Shown: positions 1-64,000 of the stretch, one piece after another | Numbering within the stretch: position 1 is the first letter of the stretch | Layout of the letters: every line of letters begins with the position of its first letter | NCBI GenBank assembly: GCA_947500585.1 | Contig: CANMSN010000012.1 | Span: 1-64,000, forward strand | Direction of reading: 5' to 3' | Length of the DNA stretch: 64,000 nt | DNA from: an uncultured Flavobacteriaceae bacterium | GTDB taxonomy: Bacteria; Bacteroidota; Bacteroidia; Flavobacteriales; Flavobacteriaceae | Translations under genes and position numbers: made by a program | Notes under the pieces: model-generated | Databases searched by the model: none | The model's input: the letters and a program-made list of their open reading frames with translations, nothing else | What the model was told of the DNA's origin: nothing

Positions 1-40
1 AATACTCATAGTAAATACTTGTGATTAGAATTAGTTTAGA

Positions 41-2044
41 CTATAAGAAGAAATTCCATACTATACCGAAGCGGACTGTAAAATCTCGATATGGATTATT
101 TGGTGCAGAGAAATAATCATAACCCGTAAATGCTGAATTAAAATGTTCGGCTTTTAAATAAATTCTTGTTTGACGAATTTTTGCATTTATAAAAAAATCT
201 AACCGAGGAAAACCTCCAAACTCTTCTTCAGTTTGTACATAAAACTCTGCCAAAACAGGATCATAGGCATTCATATAATATTCCGTAAAGTAATTTAGGG
301 TTAAGCCTGTTTGCAAATACATGGCTTTTTTAAATAAGTGACTTGAAAAATACAATGTATTTCGTGTGGTTATTTGCGGTACGTTAAGCACACTATTATC
401 TTCTACATCTTGAAATAAGATTGTATTATCTAAGGCAAATTTCCCAAACTTGATTTCCTTTTGAACTTTAACTCTTAAGTAGTTTATTGTACCATTATTT
501 TGAAATGGTTTTACTTGACCTAAATCCTCGTCTATTTTAAAATAAGCGTAATCATTTATGGTGGAATAATCGACACTTATATTGGCTATTTTTTTAGACT
601 TTAATTGAAAAGCTAATTGTTGCGTTTCTGTATTATTGAAATTAGTTTGCCAATTGTAATTTATGTAATCGCTTTGATATAATAGAAAATTATAATTCGG
701 GGCTTTTGATGAGTGATTAATTGAAGCTATTGCTTGAATATCGTCATTCAATTTAAAACTTGCTTGGGCTTTTAGAAAATTACCTTCAAAATCTCCAGAT
801 ATATTTAAACCTATCTCCCCTTGCAAATCAAAACCTTTGTATTGTTTATGATATTTACCTCCTGCTGAAAAGATATCTCCTTTTAATCTGTTTGTGATTG
901 TATTGCCGTCTAAAACCACAACTTTGTTATAACCATAATTATAATTATTGTTTGTTAGATTAAATTGTACATCACCTACTATATTATTACTATAGTTTAA
1001 TTGAACTTGATTGTAGAAGTTTTCTAAAGTTGCTCTATCTTTTAAACTAGAACTTTTAAAAGCAGAACCAAAAATGCTTGTAGCAGCAGTTGTTTGACTA
1101 TATTCAAAATATTTATCTTCAAACGATATTATATGACCTAAACTTAATTTATTTTTAGATAGCGAATCTTTTTTATTAATAACACTATAATTATGTTCTA
1201 AATGAAAACGCTTGCCTATTAATATACTTTCAGCATCTTCAAAGTTTACTTCTAAGATGGATCGATCTAGAAACTCTTCATCTCCAGTTATAAAATTTTC
1301 AACACTACCTTCTTGAAGCCCTCCATTTTCTTGATTTAATAAATCTTGTGTTACTATATGTCCTCTTACATTGTACCTATTATTCTTAGTTCTATAATTT
1401 GAAGTAAACCTAAAATTACCCGTACTGGTTAAAAGGTGTTGATATTTACCTAATGAGCGTAAACCTTTGTATGCTATGGAAAAGTTAAACTGCGGGCTTG
1501 TGTTAACGGTGAAAAATGAATCCGCTAGTTGACCTTGCTCAAAAGCGGTTTTAAAAAAAAGCTCTGTTAAAGGTGTTGGCACACGGTAATAATTAACATC
1601 TTCAATTTCCATGTAATTGAAATGTCTGGCTCGAGCCCCAAAAGATGGCATTAAACTCGTATTCTCAAACTCATATGTTAGATTATTATATGTTTGCCCG
1701 AGATTTGAAAATGGTATTAATCCGAAATTGTCTCTTCTTAAATAATTAAACTTGTATTCTTTTTGAATTGTTAAAGTCGTATCAACAAATGTAGTATCGT
1801 TTTTATGGGAGATAATTAGGTAGTCTTGAATTTTAGGTTTTTCGTCTTTGGGCTTTTCAGGATCTAATCGATCTAATAAACTTTTTTTTTGTTTTTGTTT
1901 ACTATCACTAGCAGTAATAGTATCTTGACTAGCATTACCTGGAGTATCTGCTTTTTTAATCTGTTGCATTTTTCCAGGCATAGTTTGCCCAAAAACAACC
2001 GATGAAACACAAACAAAAAATAAAACGTAAACTAACTTCTGCAT
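41..2044 (-). CDS. Putative outer-membrane porin (Bacteroidota Porin_10-like)
   Basis: A 667-residue protein with a clear signal peptide (cleavage after about residue 19, ending VFG-Q). A Lys/Asp-rich low-complexity linker follows at about residues 25-70, and the rest is a long series of alternating amphipathic strands ending in aromatic residues (WNFFL), as in outer-membrane beta-barrels. Length and composition match the putative porin family of Bacteroidota. It probably allows passive diffusion across the outer membrane; its solute cannot be read from sequence. It stands alone: a terminator and a promoter separate it from the operon upstream. The ATG is supported by the signal peptide directly behind it. 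Confidence 0.75.
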   Translation of the reverse strand: MQKLVYVLFFVCVSSVVFGQTMPGKMQQIKKADTPGNASQDTITASDSKQKQKKSLLDRLDPEKPKDEKPKIQDYLIISHKNDTTFVDTTLTIQKEYKFNYLRRDNFGLIPFSNLGQTYNNLTYEFENTSLMPSFGARARHFNYMEIEDVNYYRVPTPLTELFFKTAFEQGQLADSFFTVNTSPQFNFSIAYKGLRSLGKYQHLLTSTGNFRFTSNYRTKNNRYNVRGHIVTQDLLNQENGGLQEGSVENFITGDEEFLDRSILEVNFEDAESILIGKRFHLEHNYSVINKKDSLSKNKLSLGHIISFEDKYFEYSQTTAATSIFGSAFKSSSLKDRATLENFYNQVQLNYSNNIVGDVQFNLTNNNYNYGYNKVVVLDGNTITNRLKGDIFSAGGKYHKQYKGFDLQGEIGLNISGDFEGNFLKAQASFKLNDDIQAIASINHSSKAPNYNFLLYQSDYINYNWQTNFNNTETQQLAFQLKSKKIANISVDYSTINDYAYFKIDEDLGQVKPFQNNGTINYLRVKVQKEIKFGKFALDNTILFQDVEDNSVLNVPQITTRNTLYFSSHLFKKAMYLQTGLTLNYFTEYYMNAYDPVLAEFYVQTEEEFGGFPRLDFFINAKIRQTRIYLKAEHFNSAFTGYDYFSAPNNPYRDFTVRFGIVWNFFL

Positions 2045-2061
2045 AAAATTTTAAAACGTTG

Positions 2062-2069
2062 CAAATGTA
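2062..2069 (-). promoter_or_regulatory. Putative -7 box for the porin gene
   Basis: On the minus strand this reads TACATTTG followed by C, a full match to the Bacteroidota -7 consensus TAnnTTTG(C). It lies 17 bp before the porin ATG, giving a leader of roughly 11 nt. No TTG is seen at the usual -33 spacing, so confidence is limited. Confidence 0.35.
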
Positions 2070-2140
2070 AATACAAAATATGATAACGTATAAAAATGCG
2101 AAAAGTATTTATTATAAAGCAACTTTTTATTTATTCTATA

Positions 2141-2179
2141 AAAACAAAAAACCAGAGGACAATATAAGTCTCTGGTTTT
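2141..2179 (-). terminator. Intrinsic terminator of the SusCD/metallohydrolase/DUF4302 operon
   Basis: A hairpin with arms AAAACCAGAG(G)AC and GTCTCTGGTTTT around a short AT loop (2148-2179). On the minus strand it is followed by a U-rich tract (complement of AAAACAAAAA, 2141-2150). It sits about 25 bp past the DUF4302 stop codon, as expected for the end of that operon. Confidence 0.75.
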
Positions 2180-2204
2180 AAGTATTTCTATTTAGTTATG
2201 GTTC

Positions 2205-3605
2205 TTAACCAAAGAATAAACCATATACTCTTATTCCACTATCACTGTTTGTAAATGTGCCAGCAGGATTACTAAAATTAAATAGGTTACTTGTAAAAGA
2301 ACCATTTCTAGTGAATATTAAACCACTGGGTGTAGAAAGAAAGTCTATCAAAGGCATCATTATCGATTCAACTTGACCTGAAGCTCCTCCACCTGGGCCA
2401 TTATAAGTTAAAAACAGTCTTTCATTATTTATTTCTCCTTTTAAGAAACAATAGAATAAATTAAATGCTGCTCCATCTGCTCTCACAATTTGAACAAATA
2501 AAAATGTATCGCAATCATCACTTTCAAAATCTATTGATAATTGATATTGAGATACCTGCCAAGTACTTCCAAAGGCTAAACCTATATTAGCCTCTATTCC
2601 AGCAAGCATTTCGTCATGTGTACCCGAAGTTAAAGCATTATCTCCAAGACTCCTTCTGTATAAAAACCCTGTTGGACCTAAAATTTCTAAGTCTACTAAG
2701 TCATTAGGATTAACAAAAGCTGGGGAATTACTATAATAAATACTAGCATTAGTGCCATTAACTGTTGAAATAAATCTTTCTGTTGCTTCATCATATGTAA
2801 AATCAGAATAAGATTCTCCTCCAGACTCTAAAGCAGGACTAATTGTTATACCATCTTCGGTATAAGCTATTCCAAAAGTGATATTTATAATCTCAGTTTC
2901 AGAAAAACCAGAAGAGTTAGAAAAACGACGTGCTTCATCATATATAAAGTCATACTTTATTGTTTCTTCACCATTTTCTATTTCCAAAACTTGATATAAA
3001 TCTGGTTCAGCTATTCTAGGAATTTGAGCACGAAGCGTATTTACGGCAGCTATACTTTCCGTATCAAAATCTGTAAAATTAGTAGGATATAAAACCATTA
3101 ACGCCGTATCGCTATTTCTAACATCTCTAAACGTAATAACTCCATTATCGTTGCTGAAATATTGAAAAACAGACGTCCCAAAAAAGCCAAGACCCGTTGG
3201 AAAACCATTAATAACCTCAGTGACGGCTGTAGGGTCTGTTCCCTTTGTAATATGATTTCGCGTAGTGAATACAAGCTCGGTAGTGGTACCAAGTCTAACC
3301 TCATAACTTGAATTTTGAAGTGTGCTATCATCATCAAAATCTGAAGTTTGCCTTACAGTTCCATCGGCATTAAATTGCATGTAAGTAGTAAACCCACCTC
3401 TTTCGTCATTTTTTGTAAAATATACGGCTTTATAGCCGTTAGGTTGAGATAATAACAGATTCTGTAGTTCGGTAATTCTTTCGGCGACCCTTTCAGAAGG
3501 TGTTTGATCGAAAACACTCTGGTTATCATCATCACTACATGAAGATAACAGGAAAAAGGATAAAAATAAAAGTTTAAAAAAACTATTTTTAAGTATAAAT
3601 TTCAT
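2205..3605 (-). CDS. DUF4302-like surface lipoprotein, last gene of a SusCD operon
   Basis: 466 residues. A lipoprotein signal peptide has its lipobox at LLSSC (Cys23), followed by an Asp-rich stretch (SDDDN) typical of Bacteroidota surface-exported lipoproteins. The body is beta-rich with many Gly/Asn/Thr residues and no recognisable catalytic motif. It resembles the DUF4302 family usually found downstream of SusC/SusD and HExxH lipoprotein genes. Only 20 bp separate it from the metallohydrolase gene, and a strong terminator follows. It is probably an outer-leaflet accessory protein of the import system, perhaps substrate binding. The family assignment is from recollection of sequence features, so moderately sure. 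Confidence 0.6.
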   Translation of the reverse strand: MKFILKNSFFKLLFLSFFLLSSCSDDDNQSVFDQTPSERVAERITELQNLLLSQPNGYKAVYFTKNDERGGFTTYMQFNADGTVRQTSDFDDDSTLQNSSYEVRLGTTTELVFTTRNHITKGTDPTAVTEVINGFPTGLGFFGTSVFQYFSNDNGVITFRDVRNSDTALMVLYPTNFTDFDTESIAAVNTLRAQIPRIAEPDLYQVLEIENGEETIKYDFIYDEARRFSNSSGFSETEIINITFGIAYTEDGITISPALESGGESYSDFTYDEATERFISTVNGTNASIYYSNSPAFVNPNDLVDLEILGPTGFLYRRSLGDNALTSGTHDEMLAGIEANIGLAFGSTWQVSQYQLSIDFESDDCDTFLFVQIVRADGAAFNLFYCFLKGEINNERLFLTYNGPGGGASGQVESIMMPLIDFLSTPSGLIFTRNGSFTSNLFNFSNPAGTFTNSDSGIRVYGLFFG

Positions 3606-3625
3606 ATCTATTTTTTAGTCATTAA

Positions 3626-4525
3626 CTATATTTCTAATAAAGCTTCGTATGTTAGTTCTCGTAATTCATAAAAATTTATATTAAATTTTTCTTGATAATA
3701 CTCAACTATCAATTGTTCCTTAAATCTTATGATTTGTCTAGCTTGTTCATTTGAAATACTATCTACTAATTCATCCCATTTCGCACTAGATCGTACTAGC
3801 ATGTAAGCTATCATTTCAACAAAATCTTCACTAGGCTGGCTTGATGCATATGCAGAAATATAGCCGAGCTCTCTAGCCTCTTCATTACTTCTGTCGGCCC
3901 ATGAGGATGTATAATTAGCGGGATTAACAAGATCAAAAATAGGATCATAAGGCTCAATTTGATTTAGAATGTGAGCATACTCATGATGAATAGTTTGTAA
4001 TGGGCCAGTTACAGCGAATTGTACATCAAAATCATTTGGTATATCTTCTTCATACAAAATATTATCAAAATCTAAAAGATCTATATTAAACAAAGTTATT
4101 CTTGCTCCCTGCTCAGCTATTCCTAATGTAATAGTATTTCCTCCAGGATTAAAATTAAAGCCTCCAGAAAATATAAACTCTCTAGGTGCTATAGTTTTAA
4201 TAAAGTCCTCACCACCTAGTTTATTATGTGGCTCTATCCAAACACTTTTTAGTATTTCTGCAAGCGGTTTAACATTACTTTCAAAAGGCGGATGTAAAAA
4301 CCTATCAACATCTGTATCATTAATATCCCATTTATATTGTATTTCAATATTATAAGGATCAATAAAATTTTGCCTTAACCAGATATCTAATTCATTTAGT
4401 ATTGGTGCAGATGTATCTATCTGAGATTCCTCTAAGGCAGGTTCATTTTCACAAGCTGCAAGCAAATAGGCAGATATAACAAGTAGAAATATAATACCTG
4501 ATAATTTGTAATATGTATTTTTCAT
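3626..4525 (-). CDS. Substrate import-associated zinc metallohydrolase lipoprotein
   Basis: 299 residues with lipobox LLAAC (Cys25). The zinc motif HEYAH is at residues 181-185 (context TIHHEYAHILNQ), and a downstream acidic segment (SEDFVEM, about 232-238) can supply the third zinc ligand of a gluzincin. This matches the family of HExxH lipoproteins encoded beside SusC/SusD-like importers. It sits between susD (22 bp upstream) and the DUF4302 gene (20 bp downstream). It should act at the cell surface, trimming a peptide-containing or protein-bound substrate before uptake. The substrate is unknown; no glycoside hydrolase gene is in this operon. Confidence 0.75.
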   Translation of the reverse strand: MKNTYYKLSGIIFLLVISAYLLAACENEPALEESQIDTSAPILNELDIWLRQNFIDPYNIEIQYKWDINDTDVDRFLHPPFESNVKPLAEILKSVWIEPHNKLGGEDFIKTIAPREFIFSGGFNFNPGGNTITLGIAEQGARITLFNIDLLDFDNILYEEDIPNDFDVQFAVTGPLQTIHHEYAHILNQIEPYDPIFDLVNPANYTSSWADRSNEEARELGYISAYASSQPSEDFVEMIAYMLVRSSAKWDELVDSISNEQARQIIRFKEQLIVEYYQEKFNINFYELRELTYEALLEI

Positions 4526-4547
4526 AGATTAAATTTTGTAAATATTA

Positions 4548-6059
4548 TTATCTTGGGTTAGCTTCGATATTAAAAGCACGAGCATCTGGTGGAATTTGTA
4601 CCGCCCTTCTATCATCATCTTTTGGTAATGTAAAGGTATCTATAGTATTACCATTAACATTGGTTATTCTATGGGTAACTTCTATATTATGTCTTTTGAT
4701 GTCAAACCAACGCAAACCTTCGTTGTAAAATATTGACCTCCTCATGGTTAAAAGTAAATTTATATATGGAAGACTATTAGATGGAATTGTATAAAATGGT
4801 GTATAAACATTCTCATTAGTAAACACAAAATTACCACTTGGATCTTCAATATCCGATGTTGTTAAAACATCTGCACTTGAATACCCCGAGGTCTTTGTTG
4901 AAAACATTAGATTTATGTCGGAAACTGCATTATCGTATTGTTGAAGCATAACATAAGCCTCAGCTCTATTTAGCAAAACTTCATCAGTAGTTAAAACCAT
5001 ATAAGTAACAAACGCAAAACCAATACCTGCTGCTTGATTGGTAGTTCTAAAATATTCATCATATTTTATTAAAGTCAAACCTATATCACCACTATAGGTA
5101 AATATAGAGTAGGCCCATGGTAACCCTACAGGACTGGTCCCTAGTATCTCTTGTTGTAAGCTTCTAGTTAACTGATACCTTGCTAGCCCCGAAAAACCAC
5201 CTCTTGAATAAGTTGACTGACCTGAAATTAATAATAAATTAGCAGGCTCTGTAGATGATGAATATTGAAATTGGATTGCAGCACCAGGTAATTGATCATA
5301 CAAACCATTAATATCTCTTAGTACAGAAGCACCGGCACTACCAAGAGCTTCATTACTATGGTCTACTACTTTTTGCCATTTACCGAAATGTAAATAAAAT
5401 CTAGATGCAAATGCATTAGCTGCTTGTTTTGTAAAGTGAAATGTAGGAACGTCATATCCGTTTTCAATTAGTGGTAAGCCTTCTTCAATATCTCGCTCTA
5501 TTTGATTGTAAACTTCTGCCACAGTACCTCTGTCATATTCTTTAATTAAAACTGTTTCAGGTTCAGTAACATACGGAATACCCAAATCTATACTAGCTGT
5601 ATCAGGATTATATCTTTTAGAAAAAATACTAACTAACATAAAATGCGCATAAGCTCTACATATAAGTGCTTCTCCTTTTTTAGCATTGAATTCTTCTCCG
5701 CCGCCTAATTCTTCAATAGATGCCAAGGCTTGGTTAGCGTGAGCAATTGCTGCGTAAGTATCATTCCAGTAATTCGTAGGCGTATCTGAATCATCATCAT
5801 TCAAATCTCTCCAAAAGTACATTTCTTCATTTATTCTAACATCAGAAGTTGCTGCTGGACCTTTGTCATCCGCATTATCAGACATAGGTTCTAAAAAGGA
5901 CACGTAACCTGCTTCTGGGTAAGCTCCTACTAATAATTCAGAGATTTTATCGGCAGAATCTATTTCAGTTCTATTATCCGGTACTTCAGAAAGTACATCA
6001 TCACAACTAAAAACTAAAACAAGAAGTAATGATGGTATAAATTTTATATATTTTTTCAT
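4548..6059 (-). CDS. RagB/SusD family nutrient-binding outer-membrane lipoprotein
   Basis: I place the start at the second Met (MKKYIKF, 6059), 503 residues, because it begins a normal lipoprotein signal peptide (lipobox VFSC). The upstream ATG would add eight residues and overlap the stop of susC. Helical TPR-like SusD features are visible: a repeated alpha-helical N-terminal half, the segment GEALICRAYAHF, and the conserved C-terminal LLTMRRSIFYNEGLRWFDIKR, which I recall from RagB/SusD proteins. It should bind substrate as the lid of the SusC transporter encoded 10 bp upstream. The A-rich, SD-free spacer is normal for this phylum. Confidence 0.85.
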   Translation of the reverse strand: MKKYIKFIPSLLLVLVFSCDDVLSEVPDNRTEIDSADKISELLVGAYPEAGYVSFLEPMSDNADDKGPAATSDVRINEEMYFWRDLNDDDSDTPTNYWNDTYAAIAHANQALASIEELGGGEEFNAKKGEALICRAYAHFMLVSIFSKRYNPDTASIDLGIPYVTEPETVLIKEYDRGTVAEVYNQIERDIEEGLPLIENGYDVPTFHFTKQAANAFASRFYLHFGKWQKVVDHSNEALGSAGASVLRDINGLYDQLPGAAIQFQYSSSTEPANLLLISGQSTYSRGGFSGLARYQLTRSLQQEILGTSPVGLPWAYSIFTYSGDIGLTLIKYDEYFRTTNQAAGIGFAFVTYMVLTTDEVLLNRAEAYVMLQQYDNAVSDINLMFSTKTSGYSSADVLTTSDIEDPSGNFVFTNENVYTPFYTIPSNSLPYINLLLTMRRSIFYNEGLRWFDIKRHNIEVTHRITNVNGNTIDTFTLPKDDDRRAVQIPPDARAFNIEANPR

Positions 6060-6069
6060 TTTTTTTTTT

Positions 6070-9000
6070 TTAAAAACCAACATTAAGCGTAAATGTATAA
6101 GAACGTGTGATAGGTGAAGCTACACCACCACTATTGAAAAATTCAGGGTCTTGACCTCCTAATTTATCATCAGAATAGAATAAAAATAAATTTGTACCCT
6201 GTAAATTTAAGCGTAAAGAGGATAATCCTAAATTTTTGATGGTATTGCCATCGAAAGTATATCCAAGAGTTATATTTTTCATCCTTAAGAAATCACCGTC
6301 TGCCACTCTTGCTGTCGAGTAGTTGTAAGCATTATACGCTCTAGTGATATCATTTTCACCCACTGATTGTATTAAAGACTGTGATGCAATAACAGGTATA
6401 TCAGTAAAATTTTCATCACCTGGTTGTTGCCAACGATTAACAAATTCTCTAGGAAACACATTTAAATCATTATATTCATGGGAATATGAAGGATCTAAGC
6501 GAATTTTATTACCCCCAGAAAAAGACATAAAAAAGCTGAAATTCCAGTTTTTATAATTAAAGTTATTTGCAAGACCTCCAGTTATTGTTGGTAAACTAGA
6601 ACCTTCATAAACTAAATAATCAAGTATATCTTCTGTCGCTTGAAAATCTATACCAGAGATTGGATCAACATCTTCCCCAAATTCATCCTGTCCTAAATCA
6701 AAAGTAGGTACGCCAAACTCGTTTAAACCATCGAATTGAAAAGAATATAAGGCATTACGTTCCGTTCCTATGGCATTTCCCGTACCATTTACTAAAGCAA
6801 AAACATTAGGCCTTTGCTGTAAATTAGTAATCTCTTGTTCAATAAATGAGATATTAAATCCAGAACGCCATTGAAAATCGTCTGAACTTATGTTTACTGA
6901 ATTTAATTGGAATTCAATACCATTGGTAGTCATTTCTGCGTTATTTCCTAATTTAGAAAACTCTCCACCAACACCAGAAGTTCTAACTACATCTAATAAA
7001 TCTATACCTCTCCTAGAATATACATCTAAAACGGTTCTCAAGCGTTCATTAAAAAAACCAATCTCTAAACCTAAATTAAGTTCACGTGTTTGTTCGTATG
7101 TTAATTCAGAGTTTTGTAAATCAATAATATCTATAAAGTTTTCTCTATCATCTAAACTAAATCTATCTGTTATTGAATTTAAAAACACTGCACTATTATT
7201 ACTTGCAGCATCGTTTAATAAACCTGTTACTCCATAACTGGGTCTAAATACTAAACTTGATATTACTTCTGAATCTTCAAGAAACTTTTCTTTATGGGCA
7301 TTCCAACGTGCACCGATAGAATATGTAGGTAACCATCTTGCACTTGACGACTTACCAGCCCTATTAGAGCCCTCGTAGTTACCTGTAAGACTTAAAACAT
7401 ATTTTCTATTAAAATCGTAATTAACTTGCATTGCTAAAGATACTTCTCGTGAACGTGTATCTTGAGAAAAAAAGTAATCATCACCTTCTAAAATAACTTT
7501 CTTCAATATATCTGGGTCTGTAAATATGGCTCCACCTCTATCAAATTGATAACCGTATCCTGTATTTGAAGACGACGTTCTGTCTGCATGTCTATACTCT
7601 TGATTAAAATAGACATTAAGATTATGAACATCATTAAAAGTTTTATCGTACTGTAATGAATTCCTAAAGGTATATGCTGTAAGCGTATTTTTAGTTTCTG
7701 TTAAAATTCCACCTACGGGAAGAACAACACGAGGTAAAGCTACAGGGTCATCAGGATCATCAAATAAAAAGGTATTTGCATTTCTTACTATTGCATTTTC
7801 AGCAGCTCTGTATGCTAAAACTCTATTAGAGCTTTCCCTTGCAGAGTTCTCACCTATGTTTTGTACGTATCTTGCAGATCCTAAAAAGTTATACTTTAGG
7901 TTTTTATTTAACTTATATTCTATCTGACCTTGAAATTTAATATCTGTTCTATTAATTTGTAAAGTATTATTCTCTATTTCATTAACTATATTAAGTGGTG
8001 CCCAATTGGCTCTATAGTATTCTAAATCTCCATTTTGATCCCTTGGTCTAAGCGCCCTACTTGTGGCCAACGAATAGTTAAATGGGTTGATATCGAACTC
8101 TCTGTTAACAGCTCCGAAAAACACATCGTTTTGTCTAGCTAGCGTACCAGGAGCATTTTGATTTACAATATTTGCACTTCCTAACAATGTAAAGATTAAT
8201 TTGTCTTCATTGAAATGAAAAGAATTTCTAAAATTCGCAGTGATACGTCTCACTCTATCTGCAATGGACCAACCTCCATCTGTAAAATAACCTATGGAAG
8301 CATAAGTTCTAGATAATTCTGAACCACTAGAAAAACTAATATTATGATTTTGAGTTGGTGCCATATTATATAACTCTTTAAACCAATCTGTATTTGCTAG
8401 TTCGTACTGTTGTAAAAATGACGCTCGTGCTTCTGGAGTATTAGGAATTCCAAAAGCTCCATTTGTTTCATCAAAAACATTTATGGCATTTGCCCTGATG
8501 TTATAAATACCCCCGTTACGTCCTGACAAAACATCTGGATATTGTAAAAACCCTTTAGATTCTAACTCTCTATACACAGATATGGTTTCTTGAGAATTTA
8601 ACAGATTGTACTGTGCGTATCTAGGTCTATCTCTCATTAAAAAGTCACCATTGTAACTAAATGTTGGTGCTTGATCTTTTCTACCAGATTTTGTTGTAAT
8701 TACAATTACACCATTTTGAGCTCTTGCTCCGTATAAAGAGGTGGCAGAAGCATCTCTTAAAATTTCAAAACTTTCTATATCATTTGCATTTAAACCTGCA
8801 ATAGCTGAACTTAACAAGGTATTAGGATCACCAGATACTAGATCAGCAAATGATACGTTTACAATTTGCTCTTGAATAACTCCATCAACAATCCAAATTG
8901 GATCAGCATTACCAAGTATGGATGCAGAACCTCTTATAGTAATTCTTGGTGCCGCACCAAAAGTTCCTGTTACATTTTGAACACTAACTCCAGCTGCACG

Positions 9001-9432
9001 ACCTTCTAATGATTGTGTTATATCAGGTAATCCTGCTAACTCTATTTCTTTAGCTTTAACTGTTTGCGAAGCACCTGTAAAAACTTCTCTAGAAATATTC
9101 TGATACCCCGTAATTACTACAGCATCCAAACTTTCGAGATCTTCATTTAAAGTCACATTTATGGTATTGCTATCACCTACAGTAATTAATTTAGTTTCCA
9201 TACCAATAAAACTAAACTTTAGCGTCTCACCAGGCTTAGCATTGATAGCATAGTTACCATCAAAATCAGACACAACGCCCCTACTGGTACCATCTACTAG
9301 AATAGTAACACCATTTAATGGGAGACCGCCAGCATCCAGAATCGTACCCGTGATTTTGTTTTCTTGAGCATTAGACATTTGGATTGAAAACACCATTAAA
9401 AACGTTAACAACCAGGTCAATTTTAATTTCAT
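6070..9432 (-). CDS. SusC/RagA family TonB-dependent outer-membrane transporter
   Basis: About 1120 residues from MKLKLTW (9432); an earlier ATG adds eight residues that would precede the signal peptide. Order: signal peptide (ends SNAQ), carboxypeptidase-regulatory-like beta-sandwich (about 25-110, with DFDGNYAI), TonB-dependent plug (about 115-260, with ILRDASATSLYGARAQNGVI), then a 22-strand-type barrel ending LNVGF. First gene of the susC-susD-metallohydrolase-DUF4302 operon. A candidate -7 box (TATTTTTG on the minus strand, 9585-9592) would give a leader of about 150 nt. No anti-sigma partner is adjacent, so control is not evident. Confidence 0.9.
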   Translation of the reverse strand: MKLKLTWLLTFLMVFSIQMSNAQENKITGTILDAGGLPLNGVTILVDGTSRGVVSDFDGNYAINAKPGETLKFSFIGMETKLITVGDSNTINVTLNEDLESLDAVVITGYQNISREVFTGASQTVKAKEIELAGLPDITQSLEGRAAGVSVQNVTGTFGAAPRITIRGSASILGNADPIWIVDGVIQEQIVNVSFADLVSGDPNTLLSSAIAGLNANDIESFEILRDASATSLYGARAQNGVIVITTKSGRKDQAPTFSYNGDFLMRDRPRYAQYNLLNSQETISVYRELESKGFLQYPDVLSGRNGGIYNIRANAINVFDETNGAFGIPNTPEARASFLQQYELANTDWFKELYNMAPTQNHNISFSSGSELSRTYASIGYFTDGGWSIADRVRRITANFRNSFHFNEDKLIFTLLGSANIVNQNAPGTLARQNDVFFGAVNREFDINPFNYSLATSRALRPRDQNGDLEYYRANWAPLNIVNEIENNTLQINRTDIKFQGQIEYKLNKNLKYNFLGSARYVQNIGENSARESSNRVLAYRAAENAIVRNANTFLFDDPDDPVALPRVVLPVGGILTETKNTLTAYTFRNSLQYDKTFNDVHNLNVYFNQEYRHADRTSSSNTGYGYQFDRGGAIFTDPDILKKVILEGDDYFFSQDTRSREVSLAMQVNYDFNRKYVLSLTGNYEGSNRAGKSSSARWLPTYSIGARWNAHKEKFLEDSEVISSLVFRPSYGVTGLLNDAASNNSAVFLNSITDRFSLDDRENFIDIIDLQNSELTYEQTRELNLGLEIGFFNERLRTVLDVYSRRGIDLLDVVRTSGVGGEFSKLGNNAEMTTNGIEFQLNSVNISSDDFQWRSGFNISFIEQEITNLQQRPNVFALVNGTGNAIGTERNALYSFQFDGLNEFGVPTFDLGQDEFGEDVDPISGIDFQATEDILDYLVYEGSSLPTITGGLANNFNYKNWNFSFFMSFSGGNKIRLDPSYSHEYNDLNVFPREFVNRWQQPGDENFTDIPVIASQSLIQSVGENDITRAYNAYNYSTARVADGDFLRMKNITLGYTFDGNTIKNLGLSSLRLNLQGTNLFLFYSDDKLGGQDPEFFNSGGVASPITRSYTFTLNVGF

Positions 9433-9690
9433 ACAATAATTATTTGCGTTAGTCAACGGCGAATTTCTTAATATTATCTTAAAGAAACAAAAAAAACCGC
9501 TTTTTAATATGTTAAATTTAATCGTTTTTGTGTTTTGTTTAAAGAATATTCATATTTTAAGATCATTTCTCTTAAAAAATTAAACAAAAATAACCAAATA
9601 GTGATTATTTTATAACTGTTAAAAAGGCGTTAAGTAAAAAGTAGGTGCTAGTTCAAAAATTAATTCTTCTTTTAATATTATTTTAGCTGA

Positions 9691-10290
9691 ATGTTATTAA
9701 AAAATCATTCCAAATATATTTTAGAATGTGGTACCGATGAAGCTGGACGTGGTTGTCTTGCAGGACCAGTTACAGCTGCTGCGGTTATTCTTCCTGAGGA
9801 TTTTAAAAGTTTAATGTTAAACGATTCCAAACAACTTAGCGAAAAAAAGAGAGATTTATTGAAGCCTATTATTGAAACTGAGTCTTTAACATTTGGTATA
9901 GCCCACGTTTTTCAAGAAGAAATTGATAAAATTAATATACTTAATGCTTCCATCTTAGCTATGCATAAATCCATTACTAAATTAAACCCTCAGCCAAAGT
10001 TTATAATTGTTGATGGAAATAAATTTATGCCTTATAAGGATATCCTTTTTGAAACCATAATTAAAGGTGATGGTAAATATTTAAGTATTGCGGCAGCTTC
10101 GATTTTAGCAAAAACACATCGCGATATGTATATGAATAAAATTCATGAAGAATTCCCCATGTACAATTGGAAACAAAATAAAGGCTACCCAACAAAAGAA
10201 CACAGGAACGCTATAAAGAAATACGGTATAACAAAATACCACAGAAAATCGTTTAGATTATTACCCGAACAATTAAAACTAGACATTTAA
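9691..10290 (+). CDS. rnhB: Ribonuclease HII
   Basis: 199 residues, the usual size. The N-terminal active-site motif GTDEAGRG carries the first Asp/Glu pair; IIVDGNKF supplies the central catalytic Asp and [12 protein letters not shown] the later conserved segment. The enzyme removes ribonucleotides misincorporated in DNA and RNA primers, cutting 5' of a single ribonucleotide in duplex DNA. It is divergent from the SusC operon and 72 bp before a large lipoprotein gene in the same direction. The motif set leaves little doubt. Confidence 0.95.
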
Positions 10291-10362
10291 CTACTCATAT
10301 TACCTCATTTTATATACGCTATAAAACGAAAAATATGTAGGTTTGTATAAATTAATTTTTTC

Positions 10363-12795
10363 ATGAGATTTTTTTGCTTCACCCTCTTACTTACTCTTCT
10401 TTTTAGTTGTTCTAACACCAATAGTAATAAAATTAAACTCATTGATTTTATTCCTGAAAACACTGATGTTATAATAAAAACATCAAACTTAGAGGGTTTA
10501 AAAAACAGTGTAAACAATAGTGATTTTCTATTAAGATTATCGGAATCCGAATCTTATAAAAATTTAGAATATAATCTTGAAGGTTTATCACATATGAAAC
10601 CTGAAAGCGATTTTTTAATTTGTTTATCTAAAGACGAAAATGATAGTTTACAATACGCCTTAATTACTAAATATTCAAAAGATTTATTTATAACAGATTC
10701 ACTAAAAAATTATGTTGAAGAGTCTTTTGCTTACAATAATAAAACCATTACAAAGTCTACATTAAATGATAAAGTGTTTTACAGCACTTTAATTGATAGT
10801 ACTTTTTTTGCTTCTTCTTCAAAAATAGTTGTTGAATCTGTTTTTAATACCATAAATAAAGATTACGATTTAGAGAAAATTTATTCAACAACTACCGATG
10901 ATAAAACTGCATCAATCATTTTAAAACCTGATAATCCTATTATAAAAACATTTTTTGCTAACGATTCTTTAAACCTGAATACATATACAAATTATATAGC
11001 TATCGATGCTGATATAAGTCAAAATGAAGTATTTGTAAATGGGATAACTAAAGCTAACGACTCTACTGAAAGTTTAATTAATATTTTTAAAAACACCATT
11101 CCGCAAGAAAATTCAATTCAAAATATTACACCATCAAATACTGATGGCTTCATGAGTTTTACGTTTGATAATTTTACAACCTTTAAAGAAAATTTAGCTC
11201 AGTTTAATCAAAACGATTCTATAGCTAAAAACACCTCGCTGTTTGATAATGTTATTGAAGTTGGAATTATTTATGAAGGAGAAAATAAAGCTATCGTATT
11301 AAACTCTATTGATATTATTGCAACAAAAGATGCTTTACTGAGTGAACAAAATAAAATAGAAGACTTTAGACAAATTGATATTTATGCCTTCAGCAAACCC
11401 AATTTATTTTCAAATACATTTTATCCTCTAATAACATTTAATGAGGCGAGCAAATACTGTGTTTTAGACAACTTCTTTGTGTTTGCAGATAATATGGAAA
11501 CACTTCAAAATATTATAGCCAATTATCAAAACAAAACCACTATTGGCGAACGCAGTTACTTTAAAGATATTAAAGAAAATTTAACCGATGAATCGTCTTT
11601 AATTCTTGTTGTTAATCCTGAATTACTGCAAGATATTTTAAATAAAAATAGTTTAGATAACTCGAGTTTCAAACTTGACAAATACAACACATCTGCATTA
11701 CAATTTATATACGACACCAATTTTGCTCACGTAAATGGGATTATTAAAAGAAGTAAAACTAAAGCGTCTCTTAATTCAGTTTCTGAAGAACTTAATATCA
11801 AATTAGAAACCGATATATTGAACACGCCACAATTTGTAACCAACCACATTACTAAAGAAAAAGAAATCGTAGTTCAAGATATTAATAACAACCTATATTT
11901 AATTTCTAATAAAGGAAAAATTCTTTGGAAAAAACGCTTAAATGGCAATGTTTTAGGAACTATTGAACAAATTGACATCTATAGAAATGGCAAATTACAA
12001 TTAGCCTTTACAACACCAAATAGAATTTATATTATTGATAGAAATGGTAATGATGTTGCACCTTTTCCTGGAAAATTTAATGACGATATTACACAACCTC
12101 TTGCTGTTTTTGATTATGACAAAAGCAAGAATTATAGATTTTTAATAACGCAAGGAAAGAATGTTTTAATGTACGATGCAAAATTAAAACCTGTAAAAGG
12201 TTTTATGTTTAAATCTGCAAATGAGGGCATTATAAGTCAGCCAAAACACTTTAGAATTGGCAGTAAAGATTACATTAGTTTTAAAACCAAAAACAAGTTA
12301 TACATATTAAATCGTAAGGGCGCAACGCGAGTAACCCCAAAAACATCCAATAAATTTTCTGATGAAGCCATTTATCTATATCAAAATAAATTTGTAACTA
12401 CAACAGATACAGGAGGTTTAATAAGTATAGACACAAAAGGAAATACAGCTATTGAAAACCATAACCTATCAGAAAATCATGGTATTGAAACCACTAGTAA
12501 AACACTTGTTCTACAAACTGAAAATAAGCTTACCATAAAAAACAAAACTATTGAGCTTGATTTTGGAAATTACACCAAACCAAAAATCTTCTATTTAAAC
12601 GACAAAATATATATAGCTATTACAGATATACAATCTCAAAAAATATATTTATATGATAGCAACGCAGAATTATTATCAAATTTCCCGGTTTACGGAAACT
12701 CTTCAATAACACTTGATAACATTGATAAAGACAATAATTTAGAATTTGTAACTAAAGGAGATAATAATTCAATCATATTATATAAAATAAATTAA
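10363..12795 (+). CDS. Large envelope lipoprotein with beta-propeller-like C-terminal half
   Basis: 810 residues with lipobox LLFSC (Cys16). The N-terminal ~450 residues alternate helix and strand with repeated Phe-Thr-Asp phrases, like DUF3352-type extracytoplasmic proteins. The C-terminal ~340 residues contain repeated blade-like units, for example NNLYLISNKGKILWKKRLNG, then RIYIIDRNGNDVAPFPG, LYILNRKGATRV and IYLYDSNAELLSNFP. These resemble PQQ/WD-type propeller blades. No enzymatic motif is visible. It is a hypothetical periplasm-facing or surface lipoprotein, and I do not recognise a specific function. It follows rnhB by 72 bp. Confidence 0.55.
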   Translation: MRFFCFTLLLTLLFSCSNTNSNKIKLIDFIPENTDVIIKTSNLEGLKNSVNNSDFLLRLSESESYKNLEYNLEGLSHMKPESDFLICLSKDENDSLQYALITKYSKDLFITDSLKNYVEESFAYNNKTITKSTLNDKVFYSTLIDSTFFASSSKIVVESVFNTINKDYDLEKIYSTTTDDKTASIILKPDNPIIKTFFANDSLNLNTYTNYIAIDADISQNEVFVNGITKANDSTESLINIFKNTIPQENSIQNITPSNTDGFMSFTFDNFTTFKENLAQFNQNDSIAKNTSLFDNVIEVGIIYEGENKAIVLNSIDIIATKDALLSEQNKIEDFRQIDIYAFSKPNLFSNTFYPLITFNEASKYCVLDNFFVFADNMETLQNIIANYQNKTTIGERSYFKDIKENLTDESSLILVVNPELLQDILNKNSLDNSSFKLDKYNTSALQFIYDTNFAHVNGIIKRSKTKASLNSVSEELNIKLETDILNTPQFVTNHITKEKEIVVQDINNNLYLISNKGKILWKKRLNGNVLGTIEQIDIYRNGKLQLAFTTPNRIYIIDRNGNDVAPFPGKFNDDITQPLAVFDYDKSKNYRFLITQGKNVLMYDAKLKPVKGFMFKSANEGIISQPKHFRIGSKDYISFKTKNKLYILNRKGATRVTPKTSNKFSDEAIYLYQNKFVTTTDTGGLISIDTKGNTAIENHNLSENHGIETTSKTLVLQTENKLTIKNKTIELDFGNYTKPKIFYLNDKIYIAITDIQSQKIYLYDSNAELLSNFPVYGNSSITLDNIDKDNNLEFVTKGDNNSIILYKIN

Positions 12796-12834
12796 ATGTT
12801 TAAAAGTTAGTTAATTACTTTTTTAATTTAACCG

Positions 12835-12865
12835 TTTGTCGATAAAAAAGTAATCTTTATATTTA
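12835..12865 (+). promoter_or_regulatory. Putative promoter for the OmpA/TapB pair
   Basis: TTTG at 12835-12838, a 19-nt spacer, then TATATTTA at 12858-12865 (one mismatch to TAnnTTTG). The spacing fits the Bacteroidota -33/-7 architecture. The predicted transcription start is about 19 nt before the ATG at 12891. Confidence 0.4.
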
Positions 12866-12890
12866 CGCAGCTATTAATCAATAATTTGCA

Positions 12891-14438
12891 ATGTTACTTT
12901 CAAAACATGCTACGCGCAATTTTTTCTGTGTGATGTTTCTGGTATTTTTTATTACAAATACAAACGCACAAACAAAAAAAATTAATCGTCCAAAAAGCTC
13001 TGTAGGCATATCTAGTGTTGATAATTTTGTTCGCAATTCTTTTAATATTTATGACAAAGTCTATATGTACGATGGTTACGCCGCTGCTGGCAAACCATTA
13101 GATGATGAAGATATTGATGTTTTGGAAAATGCATTAGATGATTTAGAAGGGTTAAGTGATAGTGCCCCAGATATTCTAGGTGATTTAGATGGAGCTAGCG
13201 TCATAAAACAAAGCAAGGCAACATTACAAATAAATAGGTCAAAAAAAGTTTTAAAATACAGTATTAAAACAGCAAAAGAACTTTTATTAGGACAACGCGA
13301 GCGTGAAGAAGAAGCTGATTCTGATGATCCTTCAACAAATGAAAGTGAACCTAATGATAACTCTGAAGTTTCAGACAACAATGGTGAAACGGCTGAAGTA
13401 GATAACTCAAACATTTCTGATAATCTAGAAGTTTTTAGCAAATTTGATTTTGTACCAGGAGATAAGTTGTTATTCTTTGATGACTTTTCGCAAGATTTTG
13501 TTGGAGATTTTCCAAGCAAATGGAACACAAATGCATCAGGAGAAGTGGTTAAAATTGGAGATAAAGGCAACTGGTTTGAATTAAAATCTGGCTATGGCGT
13601 ATTTTTTATTCCAGATATTAAAGACCTTCCGGAAGATTATACCATCGAGTTTGATATTCTTACTAAAGGCATTAGTAAACAAACCTCATCTACAGCTAGG
13701 TTTAATATTATTTTAAGCGACAACGATAAGTTTGATGAAGGTTTGGCACATTATACCCAAATAGCAATACCTGTTGGTCAATATGGTGCTTTTTCTTTAA
13801 GAGCTTACAATTATTTTAATCGTGGTGGTGGAGATATTAATACTGATATTAAAGCTGACGTTAGAAAAGCAATACTCAATCAACCTCATATTGCTATTTC
13901 GGTTACCAAAAAACGTTACAGGTTATGGATAAATGAAACTAAATATGTAGACATTCCTAGATTTATTCAAGAATTAAATGTACTTAAATATTTAAAATTT
14001 CATATAAATAATTTTAAAGATGGTGAAGAGCACTTATATATTTCTAATCTAAAAGTAGCTGAAGGTGGTTTAGATTTACGTAGAGAATTAATAAGCAAAG
14101 GAAAAATATCAACCAACGGTATTTTATTTGATTCTGGTTCAGCAAATATAAAGACACAATCTTACGGTATAATTCGTCAAATTTCTCAGGTATTAATTCA
14201 AGATGAAAGCATAAAACTTAATATTATTGGTCATACCGATTCTGATGGTACAGATGAGGCAAACTTAAAATTATCAAAAGCAAGAGCAGAAGCGGTAAAA
14301 CAAGCTTTAATTAAGGTTTACAAAATATCATCAAACCGATTAGAAACTGATGGAAAAGGAGAAAGCGCTCCAGTGGCAGATAATACTTCCGCAGATGGAA
14401 GAGCACAAAACAGACGTGTAGAATTCATAAAAATATAA
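12891..14438 (+). CDS. OmpA-family protein with internal lectin-like domain
   Basis: 515 residues: signal peptide (ends NTNAQ), N-terminal helical region (about 30-130), an acidic Ser/Glu/Asp/Asn-rich linker (about 135-180), and a beta-sandwich resembling a concanavalin/LamG fold (about 185-390, starting LLFFDDFSQDFVGDFP). The C-terminal OmpA domain (about 405-515) has the peptidoglycan-binding signature IIGHTDSDGTDEANLKLSKAR. It should anchor the outer membrane to peptidoglycan, with the beta-sandwich possibly contacting glycans. A TapB-like gene starts 3 bp after its stop, so the two are co-translated. Confidence 0.75.
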   Translation: MLLSKHATRNFFCVMFLVFFITNTNAQTKKINRPKSSVGISSVDNFVRNSFNIYDKVYMYDGYAAAGKPLDDEDIDVLENALDDLEGLSDSAPDILGDLDGASVIKQSKATLQINRSKKVLKYSIKTAKELLLGQREREEEADSDDPSTNESEPNDNSEVSDNNGETAEVDNSNISDNLEVFSKFDFVPGDKLLFFDDFSQDFVGDFPSKWNTNASGEVVKIGDKGNWFELKSGYGVFFIPDIKDLPEDYTIEFDILTKGISKQTSSTARFNIILSDNDKFDEGLAHYTQIAIPVGQYGAFSLRAYNYFNRGGGDINTDIKADVRKAILNQPHIAISVTKKRYRLWINETKYVDIPRFIQELNVLKYLKFHINNFKDGEEHLYISNLKVAEGGLDLRRELISKGKISTNGILFDSGSANIKTQSYGIIRQISQVLIQDESIKLNIIGHTDSDGTDEANLKLSKARAEAVKQALIKVYKISSNRLETDGKGESAPVADNTSADGRAQNRRVEFIKI

Positions 14439-14441
14439 ACT

Positions 14442-15122
14442 ATGAAAACAAAAATTATAATTTTAATAAGTGCTTTTTTTATAGTTTTTTCATCATTTAG
14501 CCAAAGCGGTTGCGAAGCTTATTATCCTTTTAAAGAAGGCGCTAAATTTGAAATTACCAATTACAATAAAAAGGGTAAAAAAGAAGGCGTTGTTAAGTAT
14601 GAAATTACTGAAATTGATAATAATGTAGCCACTATAAAAACATTAATCCTTGATGAAAAGGGTAAAGAAATAGCAGATGCAGAGTACGAAGTTGCCTGCA
14701 ATGGAAATACGATATCTATAGATTTCAAATCTTTAATGAATCAAGATATGTTTAAACAGTATAAGGATATGGAAATGGATATTACTGGTACAAACATAGA
14801 ACTTCCCAACGATTTACAGATAGGACAATCTCTTAAAGACGCCAACATGAATATGGAAATAAATATGAGTGGGATAAAAATGAAAATGAGTATTGATATG
14901 ATAAATAGAAAAGTGAACAATAAAGAATCTATTACTACACCAGCAGGAACTTTTGATTGTTTTGCATTAAGTTATAATACTGAAATGAAAATGGGAATGA
15001 AAATGACTTTTGAGTTTAAAGAATGGATAGCAGAAGGTGTTGGAATGGTAAGAAATGAAAGTTATAACAAAAACGGAAAGTTAATGGGATATTCTGAACT
15101 TACAAGTATTAGTAATAATTAA
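14442..15122 (+). CDS. TapB-like secreted protein
   Basis: 226 residues with a signal peptide (cleavage near SFSQ-SGCEAYYPF). The mature protein is beta-rich: YYPFKEGAKFEITNYNKKG near the N-terminus, a Met-rich middle (MNMEINMSGIKMKMS) and the C-terminal TPAGTFDCFALSY and KEWIAEGVGMVRNE phrases. These are typical of TapB/DUF3108-like proteins. It follows the OmpA gene with only 3 bp spacing, which suggests a joint envelope function. Exact role unknown. Confidence 0.6.
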   Translation: MKTKIIILISAFFIVFSSFSQSGCEAYYPFKEGAKFEITNYNKKGKKEGVVKYEITEIDNNVATIKTLILDEKGKEIADAEYEVACNGNTISIDFKSLMNQDMFKQYKDMEMDITGTNIELPNDLQIGQSLKDANMNMEINMSGIKMKMSIDMINRKVNNKESITTPAGTFDCFALSYNTEMKMGMKMTFEFKEWIAEGVGMVRNESYNKNGKLMGYSELTSISNN

Positions 15123-15176
15123 ATACATTAAAATATAGTATAACGATAACCAAGTCGCAAGTCCTCGAATCTTGTG

Positions 15177-15212
15177 GAACGTCAAAGTGTAAAGCTTTGG
15201 CGTTCTTTTTTT
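15177..15212 (+). terminator. Intrinsic terminator upstream of the nucleoid-associated protein gene
   Basis: Stem GAACGTCAAAG / CTTTGGCGTTC (one G-U pair), loop TGTAAA, then seven T. It lies about 55 bp past the TapB-like stop and can end that transcript. A second small hairpin (GCAAG...CTTGT, about 15156-15174) sits just before it. Confidence 0.75.
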
Positions 15213-15262
15213 ATTACTATTTCAACTTTATTTAATAGTATTGCAATCTTAATTCACAATTC

Positions 15263-16312
15263 ATGATTTCACGTAAAAACGCTTCCATTTCTAAATTTAT
15301 CATTCATAAAGTAGGAAATAAATTCAACGATACTAAAAATGCTTTTTCAGAAAATTTAGTCGATTTTGATGAAGCCAGTTACGACCTCATGTTACCGTTT
15401 CTTTTAAGGTCTTTTAGTAGTGTGGTGCAAAGTTACCGATTTAATCATCATGCAGATATTAGACTAAATGAAATTAATAGCTATTCATCACAAATATTTA
15501 CCGATGATGATGCTTTTATTGAAGTTTCTAAACATATCGTTACACACTTGTACGAGCAATCAAACTCTGCTAACATAAAAACAGGAGATGTATTAATTGC
15601 CATGTTTGAAGGCATAGAATATAGAGATATGACCACAAATGCTATTGGTATTTTTAAAATTGAAAGTAAAGTGAATTTCTTTCAAACCTATTTAGAAAAT
15701 AAAACTTATGATGTTTTAGTACAAAAAGGAATTAGCTCTAAAAAAGTAGATAAAGGTTGTTTGATTTTAAATCAATCAGATACTGAAGGCAATATTATTT
15801 TAAGTATCGATAACAATAGTTATGATGCACAGTATTGGATAAATCATTTTTTAAATATTAAATATGCTGATGATGCAAATAACCATACACAACAATATAT
15901 TGAGCTTTGTAAAGACTTCTCTACCGAAATTTTAAAAACCAGCTATGGCGCACAAGAGCAAAACACCTTTTTAGCAAAAACTATAGACTTTTTTAAAGAA
16001 AATGAAGTTGTAAATATTGAACGATTTAAAGAAGATGTTTTTGAAGATGAAAAACAAATCAGAGCATTTGAAGATTATAAAAAAGAATTTGAAGGCGAGC
16101 AGAATTTAGTAATTAGAAATCAGTTTGATGTTGCCGAAGCTGTGGTAAACAAAGAAAAACGAAAAATAAAAACTGATATTAAGCTAGACACCAACATACA
16201 AATAAAACTTGACATAGATGCACCAGATGCTTCTGCAGAGTACTTAGAACGCGGTTATGATGATGAAAAGAAAATGCATTATTATAAAGTATTTTTTAAT
16301 GTTGAAAATTAA
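15263..16312 (+). CDS. Nucleoid-associated protein, NdpA/YejK-like
   Basis: 349 residues, as expected for the 37-kDa nucleoid-associated protein family. The start ISKFIIHKVGNKFN resembles the family's N-terminus, followed by LPFLLRSF and a central TGDVLIAMFEGIEYRDM segment. Cytoplasmic with no signal peptide. Members bind DNA; their physiological role in Bacteroidota is not settled. The gene is alone between two terminators, so it is probably monocistronic. Confidence 0.75.
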   Translation: MISRKNASISKFIIHKVGNKFNDTKNAFSENLVDFDEASYDLMLPFLLRSFSSVVQSYRFNHHADIRLNEINSYSSQIFTDDDAFIEVSKHIVTHLYEQSNSANIKTGDVLIAMFEGIEYRDMTTNAIGIFKIESKVNFFQTYLENKTYDVLVQKGISSKKVDKGCLILNQSDTEGNIILSIDNNSYDAQYWINHFLNIKYADDANNHTQQYIELCKDFSTEILKTSYGAQEQNTFLAKTIDFFKENEVVNIERFKEDVFEDEKQIRAFEDYKKEFEGEQNLVIRNQFDVAEAVVNKEKRKIKTDIKLDTNIQIKLDIDAPDASAEYLERGYDDEKKMHYYKVFFNVEN

Positions 16313-16344
16313 AAAGAAAGCTCCCGCAAAGAAGCTTCCTTTTT
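16311..16344. terminator. Bidirectional terminator between convergent genes
   Basis: AAAAAGAAAGCT (16311-16322) pairs with AGCTTCCTTTTT (16333-16344) apart from one A-C mismatch. Runs of A and T at the ends allow use from both strands. It separates the nucleoid-associated protein gene (plus) from the ECF-module outer-membrane protein gene (minus). Confidence 0.6.
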
Positions 16345-16359
16345 AAAATTATAGAATGG

Positions 16360-17445
16360 CTAATCCATATCAAATCTTACCCCAACAGAAATATTGTTTT
16401 GATCTACTAATTGGTCTTTAAAAATAGGAGACAAATCGTATTTTACATAGAGCGCTACATCACCTACAGCTACAAAGCCACTTAAGCCGTAAACCAACCC
16501 TGAAGTATTTAAACCACCCTTTTGTTTATCTTTAATGCGTTGCCCATTCTCAGTATACTTTAACTTTTGGCGTGTTCCAATATTAAAACCGGCGTAACCG
16601 CCAAAACCTATTTTAAATTGATTATTGGTTGAGTATCTAAAATAATCCTCTTTGTCAATACGTTTTGAAGGTCCAAACTCAAAATGCATTGGAAAAACTA
16701 AATTGGTTAAAGCCAATTTAGACTTTCTTAAATCTTCTGGGAATTCTTGTAAAATAGTTTGACCATCTTGATTCACAAAGTATTGGTTGTCATTTGGCTT
16801 TAAACCATTGAACTGGAATGAATACCCATACTTAAATCTTAAAAAATTTGAATTTTTAAAAACACGTGTCTTCCACGCCCAACCTAACTCTAAAAACCTA
16901 GATCCACCGAATTTATATGGAGAATCGTCTAAACTTTGTCCTTCGATAATAGCATTATTTAAACCAAAGGCTAACACGAAATCGCTAGTAGTTCGTCTAT
17001 CGTATTTTCGTTTGTATCTTACCGTATCGTTTTGCTTTTTTCCTATGTAAAAGATTTTGTCATAACCATCATCACTCCCTCCAATTCTAAATATAAATTC
17101 ATCCTCATCATCAGAAGACCTATTTGGGTTTCTACTAAGTAGAGATATTTTATTTTCTAAAATAACAATACGTTCTTGTATATTTAAAGCATGCTTTTTA
17201 GCAGCTTCTTTTTTAAGAATCTCTGCTTCTTCGGCAGTAATTTCACCATTATCAAGTCTTTTGTTAATAGCTTCTACTTTTATTTTTAATAATTCACGTT
17301 CTTCTTTTTTAATCACTTCTTTTTTAGCCTCAAATTTGGCTATTTCCTCTGAATTATTTGCTTTAGGAATCGTGTCTTGCGCATTGATTAATTGCACGTT
17401 TAATCCTAGCACAAATAGTACTAAATACTTAGTAATTGTTTGCAT
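16360..17445 (-). CDS. Outer-membrane beta-barrel protein, third gene of the ECF sigma operon
   Basis: 361 residues with a signal peptide (ends LINAQ). A highly charged helical/coiled-coil segment (about 27-110, rich in KKEERELLKIK and AEEAEILKKEAAKK) precedes about 240 residues of amphipathic strands ending in VGVRFDMD, typical of an outer-membrane barrel. It is 48 bp after the anti-sigma gene in the same direction. It is therefore a likely effector or sensed target of the ECF module. I do not recognise a specific function. Confidence 0.6.
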   Translation of the reverse strand: MQTITKYLVLFVLGLNVQLINAQDTIPKANNSEEIAKFEAKKEVIKKEERELLKIKVEAINKRLDNGEITAEEAEILKKEAAKKHALNIQERIVILENKISLLSRNPNRSSDDEDEFIFRIGGSDDGYDKIFYIGKKQNDTVRYKRKYDRRTTSDFVLAFGLNNAIIEGQSLDDSPYKFGGSRFLELGWAWKTRVFKNSNFLRFKYGYSFQFNGLKPNDNQYFVNQDGQTILQEFPEDLRKSKLALTNLVFPMHFEFGPSKRIDKEDYFRYSTNNQFKIGFGGYAGFNIGTRQKLKYTENGQRIKDKQKGGLNTSGLVYGLSGFVAVGDVALYVKYDLSPIFKDQLVDQNNISVGVRFDMD

Positions 17446-17493
17446 AACTGTTCGTTTTTTGACCCTCTCGGGTATTTGATTATTGATTGAATT

Positions 17494-18264
17494 TTAATTG
17501 TTACGTTGGGCAACTGCAGTTTTTACCGAATTGTAACTTGATTTTAAGGCTTCGAAAACCTTATTTCTAAAGGATTGATCTAATTCGTCTTCAACGTCTT
17601 GAAGCAATGCATTAGCATCAACCAAACCTGTATTTTTGTTTATTAAATTGTTTAACCTTATTTCTTTTTGAGCTTGTATTAATAAGGCATCAATATCATC
17701 TTCTGTAATTGTTTTATTATCATTTTTCATAGCTTCCACTTGAGCAACGACATCTTTTATTTGTTGTTCTTCAAATGATAATGCTTCCTTTATGACATTA
17801 ATAGGTTTATTAGAAATATCGTTTTCTTGCTTTTTTACCTGTTCTTCTGAAATAACTGCTACGGATTCCTTTACATTATCTGTACCTAATATGCTTTCTC
17901 TATTTAATTCTGTTGGAATTATACTTTTATCGTCTTTTTTAGTGTGTTTTTTTTCATTGAAATCTTCGATTAAAATAGATTCGTTAGCTATTTGAGTAAT
18001 AGAATCTTGAGAAATAGTTTCTTGTGTTTTAACCACTTTTGGCATAACGTCTACTGCTGTGCTACTATTCCAAAATTGAGAAACAACAAACAAAACACCA
18101 ACAATACTGGCTGCAATACCCAACCACCAATAAGGCTTATAATTTTTACTTTTTTGTTGAGCATCTAATCTTTCCGATAACTTATCCCAAGCTTCGTTAG
18201 ATGGTTTTATACTTCTATTTTCAAGCTTTTCTTTTATATGTTCTTCAAATTTAATTGGTGCCAT
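17494..18264 (-). CDS. Anti-sigma factor (single-pass membrane protein)
   Basis: 256 residues. The cytoplasmic N-terminus starts with FEEHIKEKLENRSIKPSNEAWDKLSERLD, a sequence seen at the front of Bacteroidota anti-sigma proteins. One transmembrane helix (about 45-62) and a long acidic, Lys/Glu-rich periplasmic tail follow. The gene overlaps the 3' end of the ECF sigma gene by 14 bp, the classic coupled sigma/anti-sigma arrangement. It should hold the sigma factor at the membrane until an envelope signal releases it. Confidence 0.75.
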   Translation of the reverse strand: MAPIKFEEHIKEKLENRSIKPSNEAWDKLSERLDAQQKSKNYKPYWWLGIAASIVGVLFVVSQFWNSSTAVDVMPKVVKTQETISQDSITQIANESILIEDFNEKKHTKKDDKSIIPTELNRESILGTDNVKESVAVISEEQVKKQENDISNKPINVIKEALSFEEQQIKDVVAQVEAMKNDNKTITEDDIDALLIQAQKEIRLNNLINKNTGLVDANALLQDVEDELDQSFRNKVFEALKSSYNSVKTAVAQRNN

Positions 18265-18853
18265 AGCTTGTAATTTTATTTAATTCTTTAATTTTTTCCT
18301 GAAGCATTTTCCGTGCTTTAAATAATTGCGATTTTGAAGTGCCTTCTGAAATATTAAGCATTTCTGAAATTTCTTGATGCTTATACCCTTCTATGGCATA
18401 CATAACAAATACCATCTTATAACCTTTTGGCAATACATCAATGAGTTGTTGTATTTCAGCAACCTCAATATTGGTATTTATATTATTGGCATAGTCATCT
18501 TTTACGACCATATCTTCTATCGAGAATTCATTTTTTTTTTGTTGTCTTAAAAACGAAATGGATTCTCTAACCATAATTCTTCTAATCCAACCTTCAAAAC
18601 TTCCTTCACTTTTAAAACTCTTCAAATTAGAAAACACTTTAAAAAAACCGTTCAACATCACATCTTCAGCATGTTGGGCATCTTTAATATAGTATCTACA
18701 AACACTCAGCATTTTTGGAGCATGTAACTCAAACAAAACATGTTGCGCCTCACGGTTATTTTTTAAGGCCTTTTTTATAAGAGCCGTTTCGTTTTTATGG
18801 AGTTGTATAACTTTCAAAAATGATTTTATCTGTTGATTTATATTATTTTTCAT
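18251..18853 (-). CDS. ECF-type RNA polymerase sigma factor
   Basis: 200 residues. Region 2 is visible at HVLFELHAPKMLSVCRYYIKDAQHAEDVML and FEGWIRRIMVRESISFLRQQKK. Region 4 helix-turn-helix is at GYKMVFVMYAIEGYKHQEISEMLNISEGTSKSQLFKARKML. It has no signal peptide. First gene of a three-gene operon (sigma, anti-sigma, outer-membrane protein). It probably directs transcription of its own operon; an inverted repeat lies just upstream. Confidence 0.9.
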   Translation of the reverse strand: MKNNINQQIKSFLKVIQLHKNETALIKKALKNNREAQHVLFELHAPKMLSVCRYYIKDAQHAEDVMLNGFFKVFSNLKSFKSEGSFEGWIRRIMVRESISFLRQQKKNEFSIEDMVVKDDYANNINTNIEVAEIQQLIDVLPKGYKMVFVMYAIEGYKHQEISEMLNISEGTSKSQLFKARKMLQEKIKELNKITSYGTN

Positions 18854-19151
18854 CGGTCAGATTTAACATTCATTTGGTGTTTTTCTATACATTGAAAATT
18901 TATATATGAATGTTTCATTTTACCTTCTATTTACAAAGACGCAATTTTTATGCAAAAGGTTGCCTAAAGATTAAATTTATTTTGCGTTTTGTAAAAACAC
19001 ATGACTGTGAGTAATTTATAAATATCTTTCATTAAATAATTACTTATTTCATTATTAAATCTTAATAAAACTAAATCTTAATTAAAAAAATATATAATTT
19101 TTATCAAATATTGACAATAGTTGAATTTTATTTACTTAAACCTTTAATTAA
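18854..19151. other. Intergenic region between the ECF operon and the ATP-grasp operon
   Basis: An AT-rich divergent spacer. It holds a perfect 9-bp inverted repeat, AACATTCAT (18865-18873) and ATGAATGTT (18906-18914), 32 nt apart and 12 bp upstream of the sigma gene ATG. It could be a regulator site or part of the leader. The rest up to the ATP-grasp promoter shows only AT-rich sequence with no open reading frame or RNA signature I can recognise. Confidence 0.35.
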
Positions 19152-19182
19152 TTGAATATCTTCTATCAATTAATTATATTTG
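19152..19182 (+). promoter_or_regulatory. Putative promoter of the ATP-grasp/alpha-E/transglutaminase operon
   Basis: TTG at 19152-19154, a 20-nt spacer, then TATATTTG at 19175-19182. This is a full match to the flavobacterial -33/-7 pattern (TTG, TAnnTTTG). The expected start site lies about 12 nt before the ATG at 19201. Because the -7 box overlaps the alternative TTG codon at 19180, it also argues against starting translation there. Confidence 0.55.
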
Positions 19183-19200
19183 GTAAAAACACTAAAGCCT

Positions 19201-20643
19201 ATGGATAAAAATCACCTTTTCTCATCATACGATACGCTTCCAAAAACTTGGGATGAAATGTATAATGATAGCGCAGCGTTTAGATCTCAATACGAAGGTT
19301 TTATAAAATATTTAGAAAAAACTTCACCAGAAAAGCTTACAAAAAAAGAGGATTTATCTAAACAATTATTTATGAGCCAAGGTGTTACCTTTACTGTTTA
19401 TAATGACAATGAAGGTATTGAAAAAATATTTCCTTTTGACATCGTACCCAGAATAATTACATCCAAAGAATGGACTAAAATTGAAACGGGTATTAAACAA
19501 CGTCTAAAAGCTTTAAATCTTTTTATTAAAGATATATACAACGAACAATTTATTATAAAGGATGGTATTATTTCTGCTGATTTAATTTATTCTTGCCCCA
19601 ATTTTCTACGTGAAATGAAAGGCGTAAAAGTGCCTCATGATGTTTATGTACATATTTCTGGTGTGGATTTAATACGTAATAATGATGGTGAGTTTTATGT
19701 ACTCGAAGATAATTTAAGAACACCTTCTGGTGTAAGTTACATGCTTGAAAACAGAGAGATTTCTAAGCGCTTATTTCCTGGTATTTTGCCTAAAAGCAAT
19801 GTTAGATCCGTTTCAAACTATCCTAATTTATTATATAAGAAACTTAAAGAACTTTCAGATAAGACAAACCCCAATATTGTATTACTAACACCAGGCATAT
19901 ATAATTCAGCGTACTACGAGCATACTACTTTGGCTAGATTAATGGGTATAGAATTGGTTGAAGGCAGCGATTTAGTAGTAAAAAACCATAATGTGTACAT
20001 GAAAACCACTAATGGCTTAAAACAAGTAGATGTTATATATAGACGTGTAGATGATGACTTTTTAGACCCTCTTGAGTTTAACGCCAAAAGTGTTTTAGGG
20101 GTTGCAGGTATTATGGCTGCATACAGAAAAGGGAATGTAAATATTGTAAATGCACCAGGAACTGGTATTGCTGATGATAAAGCTATTTACATTTATGTAC
20201 CAGACATGATAAAATATTATTTAGATGAAGAGCCTATTTTAAAAAATATAGAAACCTACCAATTAGGAAGACCAGACGAACTAGATTATGTTGTAAAAAA
20301 CATAAAAGATATGGTTATAAAAAAAACCGATGGTAGTGGTGGTTATGGTATGCTTATGGGGCATGAAGCTTCAGATGATGAAATAAAAGATTACATAGAA
20401 AACGTAAAGAAAAAACCTGAGAACTTTATCGCCCAACCCATTTTAAGACTTTCAACGGCTCCTTGCTATATTGATGGTAAATTAACGCCGCGATGTATTG
20501 ACTTAAGACCATTCGCGCTTTCTGGACGAGATGGTATAGATATCTGCCCGGGCGGTTTAACAAGAGTTGCTCTTAAAAAAGGTTCTTTAGTGGTTAATAG
20601 TTCTCAAGGTGGTGGTAGTAAAGACACATGGGTTATTGAATAA
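19201..20643 (+). CDS. Circularly permuted ATP-grasp protein (type 2)
   Basis: 480 residues from ATG 19201; an in-frame TTG at 19180 is inside the promoter and rejected. It has the family's blocks: LKALNLFIKDIYNEQ, the central GEFYVLEDNLRTPSGVSYMLENR, KKTDGSGGYGMLMG and the C-terminal CIDLRPFALSG with a GGLTRVA motif. These correspond to the rearranged ATP-grasp core that makes amide or peptide bonds via acyl-phosphates. The gene is followed at 24 bp by an alpha-E gene and then a transglutaminase gene, a conserved trio in many bacteria proposed to make and process a peptide-like modification. The substrate is not known. Confidence 0.85.
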   Translation: MDKNHLFSSYDTLPKTWDEMYNDSAAFRSQYEGFIKYLEKTSPEKLTKKEDLSKQLFMSQGVTFTVYNDNEGIEKIFPFDIVPRIITSKEWTKIETGIKQRLKALNLFIKDIYNEQFIIKDGIISADLIYSCPNFLREMKGVKVPHDVYVHISGVDLIRNNDGEFYVLEDNLRTPSGVSYMLENREISKRLFPGILPKSNVRSVSNYPNLLYKKLKELSDKTNPNIVLLTPGIYNSAYYEHTTLARLMGIELVEGSDLVVKNHNVYMKTTNGLKQVDVIYRRVDDDFLDPLEFNAKSVLGVAGIMAAYRKGNVNIVNAPGTGIADDKAIYIYVPDMIKYYLDEEPILKNIETYQLGRPDELDYVVKNIKDMVIKKTDGSGGYGMLMGHEASDDEIKDYIENVKKKPENFIAQPILRLSTAPCYIDGKLTPRCIDLRPFALSGRDGIDICPGGLTRVALKKGSLVVNSSQGGGSKDTWVIE

Positions 20644-20667
20644 TTCTTTAAAAAAAACGGTTAATAT

Positions 20668-21591
20668 ATGTTAAGTAGAGTAGCAAATAATCTTATTTGG
20701 TTAGATAGGTATATGGAACGCGGAAATGGTATTTTGAGTTTACTAAAGGTAAATTATTATGCCAATCAGGACTCTCCAGAACTATTTTCATGGACACCAA
20801 TAATGAGAACTTTTACAACCTATGATAATGAATTTTATACGGAAGACCCTATAGAATGCATCAATTTTATGGTACTAAATACCAGTAATTCAAATTCAAT
20901 TTTAAATATAGTAACCAAGGCAAGAGAAAATGCTAGAAGTGTACAAGAACATATTTCAAGAGAGCTTTGGTTGTGTATAAATAATTATTATTTATACCTT
21001 ACTAATACGAACTTACCTCATAAACTAGAAGAAGACCCTGTTCAGTTTATAGAAGATTTAAGGAAACACCATCTTATTTATTATGGAACTTCTGATATCA
21101 CGCAAGAACGTGGTACATCTTACTATTTCATGAATGTCGGCAAATTTTTAGAACGTGTTATCCTTATTTCAGATTTTACATCGTTAAAGTTAGTTGATAT
21201 AGGAAACACCTCTGACAACTTAGAAAAAAGTTTTTATTGGAAAAACTTGCTTTTATCAATTGGTGGTTATCAATTATACTTAAAAACTCATAAATCTACT
21301 TTTAATGAAGAGCATGTTATTAGAATGGTTTTTCAAGATAAGTTGTTTCCAAGATCTGTTTATTATTGTATAAATAAACTTAGTAGACACATTAACCATC
21401 TTATTGAAAGTAACGAGCTTGAAAAAAATAATATAGATTTTTTATTAGGAAAACTTGAAAGCACAATAAAATATACTACTATTGAAAACATTAATAACCA
21501 AGGGTTAAATAATTTTATTAATGATATTAAAGAAGATATTAGAAACATTTCTTTAAACATTAACGCGGTTTACTTTTCTCAAAATAATTGA
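20668..21591 (+). CDS. Alpha-E domain-containing protein
   Basis: 307 residues, almost entirely helical. It begins MLSRVANNLIWLDRYMERGNG, the typical start of alpha-E (DUF403) proteins, and contains the conserved ARENARSVQEHISRELW and YYFMNVGKFLERVILISDF segments. It has no signal peptide or transmembrane helix. It always accompanies circularly permuted ATP-grasp proteins and is thought to be their partner. Spacing to neighbours is 24 bp upstream and 11 bp downstream, so it belongs to one operon. Confidence 0.85.
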   Translation: MLSRVANNLIWLDRYMERGNGILSLLKVNYYANQDSPELFSWTPIMRTFTTYDNEFYTEDPIECINFMVLNTSNSNSILNIVTKARENARSVQEHISRELWLCINNYYLYLTNTNLPHKLEEDPVQFIEDLRKHHLIYYGTSDITQERGTSYYFMNVGKFLERVILISDFTSLKLVDIGNTSDNLEKSFYWKNLLLSIGGYQLYLKTHKSTFNEEHVIRMVFQDKLFPRSVYYCINKLSRHINHLIESNELEKNNIDFLLGKLESTIKYTTIENINNQGLNNFINDIKEDIRNISLNINAVYFSQNN

Positions 21592-21602
21592 TTTTACAAA
21601 TT

Positions 21603-22559
21603 ATGGCTACATTTTTTATTAAGCATATCACAAAATACAGCTATAGCAGCCCAGTAATTGATGGTGCCACCCTAACTAGATTGCACCCTATTAACGATGA
21701 CCACCAAAAGGTGATATCGCATTTAATATCAATAACAAATAATCCTTTTATTGAAACATTTATTGATTTTTTCAATAACCGAGTTGGCACATTTATGGTT
21801 ACCGAACCCCATGATGAACTAAGTATAATCTCTGATATTGAAATTATAACCAGTGAAAGGCTATTTCCAGATGATAGCGTTGATGTTGAAGCGCAATGGT
21901 TAGAATTAGAAACCATTAAAAATAATCCTGACTTTATTGATTTTACCAAACATAAGACCTTTAGCGGTACAGAGGATATTTCTAATTTCATTTTAGAAAA
22001 AATGCTTAAAACAAAATCGCCATTTAAAGCCGTTTTAGAGCTATGCGAATATGTACATACTAATTTTGAATATAAATCTGGTATCACAAATGTTAATACG
22101 CCACTTGAAGAAGCTTGGGAATTAAAAGCAGGTGTTTGTCAAGATTTTACGAATGTACTATTAAAAATGGTTAAAATACTTGGTATTCCAGCAAGATATG
22201 TCAGTGGTTATATTTGTCCGAATGATGATATTACAAGAGGAGAAGGTGCCACACATGCTTGGGTTGAAGCTTATATACCTTTTTATGGTTGGTTAGGCAT
22301 AGACCCCACTAATAATGCTATAGCTAATGAAAATCATGTACGCTTAGCAGTAGGACGCAACTATGACGACTGCTCACCGGTTAAAGGCGTTTTTAAGGGT
22401 AAAGTTGAAGCTGAATTACAAGTAAAAGTTGAAGTTAATACCGTTAAGAGTAAAGCGCTTTACGAAACAAAACTTAATACTATAGTTTCTGAAACAAGTA
22501 GTAACAGTTATCAACGTAATTTAGAAGTAATGCAACAGCATCAACAGCAGCAGCAATAA
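21603..22559 (+). CDS. Transglutaminase-like cysteine peptidase of the ATP-grasp/alpha-E operon
   Basis: 318 residues from ATG 21603 (MATFFIKH); the upstream in-frame ATG overlaps the alpha-E stop. The N-terminal domain begins with the FIKHITKYSYSSPV pattern. The transglutaminase core has the triad Cys179 (AGVCQDF), His218 (THAWVEAY) and Asp234 (IDPTNN). The fold usually acts in reverse as an amidase or peptidase, so it may hydrolyse or transfer what the ATP-grasp partner makes. The C-terminus ends in a Gln-rich tail (QQHQQQQQ) from a CAG/CAA-type run. No signal peptide, so cytoplasmic. Confidence 0.85.
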   Translation: MATFFIKHITKYSYSSPVIDGATLTRLHPINDDHQKVISHLISITNNPFIETFIDFFNNRVGTFMVTEPHDELSIISDIEIITSERLFPDDSVDVEAQWLELETIKNNPDFIDFTKHKTFSGTEDISNFILEKMLKTKSPFKAVLELCEYVHTNFEYKSGITNVNTPLEEAWELKAGVCQDFTNVLLKMVKILGIPARYVSGYICPNDDITRGEGATHAWVEAYIPFYGWLGIDPTNNAIANENHVRLAVGRNYDDCSPVKGVFKGKVEAELQVKVEVNTVKSKALYETKLNTIVSETSSNSYQRNLEVMQQHQQQQQ

Positions 22560-22644
22560 GCACTTGCTTTCATTACTTTTGTAGTTCATTTAAATTTATT
22601 TTTATTTGACAACATTTCAAAAAAATAAAATTAGATAAATAATT

Positions 22645-22670
22645 AAAACCCATGAAATCTCATGGGTTTT
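22645..22670. terminator. Bidirectional hairpin terminator between convergent genes
   Basis: A perfect 11-bp stem, AAAACCCATGA (22645-22655) and TCATGGGTTTT (22660-22670), around loop AATC, with A/T runs on both sides. It lies between the transglutaminase gene (plus) and the isocitrate dehydrogenase gene (minus) and can stop both transcripts. Confidence 0.75.
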
Positions 22671-22702
22671 AAAAAATAAATTAACTCTAAATCACTATTT
22701 TT

Positions 22703-24217
22703 TCACTCGCCTTGACCGAGTGAAAAAGCTCTTTTACCATCAAACTCATAAAGATTTTCTGTTTTAATTACATCAAAACCTTCGTTATGTAGTTTAGATA
22801 GAAGTGCTATAATCTGTTCATATTCTACAGGTTTATATACTGGCATTGATTGGTTTATTTTTGCATCAATAGCTACAAATCTGCATCGCCAATGATCGGT
22901 ACAATACGTTTCTTTCAAACCTTTAGGATAAACTTTTACACCTCTATTTGTAATCATTTTTAATTTAAGTTTAAAAGATTTAATATTGGAAAGCATGTTT
23001 CCAATCTCTTCAGGGTTTGTACCCTGCCAGTCAATAAATACGTCTACTCCCAATAAAACCTTTTTTTCTTGTTTTCTTTTGTATTCAGGAATGTTTATTC
23101 GTCCAACACTTTTTGATAGATTACTTTCTGGGAGTTTGTTTGGCTTATCGCCTAATCTGAGAATAACTTCATTAGCAAACTCATTAGTTGAAACTTTTTT
23201 CTTGCTAGAATTTTTATTAAAAATATCTGCCGTATGATAACCATCCTCTAAGGTCTTTAACCACGCATTTTTAATTTTATCAGCTGTTTTAGTTTGTCCA
23301 ATATGGGCTAACATCATAACTGCGGCATTAATTAATCCTGATGGGTTTGCAATTTTTTGACCTGCTATATCTGGTGCTGATCCGTGTATAGCTTCAAACA
23401 TAGCAATATTAGTTCCAATATTAGATGATCCAGCCATACCTACAGATCCTCCAATTTCAGCTGCGATATCAGAAATAATATCGCCATACAGATTTGAAGT
23501 GACTATGACATCATAGTTCTCTGGATGCGCTGCTAAATGTGCAGCTCCTATATCAATAATTTGCGATTCACTTTTAATTTCAGGATATTCTAGAGCTATT
23601 TCTTTAAATACTTTGTGGAATAAGCCATCCGTTAATTTCATAATATTGTCCTTAACCATACATGTTACTTTTTTTCTTCCGTAAACTTTAGCATATTCAA
23701 AAGCATATCTAATAATTTTTTCACTACCAGGTCTGGTTATAAGTTTTAAACATTGAACAACATCTTGGGTTTGCTGATGCTCTATACCTGCATATAAATC
23801 TTCTTCATTCTCTCTAATGATAACAACATCCATATTTGGAAAGTTCGTTTTAACGTATGGATGCAATGCAGAAACAGGACGAATATTTGCATATAAACCA
23901 AGCGATTTACGCAAAGTAACATTTAGTCTTTTGTAACCTTTACCTTGTGGTGTTGTTACAGGAGCTTTTAAAATAATTTTTGAATCGTTTATAGTTTCCC
24001 ATGCTTCCTTTTTAATGCCAGCTGTGTTACCCGACAAATAAACTTGTTGGCCTATTTCTATACGCTCAGGTTCAATTTTAGCACCAGATGCTGCTAGAAT
24101 TTTAAGTGTTGCCTCCATAATTTCTGGACCAATACCATCTCCATAAGCTACGGCTATTTTAACTGCCTGATTTGTTTTATTCTTACCTAAATTTTCACTT
24201 TTTGCATAAGTTTTCAT
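22703..24217 (-). CDS. icd: Isocitrate dehydrogenase (Thermus-like type with C-terminal extension)
   Basis: 504 residues from MKTYAKS (another ATG two codons earlier is possible). Motifs: AVAYGDGIGPEI at the N-terminus, KSLGLYANIRPV for substrate binding, IRENEEDLYAGIEH, and NLYGDIISDIAAEIGGSVGMAGSSNIG. A ~150-residue C-terminal extension after the catalytic core matches the longer enzyme class known from Thermus. It converts isocitrate to 2-oxoglutarate in the TCA cycle, probably with NADP. The end of the gene forms a hairpin that embeds the stop codon. Confidence 0.9.
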   Translation of the reverse strand: MKTYAKSENLGKNKTNQAVKIAVAYGDGIGPEIMEATLKILAASGAKIEPERIEIGQQVYLSGNTAGIKKEAWETINDSKIILKAPVTTPQGKGYKRLNVTLRKSLGLYANIRPVSALHPYVKTNFPNMDVVIIRENEEDLYAGIEHQQTQDVVQCLKLITRPGSEKIIRYAFEYAKVYGRKKVTCMVKDNIMKLTDGLFHKVFKEIALEYPEIKSESQIIDIGAAHLAAHPENYDVIVTSNLYGDIISDIAAEIGGSVGMAGSSNIGTNIAMFEAIHGSAPDIAGQKIANPSGLINAAVMMLAHIGQTKTADKIKNAWLKTLEDGYHTADIFNKNSSKKKVSTNEFANEVILRLGDKPNKLPESNLSKSVGRINIPEYKRKQEKKVLLGVDVFIDWQGTNPEEIGNMLSNIKSFKLKLKMITNRGVKVYPKGLKETYCTDHWRCRFVAIDAKINQSMPVYKPVEYEQIIALLSKLHNEGFDVIKTENLYEFDGKRAFSLGQGE

Positions 24218-24241
24218 GAGCATTATTGTTTATGTGTTGCG

Positions 24242-24249
24242 CAAAAATA
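24242..24249 (-). promoter_or_regulatory. Putative -7 box for isocitrate dehydrogenase
   Basis: On the minus strand the sequence is TATTTTTG followed by C, a full match to TAnnTTTG(C), about 25 bp before the start codon. No TTG at the -33 spacing was found. Confidence 0.4.
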
Positions 24250-24443
24250 AAAGATACTATTGATATATTTTTATTTATATTTTTTATTAAAAACATAAAT
24301 ATTATTAATGTTTATAAATTTACATATCACTCATTAAAAGAAACTTAAACCTCATTTATGAAAATTTCCAGTTAATTTATTTTAAAAATTAATGTGAATA
24401 ATTAAAAAAATGATATATTAAGAGATGAACGAATTAAAATACC

Positions 24444-24875
24444 ATGTTTTATTTAAAAACAACTTTATTCATTCTATTTTCACTTAATATGAATGTTATT
24501 CACACTCAAAACATAAAGTCGCATCAATGGGAAAACAGATTACTTTTGGTAATTACTAATGATATAAATAGTGAAATCTATAAAAATCAAATAACAGAAT
24601 TAAAAGCTAATAACAAAGGGCTTAAAGAACGAAGGTTATTAGTTTATCAAATTAAAGAAGATAGTTATAAAACAGGATTATTAGAAAATAGTGGTTGGCA
24701 AAAATCATCTGACTTATATAAAACTTACCGAAAAACAAATACGGCTTTTGAAATTATATTAATAGGATTAGATGGCGGTATAAAATTAAGACAAAGTAAG
24801 CTACTTAATTGCAAAGATTTGTTTTCTACTATAGATGTTATGCCAATGCGGCGTTCTGAATTAAGTAGAAATTAA
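24444..24875 (+). CDS. DUF4174 domain-containing secreted protein
   Basis: 143 residues: signal peptide (about 1-22), then a thioredoxin-fold-like DUF4174 domain. The family's hallmarks are present: RLLLVITN near the start, the later LIGLDGGIKLRQS segment and the C-terminal IDVMPMRRSELSRN. No CxxC motif is visible, so it is not a redox thioredoxin. It is probably periplasmic or surface-exposed; function unknown. No partner gene is closely linked. Confidence 0.75.
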   Translation: MFYLKTTLFILFSLNMNVIHTQNIKSHQWENRLLLVITNDINSEIYKNQITELKANNKGLKERRLLVYQIKEDSYKTGLLENSGWQKSSDLYKTYRKTNTAFEIILIGLDGGIKLRQSKLLNCKDLFSTIDVMPMRRSELSRN

Positions 24876-24962
24876 TTAGCTATCGATAATAGAATTTAAA
24901 CAAGCTTCTCATAATTAATTACAGACTCAATTAACCATTTACATTTTTGGTTTTCAACGTTT

Positions 24963-24970
24963 TAATTTTG
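24963..24970 (+). promoter_or_regulatory. Putative -7 box for the small PLDGG-tail protein gene
   Basis: TAATTTTG followed by C, a full match to TAnnTTTG(C). The implied leader before the ATG at 25047 is about 70 nt. The nearest TTTG upstream is only 13 nt away, so the -33 element is doubtful. Confidence 0.35.
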
Positions 24971-25046
24971 CTTTATATCGAAAAAAAAACATCTATTAGT
25001 CCAAATAACCTAATTTTAACTTGCTATTAATTTAATAATTAACAAA

Positions 25047-25319
25047 ATGAAAAAATTAAAAAAAACCATTACATTTCTATTAATGCTTTTAGCATTTACT
25101 TTTACGAATACTATAAGCGCCAATAATGGTGGAGGTCAAGGCACAAGCAATAACTATGGGCAGCACAACTGCAAAAGTGGATCTACACAGACTAACGGTA
25201 ATTCAAGAAACAACAACGGAGGTAAAACTTGTGTTCCTTTAGATGGAGGTTTAAGTATTTTATTATTAGGTGCTGCTGCATTTGGTGTTAAAAGATTACG
25301 TGATAACAAAAAACAATAA
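25047..25319 (+). CDS. Small secreted protein with C-terminal sorting tail (PID-CTERM-like)
   Basis: 90 residues: signal peptide (about 1-25, ending ISA-NNGGG), a short Gly/Asn/Ser-rich mature part with two Cys (HNCKSG and KTCVPL), then a tripartite tail of PLDGG, a hydrophobic helix (LSILLLGAAAFGV) and a basic end (KRLRDNKKQ). This layout resembles the C-terminal sorting signals processed by exosortase/sortase-like systems in Bacteroidota. No exosortase gene is in the window. The biological role is unknown. A terminator follows directly. Confidence 0.65.
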   Translation: MKKLKKTITFLLMLLAFTFTNTISANNGGGQGTSNNYGQHNCKSGSTQTNGNSRNNNGGKTCVPLDGGLSILLLGAAAFGVKRLRDNKKQ

Positions 25320-25358
25320 ATTTTATTCTTTAAAAAAAAGATTTAAAATTTTATTAAG

Positions 25359-25394
25359 AAAGCTTTTCCCTTTTTAAGAGAAAAGCTTTTTTTT
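25359..25394. terminator. Intrinsic terminator after the PLDGG-tail gene
   Basis: Stem AAAGCTTTTC (25359-25368) and GAAAAGCTTT (25380-25389) with a T run to 25394. It can also serve the convergent DUF5686 gene because A runs lie on the other side. Confidence 0.7.
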
Positions 25395-25416
25395 ATTATA
25401 AAACTCAAATACATAA

Positions 25417-27921
25417 CTAAAAGTAAAACCCAAAACTACCTGTAATACCAAACTTTCTAGCATCAGGGTTTAAAATTTCATCTTTATAATTTCCTCTAAA
25501 ATTAAAGTCAATTCTAAATACCTTAAAAATATTACCAATACCTAAACTATATTCGTAATACGGGTTATTTGATGGTGCTACCAGCGGAATACTATTAGGT
25601 AAACCTGTTGTATTTAATGCTCTGTTTTCATCGGAAATTTCACCCCAAACTCCCCGAACACTAACAATCTCTCTAAGATTCAATTTCCTTAAGAATGGTA
25701 TTCTTGAAAACAAGCGTCCGTTAAAATTATGTTCAAAATGAAAAGATGTATAAGTATCAGATACAAACTCATAAAAATCTAACTGAGAAAATGTATTATA
25801 AATTGAGAAGTATGTTTGATTACCTGGTATAACACTTAATAAGCCTAAAGGTACTTCTCCAAAGGTTTTACCTGCTTCTATAGTTGTGGTTAACCTCCCA
25901 AAACCACCAACTTGCCAGGGTTGTATATATGAAAATTGCACTTTCGTATAGTCAAAATCGCTGTTAAATATAGCCTTATCACCTTTACTTATTTGTGCAA
26001 ATAGGCGCGCAAAATCATCATTAGCTGTGCGACGTTCTACACCAAAACCTGTCATTTTTCGTTTTGGAAAATATGATACAGATAATGATGTTTCATATTG
26101 TTTTATTTCAGATTCTAAACCAGTTGGTGTATTATAATCTAAACTAAAAGTTGATGAAGCCGATTCTAATGTTCTATAATTTCCACCTAATCTAAATATA
26201 ACATTTCGCCATGGCTCTGCTTCAATAGCTAAACTGGTTAGGTTTATAGACGTTAACTTATCATTAGCTCCCGTACCAACAACAGCGGATGATGCTAAAC
26301 TACGCCCTAAAACATCTGTACTTGTTGTTAAACTTGCTCCTATTTGCTCAACATCTCTGCGGTTTCCACCAGAAATAATTAACCTACTTTTTTTATCAAT
26401 TAACCATTTACCAGAAATGCCGTATTTAAATTTATCATCTCGAAATCCGTAGGCTAAAAAACCTTCTAAACGCCAAAGGTCGTTTCTGCCAAAATAGGTT
26501 CGTCCGCCTGTACGCAAACGCAAACCTTCAACTTCATTAAACCCGAAAGTTGAAAAAATAGGACCATAATCTAATGGTAACTTATTAAATTCAATATAAC
26601 CAGACGATAAAATACTTCCTAAATTATAAAGTCGTTTAAACTTTTTTACGGTTTTTAAGGTGTCCAACATTTTGTAAACCCCTTGTTCATCTTGGTTTAA
26701 TTCTTCTAAACGATTTTCACTCCAAAATTCATCATCTCTATTGTAAACATCTTTATTGTAATTATAAACTTCTTGGTCATAGAATTTTTCATTCTTCGCA
26801 ATATCAAATTTATAATTATTATAAAGTGTTGTTCGTTTACCATAAATTCCTCGTGACTTTTCCTTCTTACTAAAAGCAAAATCACTCATCATATAATCCC
26901 GTTTTACCAGAAACAGCGAGTCGTTTAAAACTTCAAATTCTTGCTCAATATAAATATCTTTTACCCAGTTAATATTAGCACTTTTTGATGCTTGAAGATT
27001 AATGTCTTTAATAGCATAAGTAGAATCTGCGACCCAAAAATCGCCTTTAAAGGTAAGTTCGTTTTTTCTTCGCGGATAGTATATAATGTTGTAGCACCAC
27101 TTATTATCAATAAAGGCACTATCAGACAATACATAATTATAAGTACTTATTCCTGTAGTTGAAAGTGGGCTTACAAAACTTTTATCGAAAAACTGAAGGT
27201 AATTATCGTAAACACTAAAATCGGAATACAAATCATCAACAAAATCTATAATGGTTTGATTTTCACTAAAACCAGAGTTCTTGTTTCCTTTTAAATCTAC
27301 TTTTTCCTTATTTAAAATATTATCGCCATATACTTTTGAAACCGCCTCGTTTATAAACATGGGCAAATAGGTTTTACCTGTAACTCTGGATGTATCCACT
27401 TGATCAAAAACAAATTCCATACCTCTAAATAGTTTGCTTTTTATAAGCGCACTATCTATGGTATTAATATCAAACTCTACCTTTTCGTATTTATCGTATT
27501 CGTATTGTTTAAATCGTTTTAAACCGTTGGTACGTTTATTTGCCCAAATTTTTCGGAGTATATCTATAGCAGGATTATTTTTTTTAGATTGTTTCCCAGT
27601 TACAATTAATACTTGATCTAAAGCGGCAGCTTCTTCTTTTAGAATGAATTTTAAACTATAGTTAACTTTCTTTTCTAAAGGAATATTTAAGGTTTCGTAA
27701 CCTAGAAAAGAAATGGTTAAAGCAGACCAGGTTTCATCTGATTCTAAATAGAATTTTCCATTTTCATCAGTAATAGTACCTTGTGTAGAGCCTTTAAATA
27801 AAACGTTAGCGAAAGAAACGGGCTCATTAAATTCATCAAACACATAACCACTAACTTTGGTTTGAGAGAAAACGAAAATAATTCCGACGAAAAAGAAGAA
27901 ACAAAATAGTCTTATATTCAT
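25417..27921 (-). CDS. DUF5686 outer-membrane protein with carboxypeptidase-regulatory-like domain
   Basis: 834 residues from the third Met (MNIRLFCFF), which starts a proper signal peptide ending VFSQ; the two earlier ATGs would give an odd long n-region. Domains: carboxypeptidase D regulatory-like beta-sandwich (about 23-110, DEFNEPVSFANVLFKG and DENGKFYL), then the long DUF5686 region rich in barrel-like strands and ending ITGSFGFYF. Likely an outer-membrane protein of unknown function. It lies just downstream of pdhB in the same direction (67 bp) but may have its own promoter. Confidence 0.7.
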   Translation of the reverse strand: MNIRLFCFFFFVGIIFVFSQTKVSGYVFDEFNEPVSFANVLFKGSTQGTITDENGKFYLESDETWSALTISFLGYETLNIPLEKKVNYSLKFILKEEAAALDQVLIVTGKQSKKNNPAIDILRKIWANKRTNGLKRFKQYEYDKYEKVEFDINTIDSALIKSKLFRGMEFVFDQVDTSRVTGKTYLPMFINEAVSKVYGDNILNKEKVDLKGNKNSGFSENQTIIDFVDDLYSDFSVYDNYLQFFDKSFVSPLSTTGISTYNYVLSDSAFIDNKWCYNIIYYPRRKNELTFKGDFWVADSTYAIKDINLQASKSANINWVKDIYIEQEFEVLNDSLFLVKRDYMMSDFAFSKKEKSRGIYGKRTTLYNNYKFDIAKNEKFYDQEVYNYNKDVYNRDDEFWSENRLEELNQDEQGVYKMLDTLKTVKKFKRLYNLGSILSSGYIEFNKLPLDYGPIFSTFGFNEVEGLRLRTGGRTYFGRNDLWRLEGFLAYGFRDDKFKYGISGKWLIDKKSRLIISGGNRRDVEQIGASLTTSTDVLGRSLASSAVVGTGANDKLTSINLTSLAIEAEPWRNVIFRLGGNYRTLESASSTFSLDYNTPTGLESEIKQYETSLSVSYFPKRKMTGFGVERRTANDDFARLFAQISKGDKAIFNSDFDYTKVQFSYIQPWQVGGFGRLTTTIEAGKTFGEVPLGLLSVIPGNQTYFSIYNTFSQLDFYEFVSDTYTSFHFEHNFNGRLFSRIPFLRKLNLREIVSVRGVWGEISDENRALNTTGLPNSIPLVAPSNNPYYEYSLGIGNIFKVFRIDFNFRGNYKDEILNPDARKFGITGSFGFYF

Positions 27922-27988
27922 ATTATAAAAAAACTTCATCAACAATCGTGCTAATGAAGTTTACATAACGTATAAAATTTTACTTTAT

Positions 27989-28966
27989 TTATTTGTACAT
28001 CACCTTTTTCACTGCTTTTATAACGTCTTCATGGTTTGGTAACCACTCTGCTAATAAAACTGGTGAATATGGTGCAGGCGTATCTGCTGTATTTATTCTT
28101 TGAATTGGTGCATCTAAATAATCAAAGGCCTCGCTTTGTACTAAATATGTGATTTCAGATGCCACATTTCCAAATGGCCAAGCTTCTTCTAAAACAACTA
28201 AACGATTGGTTTTTTTAACAGATTCTAAAATTGCTTTTCTATCCATTGGACGAACGGTACGTAAATCTATAATTTCACAAGAAACACCTTCTTTCTCTAA
28301 TTCATCAGCAGCTTTGTAAGCTTCTTTAATTATTTTTCCAAAAGATACTATAGTTACATCTGTTCCTTCTCTTTTAATATCGGCAACTCCTAATGGCAAA
28401 ATATATTCACCTTCTGGCACTTCACCTTTATCGCCATACATTTGCTCACTTTCCATAAAAATAACTGGATCGTCATCACGAATTGCTGCTTTTAAAAGAC
28501 CTTTGGCATCGTAGGGGTTTGATGGTACAACCACTTTTAAACCAGGCGTATTAGCAAACCAGTTTTCAAAAGCCTGTGAGTGTGTAGCTCCTAATTGACC
28601 TGCCGAAGCAGTTGGACCACGAAATACAATCGGACATTTAAACTGCCCACCAGACATTTGTCTAATCTTTGCTGCGTTATTTATAATTTGATCAATTCCA
28701 ACAAGAGAGAAGTTAAAGGTCATATATTCCACAATTGGCCTGTTTCCTGTCATGGTAGACCCTATAGCTATACCTGCAAAACCAAGTTCTGCAATGGGCG
28801 TATCAATAACACGTTTTGCACCAAATTCATCTAACATGCCTTTCGAGGCTTTATAAGCCCCATTGTATTCTGCTACTTCTTCACCCATTAAGTAAACGCT
28901 TTCATCACGACGCATTTCTTCGCTCATAGCTTCACAAATAGCCTCTCTAAATTGAATTGTCTTCAT
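27989..28966 (-). CDS. pdhB: Pyruvate dehydrogenase E1 component, beta subunit
   Basis: 325 residues from MKTIQFREAI; upstream codons in the open frame (15 residues) do not resemble the family and overlap the promoter. Motifs: EEVAEYNGAYKASKGML for TDP binding, IVFRGPTASAGQLGATHSQ, and the C-terminal transketolase domain with IDLRTVRPMD and NRLVVLEEAWPFGN. Together with an E1 alpha, E2 and E3 encoded elsewhere it converts pyruvate to acetyl-CoA. The separation from pdhA is normal in Flavobacteriaceae. Confidence 0.9.
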   Translation of the reverse strand: MKTIQFREAICEAMSEEMRRDESVYLMGEEVAEYNGAYKASKGMLDEFGAKRVIDTPIAELGFAGIAIGSTMTGNRPIVEYMTFNFSLVGIDQIINNAAKIRQMSGGQFKCPIVFRGPTASAGQLGATHSQAFENWFANTPGLKVVVPSNPYDAKGLLKAAIRDDDPVIFMESEQMYGDKGEVPEGEYILPLGVADIKREGTDVTIVSFGKIIKEAYKAADELEKEGVSCEIIDLRTVRPMDRKAILESVKKTNRLVVLEEAWPFGNVASEITYLVQSEAFDYLDAPIQRINTADTPAPYSPVLLAEWLPNHEDVIKAVKKVMYK

Positions 28967-28989
28967 TAAATATATTTTAAATCGAGTTG

Positions 28990-28997
28990 CAAAAATA
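28990..28997 (-). promoter_or_regulatory. Putative -7 box for pdhB
   Basis: Minus-strand TATTTTTG followed by C, a full match to TAnnTTTG(C), 24 bp before the chosen pdhB start. It lies inside the longer open frame, which supports the shorter start. Confidence 0.4.
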
Positions 28998-29123
28998 ACA
29001 ATAAATGACAAACTCTCTTAATAGAATTTTTTAAAAATTTATTATGCATGCATAGTATTTTTCAAAATAAAATAATTAACTTCGTTGCCATATAAAAAAT
29101 AAGACATTTAAATACCAATTATT

Positions 29124-29870
29124 ATGAAAATATTAGTCTGTATAAGTCATGTTCCAGATACCACTTCTAAGATTAATTTTACAGAAAGTGATACCAAATT
29201 TGACACTAACGGCGTACAGTTTGTAATAAACCCAAATGATGAGTTTGGTTTAACTAGAGCCATGTGGTTTAAAGAAAAACAAGCTGCAAATGTTACTGTA
29301 GTAAATGTTGGAGGTGCTGAAACAGAACCTACTTTACGCAAAGCTTTAGCTATTGGAGCAGATGCTGCTATTAGAGTAAACACACCTGCAACTGATGGCT
29401 TTTCGGTAGCCAAACAATTAGCAAATATTGTTAAGGATGGCAGTTACGATTTAGTTATTGCAGGAAGAGAATCTATCGATTATAATGGTGGAATGGTTCC
29501 AGGTATGATTGCTGGTTTAACCTCTGCAAACTTTGTAAACAACTGTATTAGTTTGGAAATTGAAGGTAACTCAGCAACAGCCATTAGAGAAATTGATGGT
29601 GGAAAAGAAACCGTTTCTACATCATTACCTCTTGTAATTGGTGGACAAAAAGGTTTAGTAGAAGAAAGTGATTTACGTATCCCAAACATGCGAGGTATTA
29701 TGATGGCGCGTCAAAAGCCTTTAACTGTGGTTGAACCCATTGATGCTAATGCCGAAACAACCTCTGTTTCATTTGAAAAACCAACGCCTAAAGGAGTAGT
29801 TACTTTAGTATCCTCAGATAATTTAGACGAATTAATAAGCTTACTTCATAACGAAGCTAAGGTGATATAA
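29124..29870 (+). CDS. etfB: Electron transfer flavoprotein, beta subunit
   Basis: 248 residues beginning MKILVCISHVPDTTSKI. It has the beta-subunit nucleotide-binding pattern and the signature segment VIAGRESIDYNGGMVPGMIAGL, followed by PNMRGIMMARQKPL. With EtfA it carries electrons from acyl-CoA dehydrogenases toward the quinone pool. The gene is divergent from pdhB and followed by etfA 116 bp later, with a pair of REP-like hairpins in between. Confidence 0.9.
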   Translation: MKILVCISHVPDTTSKINFTESDTKFDTNGVQFVINPNDEFGLTRAMWFKEKQAANVTVVNVGGAETEPTLRKALAIGADAAIRVNTPATDGFSVAKQLANIVKDGSYDLVIAGRESIDYNGGMVPGMIAGLTSANFVNNCISLEIEGNSATAIREIDGGKETVSTSLPLVIGGQKGLVEESDLRIPNMRGIMMARQKPLTVVEPIDANAETTSVSFEKPTPKGVVTLVSSDNLDELISLLHNEAKVI

Positions 29871-29980
29871 GCCCCTCCCGACCTCCCCAAAAGGGAGGAG
29901 GAATAGAGAAAATATTAATTAAAAGCCTATTGACCCCTCATAGGATAAGTTCTTCCCCTTTGGGGAAGCTAGATGGGGCA
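29871..29980. repeat. Inverted pair of short REP-like palindromes between etfB and etfA
   Basis: Two G/C-rich hairpins stand out in an AT-rich setting. Copy 1, around 29871-29904, contains CCTCCC-CAAAA-GGGAGG. Copy 2, around 29947-29980, contains CTTCCCC-TTT-GGGGAAG (29952-29968) followed by GATGGGG. Copy 2 is recognisably the reverse complement of copy 1, so the pair could also fold together (GCCCC with GGGGC). A third copy of the family lies in front of thyA. Confidence 0.65.
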
Positions 29981-29986
29981 AATATT

Positions 29987-30946
29987 ATGTCAGTTTTAGT
30001 ATATACAGAATCAGAACAAGGAAAATTTAAAAAAGCAGCACTAGAAGTAGCATCTTACGCAAAAGCTGTAGCCAGTCAATTAGGAACTACGGTTACAGCT
30101 GTTGCAATAAACGTTGATGATGTTTCAGAATTAGGAAACTACGGTGTTGACAAAGTTTTAAATATTTCCAATACAGAATTAACAAATTTTAATGCCAATG
30201 GCTACGCCGAGGCTATTAAACAAGCTGCTGAAAAAGAAGCCGCAAAAGTAGTTGTTGTTAGTTCAAGTGCCGATAGTAAATATTTAGCACCACTTTTAGC
30301 CGTAAGTTTAAATGCTGGTTACGCTTCTAATGTTATTGAAGCACCTTCAAGCACATCGCCGTTTACTGTAAAACGTACTGCTTTTACGAATAAAGCTTTT
30401 GAAATATCTCAAATAAATACAGATGTAAAAATTATAGGTGTTTCAAATAATGCTTTCGGATTAGTTGAAAATACGGGTAATGCTTCTGCTGAAGATTTCT
30501 CGCCTTCAATTCCAGATTTAGGTGTAAAAGTAGAATCGGTAGATAAAGCGGCAGATAAAGTAACTATTGCTGATGCTGAAATAGTAGTTTCAGCTGGTCG
30601 TGGATTAAAAGGTCCTGAAAATTGGGGCATGATTGAAGAACTTGCTGATGTTTTAGGCGCTGCTACAGCATGCTCTAAACCAGTTTCAGATTTAGGATGG
30701 AGACCCCATAGTGAACACGTAGGACAAACAGGTAAGCCTGTAGCGTCAAACTTATATATTGCTATTGGTATTTCTGGAGCTATTCAACATTTAGCAGGAA
30801 TAAACGCCTCAAAAGTAAAAGTTGTAATAAATACAGATCCGGAAGCACCTTTCTTTAAAGCTGCTGATTACGGTGTGGTTGGTGATGCTTTTGAAGTAAT
30901 TCCGCAACTCATCGAAAAATTAAAAGTATTTAAGGCACAACAATAA
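29987..30946 (+). CDS. etfA: Electron transfer flavoprotein, alpha subunit
   Basis: 319 residues from MSVLVYTE; the open frame extends 19 codons upstream but those codons are the REP-like repeat. The C-terminal FAD domain is clear: VVSAGRGLKGPENWGM, LADVLGAATACSKPVSDLGWRPHSEHVGQTG, then AIGISGAIQHLAG and NTDPEAPFFKAADYGVVGD. Partner of EtfB. It is probably co-transcribed with etfB despite the repeat in the gap. Confidence 0.9.
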   Translation: MSVLVYTESEQGKFKKAALEVASYAKAVASQLGTTVTAVAINVDDVSELGNYGVDKVLNISNTELTNFNANGYAEAIKQAAEKEAAKVVVVSSSADSKYLAPLLAVSLNAGYASNVIEAPSSTSPFTVKRTAFTNKAFEISQINTDVKIIGVSNNAFGLVENTGNASAEDFSPSIPDLGVKVESVDKAADKVTIADAEIVVSAGRGLKGPENWGMIEELADVLGAATACSKPVSDLGWRPHSEHVGQTGKPVASNLYIAIGISGAIQHLAGINASKVKVVINTDPEAPFFKAADYGVVGDAFEVIPQLIEKLKVFKAQQ

Positions 30947-31066
30947 ATTATTTTTTTATAAATTGTGTAGTAGTATTGAACTGATTAAATTAGCATTTTG
31001 TCTTAAATCTGTGTAAGGCAGTTGGTAAAGTCCTAATTTAAACAGTTCTTTGCGTTTTAATAAATT

Positions 31067-31690
31067 ATGAGTTTAGTAAGATTAAACATAAAAGGAATAT
31101 CATACAGCCAAACCCAAAATGGCGCTTATGCATTGATATTAAATGAAGTAGACGGCGATAGAAAACTCCCCATAGTTATCGGAGCTTTTGAAGCACAATC
31201 TATAGCGATAGCTTTAGAAAAAGAAATTAGCCCACCAAGACCATTAACACATGATTTGTTTAAAAATTTTGCAGATAGATTTGATATTGTTGTTAAACAG
31301 GTTATTATTCATAAACTAGTTGATGGTGTTTTTTACTCAAGTTTAATTTGTGAGCGCGATAAAATTGAAGAGATTATTGATGCCCGAACTAGCGATGCTA
31401 TTGCTTTAGCACTTCGTTTTCAAGCACCAATTTTTACCTATAAAAATATTCTTGACAAAGCTGGTATTTACTTAAAAGTAAATCCTAAAAAAGAGGATGA
31501 AGATGATGAAGCTCAAGATAGTATTTTGATGGATGAATTAGTAGCTAATGAGTTAGAGCCTAATGCACCTCGTGAAAATTTTAAAAGTAAAACACTTGAA
31601 GAACTTCACAAACTATTAGAAGAAGCTGTTACTAATGAAGATTACGAAAAAGCAGCCAGTATTCGAGATGAAATCTCAAAACGAGAATAA
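31067..31690 (+). CDS. Bifunctional nuclease family protein with UvrB/UvrC motif
   Basis: 207 residues. The BFN (DUF151) core spans about 1-140: GAYALILNEVDGDRKLPIVIGAFEAQSIAIALEK, then RPLTHDLF and DARTSDAIALALRF. After an acidic linker a UvrB/C-type helical motif lies at about 172-206 (LHKLLEEAVTNEDYEKAASIRDEI). Plant BFN homologues act on RNA and DNA; the bacterial role is unclear. It is 24 bp upstream of the nucleoside transporter gene, hinting at nucleic acid salvage. Confidence 0.85.
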   Translation: MSLVRLNIKGISYSQTQNGAYALILNEVDGDRKLPIVIGAFEAQSIAIALEKEISPPRPLTHDLFKNFADRFDIVVKQVIIHKLVDGVFYSSLICERDKIEEIIDARTSDAIALALRFQAPIFTYKNILDKAGIYLKVNPKKEDEDDEAQDSILMDELVANELEPNAPRENFKSKTLEELHKLLEEAVTNEDYEKAASIRDEISKRE

Positions 31691-31713
31691 AAACTACCTT
31701 CTACATTGAATCT

Positions 31714-33252
31714 ATGAAAAAGCTATTATTGTTCCTCCTTATTACTATTCTTTTTGCAGGACATTCAACAATATTAGCTCAAAATACAGATTCAATAGCC
31801 ATTAAAAAAACTATTAAAACTGAATCTAGTATAATTTTAGATTCTGTAAACAATACTATTGACGCTTCAAATATTAATGAGAATTTTGTTAATGTTGAAA
31901 ATGTTAATAAATCTTCCCATTCAAATTCTGACACTATAATTGCCAGTGAAGGCTTTACCCTAAATAGCTTGTGGCGTGGAGTTTTAGGAATGGTAACCTT
32001 AGTCTTTATAGCTTTCCTATTTAGTAGCAATAGAAAAGCAATAAATTGGAAAATTGTTGGTATTGGGTTAGCTTTTCAGTTACTCATTGCCGTTGGAGTT
32101 TTAAAAATTGAATTCATTAAAAATATATTTGAGTTTGTTGGCGGACTATTTGTAAGTGTATTAGATTTTACTCGTGCAGGAAGTAAATTTCTTTTTGAAG
32201 GTTTGGTAGTTGATATGGATACTTTCGGCTTTATATTCGCATTTCAAGTATTGCCAACTATCATATTCTTTTCGGCATTAACTTCTGTTTTATTCTATTT
32301 AGGTATTATTCAAAAAGTAGTAAAAGCTATGGCTTGGTTACTTTCTAAAACTTTAAAAATTTCTGGAGCAGAAAGTTTAAGTGTTGCAGGCAATATATTT
32401 TTAGGACAAACCGAAGCACCACTTTTAATAAAAGCGTATTTGGAGAAAATGAATAAATCTGAAATGCTATTGGTCATGATTGGTGGTATGGCTACCGTTG
32501 CAGGAGCTGTACTTGCAGCTTACATTGGATTTCTTGGTGGTGATGATCCGGCTTTAAGATTATTTTATGCAAAACACCTTTTAGCTGCGTCGGTAATGGC
32601 AGCACCTGGAGCTATTGTTATTTCAAAAATATTATATCCGCAAACCGAAGACGTTAATACTGATGTTGAAGTTTCTCAAGAAAAAATAGGCTCAAACTTT
32701 TTAGATGCCATTGCCAACGGAACTACAGAAGGGTTAAAACTAGCGGTTAATGTTGGTGCGATGCTCTTAGTTTTTGTAGCTTTTATAGCCATGTTTAATG
32801 GTATTTTAGGATGGGTTGGAGATATTTCTTCTATCAATAGTTGGGTGGCTAATAATACATCTTACGAAAGTTTATCTTTAGAACTTATTTTAGGCTATGC
32901 TTTTGCACCACTCATGTGGTTAATTGGTGTTTCTACTGAAGATATGGCACTTATGGGGCAACTTTTAGGCATTAAACTGGCGGCAAGCGAATTTATTGGC
33001 TACATCCAATTAGCAGATTTAAAAAATGCTGGAAACGCTATTCATTTAACTTATGAAAAATCAATAATCATGGCAACCTATATGCTATGCGGATTTGCAA
33101 ACTTTGCTTCTATTGGCATTCAAATTGGTGGTATTGGTTCTTTAGCACCTGGGCAACGTAAGACCTTATCTAAATTTGGTATGAAAGCCCTTCTTGGTGG
33201 TACCATTGCTTCTTTAATTTCTGCTACTATTGCTGGAATGATTATTGGTTAG
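31714..33252 (+). CDS. Concentrative nucleoside transporter (NupC/CNT family)
   Basis: 512 residues. The CNT core has about ten helices from residue 88 on, with the family motifs GNIFLGQTEAPLLIKAYLEKMNKSEM, GGMATVAGAVLAAY and CGFANFASIGIQIGGIG. It imports nucleosides with Na+ or H+. Unusually, the core is preceded by a signal-peptide-like segment (1-22, ending LAQ) and about 65 residues of Ser/Asn/Thr-rich sequence before the first core helix. It follows the BFN gene by 23 bp and is convergent with the ABC permease. Confidence 0.9.
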   Translation: MKKLLLFLLITILFAGHSTILAQNTDSIAIKKTIKTESSIILDSVNNTIDASNINENFVNVENVNKSSHSNSDTIIASEGFTLNSLWRGVLGMVTLVFIAFLFSSNRKAINWKIVGIGLAFQLLIAVGVLKIEFIKNIFEFVGGLFVSVLDFTRAGSKFLFEGLVVDMDTFGFIFAFQVLPTIIFFSALTSVLFYLGIIQKVVKAMAWLLSKTLKISGAESLSVAGNIFLGQTEAPLLIKAYLEKMNKSEMLLVMIGGMATVAGAVLAAYIGFLGGDDPALRLFYAKHLLAASVMAAPGAIVISKILYPQTEDVNTDVEVSQEKIGSNFLDAIANGTTEGLKLAVNVGAMLLVFVAFIAMFNGILGWVGDISSINSWVANNTSYESLSLELILGYAFAPLMWLIGVSTEDMALMGQLLGIKLAASEFIGYIQLADLKNAGNAIHLTYEKSIIMATYMLCGFANFASIGIQIGGIGSLAPGQRKTLSKFGMKALLGGTIASLISATIAGMIIG

Positions 33253-33269
33253 TCACAACGCTATTGTCT

Positions 33270-34820
33270 CTATGTCATATTTTTCAATTGATTTCTTCTC
33301 ATAAAGAAAACTAAACTTACAAGAGTACAAACTAAAATTAATAGTTTTAAAATATAAGTGTATTCAGTTTGAAATCCACCAAAATAATCTACAAATTTTA
33401 TTCCGTTTATATTAGCATAAGTTATCATAAAGAATAAAACTTCAAATAATTTTTTCCCGTTTGATAATATTCCTAATGCAGATGCTAATAGCACGATAAA
33501 AACCGCTCCTAAAACAACTGCTGACAAGGCAACATAATTAATTTCTATAATACATCTTATTATCAAAGGAGCAGATAAAAATAGCATTAGCATGATACCT
33601 GCTAATATTTGAGAAAATAAAACTCTTTGCAGAGGTTTGTATGAAGCAAACACAAAATAATGCGTATTGTTAAAGGTTTCTTTAGTTACTAAATTAGACA
33701 ATCTACTTACTTGTAAAAACCATAAAATAGGTAACCCGATTTGATGTGCCATTTTAAATGGAACTAGTGTTAATAATACCATTCCTATTACATTTATTAA
33801 CCACAACCATTTTTTTTCTTTTCTTATTAAAAGTAAAATTTCAGTTTTTAAGATTGGAAAAATACTGTAATTCGTTTTTAGCTTTGTTAACTGAGATAAA
33901 GAAATATCTTTATCAATTGATGATTTATTAACTCTCGATTTTAATTTGGTTGATAGATGCTCTTTTACATCAAACCGATGAAAAAAATACGATATTAGAG
34001 CAATAATACAAATACCAAAACACATCCATAGTAAACGGCTTAATATAAATATTAAAGGAAAATCTATTCCATTAAAATTAAACTTGCTTGCTTTTGTGGT
34101 GTTTCCAAGTACATAACCAATTGCTAAATCTTGTTTCTCATTAGTTCCACTTACTAATCTAACCATTTCTTCCATTTCATGTATTACTATCTTATTTCCA
34201 AAAACATCTAATGCATATTGCGCTTCCGTTTTTGGCACAAATACCATCATAATTGAAAATAAAAAAAAGAATAATACATTTTGAATTATAGAATATCTGC
34301 CAAAGCATACTTCAAAAACTACCGCAATAACTGAAACAAAAAATAGTGAAGGAATTGTTATTAATGTATATGGTTTTATGAATTGAAACAAGTTAAATGA
34401 AGTACCATTATTATAAAGAAAGAATAATACAATACTCATTAAAAATACTATACCAACAATGGTTAATAAAACAAAGAAGTTACTTAATACCTTAGAAAAC
34501 AAATATTTAAAATTGGTTACTGCTGTAGAAAATACAATTTGTCCAACTTTTGTATCTATATCAACTTTAATTCCGCTATTAACTAAGTAAAAACCAATTA
34601 AGGATAGAAAAACACTTGTCATAATTGCAGTAACGTAACCAAACCAAGCAGCGTTATAATCGCCTACAAAATCGGCAATTCTTATGGTTGAATAATTGGC
34701 ATTAGGCTCTGGCACAAACGTATATGCAATGGCTAAACTAGCACAAAGCGTTATTAAAAAAGCATAACTTCTAGTGCGCTGTAAATAATCGTATTTTATA
34801 GTTTTAAAGAATAGTTTCAT
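33270..34820 (-). CDS. ABC transporter permease
   Basis: 516 residues with about twelve predicted transmembrane helices in two six-helix halves, and no ATPase motif. A polar region near residues 280-330 separates the halves, and a polar segment (about 205-235) lies in the first half. The layout resembles ABC-2-type export permeases fused in tandem. It starts 1 bp after the stop of its ATPase gene. Substrate unknown; the operon also encodes an exported serine hydrolase and lies opposite a two-component system. Confidence 0.75.
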   Translation of the reverse strand: MKLFFKTIKYDYLQRTRSYAFLITLCASLAIAYTFVPEPNANYSTIRIADFVGDYNAAWFGYVTAIMTSVFLSLIGFYLVNSGIKVDIDTKVGQIVFSTAVTNFKYLFSKVLSNFFVLLTIVGIVFLMSIVLFFLYNNGTSFNLFQFIKPYTLITIPSLFFVSVIAVVFEVCFGRYSIIQNVLFFFLFSIMMVFVPKTEAQYALDVFGNKIVIHEMEEMVRLVSGTNEKQDLAIGYVLGNTTKASKFNFNGIDFPLIFILSRLLWMCFGICIIALISYFFHRFDVKEHLSTKLKSRVNKSSIDKDISLSQLTKLKTNYSIFPILKTEILLLIRKEKKWLWLINVIGMVLLTLVPFKMAHQIGLPILWFLQVSRLSNLVTKETFNNTHYFVFASYKPLQRVLFSQILAGIMLMLFLSAPLIIRCIIEINYVALSAVVLGAVFIVLLASALGILSNGKKLFEVLFFMITYANINGIKFVDYFGGFQTEYTYILKLLILVCTLVSLVFFMRRNQLKNMT

Positions 34821-34821
34821 T

Positions 34822-35685
34822 TTAATTAGTTTTAGTTAAATACAAATACGCATCTTCTAAATTCGCTAACTTTTGTACTGAGTTTCCAATAGGTGTTTTG
34901 CTTATGTATCGCACCTTTAATCTTCCGTTTTCTCTTGTTGTACTTACAACAATTTGTTCATTCTTGAATGATGAGAAATGAGCTTTATCAATTACCGTTT
35001 CAAAAACTTTTTCGCTAACAGATTTTATAATATCTTCTTGAACACCTTCTGTTATTAATGTTCCGCTTTTCATAACTGCAACTCTATCTGCAATGGTATC
35101 GATATCTGAGACAATATGCGATGACAAAATAATGATACATTCATTTGCTAAATCTGAAATTAAATTTCTAAAACGCACACGCTCTTCTGGATCTAAGCCA
35201 ACTGTAGGTTCATCAAAAATGATAAGTTTAGGATCGTTTAACAACGCTTGCGCTATACCTACTCGCTGTTTCATACCACCAGAATAACTTCCAATAGGTT
35301 TTTTTGCAGCATCAATTAAATTTAAACCTTCCAATAGTTGTGTAATTCTTAATTTAGAATCCTTTCCCCCAACACCTTTCATAGCTGCCATATATTCTAA
35401 AAACTCAAAGGCATTTAAATTTGGATATACACCAAAATCTTGAGGCAAAAACCCTAATTTTTTTCGCATGTAATTGGCATCTTTTACAATATTATTTTTG
35501 TTTAAAAGAATAACACCATCTGTTGGTTTACTTACGGTTGCAATCATTTTTAACAATGTAGATTTACCTGCACCATTTGGGCCTAATAACCCTAAAATAC
35601 CCTTATCTATAGTCATTGAAAAATCTTTTAAACCGTATTTATTTCGACTATATTTTTTTGATATATTTTGAATTTCTAACTGCAT
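34822..35685 (-). CDS. ABC transporter ATP-binding protein
   Basis: 287 residues from MQLEIQNISKKY; 16 upstream codons in the open frame are not family-like and overlap the preceding gene. Walker A GPNGAGKST, signature YSGGMKQR and Walker B LIIFDEPTVGLD are all present, with the H-loop at SSHIVSD. The length and C-terminal ~70-residue domain fit exporters of the CcmA/NatA type. It is 4 bp after the serine hydrolase stop and 1 bp before the permease gene: a tight three-gene operon. Confidence 0.9.
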   Translation of the reverse strand: MQLEIQNISKKYSRNKYGLKDFSMTIDKGILGLLGPNGAGKSTLLKMIATVSKPTDGVILLNKNNIVKDANYMRKKLGFLPQDFGVYPNLNAFEFLEYMAAMKGVGGKDSKLRITQLLEGLNLIDAAKKPIGSYSGGMKQRVGIAQALLNDPKLIIFDEPTVGLDPEERVRFRNLISDLANECIIILSSHIVSDIDTIADRVAVMKSGTLITEGVQEDIIKSVSEKVFETVIDKAHFSSFKNEQIVVSTTRENGRLKVRYISKTPIGNSVQKLANLEDAYLYLTKTN

Positions 35686-35689
35686 AATT

Positions 35690-37003
35690 TTAAATTTCTG
35701 AAATGATTTTATTAATGGTCGTAGTAAATCCATTTTGCTGAAATGTTAAACTTGTACTGCTACCTTCTATTATAGTTAAAGTCGCACCAACAGTAGTATC
35801 AGAAAGAGATATGTCGTTTTTTTGGGTTAATTTGCTTTTAAGACCTTGTTCTTCGCAGACTAAATACATCTTGCTGTCTTCAAAAACTATTTTTAGTTTT
35901 AAATTGGCTTCTTTAAGCAAATAGGTTCCTGTATATTTTTTGAAAACGTTTATATCTAAGCTTTTAAAACTTTCGATGGGCTCATTATTCATATAAGCCA
36001 ATAAATCCTTTTTAATTGCATTTTTTAATGGAATTGTGCGGTAGTTTGCAAACATTAAAATCAAATCTTTAGTAACAAGGTTGTATTGATTTCTAAAAGC
36101 ATACCCAATATTATTCCCACCGTGACCAACATTGTTTTTAGAGAATTTTTGTAAACCTAAACCGTAAGAATCATTACCAGATGTTATCATCATTTTTACT
36201 GTTTCTTTTTTAAGTAAAACTTCCGTTTCAAAAAATGATTTGTAAAATAATTCCATATCTGATAATGTTGAAGCAATACTACCTGCAGCATAAGCAATAT
36301 TTGCAAAATAACGATAGTCTAAATATGCGGTTACATCTTTTTCATCATGAAAAGGTGTTGCTAAATTTGGAATATTTTTGTGCACATAAGAATATGTGTT
36401 TTTCATTCCTAATGGAACAAAAATGCGTTCTCTTAACAAATCAAAATAGCTTTGGTCTGTTACTTTTTCAATAATTCTTCCCAATAAAAAATAATTAGTA
36501 TTGCAGTAATCAAACTTCCCAATCATTTCAGGGTTGTTTTTTTCAACCTGACTCAATAAATTAGTATTGTATAGTGAGTCATTTTTTGCATAGAAAATAT
36601 CTTGAATATTTTTACCTATAACTTCATCTAAACCACTTTCGTGTGTTAACAAATCCTCAATAGTTAATGAAGCATTTACATTAGCAATTGGTGTTAAGTA
36701 TTGGCCAATACTATCTGTTAGCTTTAAATTCCCCTTTTCTAATTCTTGTAAAATAAGAATTGCAGTAAACGTTTTTGTGGCACTACCAATGTTAAACACA
36801 CTATTTTTAGTGAGATTGTGATTACCAAGACTAACTGTTTCTAGGTTGTTCTTTTTTTTAATAAGAATAGCGACACCTTTATTTTGTTCTTTTAATGGTG
36901 TATTATATTTATTTGATATAATTTCTAAACTTTTAGTTTGACTAAATGCTATACTTTGCACAAGTACAAATAGAATACATGTAAATTCTTTTAAGGTTTT
37001 CAT
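35690..37003 (-). CDS. Exported serine hydrolase, class C beta-lactamase/D-Ala-D-Ala peptidase fold
   Basis: 437 residues with a signal peptide (ends AFSQ). Catalytic motifs: SATK at 74-77 (Ser74, Lys77), YCN at 166-168 (Tyr166) and GHGGNN late in the domain in place of KTG. The last ~95 residues form a separate beta-rich domain. Such enzymes include peptidases and esterases, so substrate cannot be assigned. It is the first gene of the operon with an ABC exporter pair, and divergent from the sensor kinase gene, 213 bp away. Confidence 0.8.
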   Translation of the reverse strand: MKTLKEFTCILFVLVQSIAFSQTKSLEIISNKYNTPLKEQNKGVAILIKKKNNLETVSLGNHNLTKNSVFNIGSATKTFTAILILQELEKGNLKLTDSIGQYLTPIANVNASLTIEDLLTHESGLDEVIGKNIQDIFYAKNDSLYNTNLLSQVEKNNPEMIGKFDYCNTNYFLLGRIIEKVTDQSYFDLLRERIFVPLGMKNTYSYVHKNIPNLATPFHDEKDVTAYLDYRYFANIAYAAGSIASTLSDMELFYKSFFETEVLLKKETVKMMITSGNDSYGLGLQKFSKNNVGHGGNNIGYAFRNQYNLVTKDLILMFANYRTIPLKNAIKKDLLAYMNNEPIESFKSLDINVFKKYTGTYLLKEANLKLKIVFEDSKMYLVCEEQGLKSKLTQKNDISLSDTTVGATLTIIEGSSTSLTFQQNGFTTTINKIISEI

Positions 37004-37167
37004 TTTATATGATTTTAAATTAATACCTCAAAAGTGAAACATATGTCCCTTAACTTATAAAAAGAATGACGAACAGGTATGGTAAGATGATAATGTTACA
37101 AAATACCGTTAATCATAAAAAAAGGAATATTCAAACTAAAACAAGTATCTTTTGTCATTAAAAAGTG

Positions 37168-37195
37168 TTGTTTTTGAAACTAAACAATACTTTTG
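37168..37195 (+). promoter_or_regulatory. Putative promoter of the two-component operon
   Basis: TTG at 37168-37170, a 17-nt spacer and TACTTTTG at 37188-37195, matching the flavobacterial consensus. The expected start is about 15 nt before the kinase ATG at 37217. Confidence 0.5.
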
Positions 37196-37216
37196 ATTGG
37201 ATTTAAAACAGAATAA

Positions 37217-38188
37217 ATGTCAAAATTAGATACTTGGATAGATAATAAAATTATACAAAATATATTTATTTGGTTTTGCCTCTTTTTAATTCTTATTGGT
37301 GTTATTACTTCTGGAAATAAATTACTTACTGCTTTTTTTATTATCCTTTTATTGGCGCCGGCTGTTTATATAAACAATATATTCGTTCTACCATTTTTTA
37401 ATAAAAATAAATTATATTTTTTTATACTGTTTACCATTAATGTTTTGGTTTTCACAGGTATTTCTGTGTTCCTTTTAAGCTTATCTGTATCTCAACCTTT
37501 AAGTTTTAAAATGTTCTTAAACTTTTCGGGCGTTATCATATTAGCGTTAACATTTGGTAGTGCTTTAAAAATTTCTCGCGATAGCTTTCTTCGACGCCAA
37601 GAAGAAAAAGAAGCTGAATTAAAATTATTAAAAGCACAATTAAATCCTCATTTTTTATTTAATACTTTGAATAATCTATATGGTTTATCTGTTGTGAAAT
37701 CGGATAAACTACCAGGTTTAATGCTTAAACTTTCAGGTTTATTACGCTACAGCTTATACGAAACAAAAGAAATGTTTGTGCCTTTAACTGAAGAACTAAA
37801 ATATTTAGAAAATTACATAGCATTAGAAAAAATTAGATTAGAAGATAAAACAGATATTCAATTTAAAGTTGAAGGCGATTTAAATAGCAAATTAATTGCA
37901 CCTATGTTATTAATTGTATTTATTGAAAATGCTTTTAAACACTTAGGCATGTTACAACAAGAAAAGAGTGTTGTTCTAATAGATTTAAAAATTAATAGCG
38001 ATAACCTAACTTTTAAGTGTGTTAATACCAACGAGGAAAGCAAAAACGAAAACTTAGAAAAAGGAAAAAGTGGTATTGGCTTACAAAATGCTAAAAAACG
38101 ATTGCAGCTCTTGTATCCAAACAAACACCATTTAAACATAAAGAATGAAAAGGATTTTTTTACAGTTGAATTAAAACTCCAATTTTAG
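37217..38188 (+). CDS. Sensor histidine kinase, LytS/YehU-like
   Basis: 323 residues: four predicted transmembrane helices (about 15-120), then the His_kinase domain with LKAQLNPHFLFNTLNNLYGL, phospho-acceptor His145, and a C-terminal ATPase with FIENAFKHLG and GIGLQNAKKRLQLLY. No periplasmic sensor domain of note. The response regulator ATG follows the stop directly. Divergence from the serine hydrolase/ABC operon suggests that operon as target and perhaps as the source of the signal. Confidence 0.9.
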   Translation: MSKLDTWIDNKIIQNIFIWFCLFLILIGVITSGNKLLTAFFIILLLAPAVYINNIFVLPFFNKNKLYFFILFTINVLVFTGISVFLLSLSVSQPLSFKMFLNFSGVIILALTFGSALKISRDSFLRRQEEKEAELKLLKAQLNPHFLFNTLNNLYGLSVVKSDKLPGLMLKLSGLLRYSLYETKEMFVPLTEELKYLENYIALEKIRLEDKTDIQFKVEGDLNSKLIAPMLLIVFIENAFKHLGMLQQEKSVVLIDLKINSDNLTFKCVNTNEESKNENLEKGKSGIGLQNAKKRLQLLYPNKHHLNIKNEKDFFTVELKLQF

Positions 38189-38896
38189 ATGGCAGCTTTA
38201 CAATGTATTATTGCAGATGATGAGCCAATTGCTCGTCAAATATTAGAAAATTACATCAATGAAATTCCTAATTTAGAATTAGTTGCATCATGCAAAAATG
38301 CTTTTGAAGTCATGGATGAGCTACAAACTAAAAAAGTAGATTTGCTTTTTCTTGATATAAATATGCCCAAGTTATCTGGTTTAAGTTTACTGAAAACCAT
38401 ACAACAAAAACCAGAAGTTATCATCACAACGGCTTATTCAGAATATGCCATTGAAGGTTTTGAATTATCAGTAACCGATTATTTACTCAAGCCCTTTTCT
38501 TTAGAACGTTTTTTGCAAGCGGTTTTAAAAGTGCGACAAAAAAATCAACCAAATCCAGACACCGTTATTATTCAAAACGAAACTGCGTCTAAGTTTATTT
38601 TTGTTAAAAGTGATAAGAAGATAATTAAACTAAATCTTGAAGCCATTAATCATATTGAAGCTTACGGAAACTATGTGAAAATTTATACCGATAAAATGAT
38701 TTTAACACCTCATACATTATCTGATTTTTTAGAAAAGCTATCTGACAATTTTTTACGTATACATAAATCATTTATTATAAACTTCAATCATTTAAAATTA
38801 ATAGATGGCAACCAAATTATACTTCAAAATAATACGAAATTACCCATTGGAAAATCATATAGAAAAGATGTTTTATATAGAATAGAGACGTCTTAA
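38189..38896 (+). CDS. LytTR-family response regulator
   Basis: 235 residues. The receiver domain (1-120) has the acidic pair at DDE and phospho-acceptor Asp56 in DLLFLDINMP, plus the conserved Lys in DYLLKPF. The LytTR DNA-binding domain (about 135-235) has FVKSDKKIIKLNLEAINHIEAYGNYVKIYT and FLRIHKSFIINF. Zero-gap translation with its kinase. LytTR proteins bind paired direct repeats; I could not find a convincing pair in the divergent promoter. Confidence 0.9.
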   Translation: MAALQCIIADDEPIARQILENYINEIPNLELVASCKNAFEVMDELQTKKVDLLFLDINMPKLSGLSLLKTIQQKPEVIITTAYSEYAIEGFELSVTDYLLKPFSLERFLQAVLKVRQKNQPNPDTVIIQNETASKFIFVKSDKKIIKLNLEAINHIEAYGNYVKIYTDKMILTPHTLSDFLEKLSDNFLRIHKSFIINFNHLKLIDGNQIILQNNTKLPIGKSYRKDVLYRIETS

Positions 38897-38932
38897 AGTA
38901 GTTAATAACTTTATTATAATATATTAAAGTAT

Positions 38933-38965
38933 AAAGCCTAAAAACTTGATGCTTTTTTTATTTTT
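38933..38965 (+). terminator. Weak terminator-like hairpin after the response regulator gene
   Basis: A short stem AAAGC (38933-38937) and GCTTT (38951-38955) with a 13-nt loop, followed by a T-rich run. The stem is short, so this is only suggestive. Confidence 0.3.
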
Positions 38966-38995
38966 ACTTCGAAAATTCATATTAAATAACAAAAG

Positions 38996-39026
38996 TAGTT
39001 TCTTCCCTTTGGGAAGACGGAATAAG
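38996..39026 (+). repeat. REP-like hairpin directly upstream of thyA
   Basis: TCTTCCC (39001-39007), TTT, GGGAAGA (39011-39017), then GGAATAAGGG. It is the same family as the etfA-proximal repeat, with matching flanks (AGTTTCTTCCC and a G-rich tail). It ends about 3 bp before the thyA start codon, so it is in the leader or at the edge of the ribosome-binding region. Confidence 0.6.
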
Positions 39027-39028
39027 GG

Positions 39029-39853
39029 ATGAAACAATATCACGACCTAGTAAAACACGTTTTAGAAAACGGTAATGAAAAAGGAGACCGAACAGGCACA
39101 GGAACAAAAAGTGTTTTTGGATACCAAATACGATTCGATTTAAGCGAAGGGTTTCCCATGGTAACCACAAAAAAACTACATTTAAAATCTATAGTTTATG
39201 AATTGCTTTGGTTTCTAAAAGGTGACACCAATATAAATTATTTAACCGAAAACGGTGTGCGCATTTGGAACGAGTGGGCTGATGAAAACGGGGATTTAGG
39301 GCCTGTTTATGGCCACCAATGGCGGAACTGGAACAGCGATGAAATTGACCAAATAAAGGAGGTTATTCACACACTAAAAAACAACCCAAATAGTAGAAGA
39401 ATGCTGGTTTCTGCATGGAACCCTTCCGTACTTCCTGATACTTCAAAATCTTTTGATGAAAATGTAGCAAATGGTAAGGCAGCACTTCCACCATGTCATG
39501 CGTTTTTTCAATTTTATGTGGCTAACGGTAAGTTATCTTGCCAACTTTACCAACGTAGTGCCGATATCTTTTTAGGAGTGCCTTTCAATATTGCATCATA
39601 TGCCTTATTTACTATGATGATGGCACAAGTTTGCGGTTATGAAGCTGGAGAATTTATTCACACATTTGGTGATGCTCATATTTACAGCAACCATTATGAG
39701 CAATTGGAATTACAACTTTCAAGAGATGTAAGACCGCTTCCAAAAATGATTTTAAACCCAGAAATTAAAGATATTTTTGATTTTGATTTTGATGATTTCA
39801 CTTTAGTAGATTATAATCCGCATCCACATATAAAAGGTGTTGTGGCTGTGTAA
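39029..39853 (+). CDS. thyA: Thymidylate synthase
   Basis: 274 residues, close to the usual 264. Catalytic Cys156 is in [11 protein letters not shown]; other motifs are [39 protein letters not shown] and [10 protein letters not shown]. It methylates dUMP to dTMP using methylene-tetrahydrofolate and yields dihydrofolate. The dihydrofolate reductase domain that recycles this product is encoded 650 bp downstream in the same direction. A strong terminator follows at once, so thyA is its own transcription unit. Confidence 0.97.
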
Positions 39854-39858
39854 AACGA

Positions 39859-39887
39859 AAAAAGCTTTCTAGAACAGAAAGCTTTTT
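39859..39887. terminator. Bidirectional terminator between thyA and the CBM48-like gene
   Basis: Perfect stem AAAAAGCTTTCT (39859-39870) and AGAAAGCTTTTT (39876-39887) with loop AGAAC. The A and T runs allow use by both convergent genes. Confidence 0.8.
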
Positions 39888-39909
39888 AAAGTTTAATTAC
39901 AGGATTTAA

Positions 39910-40206
39910 CTAAACATTTACTACACTGTTATCAGCAGATGCAAAATCGTTCCATACATAAGCATCGGCAGCGTCATCATTAACATAAGCACCGTCAACT
40001 ATATATTTATACTCATAAGTATTATTAGAATCTAAGTCTACTGTACCTTTAAAAGTTCCATTTTTTAATTTTTTAAGTGGAGTTGCTTTAGCATTCCATT
40101 TGTTAAAGCTTCCAACTACAGAAACTTTTTTCGCATCTTCAGCTAGTATAGAAAAAGTAACTTTACAAACTGGTTTGCTTTTTAAATATTGTTTTTTAAG
40201 AGCCAT
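39910..40206 (-). CDS. Small glycogen-binding (CBM48/AMPK-beta-like) domain protein
   Basis: 98 residues from MALKKQYLKSKP; 21 upstream codons in the open frame are discarded because they contain the probable promoter. Single early-set domain: VTFSILAEDAKKVSVVGSFNKWN, then TPLKKLKNGTFKGTVDL and YEYKYIVDGAYVND with the conserved Trp/Lys glycogen-contact positions. There is no catalytic domain and no signal peptide, so it is a free-standing cytoplasmic alpha-glucan-binding module. Role unknown, possibly linking glycogen to regulation or localisation. Confidence 0.8.
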   Translation of the reverse strand: MALKKQYLKSKPVCKVTFSILAEDAKKVSVVGSFNKWNAKATPLKKLKNGTFKGTVDLDSNNTYEYKYIVDGAYVNDDAADAYVWNDFASADNSVVNV

Positions 40207-40236
40207 AATTAAAATGTGTTGAGTTGTTTTACCATA

Positions 40237-40244
40237 CAAATTTA
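40237..40244 (-). promoter_or_regulatory. Putative -7 box for the CBM48-like gene
   Basis: Minus-strand TAAATTTG, a full match to TAnnTTTG, 31 bp before the ATG at 40206. It implies transcription starting near 40230, inside the longer open frame, which supports the shorter protein. Confidence 0.4.
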
Positions 40245-40350
40245 TAAAACAATCGTAAAGTATAATCATATTAAACTGCTTTACAACAAAGAATTATCAA
40301 TTTCATAATATGCATTCACAATAAATTTAAAGTAAACAAAAAAATTAGTA

Positions 40351-40376
40351 TTTAATTTACGTTATTGTAAATTAAA
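40351..40376. repeat. Perfect 10-bp inverted repeat
   Basis: TTTAATTTAC (40351-40360) and GTAAATTAAA (40367-40376) with a 6-nt spacer. It lies in the divergent region between the CBM48-like and 2TM-DHFR genes. It is AT-rich, so either an operator or a weak terminator. Confidence 0.5.
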
Positions 40377-40412
40377 AATATTGTTTTTAACTGATTTTCA
40401 GGTAGTTTTACT

Positions 40413-40426
40413 CGCAAACGTTTGCG
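40413..40426. promoter_or_regulatory. LacI-family-type operator palindrome
   Basis: CGCAAACGTTTGCG is a perfect 14-bp palindrome with central CG, the form bound by LacI/GalR regulators (the E. coli PurR box has the same core). It is a G/C-rich island in AT-rich intergenic DNA, 207 bp upstream of the CBM48-like ATG and 82 bp upstream of the 2TM-DHFR ATG. No LacI-type gene is in the window. Confidence 0.5.
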
Positions 40427-40507
40427 CTAAACTATTAGTTTTCAAGTTTTAAAAATTTATACGTTATCGTTAAAAAAACTTTAACTTTACATATTATATT
40501 ATACATT

Positions 40508-41419
40508 ATGTTCGGAAAAAAGAAAGCATCTCCTCAAATAGATAAAGACCAATTAGAGCTTATTGAAAACGCTCAAAAACGTATTAAACAGAAAAAACGT
40601 TTATACATTCATTTTGTTATTTTTTTAATTGGAGCCGTATTTTTAATACTTGCAAATACTGTTTTAGGCATTGGTAAAGAATTCACCATTTTAGGTAAAG
40701 AATGGTTTCTATTTGCTATACTTATTTGGCTTTTCCTTTTTGTGTATCATGTTTTTAATGTTTTTGTTACACAAAAATTTATGGGTAAAGCATGGGAAAA
40801 ACAACAATTAGATAAACTCGTTTCAAAACAACAAGTTCGTATTGAAAAACTAAAAGCAAGCTTTGTAAAAGAAGAAACTTTAATAGCGCAAAGCAAGGTT
40901 TATAATGAAATTAAATCAAACACTAAAAGATCTGAACTCACCATTATAGTAGCCGCTGCTGAAAACGACGCCATTGGAAAAGGTAATAAATTAATTTGGC
41001 ATTTAAGTGATGACTTAAAACGTTTTAAAAGTTTAACTAACGGACACCATATTATTATGGGGCGTAAAACCTTTGAGAGTTTCCCTAAACCTTTACCAAA
41101 TAGAACGCATGTGGTTATAACCAGACAAGCAGACTATAAAGCTCCTGATGGCGTTATTTTAGTTAATAGTTTAGAAGATGCTATTGATGCTGCTAGAAGT
41201 GACAACCAACCGTTTATAATTGGTGGCGGGCAAATTTACAAACAAGCCATGAGCATTGCAGATAAAATAGAGTTGACTCGTGTGCATCATGATTTTGAAG
41301 CCGACACGTATTTCCCGAAAATTGATCCAACAGTTTGGAAAGAAACAGCAAATACTTTTCATAAAAAAGATGAAAATCATGACTATGAGTTTTCGTTTAT
41401 TACTTATGAGAGAAAGTAG
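40508..41419 (+). CDS. folA: Membrane-tethered dihydrofolate reductase (2TM domain fused to DHFR)
   Basis: 303 residues in one uninterrupted frame. Residues 1-30 are charged; two transmembrane helices lie at about 31-52 and 66-88 (2TM-like domain); a charged helical linker spans about 90-142; DHFR covers 143-303. DHFR motifs: LTIIVAAAENDAIGKGN, IWHLSDDLKRFK with catalytic Asp169, HHIIMGRKTFESF, RTHVVITR, FIIGGGQIYKQAM and the EADTYFP strand. No ATG, GTG or TTG occurs near the DHFR start, so a separate soluble enzyme is not obviously made. With an even number of helices the DHFR should face the cytoplasm at the inner membrane. It regenerates tetrahydrofolate for thyA. Confidence 0.9.
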   Translation: MFGKKKASPQIDKDQLELIENAQKRIKQKKRLYIHFVIFLIGAVFLILANTVLGIGKEFTILGKEWFLFAILIWLFLFVYHVFNVFVTQKFMGKAWEKQQLDKLVSKQQVRIEKLKASFVKEETLIAQSKVYNEIKSNTKRSELTIIVAAAENDAIGKGNKLIWHLSDDLKRFKSLTNGHHIIMGRKTFESFPKPLPNRTHVVITRQADYKAPDGVILVNSLEDAIDAARSDNQPFIIGGGQIYKQAMSIADKIELTRVHHDFEADTYFPKIDPTVWKETANTFHKKDENHDYEFSFITYERK

Positions 41420-41894
41420 TTTTTCTTGACTTTGTAAAAAACTTAAGCTAACTCCGTTTAACTCGCAAAGTATAAGGTTTGTGGATGCGCAGCATACACG
41501 TTAAAACCTGTCGGCTGCGCTCTATAAAGCTTATGAATTGTTAGGTAGTAGTTATCACAAGGGTTTTTCTATAATTTATTAAATACACAAAAACTTAGTC
41601 AGAGCGTAGCCTATACTTTGCGGGTTAGGAAGAATAAGCAAACAGTAGAAATTTTAAATTTTATGAATAAAAAACAAGGTTGAGCTAATACTTGACTTAT
41701 GATGGTGTTCTGTTGTTAATTATCTATTGCCTAAAAAATTTAATGTTTCGTTTGCGTGCCCTTGTGGTTATTCTTCCTAACTCTATATATAAATCATTAA
41801 AACGTATTTATATACTTAAACAATGGCAGTAATATTATCTCTTAGAGATAAATGGAAGAATTCATCTGTTTACAAACCTTTCAAAATAAATTAA
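41420..41894. other. 475-bp non-coding region with nested inverted repeats
   Basis: No gene. Three related blocks are seen. TAACTCGCAAAGTATA (41459-41474) is inverted at 41612-41627 (15 of 16 match). GTTAGGAAGAATAA (41624-41637) is exactly inverted at 41768-41781. Inside the first pair, GCGCAGC (41487-41493) pairs with GCTGCGC (41514-41520). A small hairpin TATCTC-TTA-GAGATA is at 41836-41850. The first pair begins with GTTTAAC and ends with GTTAGGA, which loosely resembles an attC site but is larger than usual. It may be a decayed mobile element or a structured RNA. Confidence 0.45.
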
Positions 41895-42305
41895 TTACAC
41901 TTCTAAAATGATACTTGTTTTAGTTGATCCATATTGAGACATCCTTTCTAAAAAAGCAATAAGATGCCTATTATTTTTAAAATAGCCTAAAATACATATA
42001 CAATCATCACCAGTTATTCTATCACAACTTTGCACTTCTTCCATCTCACGTATTTTGTCTAAAATACCTGATGTTTCTGTTAGTCCTAGGTGCATCACTA
42101 ATGTTATATACGCTTTAGTCTCTACACCTAATTTTTCATGATTTACTTTTAAAGCATAACCTTCTATTATACCTTCTTCTTCCATTTGCCTAACGCGTTT
42201 GCCAATAGCAGGAGCTGATAAACCAACTTCTTTTCCAATATTAGCAAAGCTTTCCCTAGAATTAATTTTCAGCATTTCTAGTATCTTTTTATCTAACACA
42301 TCCAT
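41895..42305 (-). CDS. Lrp/AsnC family transcriptional regulator
   Basis: 136 residues, slightly short for the family. The N-terminal helix-turn-helix spans about 1-60 (LDKKILEMLKINSRESFANIGKEVGLSAPAIGKRVRQMEEEGIIEGY) and the C-terminal RAM effector domain about 65-136 with ITGDDCICILGYF. These proteins sense amino acids or related small ligands and often repress their own gene. A palindrome overlaps its promoter, and a SemiSWEET-like/GNAT operon diverges from it, making that pair the likely target. Confidence 0.9.
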   Translation of the reverse strand: MDVLDKKILEMLKINSRESFANIGKEVGLSAPAIGKRVRQMEEEGIIEGYALKVNHEKLGVETKAYITLVMHLGLTETSGILDKIREMEEVQSCDRITGDDCICILGYFKNNRHLIAFLERMSQYGSTKTSIILEV

Positions 42306-42331
42306 TTGTAATCAAAAATTAATTAATAATT

Positions 42332-42373
42332 ATTCGATATAATCGAATTCAAATATACATTTATTAATTCGAT
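42332..42373. promoter_or_regulatory. Operator for the Lrp/AsnC regulator: palindrome plus third half-site
   Basis: ATTCGAT-ATA-ATCGAAT at 42332-42348 is a palindrome with 7-bp arms. A third half-site ATTCGAT lies at 42367-42373. The minus-strand promoter box (42350-42357) sits between them, so a bound regulator would cover the predicted lrp start site. Sequence repeats are seen directly; the identity of the regulator is inferred from position. Confidence 0.6.
42350..42357 (-). promoter_or_regulatory. Putative -7 box for the Lrp/AsnC gene
   Basis: Minus-strand TATATTTG, a full TAnnTTTG match, 45 bp before the ATG. The transcription start would fall inside the ATTCGAT palindrome. Confidence 0.5.
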
Positions 42374-42411
42374 TATAAAGTATAATAGATGATATGCTTT
42401 TTATATTTGTA

Positions 42412-42419
42412 TTGTCGAC
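42412..42419 (+). promoter_or_regulatory. Putative -7 box for the SemiSWEET-like/GNAT operon
   Basis: TATATTTG, a full TAnnTTTG match, 43 bp before the ATG at 42462. It mirrors the box of the divergent regulator gene, and the ATTCGAT half-site lies about 39 bp upstream. Confidence 0.45.
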
Positions 42420-42461
42420 TTTAAGCAATTACGCTTTTAGTTAAAACATAAAAGATAAATC

Positions 42462-42698
42462 ATGAATCCATTTTTAATAGATTGTATTGGTTACGGAGGT
42501 TTAGTGATAAATTTATATTCTATGTCTACTAAAGGCGAATATAAGTTAAGGCTAGTTTCACTCATTGCTAATATAATTTACATTTTATATGGCGTATTAA
42601 TTAGTGCAACTCCTATAATTGTTGGATGTGTTATAGCTGTATTGCTTCATGGTTATCACATAAGGAGGTTACGAATAAAAAAACATAGTAATGATTAA
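42462..42698 (+). CDS. Three-helix membrane protein, SemiSWEET/YgjV-like
   Basis: 78 residues forming three predicted transmembrane helices (about 4-20, 30-46, 49-67) and a basic cytoplasmic tail (RRLRIKKHSND). The pattern GYGGLVINLYSM, then IIYILYGVLISATPIIVGCVIAVLL resembles a single SWEET-type triple-helix bundle or the YgjV family. Such half-transporters work as homodimers. The transported molecule is unknown; Lrp control in the divergent gene suggests an amino-acid-related compound. It overlaps the GNAT gene by 8 bp. Confidence 0.55.
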   Translation: MNPFLIDCIGYGGLVINLYSMSTKGEYKLRLVSLIANIIYILYGVLISATPIIVGCVIAVLLHGYHIRRLRIKKHSND

Positions 42699-43206
42699 AA
42701 TAAAAATAGCTACTAAAGTAGACGTTGAGGTTTTAGCAATGTTAGGACGATTAACTTGGTCAGAATCTCATGGTCCTTATATTGAAGATAAAAACGAAGT
42801 ATTACAATACCTTGAGGAAAATTTTTCAGTATCTAAAACTAAAGAAAACTTAAATAATCCTAACATACAGTTTTATATTATTTATGCAAATGATTTACCA
42901 GCTGGTTATGCAAAAATAATTCAAAATGCATCTAACAAAAACGTTGCATCACAAAACAGTTGTCAATTAGAGCGCATTTTTATATTAAACGAATTTATTC
43001 CTTTAAAAATAGGGCAGCAGTTACTAACTTTTATAGAAACCCAAGCCAAAAAATTTCAATTTGATGCTATGTGGTTAACGGTTTATATAAAAAATAAAAG
43101 AGCCATTAGATTTTATGAAAGAAATGAATTTATTAATGTTGGAGAATTAAATTTTGTTGTTAGTGGTAAAGGCTATAAAAATGTAGTTTTCTCAAAAAAA
43201 TTATAG
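42691..43206 (+). CDS. GNAT family N-acetyltransferase
   Basis: 171 residues. The GNAT core is visible: IKIATKVDVEVLAMLGRLTW at the start, LPAGYAKI strand, QLERIFILNEFIPLKIGQQLL (acetyl-CoA-binding turn in degenerate form) and AMWLTVYIKNKRAIRFYERNEFINVGE at the C-terminus. It probably acetylates a small molecule such as an amine or amino acid. Translationally coupled to the SemiSWEET-like gene by an 8-bp overlap, and both lie opposite an Lrp/AsnC regulator. Confidence 0.85.
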   Translation: MIKIKIATKVDVEVLAMLGRLTWSESHGPYIEDKNEVLQYLEENFSVSKTKENLNNPNIQFYIIYANDLPAGYAKIIQNASNKNVASQNSCQLERIFILNEFIPLKIGQQLLTFIETQAKKFQFDAMWLTVYIKNKRAIRFYERNEFINVGELNFVVSGKGYKNVVFSKKL

Positions 43207-43355
43207 TTATACAAGACTATTTAAAATTCAAGGATAGAAGAAAAAACTACTGCCAAAATCGTGTATAATTAATACTACTTCTTCACTTAATTTAAATTAC
43301 TACTTTGAAACAATCAAAAATACTGCGGATTCTCAATCGCACAAATCATATACAA

Positions 43356-43409
43356 CAATGGCTTTCCGTGAGGTGCACCTCAGTTCGCCATACACAATGG
43401 ACGTTAAAC
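43356..43409. repeat. Palindromic element upstream of the FAD oxidoreductase gene
   Basis: ATGGC (43358-43362) pairs with GCCAT (43387-43391), and a perfect 12-bp palindrome GAGGTGCACCTC sits inside (43370-43381). The direct repeat ACAATGG flanks it, and GTTAAAC follows at 43403-43409. The element is more G/C-rich than its surroundings. It lacks a T run, so it is not an intrinsic terminator. No other feature was found in the gap 43207-43464. Confidence 0.5.
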
Positions 43410-43464
43410 GAAACCTCTAAAATTTTATTAAAACTTCTAAGTCTATTTTCAGTAATTTTACCGC

Positions 43465-45021
43465 ATGGTAAAAGAGATACAACTCCGTATTACGTTAAAA
43501 GAGGAAGAGCAACCTGATATTTTAATTTTAAAATCTGCCATTAAGCTAGATATAAATCGAAAAGATATTACTGGAGTTAAAGTACTTAGGAAATCTATTG
43601 ACGCCAGAAAGCCTAAAATTATTCTCAATTATAAGGTAGCCGTTTATATTAAAGAGCTAGTTCCAGAAAACTCAGCATATCAATTTGAATATAAAGACGT
43701 TTCAAAAGCAAAACCTATTCATATTATTGGGTTTGGTCCAGCAGGCATGTATGCTGCTTTGCGCTGTATAGAACTCGGTTTTAAACCCATTGTTTTAGAG
43801 CGTGGTAAAAACGTTCAAGATCGCCGACGCGATTTAAAAGCCATAAATCAAGACCATATTGTAAACGAAGATTCTAATTATTGTTTTGGTGAGGGTGGTG
43901 CTGGAACATATAGTGATGGAAAATTATACACCCGAAGTTTAAAACGTGGCGATGTACGCCGCATTTTTGAAAACTTAGTATTTCATGGCGCAACTGACCA
44001 AATTTTAGTGGATGCACATCCGCATATAGGCACCAATAAACTCCCAAAAGTGGTTCAAAATATTCGAGAAACTATTTTAAATTATGGTGGTGAAATTCAT
44101 TTTGAAGCCAGAGTAACAGATTTTATTATTAAAAACAATAAAATTCAAGCCATCCAAATTCAAAACGACAAGGAAATTCCGGTTGAAAGAGTAATTTTAG
44201 CCACTGGCCATTCAGCTCGTGATATCTTTTATTTACTTCATGAAAAACAAATTGCTTTAGAAGCCAAATCATTTGCAATGGGTGTTCGGGTAGAGCATCC
44301 GCAACATATTATAGATGCTATTCAATACCACTGCTCTGGAGAGCGACACAAATTACTTCCAGCTGCTTCATACAGTTTAGTAAATCAAGTAAACGATAGA
44401 GGTGTGTATTCTTTTTGCATGTGCCCCGGCGGATTTATAGTTCCAGCAGCTACAGCAAATGGTGAAGTTGTAGTAAATGGTATGTCACCATCAAAACGGA
44501 ATAATTTGTATGCGAATTCGGGTATTGTAGTTGAAATTGATGTGAATAAAGACTTACCAAAATATGACCAATTTGGAGCATTAAAAGGCTTAGAATATCA
44601 AAAGAATTTAGAAAAATTAGCGTTTACATCAGGAGGAAGAAGTCAGGTTGCTCCTGCACAACGACTAACCGATTTTGTAGAAGGAAAAATGTCTTCAAGT
44701 TTGAATGCTACGTCGTATCAACCCGGGCTGAATTCTGCGCCTTTACATTCCCTATTACCAAAATTAATAGGAAGCCGTTTACGAAAAGGATTTCAAGCTT
44801 TCGGACAAAAAATGAAAGGTTATTATACCGAAGAAGCTAATATTGTTGGTGTTGAATCTAGAACCTCATCACCAGTTTGTATTCCCAGAACAGAAACTTT
44901 AGAACATCCTGAAATTTCCAATTTATATCCGTGTGGTGAAGGCGGTGGTTATGCAGGCGGTATAGTTTCCGCAGCTATGGATGGCGAACGATGTGCAGAA
45001 GCTGCAACGAATAACCTATAA
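43465..45021 (+). CDS. FAD-dependent oxidoreductase of unknown substrate (COG2509-like)
   Basis: 518 residues. An N-terminal ~85-residue domain precedes the Rossmann motif IIGFGPAGMYAALRC (about 92-106) and LERGKNVQDRRRD. Conserved stretches EDSNYCFGEGGAGTYSDGKLYTR, VILATGHSARDIF, MCPGGFIVPAAT and the C-terminal YPCGEGGGYAGGIVSAAMDG bind FAD and close the fold. The family is widespread but uncharacterised. It has no signal peptide and stands alone, 45 bp before fabD, which has its own promoter. Confidence 0.85.
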   Translation: MVKEIQLRITLKEEEQPDILILKSAIKLDINRKDITGVKVLRKSIDARKPKIILNYKVAVYIKELVPENSAYQFEYKDVSKAKPIHIIGFGPAGMYAALRCIELGFKPIVLERGKNVQDRRRDLKAINQDHIVNEDSNYCFGEGGAGTYSDGKLYTRSLKRGDVRRIFENLVFHGATDQILVDAHPHIGTNKLPKVVQNIRETILNYGGEIHFEARVTDFIIKNNKIQAIQIQNDKEIPVERVILATGHSARDIFYLLHEKQIALEAKSFAMGVRVEHPQHIIDAIQYHCSGERHKLLPAASYSLVNQVNDRGVYSFCMCPGGFIVPAATANGEVVVNGMSPSKRNNLYANSGIVVEIDVNKDLPKYDQFGALKGLEYQKNLEKLAFTSGGRSQVAPAQRLTDFVEGKMSSSLNATSYQPGLNSAPLHSLLPKLIGSRLRKGFQAFGQKMKGYYTEEANIVGVESRTSSPVCIPRTETLEHPEISNLYPCGEGGGYAGGIVSAAMDGERCAEAATNNL

Positions 45022-45036
45022 TTATATTTTTATGTC

Positions 45037-45044
45037 TATTTTTG
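45037..45044 (+). promoter_or_regulatory. Putative -7 box for fabD-lspA
   Basis: TATTTTTG followed by C, a full TAnnTTTG(C) match, 22 bp before the fabD ATG. No TTG was found at the -33 position. Confidence 0.45.
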
Positions 45045-45066
45045 CTGCACTAAAAAACTAATCCAT

Positions 45067-45960
45067 ATGAACGCATATATATTTCCTGGTCAAGGTGCAC
45101 AATTCTCTGGAATGGGCTTAGACCTTTACGAAAACTCCCCTTTAGCTCAAGATTTGTTTGAACAAGCCAATGACATTCTCGGTTTCAACATTACCGACAC
45201 CATGTTTGAAGGTTCCGCTGATGATTTAAAAGAAACTAAAGTTACGCAACCTGCTATATTTTTACACTCGGTTATTTTAGCTAAAACTTTAGGTGAAAGC
45301 TTTAAACCAGATATGGTTGCTGGACATTCACTCGGAGAATTTTCTGCATTAGTAGCTAACGGCACTTTAAACTTTGAAGATGGTTTAAAATTAGTTTCGC
45401 AACGTGCTATCGCTATGCAAAAAGCTTGTGAATTACAGCCAAGTACCATGGCTGCTGTTTTAGGTTTAGATGATGATATTGTTGAAAAAATATGTGCAAC
45501 CACCGAAGGTATTGTTGTTGCTGCTAATTACAACTGTCCTGGACAATTAGTAATATCAGGTGAAGTTGAAGCCATTAACAAAGCTTGTGAAACTTTAAAA
45601 GAAGAAGGTGCACGTCGAGCTTTAGTTTTACCGGTTGGAGGTGCATTTCACTCACCATTAATGGAACCTGCTAGAGAAGAATTAGCTGCTGCCATTGAAA
45701 ACACAAATTTTAGTAAGCCTAACTGTCCCATTTATCAAAATGTAACAGCTAATGCTGTAATTGATGAATCTGCAATTAAAGCAAATCTTATTTCTCAATT
45801 AACTGCTCCAGTGCGTTGGACACAATCTGTACAGCAAATGATTACAGATGGCGCTACCTTATTTACCGAGGTTGGTCCAGGAAAAGTATTACAAGGTTTA
45901 GTAAAGAAAATTAACAGAGACGCTGAAACTGCTTCTGCAACTTTAGATAGTAATAGCTAA
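45067..45960 (+). CDS. fabD: Malonyl-CoA:ACP transacylase
   Basis: 297 residues beginning YIFPGQGAQFSGMG. The nucleophile Ser88 is in GHSLGEFSAL, Arg in SQRAIAMQKAC, His in GGAFHSPLM and the late motif EVGPGKVLQGLV; all are standard. It loads malonyl groups on acyl carrier protein for fatty-acid synthesis. lspA begins on the next base after the stop, so the two are translationally coupled although functionally separate (lipid synthesis and lipoprotein maturation). Confidence 0.95.
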   Translation: MNAYIFPGQGAQFSGMGLDLYENSPLAQDLFEQANDILGFNITDTMFEGSADDLKETKVTQPAIFLHSVILAKTLGESFKPDMVAGHSLGEFSALVANGTLNFEDGLKLVSQRAIAMQKACELQPSTMAAVLGLDDDIVEKICATTEGIVVAANYNCPGQLVISGEVEAINKACETLKEEGARRALVLPVGGAFHSPLMEPAREELAAAIENTNFSKPNCPIYQNVTANAVIDESAIKANLISQLTAPVRWTQSVQQMITDGATLFTEVGPGKVLQGLVKKINRDAETASATLDSNS

Positions 45961-46473
45961 ATGAAATTATCCAAACGCTTAGTTTACATTATACTGGTCA
46001 TTGTAATTACAATTACGGTAGATCAAGTTTCTAAAGTATTAGTAAGAACTAATATAGAGCCTAGAACAGGTACTAGTATAGGTGAACAAATATCATTAAT
46101 TGGAGATAACTTCATTATGATGAATGTTGAAAATGAAGGTGCCTTTCTGGGCATGGGAAGTGATTTAAATCCTACTTTAAGAATTATCTTTTTACTTATA
46201 TTACCAATACTCGTATTAGGCTTTGTTTTACGATATATTTTAAAAGATAAAACTTTAGATAATTGGTCACTTTTTGCTTTTGCAAGTATTATTGGTGGTG
46301 GTATTGCTAATGTTTTTGATAGAATAGTATATGGCTCCGTAACCGATTTTTTCTATATAAAACTCACCGATCTATTAAGAACGGGTATTTTTAATGTGGC
46401 AGATTTATCTGTTACTACGGGGATGATAATTTTAGTATTTATAAGTTTTAGGAAGAAAAAGAATATTGAATAA
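45961..46473 (+). CDS. lspA: Lipoprotein signal peptidase (signal peptidase II)
   Basis: 170 residues with four transmembrane helices. The catalytic aspartates are Asp120 (GGGIANVFDRIVYG) and Asp148 (IFNVADLSVTTG), with the conserved DQVSK motif near residue 21 and NVENEGAFLG in the second helix region. It cleaves prolipoproteins at the lipobox in the inner membrane, including the many lipoproteins encoded in this window. Followed at once by a strong terminator. Confidence 0.95.
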   Translation: MKLSKRLVYIILVIVITITVDQVSKVLVRTNIEPRTGTSIGEQISLIGDNFIMMNVENEGAFLGMGSDLNPTLRIIFLLILPILVLGFVLRYILKDKTLDNWSLFAFASIIGGGIANVFDRIVYGSVTDFFYIKLTDLLRTGIFNVADLSVTTGMIILVFISFRKKKNIE

Positions 46474-46501
46474 AAAAATCGTCTCGATTGAGACGATTTT
46501 T
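46474..46501. terminator. Bidirectional terminator between lspA and the second SusCD operon
   Basis: Perfect 12-bp stem AAAAATCGTCTC (46474-46485) and GAGACGATTTTT (46490-46501), loop GATT. It sits just after the lspA stop and 24 bp from the end of the convergent lipoprotein gene. Confidence 0.85.
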
Positions 46502-46525
46502 AAATAATCCATTTACTTAAATATT

Positions 46526-47278
46526 CTAATTTGTATCGAAAGGTATAGTTATAGAGATTTCTCCAGTACCACCATTAGTACCGCCTAAATCACCGTTACC
46601 GGTAGCTTTTACTTCACCACCTATTGTTAAAGTATAAGCTGGATCTGTGCCCCAACCATCTCCATAAGAATCGAAAAATGTTATAGTATAACTTCTACTA
46701 GAACATAAAGTAATATTTATTGAATCTGTTGCTGGTGTTCCATCAGAATAACCTCCACCATCAAGAACTAGACCGCCTTCAGAATCAAGGATTTCCCACG
46801 AAACTTCACTCCCCCACTGATCGAAAGATAAATCAAGAGTACCTTGCACTTCTGCACAGTTTTGAATATACTCAATGGTTGTATTGTTACCACTAGCAAA
46901 AGCGGAATCAACATTATCAAAATTAAGCACAAGTTTATTAATACCAATACCTAAGTTAACATCAGATAGAGTTACAGTAAATGTACCACTATTTGATCCA
47001 GCTGGAATAGAAACTGAAGCAGGAACGACGTAAGAACCTGCGGCTGCATTAGATATTGAGTCTATAACAATTATTGAAAAGCTAGTGTCAGCTTCAACAT
47101 TTTTTGTTGTATACACAGTTACATCAAAATCTTGAACACCTCCAATATCTACTCCTGTAGAATATGTTGAATCACCAAATGTTACATAACTAAGATTAGA
47201 TTCAAATTGATCTTCTTCACAGTTTTGAAATAAAACTAGCGATAATGTGATTATAAATATATTTGTTATTTTTTTCAT
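46526..47278 (-). CDS. YGDGW-motif lipoprotein in the SusE position
   Basis: 250 residues with lipobox FQNC (Cys20) followed by EEDQ. The N-terminal part (about 28-135) looks like a Calx-beta/immunoglobulin-like beta-sandwich (SIPAGSNSGTFTVTLSDVNL). The C-terminal part (about 140-245) holds the ITFFDSYGDGWGT motif, a calcium-binding-type loop recurrent in Bacteroidota surface proteins. It is the third gene after susC and susD (29 bp spacing), the place where SusE/F-type surface glycan-binding proteins occur. It probably binds the same ligand. No close family recognised. Confidence 0.6.
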   Translation of the reverse strand: MKKITNIFIITLSLVLFQNCEEDQFESNLSYVTFGDSTYSTGVDIGGVQDFDVTVYTTKNVEADTSFSIIVIDSISNAAAGSYVVPASVSIPAGSNSGTFTVTLSDVNLGIGINKLVLNFDNVDSAFASGNNTTIEYIQNCAEVQGTLDLSFDQWGSEVSWEILDSEGGLVLDGGGYSDGTPATDSINITLCSSRSYTITFFDSYGDGWGTDPAYTLTIGGEVKATGNGDLGGTNGGTGEISITIPFDTN

Positions 47279-47307
47279 AATTAAAAAGTTTTTTAATGAT
47301 TCAAATG

Positions 47308-48936
47308 CTAATTCTGATCAGCTTCGGTTAAAAACGGGTTAGCATTAATTTCATCTTGAGGGATTTTAAAGATCCAATCATCATTAACAGAGGGTTTGTC
47401 TTGTATAAATCCATCTCCATAGATATTTAAAGACGCACCACTGTTGGTATGATCTATACCTTCATCCCATCTAATTTTATCATGATAACCAAAGCCTTCT
47501 CCCCACAATTCTACACGCCTTTGAAGCTTAATTTGATTCATAAGCGTGGTTTGATTAGTAAAAGCAGTTTTATCAAAAGCAGGATCTCTAGAAACACCTA
47601 AAACTCCGAGAACATCTTGGGCACCGGGTATATCATTCATCATAGCTTTAGCTTCAGCTTCTATTAAATACATTTCAGCAGAACGCATATAAATCACATC
47701 ATCTGGATTATTAGTACCAGGATTACTTTGTTTGAATTTAACATTCATGTATGGGTGCGTATTGTGAGCATCAGTGGCGCCATATTCGGCTATAATAGCA
47801 GCTTTTTCGGCATTGAAAGATGCGGCATCATCATAATTTGGATCTGTTTCAAAACTTCCGCCTTGACCATTATAAGCTGCAGAGTTAGTATTGGGAGCCA
47901 ATGGTAACCAAGCTTTCGTTCTATGATCAGTTTCTGGAATAGAATTATACAATTCTATATTTATAATCTTGTTGTTTCCCCTGCATTCACCCCCATTAAA
48001 CATAAAAGAAATATAGTAAAAATATGACGCAAAGAAATTAGATTCAGTATCGATAATCCTACTAGCCCATATAACTTCAGATAAAGATTCAGAGTTAAAG
48101 CCTGCATGCCATTGTTCCTCATTAAATAAAGGAAATCCTTCTCTAGCAAGTGCAGCATTGGTGGCAGCAGTAGACCAATCACCCTTAGATAGAGCAATAC
48201 GCGCTTTTATACCGTAAGCAGCATTTAACGAGATATTTGATTTATTGTCTGGAGCACTCGCATTTTTTAAAAACTCAATAGCAGCATTAATATCGTTTTC
48301 AATTTGATCATAAACCTGCTCAACAGTTCCTCTAGGAGCACCTTCATTTATAGCTAAACCATTTGTTATAGGTACACCAGGGTCAGTTGAAGGATTACCT
48401 ATAAGATACCCTTTAGAAAATGTAGTTACTAGTCGCCAGTAGGCCCATGCACGATAAGCATGTGCTTGCCCCAATATCCTATTTAGTTGCGGTGTTTCTG
48501 GAAAATCTGAGCTAGCAACATTATTTATTATAGCATTTGCTGTTGCTACAAAGTGATAACGTTGGTACCAAAAATTAAAAACTGTTGTAGAATTAGCATT
48601 GGTATGAAGAAGCCATTGTGCTTCAGCTTTCATCCAATTAAACCCAGGACCAGTATGAATAACTTCTCCAGATATAAAGTCTAGTGAGGGCATAAAATGG
48701 CTTTCGCCATTTCTTGTCTCGGAAGATCCATTCAACTGTGCTGAAAACATTTGTCTGTGCAAACCGTTTAAAACAAGGTCTATATTGTCTAGGCTTGAAA
48801 ACGCTGCAACCTCTGAAATAGAATCTGTAGGTACAGTTTCAAGATAAGTTTCTGAACAGCTGGTTACTATTAAAGACATTGCCAATAACAGTATATAAAT
48901 TTTTCGTGTCATTTTGTTTAACATTTTATTTTTCAT
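47308..48936 (-). CDS. RagB/SusD family nutrient-binding lipoprotein
   Basis: 542 residues; three in-frame Mets (1, 5 and 9) could start it, with the lipobox at IVTSC. Typical SusD blocks: AQLNGSSETRNGESHFMP region, GQAHAYRAWAYWRLV in the helical core and YMRSAEMYLIEAEAKAM, then LQRRVELWGEGFGYHDKIRW near the C-terminus. It forms the extracellular lid on the SusC transporter encoded 11 bp upstream. Ligand unknown; the nearest glycoside hydrolases are 11 kb away on the same strand. Confidence 0.9.
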   Translation of the reverse strand: MKNKMLNKMTRKIYILLLAMSLIVTSCSETYLETVPTDSISEVAAFSSLDNIDLVLNGLHRQMFSAQLNGSSETRNGESHFMPSLDFISGEVIHTGPGFNWMKAEAQWLLHTNANSTTVFNFWYQRYHFVATANAIINNVASSDFPETPQLNRILGQAHAYRAWAYWRLVTTFSKGYLIGNPSTDPGVPITNGLAINEGAPRGTVEQVYDQIENDINAAIEFLKNASAPDNKSNISLNAAYGIKARIALSKGDWSTAATNAALAREGFPLFNEEQWHAGFNSESLSEVIWASRIIDTESNFFASYFYYISFMFNGGECRGNNKIINIELYNSIPETDHRTKAWLPLAPNTNSAAYNGQGGSFETDPNYDDAASFNAEKAAIIAEYGATDAHNTHPYMNVKFKQSNPGTNNPDDVIYMRSAEMYLIEAEAKAMMNDIPGAQDVLGVLGVSRDPAFDKTAFTNQTTLMNQIKLQRRVELWGEGFGYHDKIRWDEGIDHTNSGASLNIYGDGFIQDKPSVNDDWIFKIPQDEINANPFLTEADQN

Positions 48937-48947
48937 TTTTCATTTTT

Positions 48948-51900
48948 TTAAAATCCAACATTAACTCCAATAGATATAATTCTGTTGGGGTTATAATCGT
49001 TTCCTTCAGGCGTACCTGCTAGATTATATTGCGGATCTAAACCAGTACGTTTTGCCCACATAAACAAATTCTCTCCAGAAACGAACAATCGAAAATTATT
49101 TACACCAATTTTTTCAATAACTTCATCACTTAGACTGTAAGCTAAATTTATGTTTCTAATCGCTAAGAAGTCGGAGTCTGTTAACCATCTAGAAGATAAT
49201 CTTGCTGATATATTTTGATCTCCATTTTGTAAACGGGGTACATTAGTTATATCTCCAGGTTGCTTCCATGCATTTAAAGCATCAGGATGTAATGAAGCTC
49301 CATAAATGCCTTCATGCATCATGTCTGCATATCCATAGTCTAATAATTGCCCACCCAATTGGTAGGTTAATAAAACATTTAGATCAAAGTTTTTATAACT
49401 AAAACTGTTACTTATAGAGCCTATTAAGTCTGGAACAGTATTTGAATCGATGTAACCTCGGCCTGCTTCTTGAAAATCATTTGTTGTTTTATGAGTTCCA
49501 TTATCGTTTAATACAGGAATACCTACGTTTCCATCGTCATCCTCTTCATACATGTAATACAACGCATCTCCATTACTTGGATCTACACCTGCAAAATCAT
49601 GAATGTAGAAATCATATCTTGAGCGTCCTTCAGCCCAACGTTTAGAGCCTAAAACAAATGGTTCAGGAAGTGATGTGATTTTATTTTCTAAAGTGGATGC
49701 TTGTAGACCTAAATTCCATGAAAAATTATCAGATTCTACAATTCGTGCATTTAAGCTAAGCTCAAAGCCTTGGTTGTACATATCTCCAATATTAGCAGGT
49801 CCTTGATTTTGTCCAGCACTTGGTCTTAAAGGAACATTATATAAAAGATCGGACGAATTTTTTCTATAAAACTCAAACGCTCCAAATAAGCGGCTATTGA
49901 ACAAACCGAACTCTAAGGCAACATCCCAACTTTCAACACTTTCCCAACGTAAATCTGCATTACCAGTTGATTGCCAAAAAAGACCTGGATCGCCTTGATT
50001 TGGAAGAATCCCATATAAAGCCTGAGAGATATAATAATCACGTGCTAAATCTAAAGCATCAACCGTAATATCTTGCCATAAAAAATCATTTCCTACTTGA
50101 CCGTAAGACCCTCTTATTTTTAGATTATTGATGAATGACACATCATCCATAAATTTCTCTTGATCAATTCTCCAAGAACCTCCGACAGAGTAAAATGTAC
50201 CCCATTTATTATTGGTAAAAATAGATGAGCCATCCCTTCTAACAGATCCACTTAAGTAATACTTATTATTGAAGTTGTAGTTAAGTCTAGCAAAAAAGCC
50301 TTCAAGTTTGTAATCTTCTCTAAAACCAGATCCGTCTAGTATGATCGAAAAGTTATCCAATTGATAAATTCCAGAAGCTGTTTCAGTTTCTTTAAACGTT
50401 CTATGTTCTTCATAAAATCTATTAAAACTTTCATGTCCTAGAGTTAAGTCTACATTATGATCACCAAAAGACTTGGTGTAATTTATTATTTGATTAAAAT
50501 TCTCAACAGTACGTGTAAATCTAGTCTCATCAAATCTACCATTAGGTTCACCATCACCAACAACAGGATTTTCATAACTTTGATTAATACTTGTTTGAAT
50601 ATCTTTACCAAAAGTAAAACTAACTTTTAAACCCTCAATGATTTTAAAATCAGTATTAAATCTGTAGCCATAGTTGTTCCTCTTTGTAAGTTCATTATTT
50701 AAAATTGCCTCTTCTATAGCGTTACGTCCAATATTTGTTGGTCTTGATTGAATACCTAAGGCTGGATTCCCCTCACCTCTATCCCAAAGAACATTACCAG
50801 CTTCGTCCCTTAAAATTGCCCCTGTATTTGGGTCTAATAAAAAAGGCGAATAAATAGACCCCATATCTTTAGCAAAAGCAAAAGGGTTACCAGCAAAAGA
50901 ACCTCTTAACGGAGCACCAGTGGTTTTTTCATCTGCAAAATTAATACTACCTCCAATAGATAGCCAATTGGTTGCATCTAAATTAGCGTTTAAACGACCC
51001 GTAGTTCTTTTGTAATCACTCTCAATAACATACCCTTTTTCATGTAAGTCTGACATTGAGAAAAACACATTATGGTTTTCTCCTCCTCCAGCTACACTTA
51101 CAGAATGATTTTGCCTACTGCCTTGTCTTTCTAAAGCATCCCACCAATCTAAATCTTCTGCTATAAGTGAAGCATTTGGATTAATTTTTCCATCAACTCC
51201 AACAATTTGATCATTTGGAACATTAAAAGGGTTTCTACCTAAAAGACCAAAAATATTTGCTGAGGCAGCAGCTGCAGGGTCAGGATTAGCTTGACCACCG
51301 GGTGAATTCTTATAGGCTTGCCACATCAATTCGTAGTACTCTGAAGGGCTTGCTGCGTCGTATTCATCAATTGCTCTGGTAATTACTCCAAACTGACTTG
51401 TAGCGTTAACTGTAATACCTGAACTTTTTTTACCTGTTTTAGTGGTAATAATAATTACACCATTTGCAGCACGAGAACCATAAAGAGAGGTTGAAGCTGC
51501 ATCTTTAAGAACAGTTAACGATGCAATATCATCTTGATTAATTTGATTAAGCCCTCCTTGGAAATCGATTCCGTCTAATATTATCAGAGGATCAGTATTC
51601 CCGTTTAGGGTTCCTACCCCTCTAATTACTACACTAGGAGATGACCCCGGTTGTCCTGAAGCAGAAAGGAATTGTACTCCAGAAACATTACCTTCTATAG
51701 CAGACAAAGGTGATGTCAATGCACGAAGTTCCAAACTCTCTGATTCCACAACAGCTGCAGAACCAGTAAAACTCTCTTTAGTTGTAGTACCATAAGCCAC
51801 AACAACAACCTCTTCAAGAGCTTGTGTGTCTTCTTGTAACATAGCATCAATTGTGCTTGACGAGCCTACATTAATTTCTTGGCTAGTGTAGCCCACAAAA

Positions 51901-52121
51901 CTAAAGACAAGGGTTTGTCCTTGGCTAGCTTTGATTGAATAATTACCATCAAAATCTGTTGACGTTCCTGTTCTTGAACCTTTAACAAGTACCGTAGCCC
52001 CTGGCAATGGTAACTTATTAGAATCCATAACTTGTCCTGAAATAGTTTTTTCCTGCGCTAGCGATGATGCTATGCAACTAACGAAAAAAACTATCATTAA
52101 ATAGTAGTTTTTTAATTTCAT
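48948..52121 (-). CDS. SusC/RagA family TonB-linked outer-membrane transporter
   Basis: 1057 residues. Signal peptide ends SSLAQ; carboxypeptidase-regulatory-like domain about 22-110 (SGQVMDSNKLPLPGATVLVKG); plug about 115-235 with VLKDAASTSLYGSRAANGVIIITTK; barrel to the terminal SIGVNVGF. It transports oligomers across the outer membrane with TonB energy. First gene of susC-susD-YGDGW. A membrane-anchored AraC regulator gene lies upstream on the same strand, 237 bp away, with direct repeats near its stop that may control this operon. Confidence 0.93.
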   Translation of the reverse strand: MKLKNYYLMIVFFVSCIASSLAQEKTISGQVMDSNKLPLPGATVLVKGSRTGTSTDFDGNYSIKASQGQTLVFSFVGYTSQEINVGSSSTIDAMLQEDTQALEEVVVVAYGTTTKESFTGSAAVVESESLELRALTSPLSAIEGNVSGVQFLSASGQPGSSPSVVIRGVGTLNGNTDPLIILDGIDFQGGLNQINQDDIASLTVLKDAASTSLYGSRAANGVIIITTKTGKKSSGITVNATSQFGVITRAIDEYDAASPSEYYELMWQAYKNSPGGQANPDPAAAASANIFGLLGRNPFNVPNDQIVGVDGKINPNASLIAEDLDWWDALERQGSRQNHSVSVAGGGENHNVFFSMSDLHEKGYVIESDYKRTTGRLNANLDATNWLSIGGSINFADEKTTGAPLRGSFAGNPFAFAKDMGSIYSPFLLDPNTGAILRDEAGNVLWDRGEGNPALGIQSRPTNIGRNAIEEAILNNELTKRNNYGYRFNTDFKIIEGLKVSFTFGKDIQTSINQSYENPVVGDGEPNGRFDETRFTRTVENFNQIINYTKSFGDHNVDLTLGHESFNRFYEEHRTFKETETASGIYQLDNFSIILDGSGFREDYKLEGFFARLNYNFNNKYYLSGSVRRDGSSIFTNNKWGTFYSVGGSWRIDQEKFMDDVSFINNLKIRGSYGQVGNDFLWQDITVDALDLARDYYISQALYGILPNQGDPGLFWQSTGNADLRWESVESWDVALEFGLFNSRLFGAFEFYRKNSSDLLYNVPLRPSAGQNQGPANIGDMYNQGFELSLNARIVESDNFSWNLGLQASTLENKITSLPEPFVLGSKRWAEGRSRYDFYIHDFAGVDPSNGDALYYMYEEDDDGNVGIPVLNDNGTHKTTNDFQEAGRGYIDSNTVPDLIGSISNSFSYKNFDLNVLLTYQLGGQLLDYGYADMMHEGIYGASLHPDALNAWKQPGDITNVPRLQNGDQNISARLSSRWLTDSDFLAIRNINLAYSLSDEVIEKIGVNNFRLFVSGENLFMWAKRTGLDPQYNLAGTPEGNDYNPNRIISIGVNVGF

Positions 52122-52333
52122 AAATAAATTGTTTTGAATTAGTCTATGCAGATTGAAAAAAGGTAGACAGTAAAGTTTTTTTTAAGTGACTAATTCAAAA
52201 AAATTACACTCTACAATGAAATCAAAGTTTAGGAAATTATGATAATATTTTAGTAAAGCTCTCTACTACTCTACCTTTAACAATTGCTGCTACAAAAAAA
52301 TGAATTAACTCTTCTTGTAATGGCAAACCCTAT

Positions 52334-52362
52334 AATAGTTTACCTTGCCGACAATAGTTTAC
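52334..52362 (-). promoter_or_regulatory. Direct repeats upstream of the second susC: candidate AraC-type sites
   Basis: AATAGTTTAC occurs twice exactly, at 52334-52343 and 52353-52362, with a 19-bp period. Direct repeats about two helical turns apart are typical of AraC-family binding. They lie 213-241 bp upstream of the susC ATG; the distal copy overlaps the stop codon of the AraC-like gene. Confidence 0.4.
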
Positions 52363-53900
52363 TTAAAATTTACCTGAATTTTATGTTTGTTATGAGAACT
52401 AAGAAACTCTGATGGTGTATGTGAAGTTTCTTTTTTAAAAGCCTTATTGAAGGTTACTTTATTATTATACCCTACTTCGTAAGCAACATCAATAATATTT
52501 AAACTTCCATGAACATCTTCTTGCAATATTTTAATAGCTTCTTTAATTCTAAACTTATTTATAAGTTCAAAAAAATTCATGTTAAAATGTTCATTAATTA
52601 TTTGCGAAGCATTATGCCTAGTAGTATTTAATTTTTGTGCGAGTATTTCTAGGCTAATATCATTTTCTTTATAAATTTTATCTTCTACAAGAAGTTTTAT
52701 CAAATTCTCTTTGAGTTCTTGCGATAACGCATTTGTTAAACCTGATCTTTGATATTTTCCTGAAAATAATTTTTCTTTGATTGGAATAAATTCATTTCTA
52801 AATATACTAGGTTGCACATAAGCCATGTAAGCAATATAAATAACCATAATTGACATTGCAGCCATTTGTATAAAATAAATAAAACTTGATATAGAACCCA
52901 GAGCACCAAAAACTGAAATTCCATAAAACAAATAAGAGGCTACATAAGCCACATGAATTCTATATATATTCCTTTTCCACCTAACTTGTTGCTGAACACT
53001 ATCAGAACTGTTTGTCTTCTTTTGGTTAAATAGCAATTTTCCAATAAGATATGCGTAAACAACTAATGATATCGTTTTAGAAATAAAAATCACAAAATCG
53101 AAATCTTTTTCATTAGTATTAATATTTAGCATCAATTCAATTTTTTCAGTAGAAGACGCTGAATACATTGGAAATAAAAATACCAATAAGATAAGTGTTG
53201 GTAAAAAATGTAAAAGATGTAAGACTCTAAATTTATATTGTTGAATAATGCTTAAAAAATAAAAATATAATAAAGGCCCGAATAGTAAGGCAGATACCGC
53301 AGACATTCTATAAGTATGTGGAACCTGATACTGATAATTCGTCATGTATAAAACAAACTCAATAATAAACAAGGAATGAATACCAACAAAACCAGCAATA
53401 AATAATTTAGAATATTTATTAGCCTTTTTAGTAAAATTTATTGTGATTGTAAAGAAAAAACCAATTAATGCAACATACAAATACAAAAATGCTAACCAAT
53501 TAAAATTAGAAATGTATTCTTTTTTTAACGCTTTGTATTCATCTGTTGCACTTATACTTTCATAAGCTCCATTATTTAAAATTGAAAAATCTAAAGTATT
53601 ATTAATATATTTTTTTGTGAAAAAATAAGCATCTTCTGGTTGTTCTAATTCTGCATTGAGTAGTGCTAATTTTTTAATAATCTGAATGGAATCTTTGTGA
53701 TTTGCATCAAAAGCCTCATGGTAAAGGGTTAATAACTCTAACTGAGTCATGTCATAATTAATACTCTTCTCGTATATTAAACTATCTATTTGAACTTGAA
53801 ATAAACTCAATCTATTACTACAGGATAAGTTTACTGCTTGTGCATTATACACAAAAAATAAAGGCAGTACTAAAATGATAGCTTTGTATTGATTGATCAT
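52359..53900 (-). CDS. Membrane-anchored AraC-family regulator
   Basis: 513 residues. Signal peptide (ends NAQA), a periplasmic helical domain (about 25-130), then about seven transmembrane helices (about 133-365) and a cytoplasmic AraC double helix-turn-helix at the C-terminus (about 400-505: LEILAQKLNTTRHNASQIINEHF, NIIDVAYEVGYNNKVTFNKAFKKETSHTPSEF). A periplasmic signal could thus be passed directly to a DNA-binding domain. It lies in front of a SusC/SusD operon in the same direction and is its most probable regulator. Confidence 0.8.
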   Translation of the reverse strand: MINQYKAIILVLPLFFVYNAQAVNLSCSNRLSLFQVQIDSLIYEKSINYDMTQLELLTLYHEAFDANHKDSIQIIKKLALLNAELEQPEDAYFFTKKYINNTLDFSILNNGAYESISATDEYKALKKEYISNFNWLAFLYLYVALIGFFFTITINFTKKANKYSKLFIAGFVGIHSLFIIEFVLYMTNYQYQVPHTYRMSAVSALLFGPLLYFYFLSIIQQYKFRVLHLLHFLPTLILLVFLFPMYSASSTEKIELMLNINTNEKDFDFVIFISKTISLVVYAYLIGKLLFNQKKTNSSDSVQQQVRWKRNIYRIHVAYVASYLFYGISVFGALGSISSFIYFIQMAAMSIMVIYIAYMAYVQPSIFRNEFIPIKEKLFSGKYQRSGLTNALSQELKENLIKLLVEDKIYKENDISLEILAQKLNTTRHNASQIINEHFNMNFFELINKFRIKEAIKILQEDVHGSLNIIDVAYEVGYNNKVTFNKAFKKETSHTPSEFLSSHNKHKIQVNFK

Positions 53901-53966
53901 TACATTGGTTGAAATAATTAAAAGTTGATAGAGTTATATTTAATACTCTCAACAACTTAACATGAA

Positions 53967-53990
53967 ATTATAAATAACTTTATTTATAAT
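53967..53990. repeat. Perfect AT-rich inverted repeat upstream of the AraC-like gene
   Basis: ATTATAAATA (53967-53976) and TATTTATAAT (53981-53990), loop ACTT. It lies 67 bp upstream of the AraC-like ATG and could be an operator or a weak hairpin. Composed only of A and T apart from the loop, so chance is possible. Confidence 0.4.
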
Positions 53991-54088
53991 TCTTAAAAAT
54001 TTCTTAAAAAGGTAAATACCGATAATAACTTACTATGTCTAAGCACATAGAAAGAAAGGGTGAATTTTAATTCTTAGAAATCGTTCAT

Positions 54089-54119
54089 TAAAAAAGGGTT
54101 ACTAAAATTTAGCAACCCT
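54089..54119 (-). terminator. Intrinsic terminator after galE
   Basis: Hairpin AGGGTT-A-CTAAA and TTTAG-C-AACCCT (54095-54119, one mismatch) followed on the minus strand by a U run (complement of AAAAAA at 54089-54094). It ends the aminotransferase-galE transcript. Confidence 0.7.
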
Positions 54120-54148
54120 ATATATTATTTTTTAAAATAGATTTATTC

Positions 54149-55168
54149 TTACCCTCTTACTTTCTGCTCCCATTTCCATGCAGAAAGCATAGCATCGTCA
54201 AGTGTTAATTCGGTTTTCCAGCCTAATTCATCTTTAGCTTTGTTAGTATCTGCATACGCAGAAACAACATCACCTTCTCGTCTACCAACAATTTTATAGT
54301 TTAATTTTTCACCTGAAACACGTTCAAAAGATTGAACAACCTCTAAAACAGAACTACCCTTTCCTGTTCCAAGATTAAAGGTTTCATAATTAGCTTTGTT
54401 TTTATTTTCTAAAAGTCGCTTAAGAGCAATAACATGAGCTTTGGCCAAATCTACTACATGTATGTAATCTCGAACACATGTACCGTCTGATGTTGGATAA
54501 TCGTCTCCAAAAACTGATAATTGCTCACGTAAACCTATAGCCGTCTGAGTAATGAAAGGCACTAAATTTTGTGGCACTCCAATTGGTAATTCACCAATAT
54601 TTACAGACTCATGCGCTCCAATAGGATTAAAATATCTTAATGCAATTGCCTTTAAGTTTTCAGAAACTTTACAAGTATCTACAATAATTTCTTCACCTAT
54701 TTGTTTTGTATTTCCATAAGGAGATTCTGCCTTTTTTACTGGTGCATTTTCAGTAATTGGTAGTTCATCTGCTTGACCATATACCGTACAAGAGGAACTA
54801 AAAATAAAATTAGCTTCTGGTAGTTTTTTTAATTCTTTCAAAACATAAACCAGTGTGTTTATATTATTTTCATAATATAATAAAGGTTCATTTACGCTTT
54901 CGCCTACCGCCTTACTTGCCGCAAAATGAATAACACCTTTTACATCATTATGTTTAGCAAAAAAAGTTTCTACGCCAGCTTTATCTTTTAAGTCTAACTT
55001 TTCAAATAATGGCGTTTTTCCTGTTATGGCAGTGATACCATCTAATACTTTTATTGAGGAATTTGATAAATCATCAATAATTACAACTTCATAACCTTCA
55101 TTTTGTAATTCTACAACCGTATGCGATCCTATAAATCCTAATCCGCCAGTTACTAATATTTTATCCAT
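54149..55168 (-). CDS. galE: UDP-glucose 4-epimerase
   Basis: 339 residues. NAD-binding motif VTGGLGFIGSHT at the N-terminus; catalytic Tyr151/Lys155 in SPYGNTKQIGEE with Ser/Thr in FSSSCTVYG; substrate segments RYFNPIGAHES, GTCVRDYIHVVDLA and NLGTGKGSSVLEVV. It interconverts UDP-glucose and UDP-galactose. It overlaps the 3' end of the sugar aminotransferase gene by 8 bp, so the operon is aimed at nucleotide-sugar supply for surface polysaccharide. It could also feed galactose from the nearby galactan operon into metabolism. Confidence 0.95.
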   Translation of the reverse strand: MDKILVTGGLGFIGSHTVVELQNEGYEVVIIDDLSNSSIKVLDGITAITGKTPLFEKLDLKDKAGVETFFAKHNDVKGVIHFAASKAVGESVNEPLLYYENNINTLVYVLKELKKLPEANFIFSSSCTVYGQADELPITENAPVKKAESPYGNTKQIGEEIIVDTCKVSENLKAIALRYFNPIGAHESVNIGELPIGVPQNLVPFITQTAIGLREQLSVFGDDYPTSDGTCVRDYIHVVDLAKAHVIALKRLLENKNKANYETFNLGTGKGSSVLEVVQSFERVSGEKLNYKIVGRREGDVVSAYADTNKAKDELGWKTELTLDDAMLSAWKWEQKVRG

Positions 55169-56315
55169 TTATAAATTTTATAATTGTTGATGTAATAAAT
55201 TCAATTTGTTCGTCATCTAACTCTGTATGCATTGGCAACGAAATAACTTCTTTTACCAGTTGATTTGTTACTGGAAAATCGGCTTCATTATACCTACTAT
55301 CTGCATAAGCTTTTTGGTTATGAAGCGGTATGGGATAATATACGCCACATGGAATACCTTGTTCATTTAAATGCTTTACTAATGCATCTCTATTAACATC
55401 TTTCAATTTTAGAGTATATTGATGGAATACATGACAATCACAAGTATCACAAATGCCATCACAACCATTAACTGTTTTTGGTGTAATTACATTTTCAATA
55501 CCCTTAAAAGCTAAATTATATTTTCTTGCTGCGTTTCGTCTTGACTTATTATAAGTATCTAAATGTGGTAATTTGGCGTCTAAAACTGCTGCTTGTATAC
55601 TATCTAACCTGGAATTGACACCTACAACGTCATGATGGTAACGCTCATACATCCCGTGGTTTACAATACCTCTTATCGTATGGGCTAAATTGTCGTCGTT
55701 TGTAAAAATAGCTCCACCATCACCATAACAGCCTAAATTTTTTGATGGAAAAAAAGATGTAGCACCAACATGACCGATAGTACCAGCTTTAACTTTTTTA
55801 CCATTTTTATAAGTATAATTTGCACCTATAGCTTGCGCATTGTCTTCTATAACAAATAAATTATGTGCTTTAGCTATATCCATAATAGCTTCCATATTAG
55901 CACATTGCCCAAACAAATGTACAGGTACTATAGCTTTAGTTTTAGGCGTTATAGCTTTTTTAATAGCTTCAATATTGATGTTAAAATCATCTTTATTAAC
56001 ATCTACTAAAACTGGCGTTAATTGCAATAAAGCAATAACCTCAACTGTTGCCGCAAAAGTAAAATCGGCAGTAATAACCTCATCACCAGGTTTTAAACCT
56101 AAACCCATCATTGCTATTTGAAGCGCATCAGTACCGTTAGCACACGGAATAACGTGCTTTACATCTAAATAGGTTTCTAAGTTTTTTTGAAATTGATGAA
56201 CCTTTGGTCCATTTATAAAGGCTGTAGTTTCAATTACTTCTTGTATAGAAGGGTTAACAACATCTTTAATGTCGTTATATTGACCTTTAAGGTCAACCAT
56301 TTGTATTTTTTTCAT
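55161..56315 (-). CDS. DegT/DnrJ/EryC1/StrS family sugar aminotransferase
   Basis: 384 residues. PLP-binding Lys192 is in SFFPSKNLGCYGDGG, with CANGTDALQIAM for cofactor phosphate and VIEDNAQAIGA upstream. It starts MKKIQMVDLKGQYNDIK and resembles the WbpE-type enzymes acting on UDP-keto sugars in O-antigen synthesis. An unusual Cys-rich loop, CDGICDTCDCH (Cys285, 289, 292, 294 and His295), lies just before the FHQYTL strand. Coupled to galE by an 8-bp overlap. Exact sugar unknown. Confidence 0.88.
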   Translation of the reverse strand: MKKIQMVDLKGQYNDIKDVVNPSIQEVIETTAFINGPKVHQFQKNLETYLDVKHVIPCANGTDALQIAMMGLGLKPGDEVITADFTFAATVEVIALLQLTPVLVDVNKDDFNINIEAIKKAITPKTKAIVPVHLFGQCANMEAIMDIAKAHNLFVIEDNAQAIGANYTYKNGKKVKAGTIGHVGATSFFPSKNLGCYGDGGAIFTNDDNLAHTIRGIVNHGMYERYHHDVVGVNSRLDSIQAAVLDAKLPHLDTYNKSRRNAARKYNLAFKGIENVITPKTVNGCDGICDTCDCHVFHQYTLKLKDVNRDALVKHLNEQGIPCGVYYPIPLHNQKAYADSRYNEADFPVTNQLVKEVISLPMHTELDDEQIEFITSTIIKFING

Positions 56316-56466
56316 CTAAAACAAATTAAAGCCTTTACTTAAAACGACTTATTTTAATGAATACCTAATGCAGGTTTGTAGTGTGTAAAATTACAAAATT
56401 CATACCTGACAACCAATGAATTTGTTTTAAAGAAATGTATTTTAGCAGCAAAGAAAAGAAAGGGTA

Positions 56467-57702
56467 TTGAGTTTTATTTACAACATAGGAATATATTTAA
56501 CTCGTTTTACGTTAAAGTGTTTGGCTCCATTTAATATTAAAATAAAAAAAGGTGTTGATGGAAGATCTAATACTTTTAAAAATCTTGAAAGCAGATTAAA
56601 TAAAAATGATAAAACACTTTGGTTTCATTGTGCCTCCCTAGGGGAATATGAGCAAGGACTCCCCGTTTTTGAAGTACTCAAAAAATACTATAAGAATCAT
56701 AAAATTGTACTTAGTTTTTTCTCGCCATCAGGTTACGAGATTCGCAAGAATTCACCAATTGCTGATGTTGTTGTATATCTTCCAATTGATACGAGAAAAA
56801 ACGCAAAACGATTTCTAGATATTGTAAATCCTGAATTAACTATTTTTGTAAAATATGATATCTGGCCAAATTTTTTAAATGAATTAAGAATAAGAAAACG
56901 TCGTGCGATATTAATTTCAGCTGCGTTTAGAAGTAATCAACCTTATTTCAAATTCTACGGAAAAACGTTAAAAGAAGCTTTATTTGCTTTCGAACATATT
57001 TTCACACAAAACGAAGCCTCAAAAAACTTACTTTTATCTATAGAATATCATGACGTTACAGTTTCTGGAGATACCCGTTTTGATCGTGTTTCTAACCAGC
57101 TAAATATGGATAATACTATAAAATTTATAGATACTTTTAAAAATAATCAATTGTGTATTGTTGCTGGCAGCACATGGCCAGAAGATGAAGAGCTAATAGT
57201 TAACTATATAAATAATGAAGCTACTAAAAATGTTAAATTTATTATTGCACCACATAATATCAATTCTTCTCAGATAAATACTATTAAAGAAAAATTAAAT
57301 ACGAAAACTGTTTTGTTTTCTGAAAAGGACCATAATGAATTAATAAAACCTCAAGTCTTTATAATCGATACTATAGGTATACTCACCAAAATATACCATT
57401 ATGCAGATATTGCTTATGTAGGTGGAGCTATGAGCACTACTGGGTTGCACAATATTTTAGAACCTGCTGTTTTTGGGGTTCCTATTATAATTGGAAAAAA
57501 TTACAATAAATTTCCTGAAGCCAAATTAATGATTGGCAATGGCGGTGTATTATCAGTTAAGAATCAAGAAGAATTTGATATGAGATTAACTGAATTAATA
57601 AAAAATGAAAAGAAAAGACAGGAATTAGGTAAACATAATTCTTACTTCATTGATAAAAATAAGGGTGCCGTCATCCAAATACTAGATTATTTACGTATAT
57701 AA
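56467..57702 (+). CDS. waaA: 3-deoxy-D-manno-octulosonic acid (Kdo) transferase
   Basis: 411 residues starting at a TTG codon. No ATG exists for the first ~220 residues, and the N-terminus FIYNIGIYLTRFTLKCLAPF is the normal membrane-attached start. Family motifs: WFHCASLGEYEQGLPV, LSFFSPSGYEIRKNS, ELTIFVKYDIWPNFLNEL, VAGSTWPEDEELI, and the C-terminal AYVGGAMSTTGLHNILEPAVFGVPIIIG. It adds Kdo to lipid A precursor at the inner membrane. Divergent from the aminotransferase/galE operon, so the locus is devoted to LPS and surface sugars. Confidence 0.92.
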   Translation: MSFIYNIGIYLTRFTLKCLAPFNIKIKKGVDGRSNTFKNLESRLNKNDKTLWFHCASLGEYEQGLPVFEVLKKYYKNHKIVLSFFSPSGYEIRKNSPIADVVVYLPIDTRKNAKRFLDIVNPELTIFVKYDIWPNFLNELRIRKRRAILISAAFRSNQPYFKFYGKTLKEALFAFEHIFTQNEASKNLLLSIEYHDVTVSGDTRFDRVSNQLNMDNTIKFIDTFKNNQLCIVAGSTWPEDEELIVNYINNEATKNVKFIIAPHNINSSQINTIKEKLNTKTVLFSEKDHNELIKPQVFIIDTIGILTKIYHYADIAYVGGAMSTTGLHNILEPAVFGVPIIIGKNYNKFPEAKLMIGNGGVLSVKNQEEFDMRLTELIKNEKKRQELGKHNSYFIDKNKGAVIQILDYLRI

Positions 57703-57814
57703 ACTGATTTCGTTAATATTTGTTAAAAAACATAAATAATTTTCTTAAATTTCAACAAAAGCTATTAAATTCGTAATCAATAAATTAAATTAATAAACAC
57801 TAAAACAAAAACCG

Positions 57815-58159
57815 ATGAAAAAATTATTTTTAAGTACCGCTTTATTGCTAGTATTAGGATTATCTTTTACTTCTTGTAGAGATGAAAAAAAAGCAGAATC
57901 TGTAGAAGAGGCAATTGAAAATGCTGGCGATGCAGTTGAAGAAGCAGCTGATAACGCTGTTGAAGCAACAGAAGATGCGATTGAGGATGCTGGAGACGCT
58001 ATTGAAGATGCTGCTGATGCTGCTGGTGAAGCTGTAGACAATACAGTTGATGCTGCAGGAGAAGCTATTGACGATGCTACCAAAACTGCAGGAGACGCAG
58101 TGAATAAAGTTACTGATGCAGTTAAAGAAGAAGCTAACAAGCTTAAAACTGATCACTAA
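57815..58159 (+). CDS. Small lipoprotein with amphipathic Ala/Glu/Asp-rich repeats
   Basis: 114 residues: lipobox FTSC (Cys22) then RDEKK. The rest is a repetitive helical region with near 7- and 11-residue periods (ENAGDAVEEAADNAVEATEDAIEDAGDAIED, continuing to KLKTDH). The pattern resembles apolipoprotein- or LEA-like amphipathic helices and probably lies along a membrane or forms a coil. The alanine-rich repeats also open frames on the opposite strand, which I regard as shadows. Stress or envelope role is a guess. A terminator follows. Confidence 0.65.
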   Translation: MKKLFLSTALLLVLGLSFTSCRDEKKAESVEEAIENAGDAVEEAADNAVEATEDAIEDAGDAIEDAADAAGEAVDNTVDAAGEAIDDATKTAGDAVNKVTDAVKEEANKLKTDH

Positions 58160-58180
58160 CAATATTTGTTCAAGTTTTCA

Positions 58181-58206
58181 AAAACCACCTTTTAGGTGGT
58201 TTTTTT
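58181..58206 (+). terminator. Intrinsic terminator after the amphipathic lipoprotein gene
   Basis: Stem AAAACCACCT (58181-58190) and AGGTGGTTTT (58194-58203), loop TTT, then T to 58206. About 22 bp after the stop codon. Confidence 0.8.
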
Positions 58207-58248
58207 GTATCCATAACTTAAAAATTAATACTATTAAATTTATTCTGC

Positions 58249-58256
58249 TATTTTTG
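58249..58256 (+). promoter_or_regulatory. Putative -7 box for the coiled-coil repeat protein gene
   Basis: TATTTTTG, a full TAnnTTTG match, about 43 bp before the ATG at 58300. No TTTG was seen at the -33 spacing. Confidence 0.4.
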
Positions 58257-58299
58257 AATAGATAAAGAACATATTTCACACCTAATTAATGAATAGTAG

Positions 58300-60174
58300 A
58301 TGCAACTAATTCTCAAAATAGTTATTTATTTATTTCTATTTTTTTTATCAATACAAAACACGTTTTCTCAAGACAAACCTATTATCGCACAGTTTAATCA
58401 AGACGGTGCCCTTTATAAAAGCTCAGAGGATTTCTCTAAGCCTTTAGCACAGTTTAAAGAGGATGAAGATTGTATAGTGATTAATTACTCAGGCAACTAT
58501 ATTTATAAAATAAAATATAAAGAATGGGAAGGTTTTGTAAGAGATGAATACTTAATTATTAATGAACAAATGATGGATTTGTTTTTTGCTCATGAAGAAA
58601 AGCAAAGAAATAATGCGATTCGAAAAAGAGAGCTTAGACAAAAAAAAATACAACAAATAGTCAACTCTAATCTGGATTCTATTAAAAAAATTAAAGCGCA
58701 AGAAAAGAAACAACTAGAAGCCATTCAAAAAGCAAAACTTGAACAACAACGTATAAACGAAAGTGGAAGGCTAGACTCTATTGCAAAAGTTAAAGAAGAA
58801 CAAAAAAATAGAAAAATTGAAGCACTTAAGATTGCTAAAGAATATCAAAAGCTCTTAAATCAACAAAGAAAACAAGATTCAATTACTAAAGCAAGAGAGA
58901 AAAAAAAGCTAGAAGATATGGTTCTAGAAAATACAAGAATCAAGCAAGAACAAATAAAACAAAAAAGAAGAGAAGATTCAATCGCCAAAATTGAAAATCT
59001 TCAAAAGATAAGAGCGCAAAATATCGAATACGAGCGATTGCAAAAATTAAAAGCTCTACAGAAAACTAAAGATTCTATTCTAAAAATTGAAGAAACTCAA
59101 AAAAAACAAATGCTAGAAATCGAAGCTGCTAAAATTGAGGAAGAAAAACTAGTTAAACAAAAAAAATTAGATTCAATCGCAAAAGCTGAAAATCTTCAAA
59201 AAATAAGAGCGCAAAATATTGAATTCGAGCGATTACAAAAATTAAAAGCTCTACAGAAAACTAAAGACTCTATTAAAAGAATTAGAGAAGCTGAAACAAA
59301 ACAAATGCTAGCAATTGAAGCTGCTAAAATTGAGGAAGAAAAGCTGACTGAACAAAAAAAATTAGATTCAATCGCAAAAGCTGAAAATCTTCAAAAGATA
59401 AGAGCACAAAATATTGAATACGAGCGATTACAAAAATTAAAAGCTCTACAAAAAACTAAAGACTCTATTCAAAGAATTAGAGAAGCTGAAACAAAACAAA
59501 TGCTAGCAATCGAAGCTGCAAAAATTGAAGCAGAAAAACTAGTTAAACAAAAAAAATTAGATTCAATCGCAAAAGCTGAAAACCTTCAAAAGATAAAAGA
59601 CTCCATAAATAAGGTTAAAGAAGAAGAAAAAAGGCAAATCGAGCTCCTAAGATACACAAGAAGAAAACAAGATCAATTATTAGCTGAACAAAAAAAGCAG
59701 GATTCTATTACTAACATCAGAGAAAAAGATCCTAAAGTAATAGAAGAAATTAAAGCTCGCAATACTTGCAATTATCTAATAAATGAATATGATGATTATT
59801 ACAAACAACATATTATAATAACAGATAAGTATATAATTAACGAGAATTTAAATATTGAATTAATTAGAGAAGGCAGTACTTCAAAAATTCATATAAACAC
59901 GAGAGAGGATTTAGGTTGCGCTAGTTATGTTCCAAATACCAGATCGAGTGTTACCATTACTCTTGATAACGGTCAAGTTATTAAATTGTATCATTCTGGA
60001 AGTTTAGATTGTAATGATTTTAGTTTAAAAGCCATTCTATCTGAATCTAAAATAACCCAGTTAAAGAGTTCTCCTATAAAATCTTTAACTTTTAGAGGCA
60101 CGAAAGCATCTTTAATCATTTCTGATATTGATTACAAAGACTTTTTTATTGACAAACTGAAATGTATTGAATAG
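58300..60174 (+). CDS. Secreted SH3-like protein with long repeated coiled coil
   Basis: 624 residues: signal peptide (ends TFSQ), an SH3-like beta domain (about 25-90, with YIYKIKYKEWEGFVRDEYL), then ~400 residues of Lys/Glu/Gln-rich coiled coil (about 100-485), and a C-terminal beta domain with four Cys (about 487-624). The coil contains three full 65-residue tandem units and a partial fourth. It may be a periplasmic spacer between envelope layers. No known family is recognised beyond the SH3-like start, so function is unknown. Confidence 0.65.
   Translation: MQLILKIVIYLFLFFLSIQNTFSQDKPIIAQFNQDGALYKSSEDFSKPLAQFKEDEDCIVINYSGNYIYKIKYKEWEGFVRDEYLIINEQMMDLFFAHEEKQRNNAIRKRELRQKKIQQIVNSNLDSIKKIKAQEKKQLEAIQKAKLEQQRINESGRLDSIAKVKEEQKNRKIEALKIAKEYQKLLNQQRKQDSITKAREKKKLEDMVLENTRIKQEQIKQKRREDSIAKIENLQKIRAQNIEYERLQKLKALQKTKDSILKIEETQKKQMLEIEAAKIEEEKLVKQKKLDSIAKAENLQKIRAQNIEFERLQKLKALQKTKDSIKRIREAETKQMLAIEAAKIEEEKLTEQKKLDSIAKAENLQKIRAQNIEYERLQKLKALQKTKDSIQRIREAETKQMLAIEAAKIEAEKLVKQKKLDSIAKAENLQKIKDSINKVKEEEKRQIELLRYTRRKQDQLLAEQKKQDSITNIREKDPKVIEEIKARNTCNYLINEYDDYYKQHIIITDKYIINENLNIELIREGSTSKIHINTREDLGCASYVPNTRSSVTITLDNGQVIKLYHSGSLDCNDFSLKAILSESKITQLKSSPIKSLTFRGTKASLIISDIDYKDFFIDKLKCIE
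58966..59599 (+). repeat. 195-bp tandem repeats inside the coiled-coil gene
   Basis: Three complete in-frame units (58966-59160, 59161-59355, 59356-59550) and a partial one from 59551. Each starts near an (R/K)(R/K)xDSIAK segment and includes AENLQKIRAQNIE, LQKLKALQKTKDSI and QMLAIEAAKIE. Units 2 and 3 are nearly identical at the nucleotide level, indicating recent duplication. The period of 65 residues is not a multiple of seven, so each unit carries its own stutter. Confidence 0.85.
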
Positions 60175-60249
60175 TTCTAAGATTAGCTAAATTTTTATAA
60201 TTACAGAATATCTATAATCATGAGTATGGTTTTTGTTTCCTGTTGTTAA

Positions 60250-61299
60250 TTAATGCCTCACATACTTATCAAAAACATTTATAACTGGCATTACATTTCC
60301 TTTTTCATCAAAGAACGTTCTTGATTCAAAACCTCTTTTTGGCGCTGCTGGTTCCCACCAAAATACACCTCTTCCCCTTCCATTAGGAATATTTAAAATT
60401 ATATTATTAACTTCTTCTAAAAATTCTTTTTGTCCTTCTGGTGTTTCAGGAAATGGTGCTATTTTATTTTTATATTCTTGCGGTCTAAAGTTATATGCTG
60501 CCTCAACAACAATAATATCTTTATTGTATTCTTTTGATGCAAAATTTAAACATTCGCGCAAATCTAATAAACTACCATGCCACCAAGGATAATATGATTG
60601 ACCAATAACATCATAGTCTATATTATAGTTTTTAATCTTATCGAAAAAGTATTTTGTAAAATCTTTATCACCACCCTTATCTATATGGATCATAATTTCT
60701 GGGCATGGGTTATTTCCACAACTTGCTTTAACACCATTAATTCCAGCTTTTAATAATACAGCAAAATTATCCCAATTATCTGGTAGTTTTGCAATAGGCC
60801 ACATCATACCATTACTAATTTCATTTCCTACTTGTACCATATCTGGAAATACATCAGCTTTCCGAAATTCCATCATAGTTGAGCGCGTATATTCAAATAC
60901 AATTTGCTTTAATTCAATAAGTGATTTACCTTGCCATGCTTTTGGGATAAATTGTTTACCTGGATCTGCCCATACATCTGAATAATGATAATCCAGTAAA
61001 AATTTAAAGCCTTGTTGCTTTGCTTCTTTTGCTAGAGCAATGGTATATTCTAGGTTATTGGGGAGTTTATATTTTTCGTCTAATTCGGGACTATGAAATA
61101 ACCTTAAACGTATCCATTTATACCCATGATTTTTGAATATTTCAATACAGGATTTGGGCTTACCATTTTCTTTAAAAACAAAACCATTATCTTCTGCTTC
61201 TTTAACAAAAGATAAATCAGCTCCAATAATATATTCTTGAGCAAATGACACATTAAATATCAAGAGTATAAACGAAACTCGAATTAATTTTTTCATCAT
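60250..61299 (-). CDS. Arabinogalactan endo-beta-1,4-galactanase (GH53)
   Basis: 349 residues with signal peptide (ends VSFA-Q). GH53 (clan GH-A) catalytic residues: acid/base Glu160 in QVGNEISNGMMWP and nucleophile Glu266 in IIVVEAAYNF. Conserved WIRLRLFHSP, FLLDYHYSDVWADPG and the C-terminal GVFWWEPAAP also fit. It hydrolyses beta-1,4-galactan side chains. The mature protein starts right after the signal peptide with no Cys lipobox, so it is likely periplasmic or secreted. Last gene of an operon after a glycerophosphodiesterase and a GH2 gene. Confidence 0.92.
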   Translation of the reverse strand: MMKKLIRVSFILLIFNVSFAQEYIIGADLSFVKEAEDNGFVFKENGKPKSCIEIFKNHGYKWIRLRLFHSPELDEKYKLPNNLEYTIALAKEAKQQGFKFLLDYHYSDVWADPGKQFIPKAWQGKSLIELKQIVFEYTRSTMMEFRKADVFPDMVQVGNEISNGMMWPIAKLPDNWDNFAVLLKAGINGVKASCGNNPCPEIMIHIDKGGDKDFTKYFFDKIKNYNIDYDVIGQSYYPWWHGSLLDLRECLNFASKEYNKDIIVVEAAYNFRPQEYKNKIAPFPETPEGQKEFLEEVNNIILNIPNGRGRGVFWWEPAAPKRGFESRTFFDEKGNVMPVINVFDKYVRH

Positions 61300-61343
61300 T
61301 GTATTATTATTGGTTATTTTAATAATTCATCAAAATTTTAGCA

Positions 61344-62267
61344 TTATTTAGAAAGTCCTTTATCTTTCAAATATTTAAGTAGTTTTTTCGGATAGTCTGT
61401 TTGAATAATACTTGGTTTTAAAGCAATTAGACTATCTATTAGAGTATTATTCCCTTTAACAAAAGACTGGTCTATATCCCACAGGCTATTAATAAAAACC
61501 TGTACTCCATTTTCTAGTGCCCAATCCATTCCTTCTGAAGTATAACTAGTATTATCAAAATGTTGTAATGTTGAATGATAACTTTTTAAATTCGTTTCCA
61601 TCTCCGCCTGATTTCTAGATAATGGCAAAACAGCATACAAAGAATCCATTTTAATCATTTCGCCCATAAGCTTTTTATCCCAAATAAATGAAAAAACTCG
61701 ATGCTGCATCTGATTTTTTTTGAGCAATTCATATAGCATCAACGGAATTACATCTTTCAAATCTAAATTAAGAATAAGACGATTTTTTGATAATATTAAT
61801 ATATCTTCAAGTTTAGGTATTTTATGACTAGTTATAGAATCATTAATCTTTAAATTAAACGCTAATAATTCTCTATAAGTATAATCACTAACTTTTCCTT
61901 TACCTGTAGTTGTTCTGTCGATAGTTTCATCATGCATCAAAACAAGAACACTATCTTTTGTTGTTCTAATATCAATTTCCACAATATTTATACTAGCTTC
62001 AATAGCATCTTTAATTGATTTAGTAGAATTCTCTGGTGCATATAAATGAAATCCTCTGTGAGCGCATACTAAAATATTGTTTTGTGATTGTTTTTTTATG
62101 CTTTCAATAACTCTATTAGAGTATTGAGTATTGCTTTTAACAATTTCTTCTTTTACGCTTTTCTTACAAGAATTTATTGAAAGAGTAAGTAATAGTAAAA
62201 TATGTAATTTTAAAAAAAATGATTGCTTCTTATCTAATATAAAGAATAGAAAACTAGTTTTGAACAT
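61344..62267 (-). CDS. Glycerophosphodiester phosphodiesterase-like lipoprotein
   Basis: 307 residues. N-terminal membrane/lipoprotein segment with lipobox INSC (Cys34). GDPD-type TIM barrel with AHRGFHLYAPENS (His70, Arg71, Glu79), VEIDIRTTKD (Glu97, Asp99), MHDETIDRTTTG (His112) and LNLDLKD; all metal- and catalysis-related positions are kept. The family cleaves glycerophosphodiesters to glycerol-3-phosphate and an alcohol. It overlaps the upstream GH2 gene by 14 bp and lies 44 bp before the GH53 gene. It could act on glycerophosphate substituents of the polysaccharide. The only ATG in frame gives this N-terminus. Confidence 0.85.
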   Translation of the reverse strand: MFKTSFLFFILDKKQSFFLKLHILLLLTLSINSCKKSVKEEIVKSNTQYSNRVIESIKKQSQNNILVCAHRGFHLYAPENSTKSIKDAIEASINIVEIDIRTTKDSVLVLMHDETIDRTTTGKGKVSDYTYRELLAFNLKINDSITSHKIPKLEDILILSKNRLILNLDLKDVIPLMLYELLKKNQMQHRVFSFIWDKKLMGEMIKMDSLYAVLPLSRNQAEMETNLKSYHSTLQHFDNTSYTSEGMDWALENGVQVFINSLWDIDQSFVKGNNTLIDSLIALKPSIIQTDYPKKLLKYLKDKGLSK

Positions 62268-64000
62268 ACAACGTATTTTTCACAAAATTTGCAGAAACCT
62301 GAATACTATCTATATTTTCATCAGTTTTAATCAAAATACTAGCAATTCCTGCTTCACAATCTACTGGGTTTTTTCCTATTAGCTCTCCACTTCCCTCAAA
62401 ATTAAATAGAATTTGATCAGTAAAATTAGGTACTACAGTTCCATTTTTATCAACAACAGAAGCATATAAGAATACCACATCATTACTACCTGATTCATAC
62501 GAGTAACCGCTTAAATCTTTAGTTAAAACAATTTCATAAGGCTCTCCAGGTGTTTTCCTCGCATCTGTTACCACATGCTTATCATCGATATAAGCCTTTG
62601 CAACTAAAGTTCCAGATATAAACTCTGGAATATGAAAAGTGAAAGGAGGATGCCTTAAGTTATTTGAAATACGGTTATTATCTGGTTTTTTTCTTTCAAT
62701 ACTTTTGCCATTAAGTAATAGTTCCACCTCATCACAATTACTATAAATACTAATACTTAATGGACTTCCTTTGTCCCAGTTATTGGCAATATGCACCATT
62801 GGCTCACCAAAAGCGTGATCAGGATCTCTTTGGCTTTTATAAAAGTAATATGCCGGTTTGGGCAGTCTAAAGATATCCATAATACCTGATGCTTCCAAGT
62901 CGTCAGCGTATCCTCTGTTATAATCATACATTACCCAATAGCCATCAGCAAATGCTGCTGTATTTAAATTATCATTATGTGCCTCCTGCACATTAGTCGC
63001 TTGTTGAAGCAAACGTTTTTCTCCGGCATTTCGTAACTGCCTACTTGATCTGTCTTCTTGTAATAAATTTTGCCAGCTATTTTGATTAAGACCTGCGTTC
63101 ATAGCATAATACTCCCAATCGCCATATTCTGAAACATTGTAAGGCTTTTTTATAGTAGAATCATAATGTTTTATGCGGTGTTGACGTGCCTGTAGATAAA
63201 TATCATAACCATAAGACTGCCAACCTGCAGTAAAACATTGATTTCCAGGGTATTCTTCGTGTGCTATTGCGGTTAAAGAATCTACAAAAGCTTCAGGCAT
63301 ACTAGATTCATTTAAAGATACTTCCCATGCTAAAACAGATGCATGGTTTCTATCTCTCCTTATCAAATCTTTAGCTGTTTGAAAAATATGCTTCTGAAAA
63401 TTTTTGTCTTCACTAAAATATTGCCATCCTAAAATAGCATCAATAGTTATTAATCCCAATTCATCACAAGCTCTCATAAATGCAGGGCTTTGCGGATAAT
63501 GAGAGAGTCTTACATAATCAAAGCCTGCATCTTTTATTTTTTTTGCATCTCTATAATTCGCTTGGTCTGACAAGGCGTAACCAATGTAAGGGTATTCTTG
63601 ATGACGATTTACACCTCTTAAAAATGTTTTTTCTCCATTAAGATATAGCTCTTGATTAACAAATTTTACTGTTTTTATACCAATTCTTATTTCCTCTTTA
63701 TCTAGTACAACACCATCAGAAATTATTTCTGTTTTTAAATGATACAAATTTGGTGCTTTAGGAGACCATAAATAAGGAGATATTACTTCTATATTTGTTG
63801 AAATTGCTTTATCTGCAAGCTTAGTTAAAGTTGCTTCATTGCTTTCAAAAGAAGCAACAATACTATCTTTATATTTAAGTGTATTTCTAATAATAAATTT
63901 TACATTAGCCTCACTATCGTTTTTTATATGTGTTTGAACATTTACAACAGCATTTTCTTTTGACACTTCTGGATATGAAACAAAAACACCTCCGCTGGCA
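62254..64000 (-). CDS. GH2 family glycoside hydrolase, probable beta-galactosidase (partial at 5' end)
   Basis: The reading frame continues past the right edge; an in-frame GTG at 63966 is internal, not a start. At least 581 residues are present. The jelly-roll/immunoglobulin-like parts precede the catalytic TIM barrel: FLRGVNRHQEYPYIGYALSD, GFDYVRLSHYPQSPAFMRACDELG, acid/base Glu in LAWEVSLNESSMP and nucleophile Glu in NVSEYGDWEYY. The C-terminal domain (NNWDKGSPLSISIYSNCDEVELLLNG) is DUF4982-like. With the GH53 enzyme it could convert galacto-oligosaccharides to galactose. First visible gene of the operon. Confidence 0.85.
   Translation of the reverse strand, partial: ASGGVFVSYPEVSKENAVVNVQTHIKNDSEANVKFIIRNTLKYKDSIVASFESNEATLTKLADKAISTNIEVISPYLWSPKAPNLYHLKTEIISDGVVLDKEEIRIGIKTVKFVNQELYLNGEKTFLRGVNRHQEYPYIGYALSDQANYRDAKKIKDAGFDYVRLSHYPQSPAFMRACDELGLITIDAILGWQYFSEDKNFQKHIFQTAKDLIRRDRNHASVLAWEVSLNESSMPEAFVDSLTAIAHEEYPGNQCFTAGWQSYGYDIYLQARQHRIKHYDSTIKKPYNVSEYGDWEYYAMNAGLNQNSWQNLLQEDRSSRQLRNAGEKRLLQQATNVQEAHNDNLNTAAFADGYWVMYDYNRGYADDLEASGIMDIFRLPKPAYYFYKSQRDPDHAFGEPMVHIANNWDKGSPLSISIYSNCDEVELLLNGKSIERKKPDNNRISNNLRHPPFTFHIPEFISGTLVAKAYIDDKHVVTDARKTPGEPYEIVLTKDLSGYSYESGSNDVVFLYASVVDKNGTVVPNFTDQILFNFEGSGELIGKNPVDCEAGIASILIKTDENIDSIQVSANFVKNTLYVQN

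Follow-up and report, generated by a model that had tools for sequence, protein, structure and literature searches.

The window analysed here is the whole 64,000-nucleotide stretch presented above, and positions 40508-41419 of its forward strand are one open reading frame of 303 codons (303 aa). Two Pfam domains, and no others, exceed their cut-offs on the encoded chain. The 2TM profile PF13239 matches residues 20-105 (window 40565-40822, + strand) over positions 1-78 of its 79, with an E value of 1.2e-21 and 77 bits against a curated cut-off of 24.8, and the DHFR_1 profile PF00186 matches residues 144-302 (40937-41413, + strand) over positions 2-159 of 159, with an E value of 5.4e-63 and 211.9 bits against a cut-off of 25; a thymidylate synthase domain is absent. 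The open frame, both Pfam domains, and hydropathy bear out the original prediction of a continuous frame that runs from a two-helix part into a complete dihydrofolate reductase (DHFR) with its Asp169. In a Foldseek search with a structure model of moderate quality, the best match was 8f09 (E value 5e-18, TM-score 0.75 by target length), and all 50 matches listed were DHFRs.

The DHFR catalytic acid, Asp169 (41012-41014, + strand), which corresponds to Asp27 of the E. coli enzyme, is an Asp in all 54 fused genes and all 44 split relatives (separate 2TM and folA genes) described below. Twelve active-site positions were checked in these sequences, and ten were invariant in 54/54 fused and 44/44 split genes (Trp164, Asp169, Phe173, Thr177, Arg186, Arg199, Gly239, Gly240, Tyr244, and Thr257); the Asp, Trp, Phe, Thr, Gly-Gly, and Arg positions are the catalytic acid and the cofactor and substrate residues. 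Gly241 is present in 52/54 fused and 42/44 split genes. The twelfth position, residue 170 (41015-41017), which matches Leu28 of E. coli DHFR, a residue lining the folate site, is Leu in 51/54 fused and Phe in 40/44 split genes.

A search of the genome (74 contigs, 3.76 Mb, 99.97% complete) with the PF00186 profile matched the fusion gene alone and thus found no second DHFR gene. ThyX gave no match in the genome, and the ThyA encoded in the window is an enzyme that converts methylene-tetrahydrofolate to dihydrofolate; the cell should consequently need a DHFR, and its gene content indicates that the fusion is very probably the housekeeping one. A separate soluble DHFR had been named as the observation that would overturn the original prediction. 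No second PF00186 gene supplies one, but a cleaved or internally initiated product of the fusion itself may still do so.

The thymidylate synthase gene thyA precedes the fusion on the same strand (39029-39853, +; PF00303, E value 1.2e-122), and an opposite-strand gene intervenes. The latter (39910-40209, - strand), divergent to the fusion, encodes a 99-aa protein, counted from an inner ATG, with an AMPK1_CBM/CBM_48 domain of the glycogen-binding type; a similar-looking gene precedes folA at one other locus (L089). The divergent intergenic region contains a perfect palindrome, CGCAAACGTTTGCG, at 40413-40426, 95 bases upstream of the fusion start. It resembles a LacI-type operator, but perfect palindromes of 14 bases are not in themselves rare; this one has a single genomic copy and occurs at 1/54 fused loci, the window's own. 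On the other side, 41895-42305 (- strand) has by eye the look of an Lrp/AsnC-type regulator, and beside it 42462-42698 (+ strand) encodes a membrane protein of 78 aa whose match to YgjV is weak and below threshold.

Predicted membrane anchor and linker

Hydropathy predicts two charge-free membrane-spanning helices, at residues of about 34-53 (40607-40666, + strand) and about 67-87 (40706-40768, + strand), joined by a 13-residue loop and reaching peak 19-residue values of 2.63 and 2.32, respectively. The 33 residues preceding the first helix contain ten Lys and Arg and four Asp and Glu, the 33 succeeding the second contain eight and three, and the loop contains two of each kind. The positive-inside rule is an established predictor of membrane protein orientation and, with the K/R-rich flanks lying outside the helix pair, both termini should be cytosolic. 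The two helices are predicted to pair as a hairpin whose ends both face the cytosol, which would place the DHFR domain in the cytosol at the membrane. An AlphaFold2 model, moderate in quality (mean pLDDT 72.8, pTM 0.57) and computed from 33 fused sequences, consists of two long helices (residues 13-51 and 66-129), a low-confidence linker (121-140, pLDDT below 50), and the DHFR domain.

By alignment identity and model pLDDT, residues 88-142 (40769-40933, + strand) are a Lys-rich helical extension followed by a variable linker. In the alignment of 33 fused sequences (A1; the window plus 32 of 51 fused loci, those with organism names), mean identity is 38% over residues 117-142 versus 80% in the DHFR part; the 2TM segments average 74-90%, and the loop between the helices 54%.

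The original prediction stated that no alternative start lies near the DHFR domain. This was correct for residues 109-153, the linker and the beginning of the domain, where the window gene has no in-frame ATG, GTG, or TTG, but Met92 (40781-40783, + strand) is an in-frame ATG, just past the second helix and about 50 codons ahead of the DHFR domain. Almost invariant across the 33 fused sequences, it is one residue of an FMGK-W motif within the 2TM part.

Fused, split, and anchor-less loci in the Flavobacteriaceae

The state of the locus in related genomes, which the original prediction had singled out as informative, was determined in a family sample of 120 genomes, one per genus, 118 of which gave a match: 54 carry the fusion, 47 have separate but adjacent 2TM and folA genes, and 17 have no 2TM upstream. 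Loci were read in 110 of these (54 fused, 44 split with the 2TM gene just upstream of folA, and 12 without a 2TM within 900 bases), and the remaining eight comprise three split and five without 2TM. The G031 locus was counted as split, despite a listed open frame of 323, because a TGA separates its two genes. Another collection of 58 loci contains 51 fused, four split, and three without 2TM, although its genomes partly overlap the 120-genome sample and it was searched with the fusion as query, so that fused relatives are favoured; named fused relatives include Algibacter, Flaviramulus, Tamlana, Hyunsoonleella, Olleya, Bizionia, Mariniflexile, and Confluentibacter, and two of the split loci are labelled uncultured Croceitalea. 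Unbroken fusions in 54/120 genera and in 51/58 loci of the partly overlapping collection rule out a sequencing frameshift or assembly artefact, the artificial joining of two genes that had been held up against the original prediction.

Among the matches listed and the loci checked, the architecture was found in this family only. Among the matches listed from an order sample (246 genomes) and a phylum sample (296 genomes), ten and six, respectively, were unbroken and full length, the window's own included in each case, and all came from Flavobacteriaceae. A 2TM gene beside folA was absent in 12/12 genomes checked outside the family but within the order, and no membrane segment precedes DHFR in 18 other-family loci chosen from the order and phylum listings for long open frames around DHFR (highest 19-residue hydropathy 1.39). 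Both listings stop short of the weakest matches, and a fusion of DHFR to a very different anchor could escape them. None of the best 5000 plasmid records covers 80% of the fusion, nor do any of 1672 phage records. Within the window's own genome, three other 2TM domains lie on one strand at G000:C4:80223-81118, one of them in a 453-codon frame and none adjoining a DHFR; this cluster is possibly the regulator-linked 2TM group. Only two of the three match the 2TM of the fusion, at 25-32% identity, and the latter belongs to the folA-linked 2TM group.

At the split loci, the stop codon of 2TM and the start codon of folA overlap as ATGA in 21/44 cases and by one nucleotide in three more; the other junctions are mostly 15 bases or shorter, and 4/44 lack an in-frame ATG in the stretch scanned. 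Such gene overlaps usually mean translational coupling, and their frequency suggests that 2TM and folA are probably coupled in this way. The alignment column of the folA start contains Met in 27/44 split genes and in 0/54 fused genes, where 52 have another residue and two are gapped (reading Val and Cys), so that separate initiation at the old folA start was abandoned in the fused genes; an internal start at that Met was rejected for the same reason. At several loci (L060-L062, L072, L200, and L285), 2TM and folA are in frame with a single stop codon between them, and further candidates of this type appear among the search matches. These loci are either near the fused state or carry a trace of fission. 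Another locus, L097 (G020), lacks 2TM, and its folA begins with ~30 extra residues that resemble a left-over linker; it looks as if a fused gene had lost its anchor.

The DHFR-only tree, with two starred among 107 inner branches, was too weak for counting events, and rpoB was used instead. The rpoB set was hand-picked and covers 80 of the 110 genomes: every one of the 64 rows in the mixed portion of the DHFR tree, plus 16 of the 46 rows in its fused-rich portion. G003, for which rpoB gave no match, and G079, whose match was partial, were removed, so that 78 family and six outgroup sequences (84 rows) entered a quick tree; a careful tree of 77 rows also omits the long branches G129, G035, G023, G055, G120, and G116, together with G010, a fused row likewise judged long. 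The fused label requires nine changes on the quick tree, eight of them forced by well-supported branches, and eight on the careful tree (8-9 in 5-95% of bootstraps), where all of these counts also cover transitions between fused and no-2TM states, i.e., losses of 2TM. The locus has changed repeatedly between fused and adjacent genes within one bacterial family. If 2TM was ancestral and never regained, the careful tree demands at least 11 events, six losses and five fusions or fissions. Forbidding fission gives six fusions and six losses, and forbidding fusion gives six fissions and six losses; because these minima are equal, fusions and fissions cannot be separated by the trees. In both rpoB trees, the main fused clade includes two genomes, G046 and G092, whose detectable 2TM has been lost.

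The original prediction gave neighbouring 2TM and folA genes as the probable source of the fusion. The 47/118 genomes in which the two are separate and adjacent agree with that origin, but a single arising is too simple for a label that changed at least eight times. The three fused rows with Phe170 (G042, G118, and G010) are positioned among split rows in the tree, which fits independent fusions. Residue 170 itself was considered and rejected as a marker of the fused versus split state, as the Leu/Phe pattern follows the tree.

A probable tethered DHFR and the alternatives

We consider it likely that the gene makes the housekeeping DHFR as a single polypeptide anchored in the cytoplasmic membrane. 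The Lys-rich helix and flexible linker would keep the DHFR domain against the inner face of the membrane, where it would reduce dihydrofolate with NADPH in the ordinary way. The 2TM protein may be a dedicated companion of FolA in Flavobacteriaceae: in split species its product may bind FolA and bring it to the membrane, and in fused species the same tethering would be covalent. Possible benefits are nearness to another membrane process, control of enzyme stability or amount, and assembly with a partner. The anchor is not indispensable, since 17/118 family genomes have no detected 2TM and DHFR thus works without one. We offer only tentatively the broader proposal that Flavobacteriaceae regenerate tetrahydrofolate at the membrane, the folA-linked 2TM serving as a DHFR tether that is non-covalent when split and covalent when fused, and that has switched between these forms several times because both do the same job.

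A less likely but serious alternative is that 2TM is a passenger. The two genes would be operon neighbours for an unrelated reason, and loss of the stop codon would fuse them where they overlap and yield a tethered DHFR that is tolerated; the fusion could in that case be a neutral outcome. Overlapping junctions would indeed ease fusion mechanistically, the linker is variable, and the 17 genomes just mentioned manage without an upstream 2TM. However, the fused or adjacent pair is kept in 101/118 family genomes, and the fused 2TM segments, the loop excepted (54%), reach a mean identity of 74-90%, similar to that of the enzyme (80%). Moreover, all 54 fused genes lack Met at the old folA start, and repeated fusion of identical partners would usually signal a shared task.

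It is improbable that the fusion is instead a precursor, most of the working DHFR being soluble after a protease cut in the linker or initiation at Met92, although either process could release soluble enzyme. The low-confidence, variable stretch of residues 121-140 would suit a protease, but visual inspection of the linkers of the 33 fused sequences revealed no conserved cleavage motif. The ATG at 40781 would suit initiation, and its Met is nearly invariant in the same sequences; this Met is, however, a residue of the 2TM motif, and it is also found in four of six split 2TM proteins read (L061, L072, L200, and L285), where it precedes no fused DHFR. Closer to the enzyme, 12/54 fused genes, the window's not among them, have an in-frame ATG between codons -20 and +4 relative to the beginning of DHFR, and the other 42 have none.

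Very unlikely is a reading that takes up the original prediction's "perhaps with the thymidylate synthase encoded next door", namely that the anchor places DHFR in a membrane-bound complex with ThyA: 19/23 fused loci have thyA no more than about 2.5 kb upstream, but it is about as often near at no-2TM loci (8/11) and less often so at split loci (11/44), these fractions being confined to loci where 2.4 kb or more of upstream sequence was available (31 fused and one no-2TM locus with less flank being uncounted), and nearness therefore does not track fusion; in the window an opposite-strand gene separates the two, and ThyA matches its own Pfam domain only, with no anchor or extra domain. The link, for which chromosomal distance is the sole argument, is thus unsupported, and we retain the anchored single polypeptide as the preferred reading.

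Relation to known systems

The fusion shares its fold, active-site residues, and full-length domain with FolA (PF00186; B. subtilis 8uvz, 8f09, 1zdr). Of the best 60 PDB chains listed, 59 have 157-182 residues, the other being a 553-residue chain named sfGFP, and these 59 match the fusion from residue 142 or later; the fusion differs in the 143 residues that precede its DHFR domain, with their two predicted helices. Bifunctional DHFR-thymidylate synthase, which occurs in protozoa and plants, is likewise DHFR fused to a second part, but the partner there is an enzyme of the same pathway, whereas here it is a membrane anchor. The human de novo thymidylate complex (SHMT1, DHFR, and TYMS) is tied to the nuclear lamina, and DHFR is thus also held at a structure, but non-covalently and in a eukaryote, and no homology is claimed. 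The 2TM-DHFR architecture is presumably listed in domain databases already. The protein called 2TM in PMC9425974 is a different one. No description of a 2TM-DHFR, or of a natural membrane-anchored DHFR, was found in the open-access papers searched. Neither domain is new in itself, and the enzyme is of the usual kind; the novelty lies in where it is predicted to sit and in its recurrent fusion.

Trimethoprim and methotrexate act on DHFR, which textbooks present as a soluble enzyme. The fused, split, and anchor-less forms within the Flavobacteriaceae are a natural series in which the location of the enzyme can be set against folate metabolism, enzyme level, and antifolate response, and through its linkage to DHFR the 2TM domain acquires one concrete setting tied to an enzyme.
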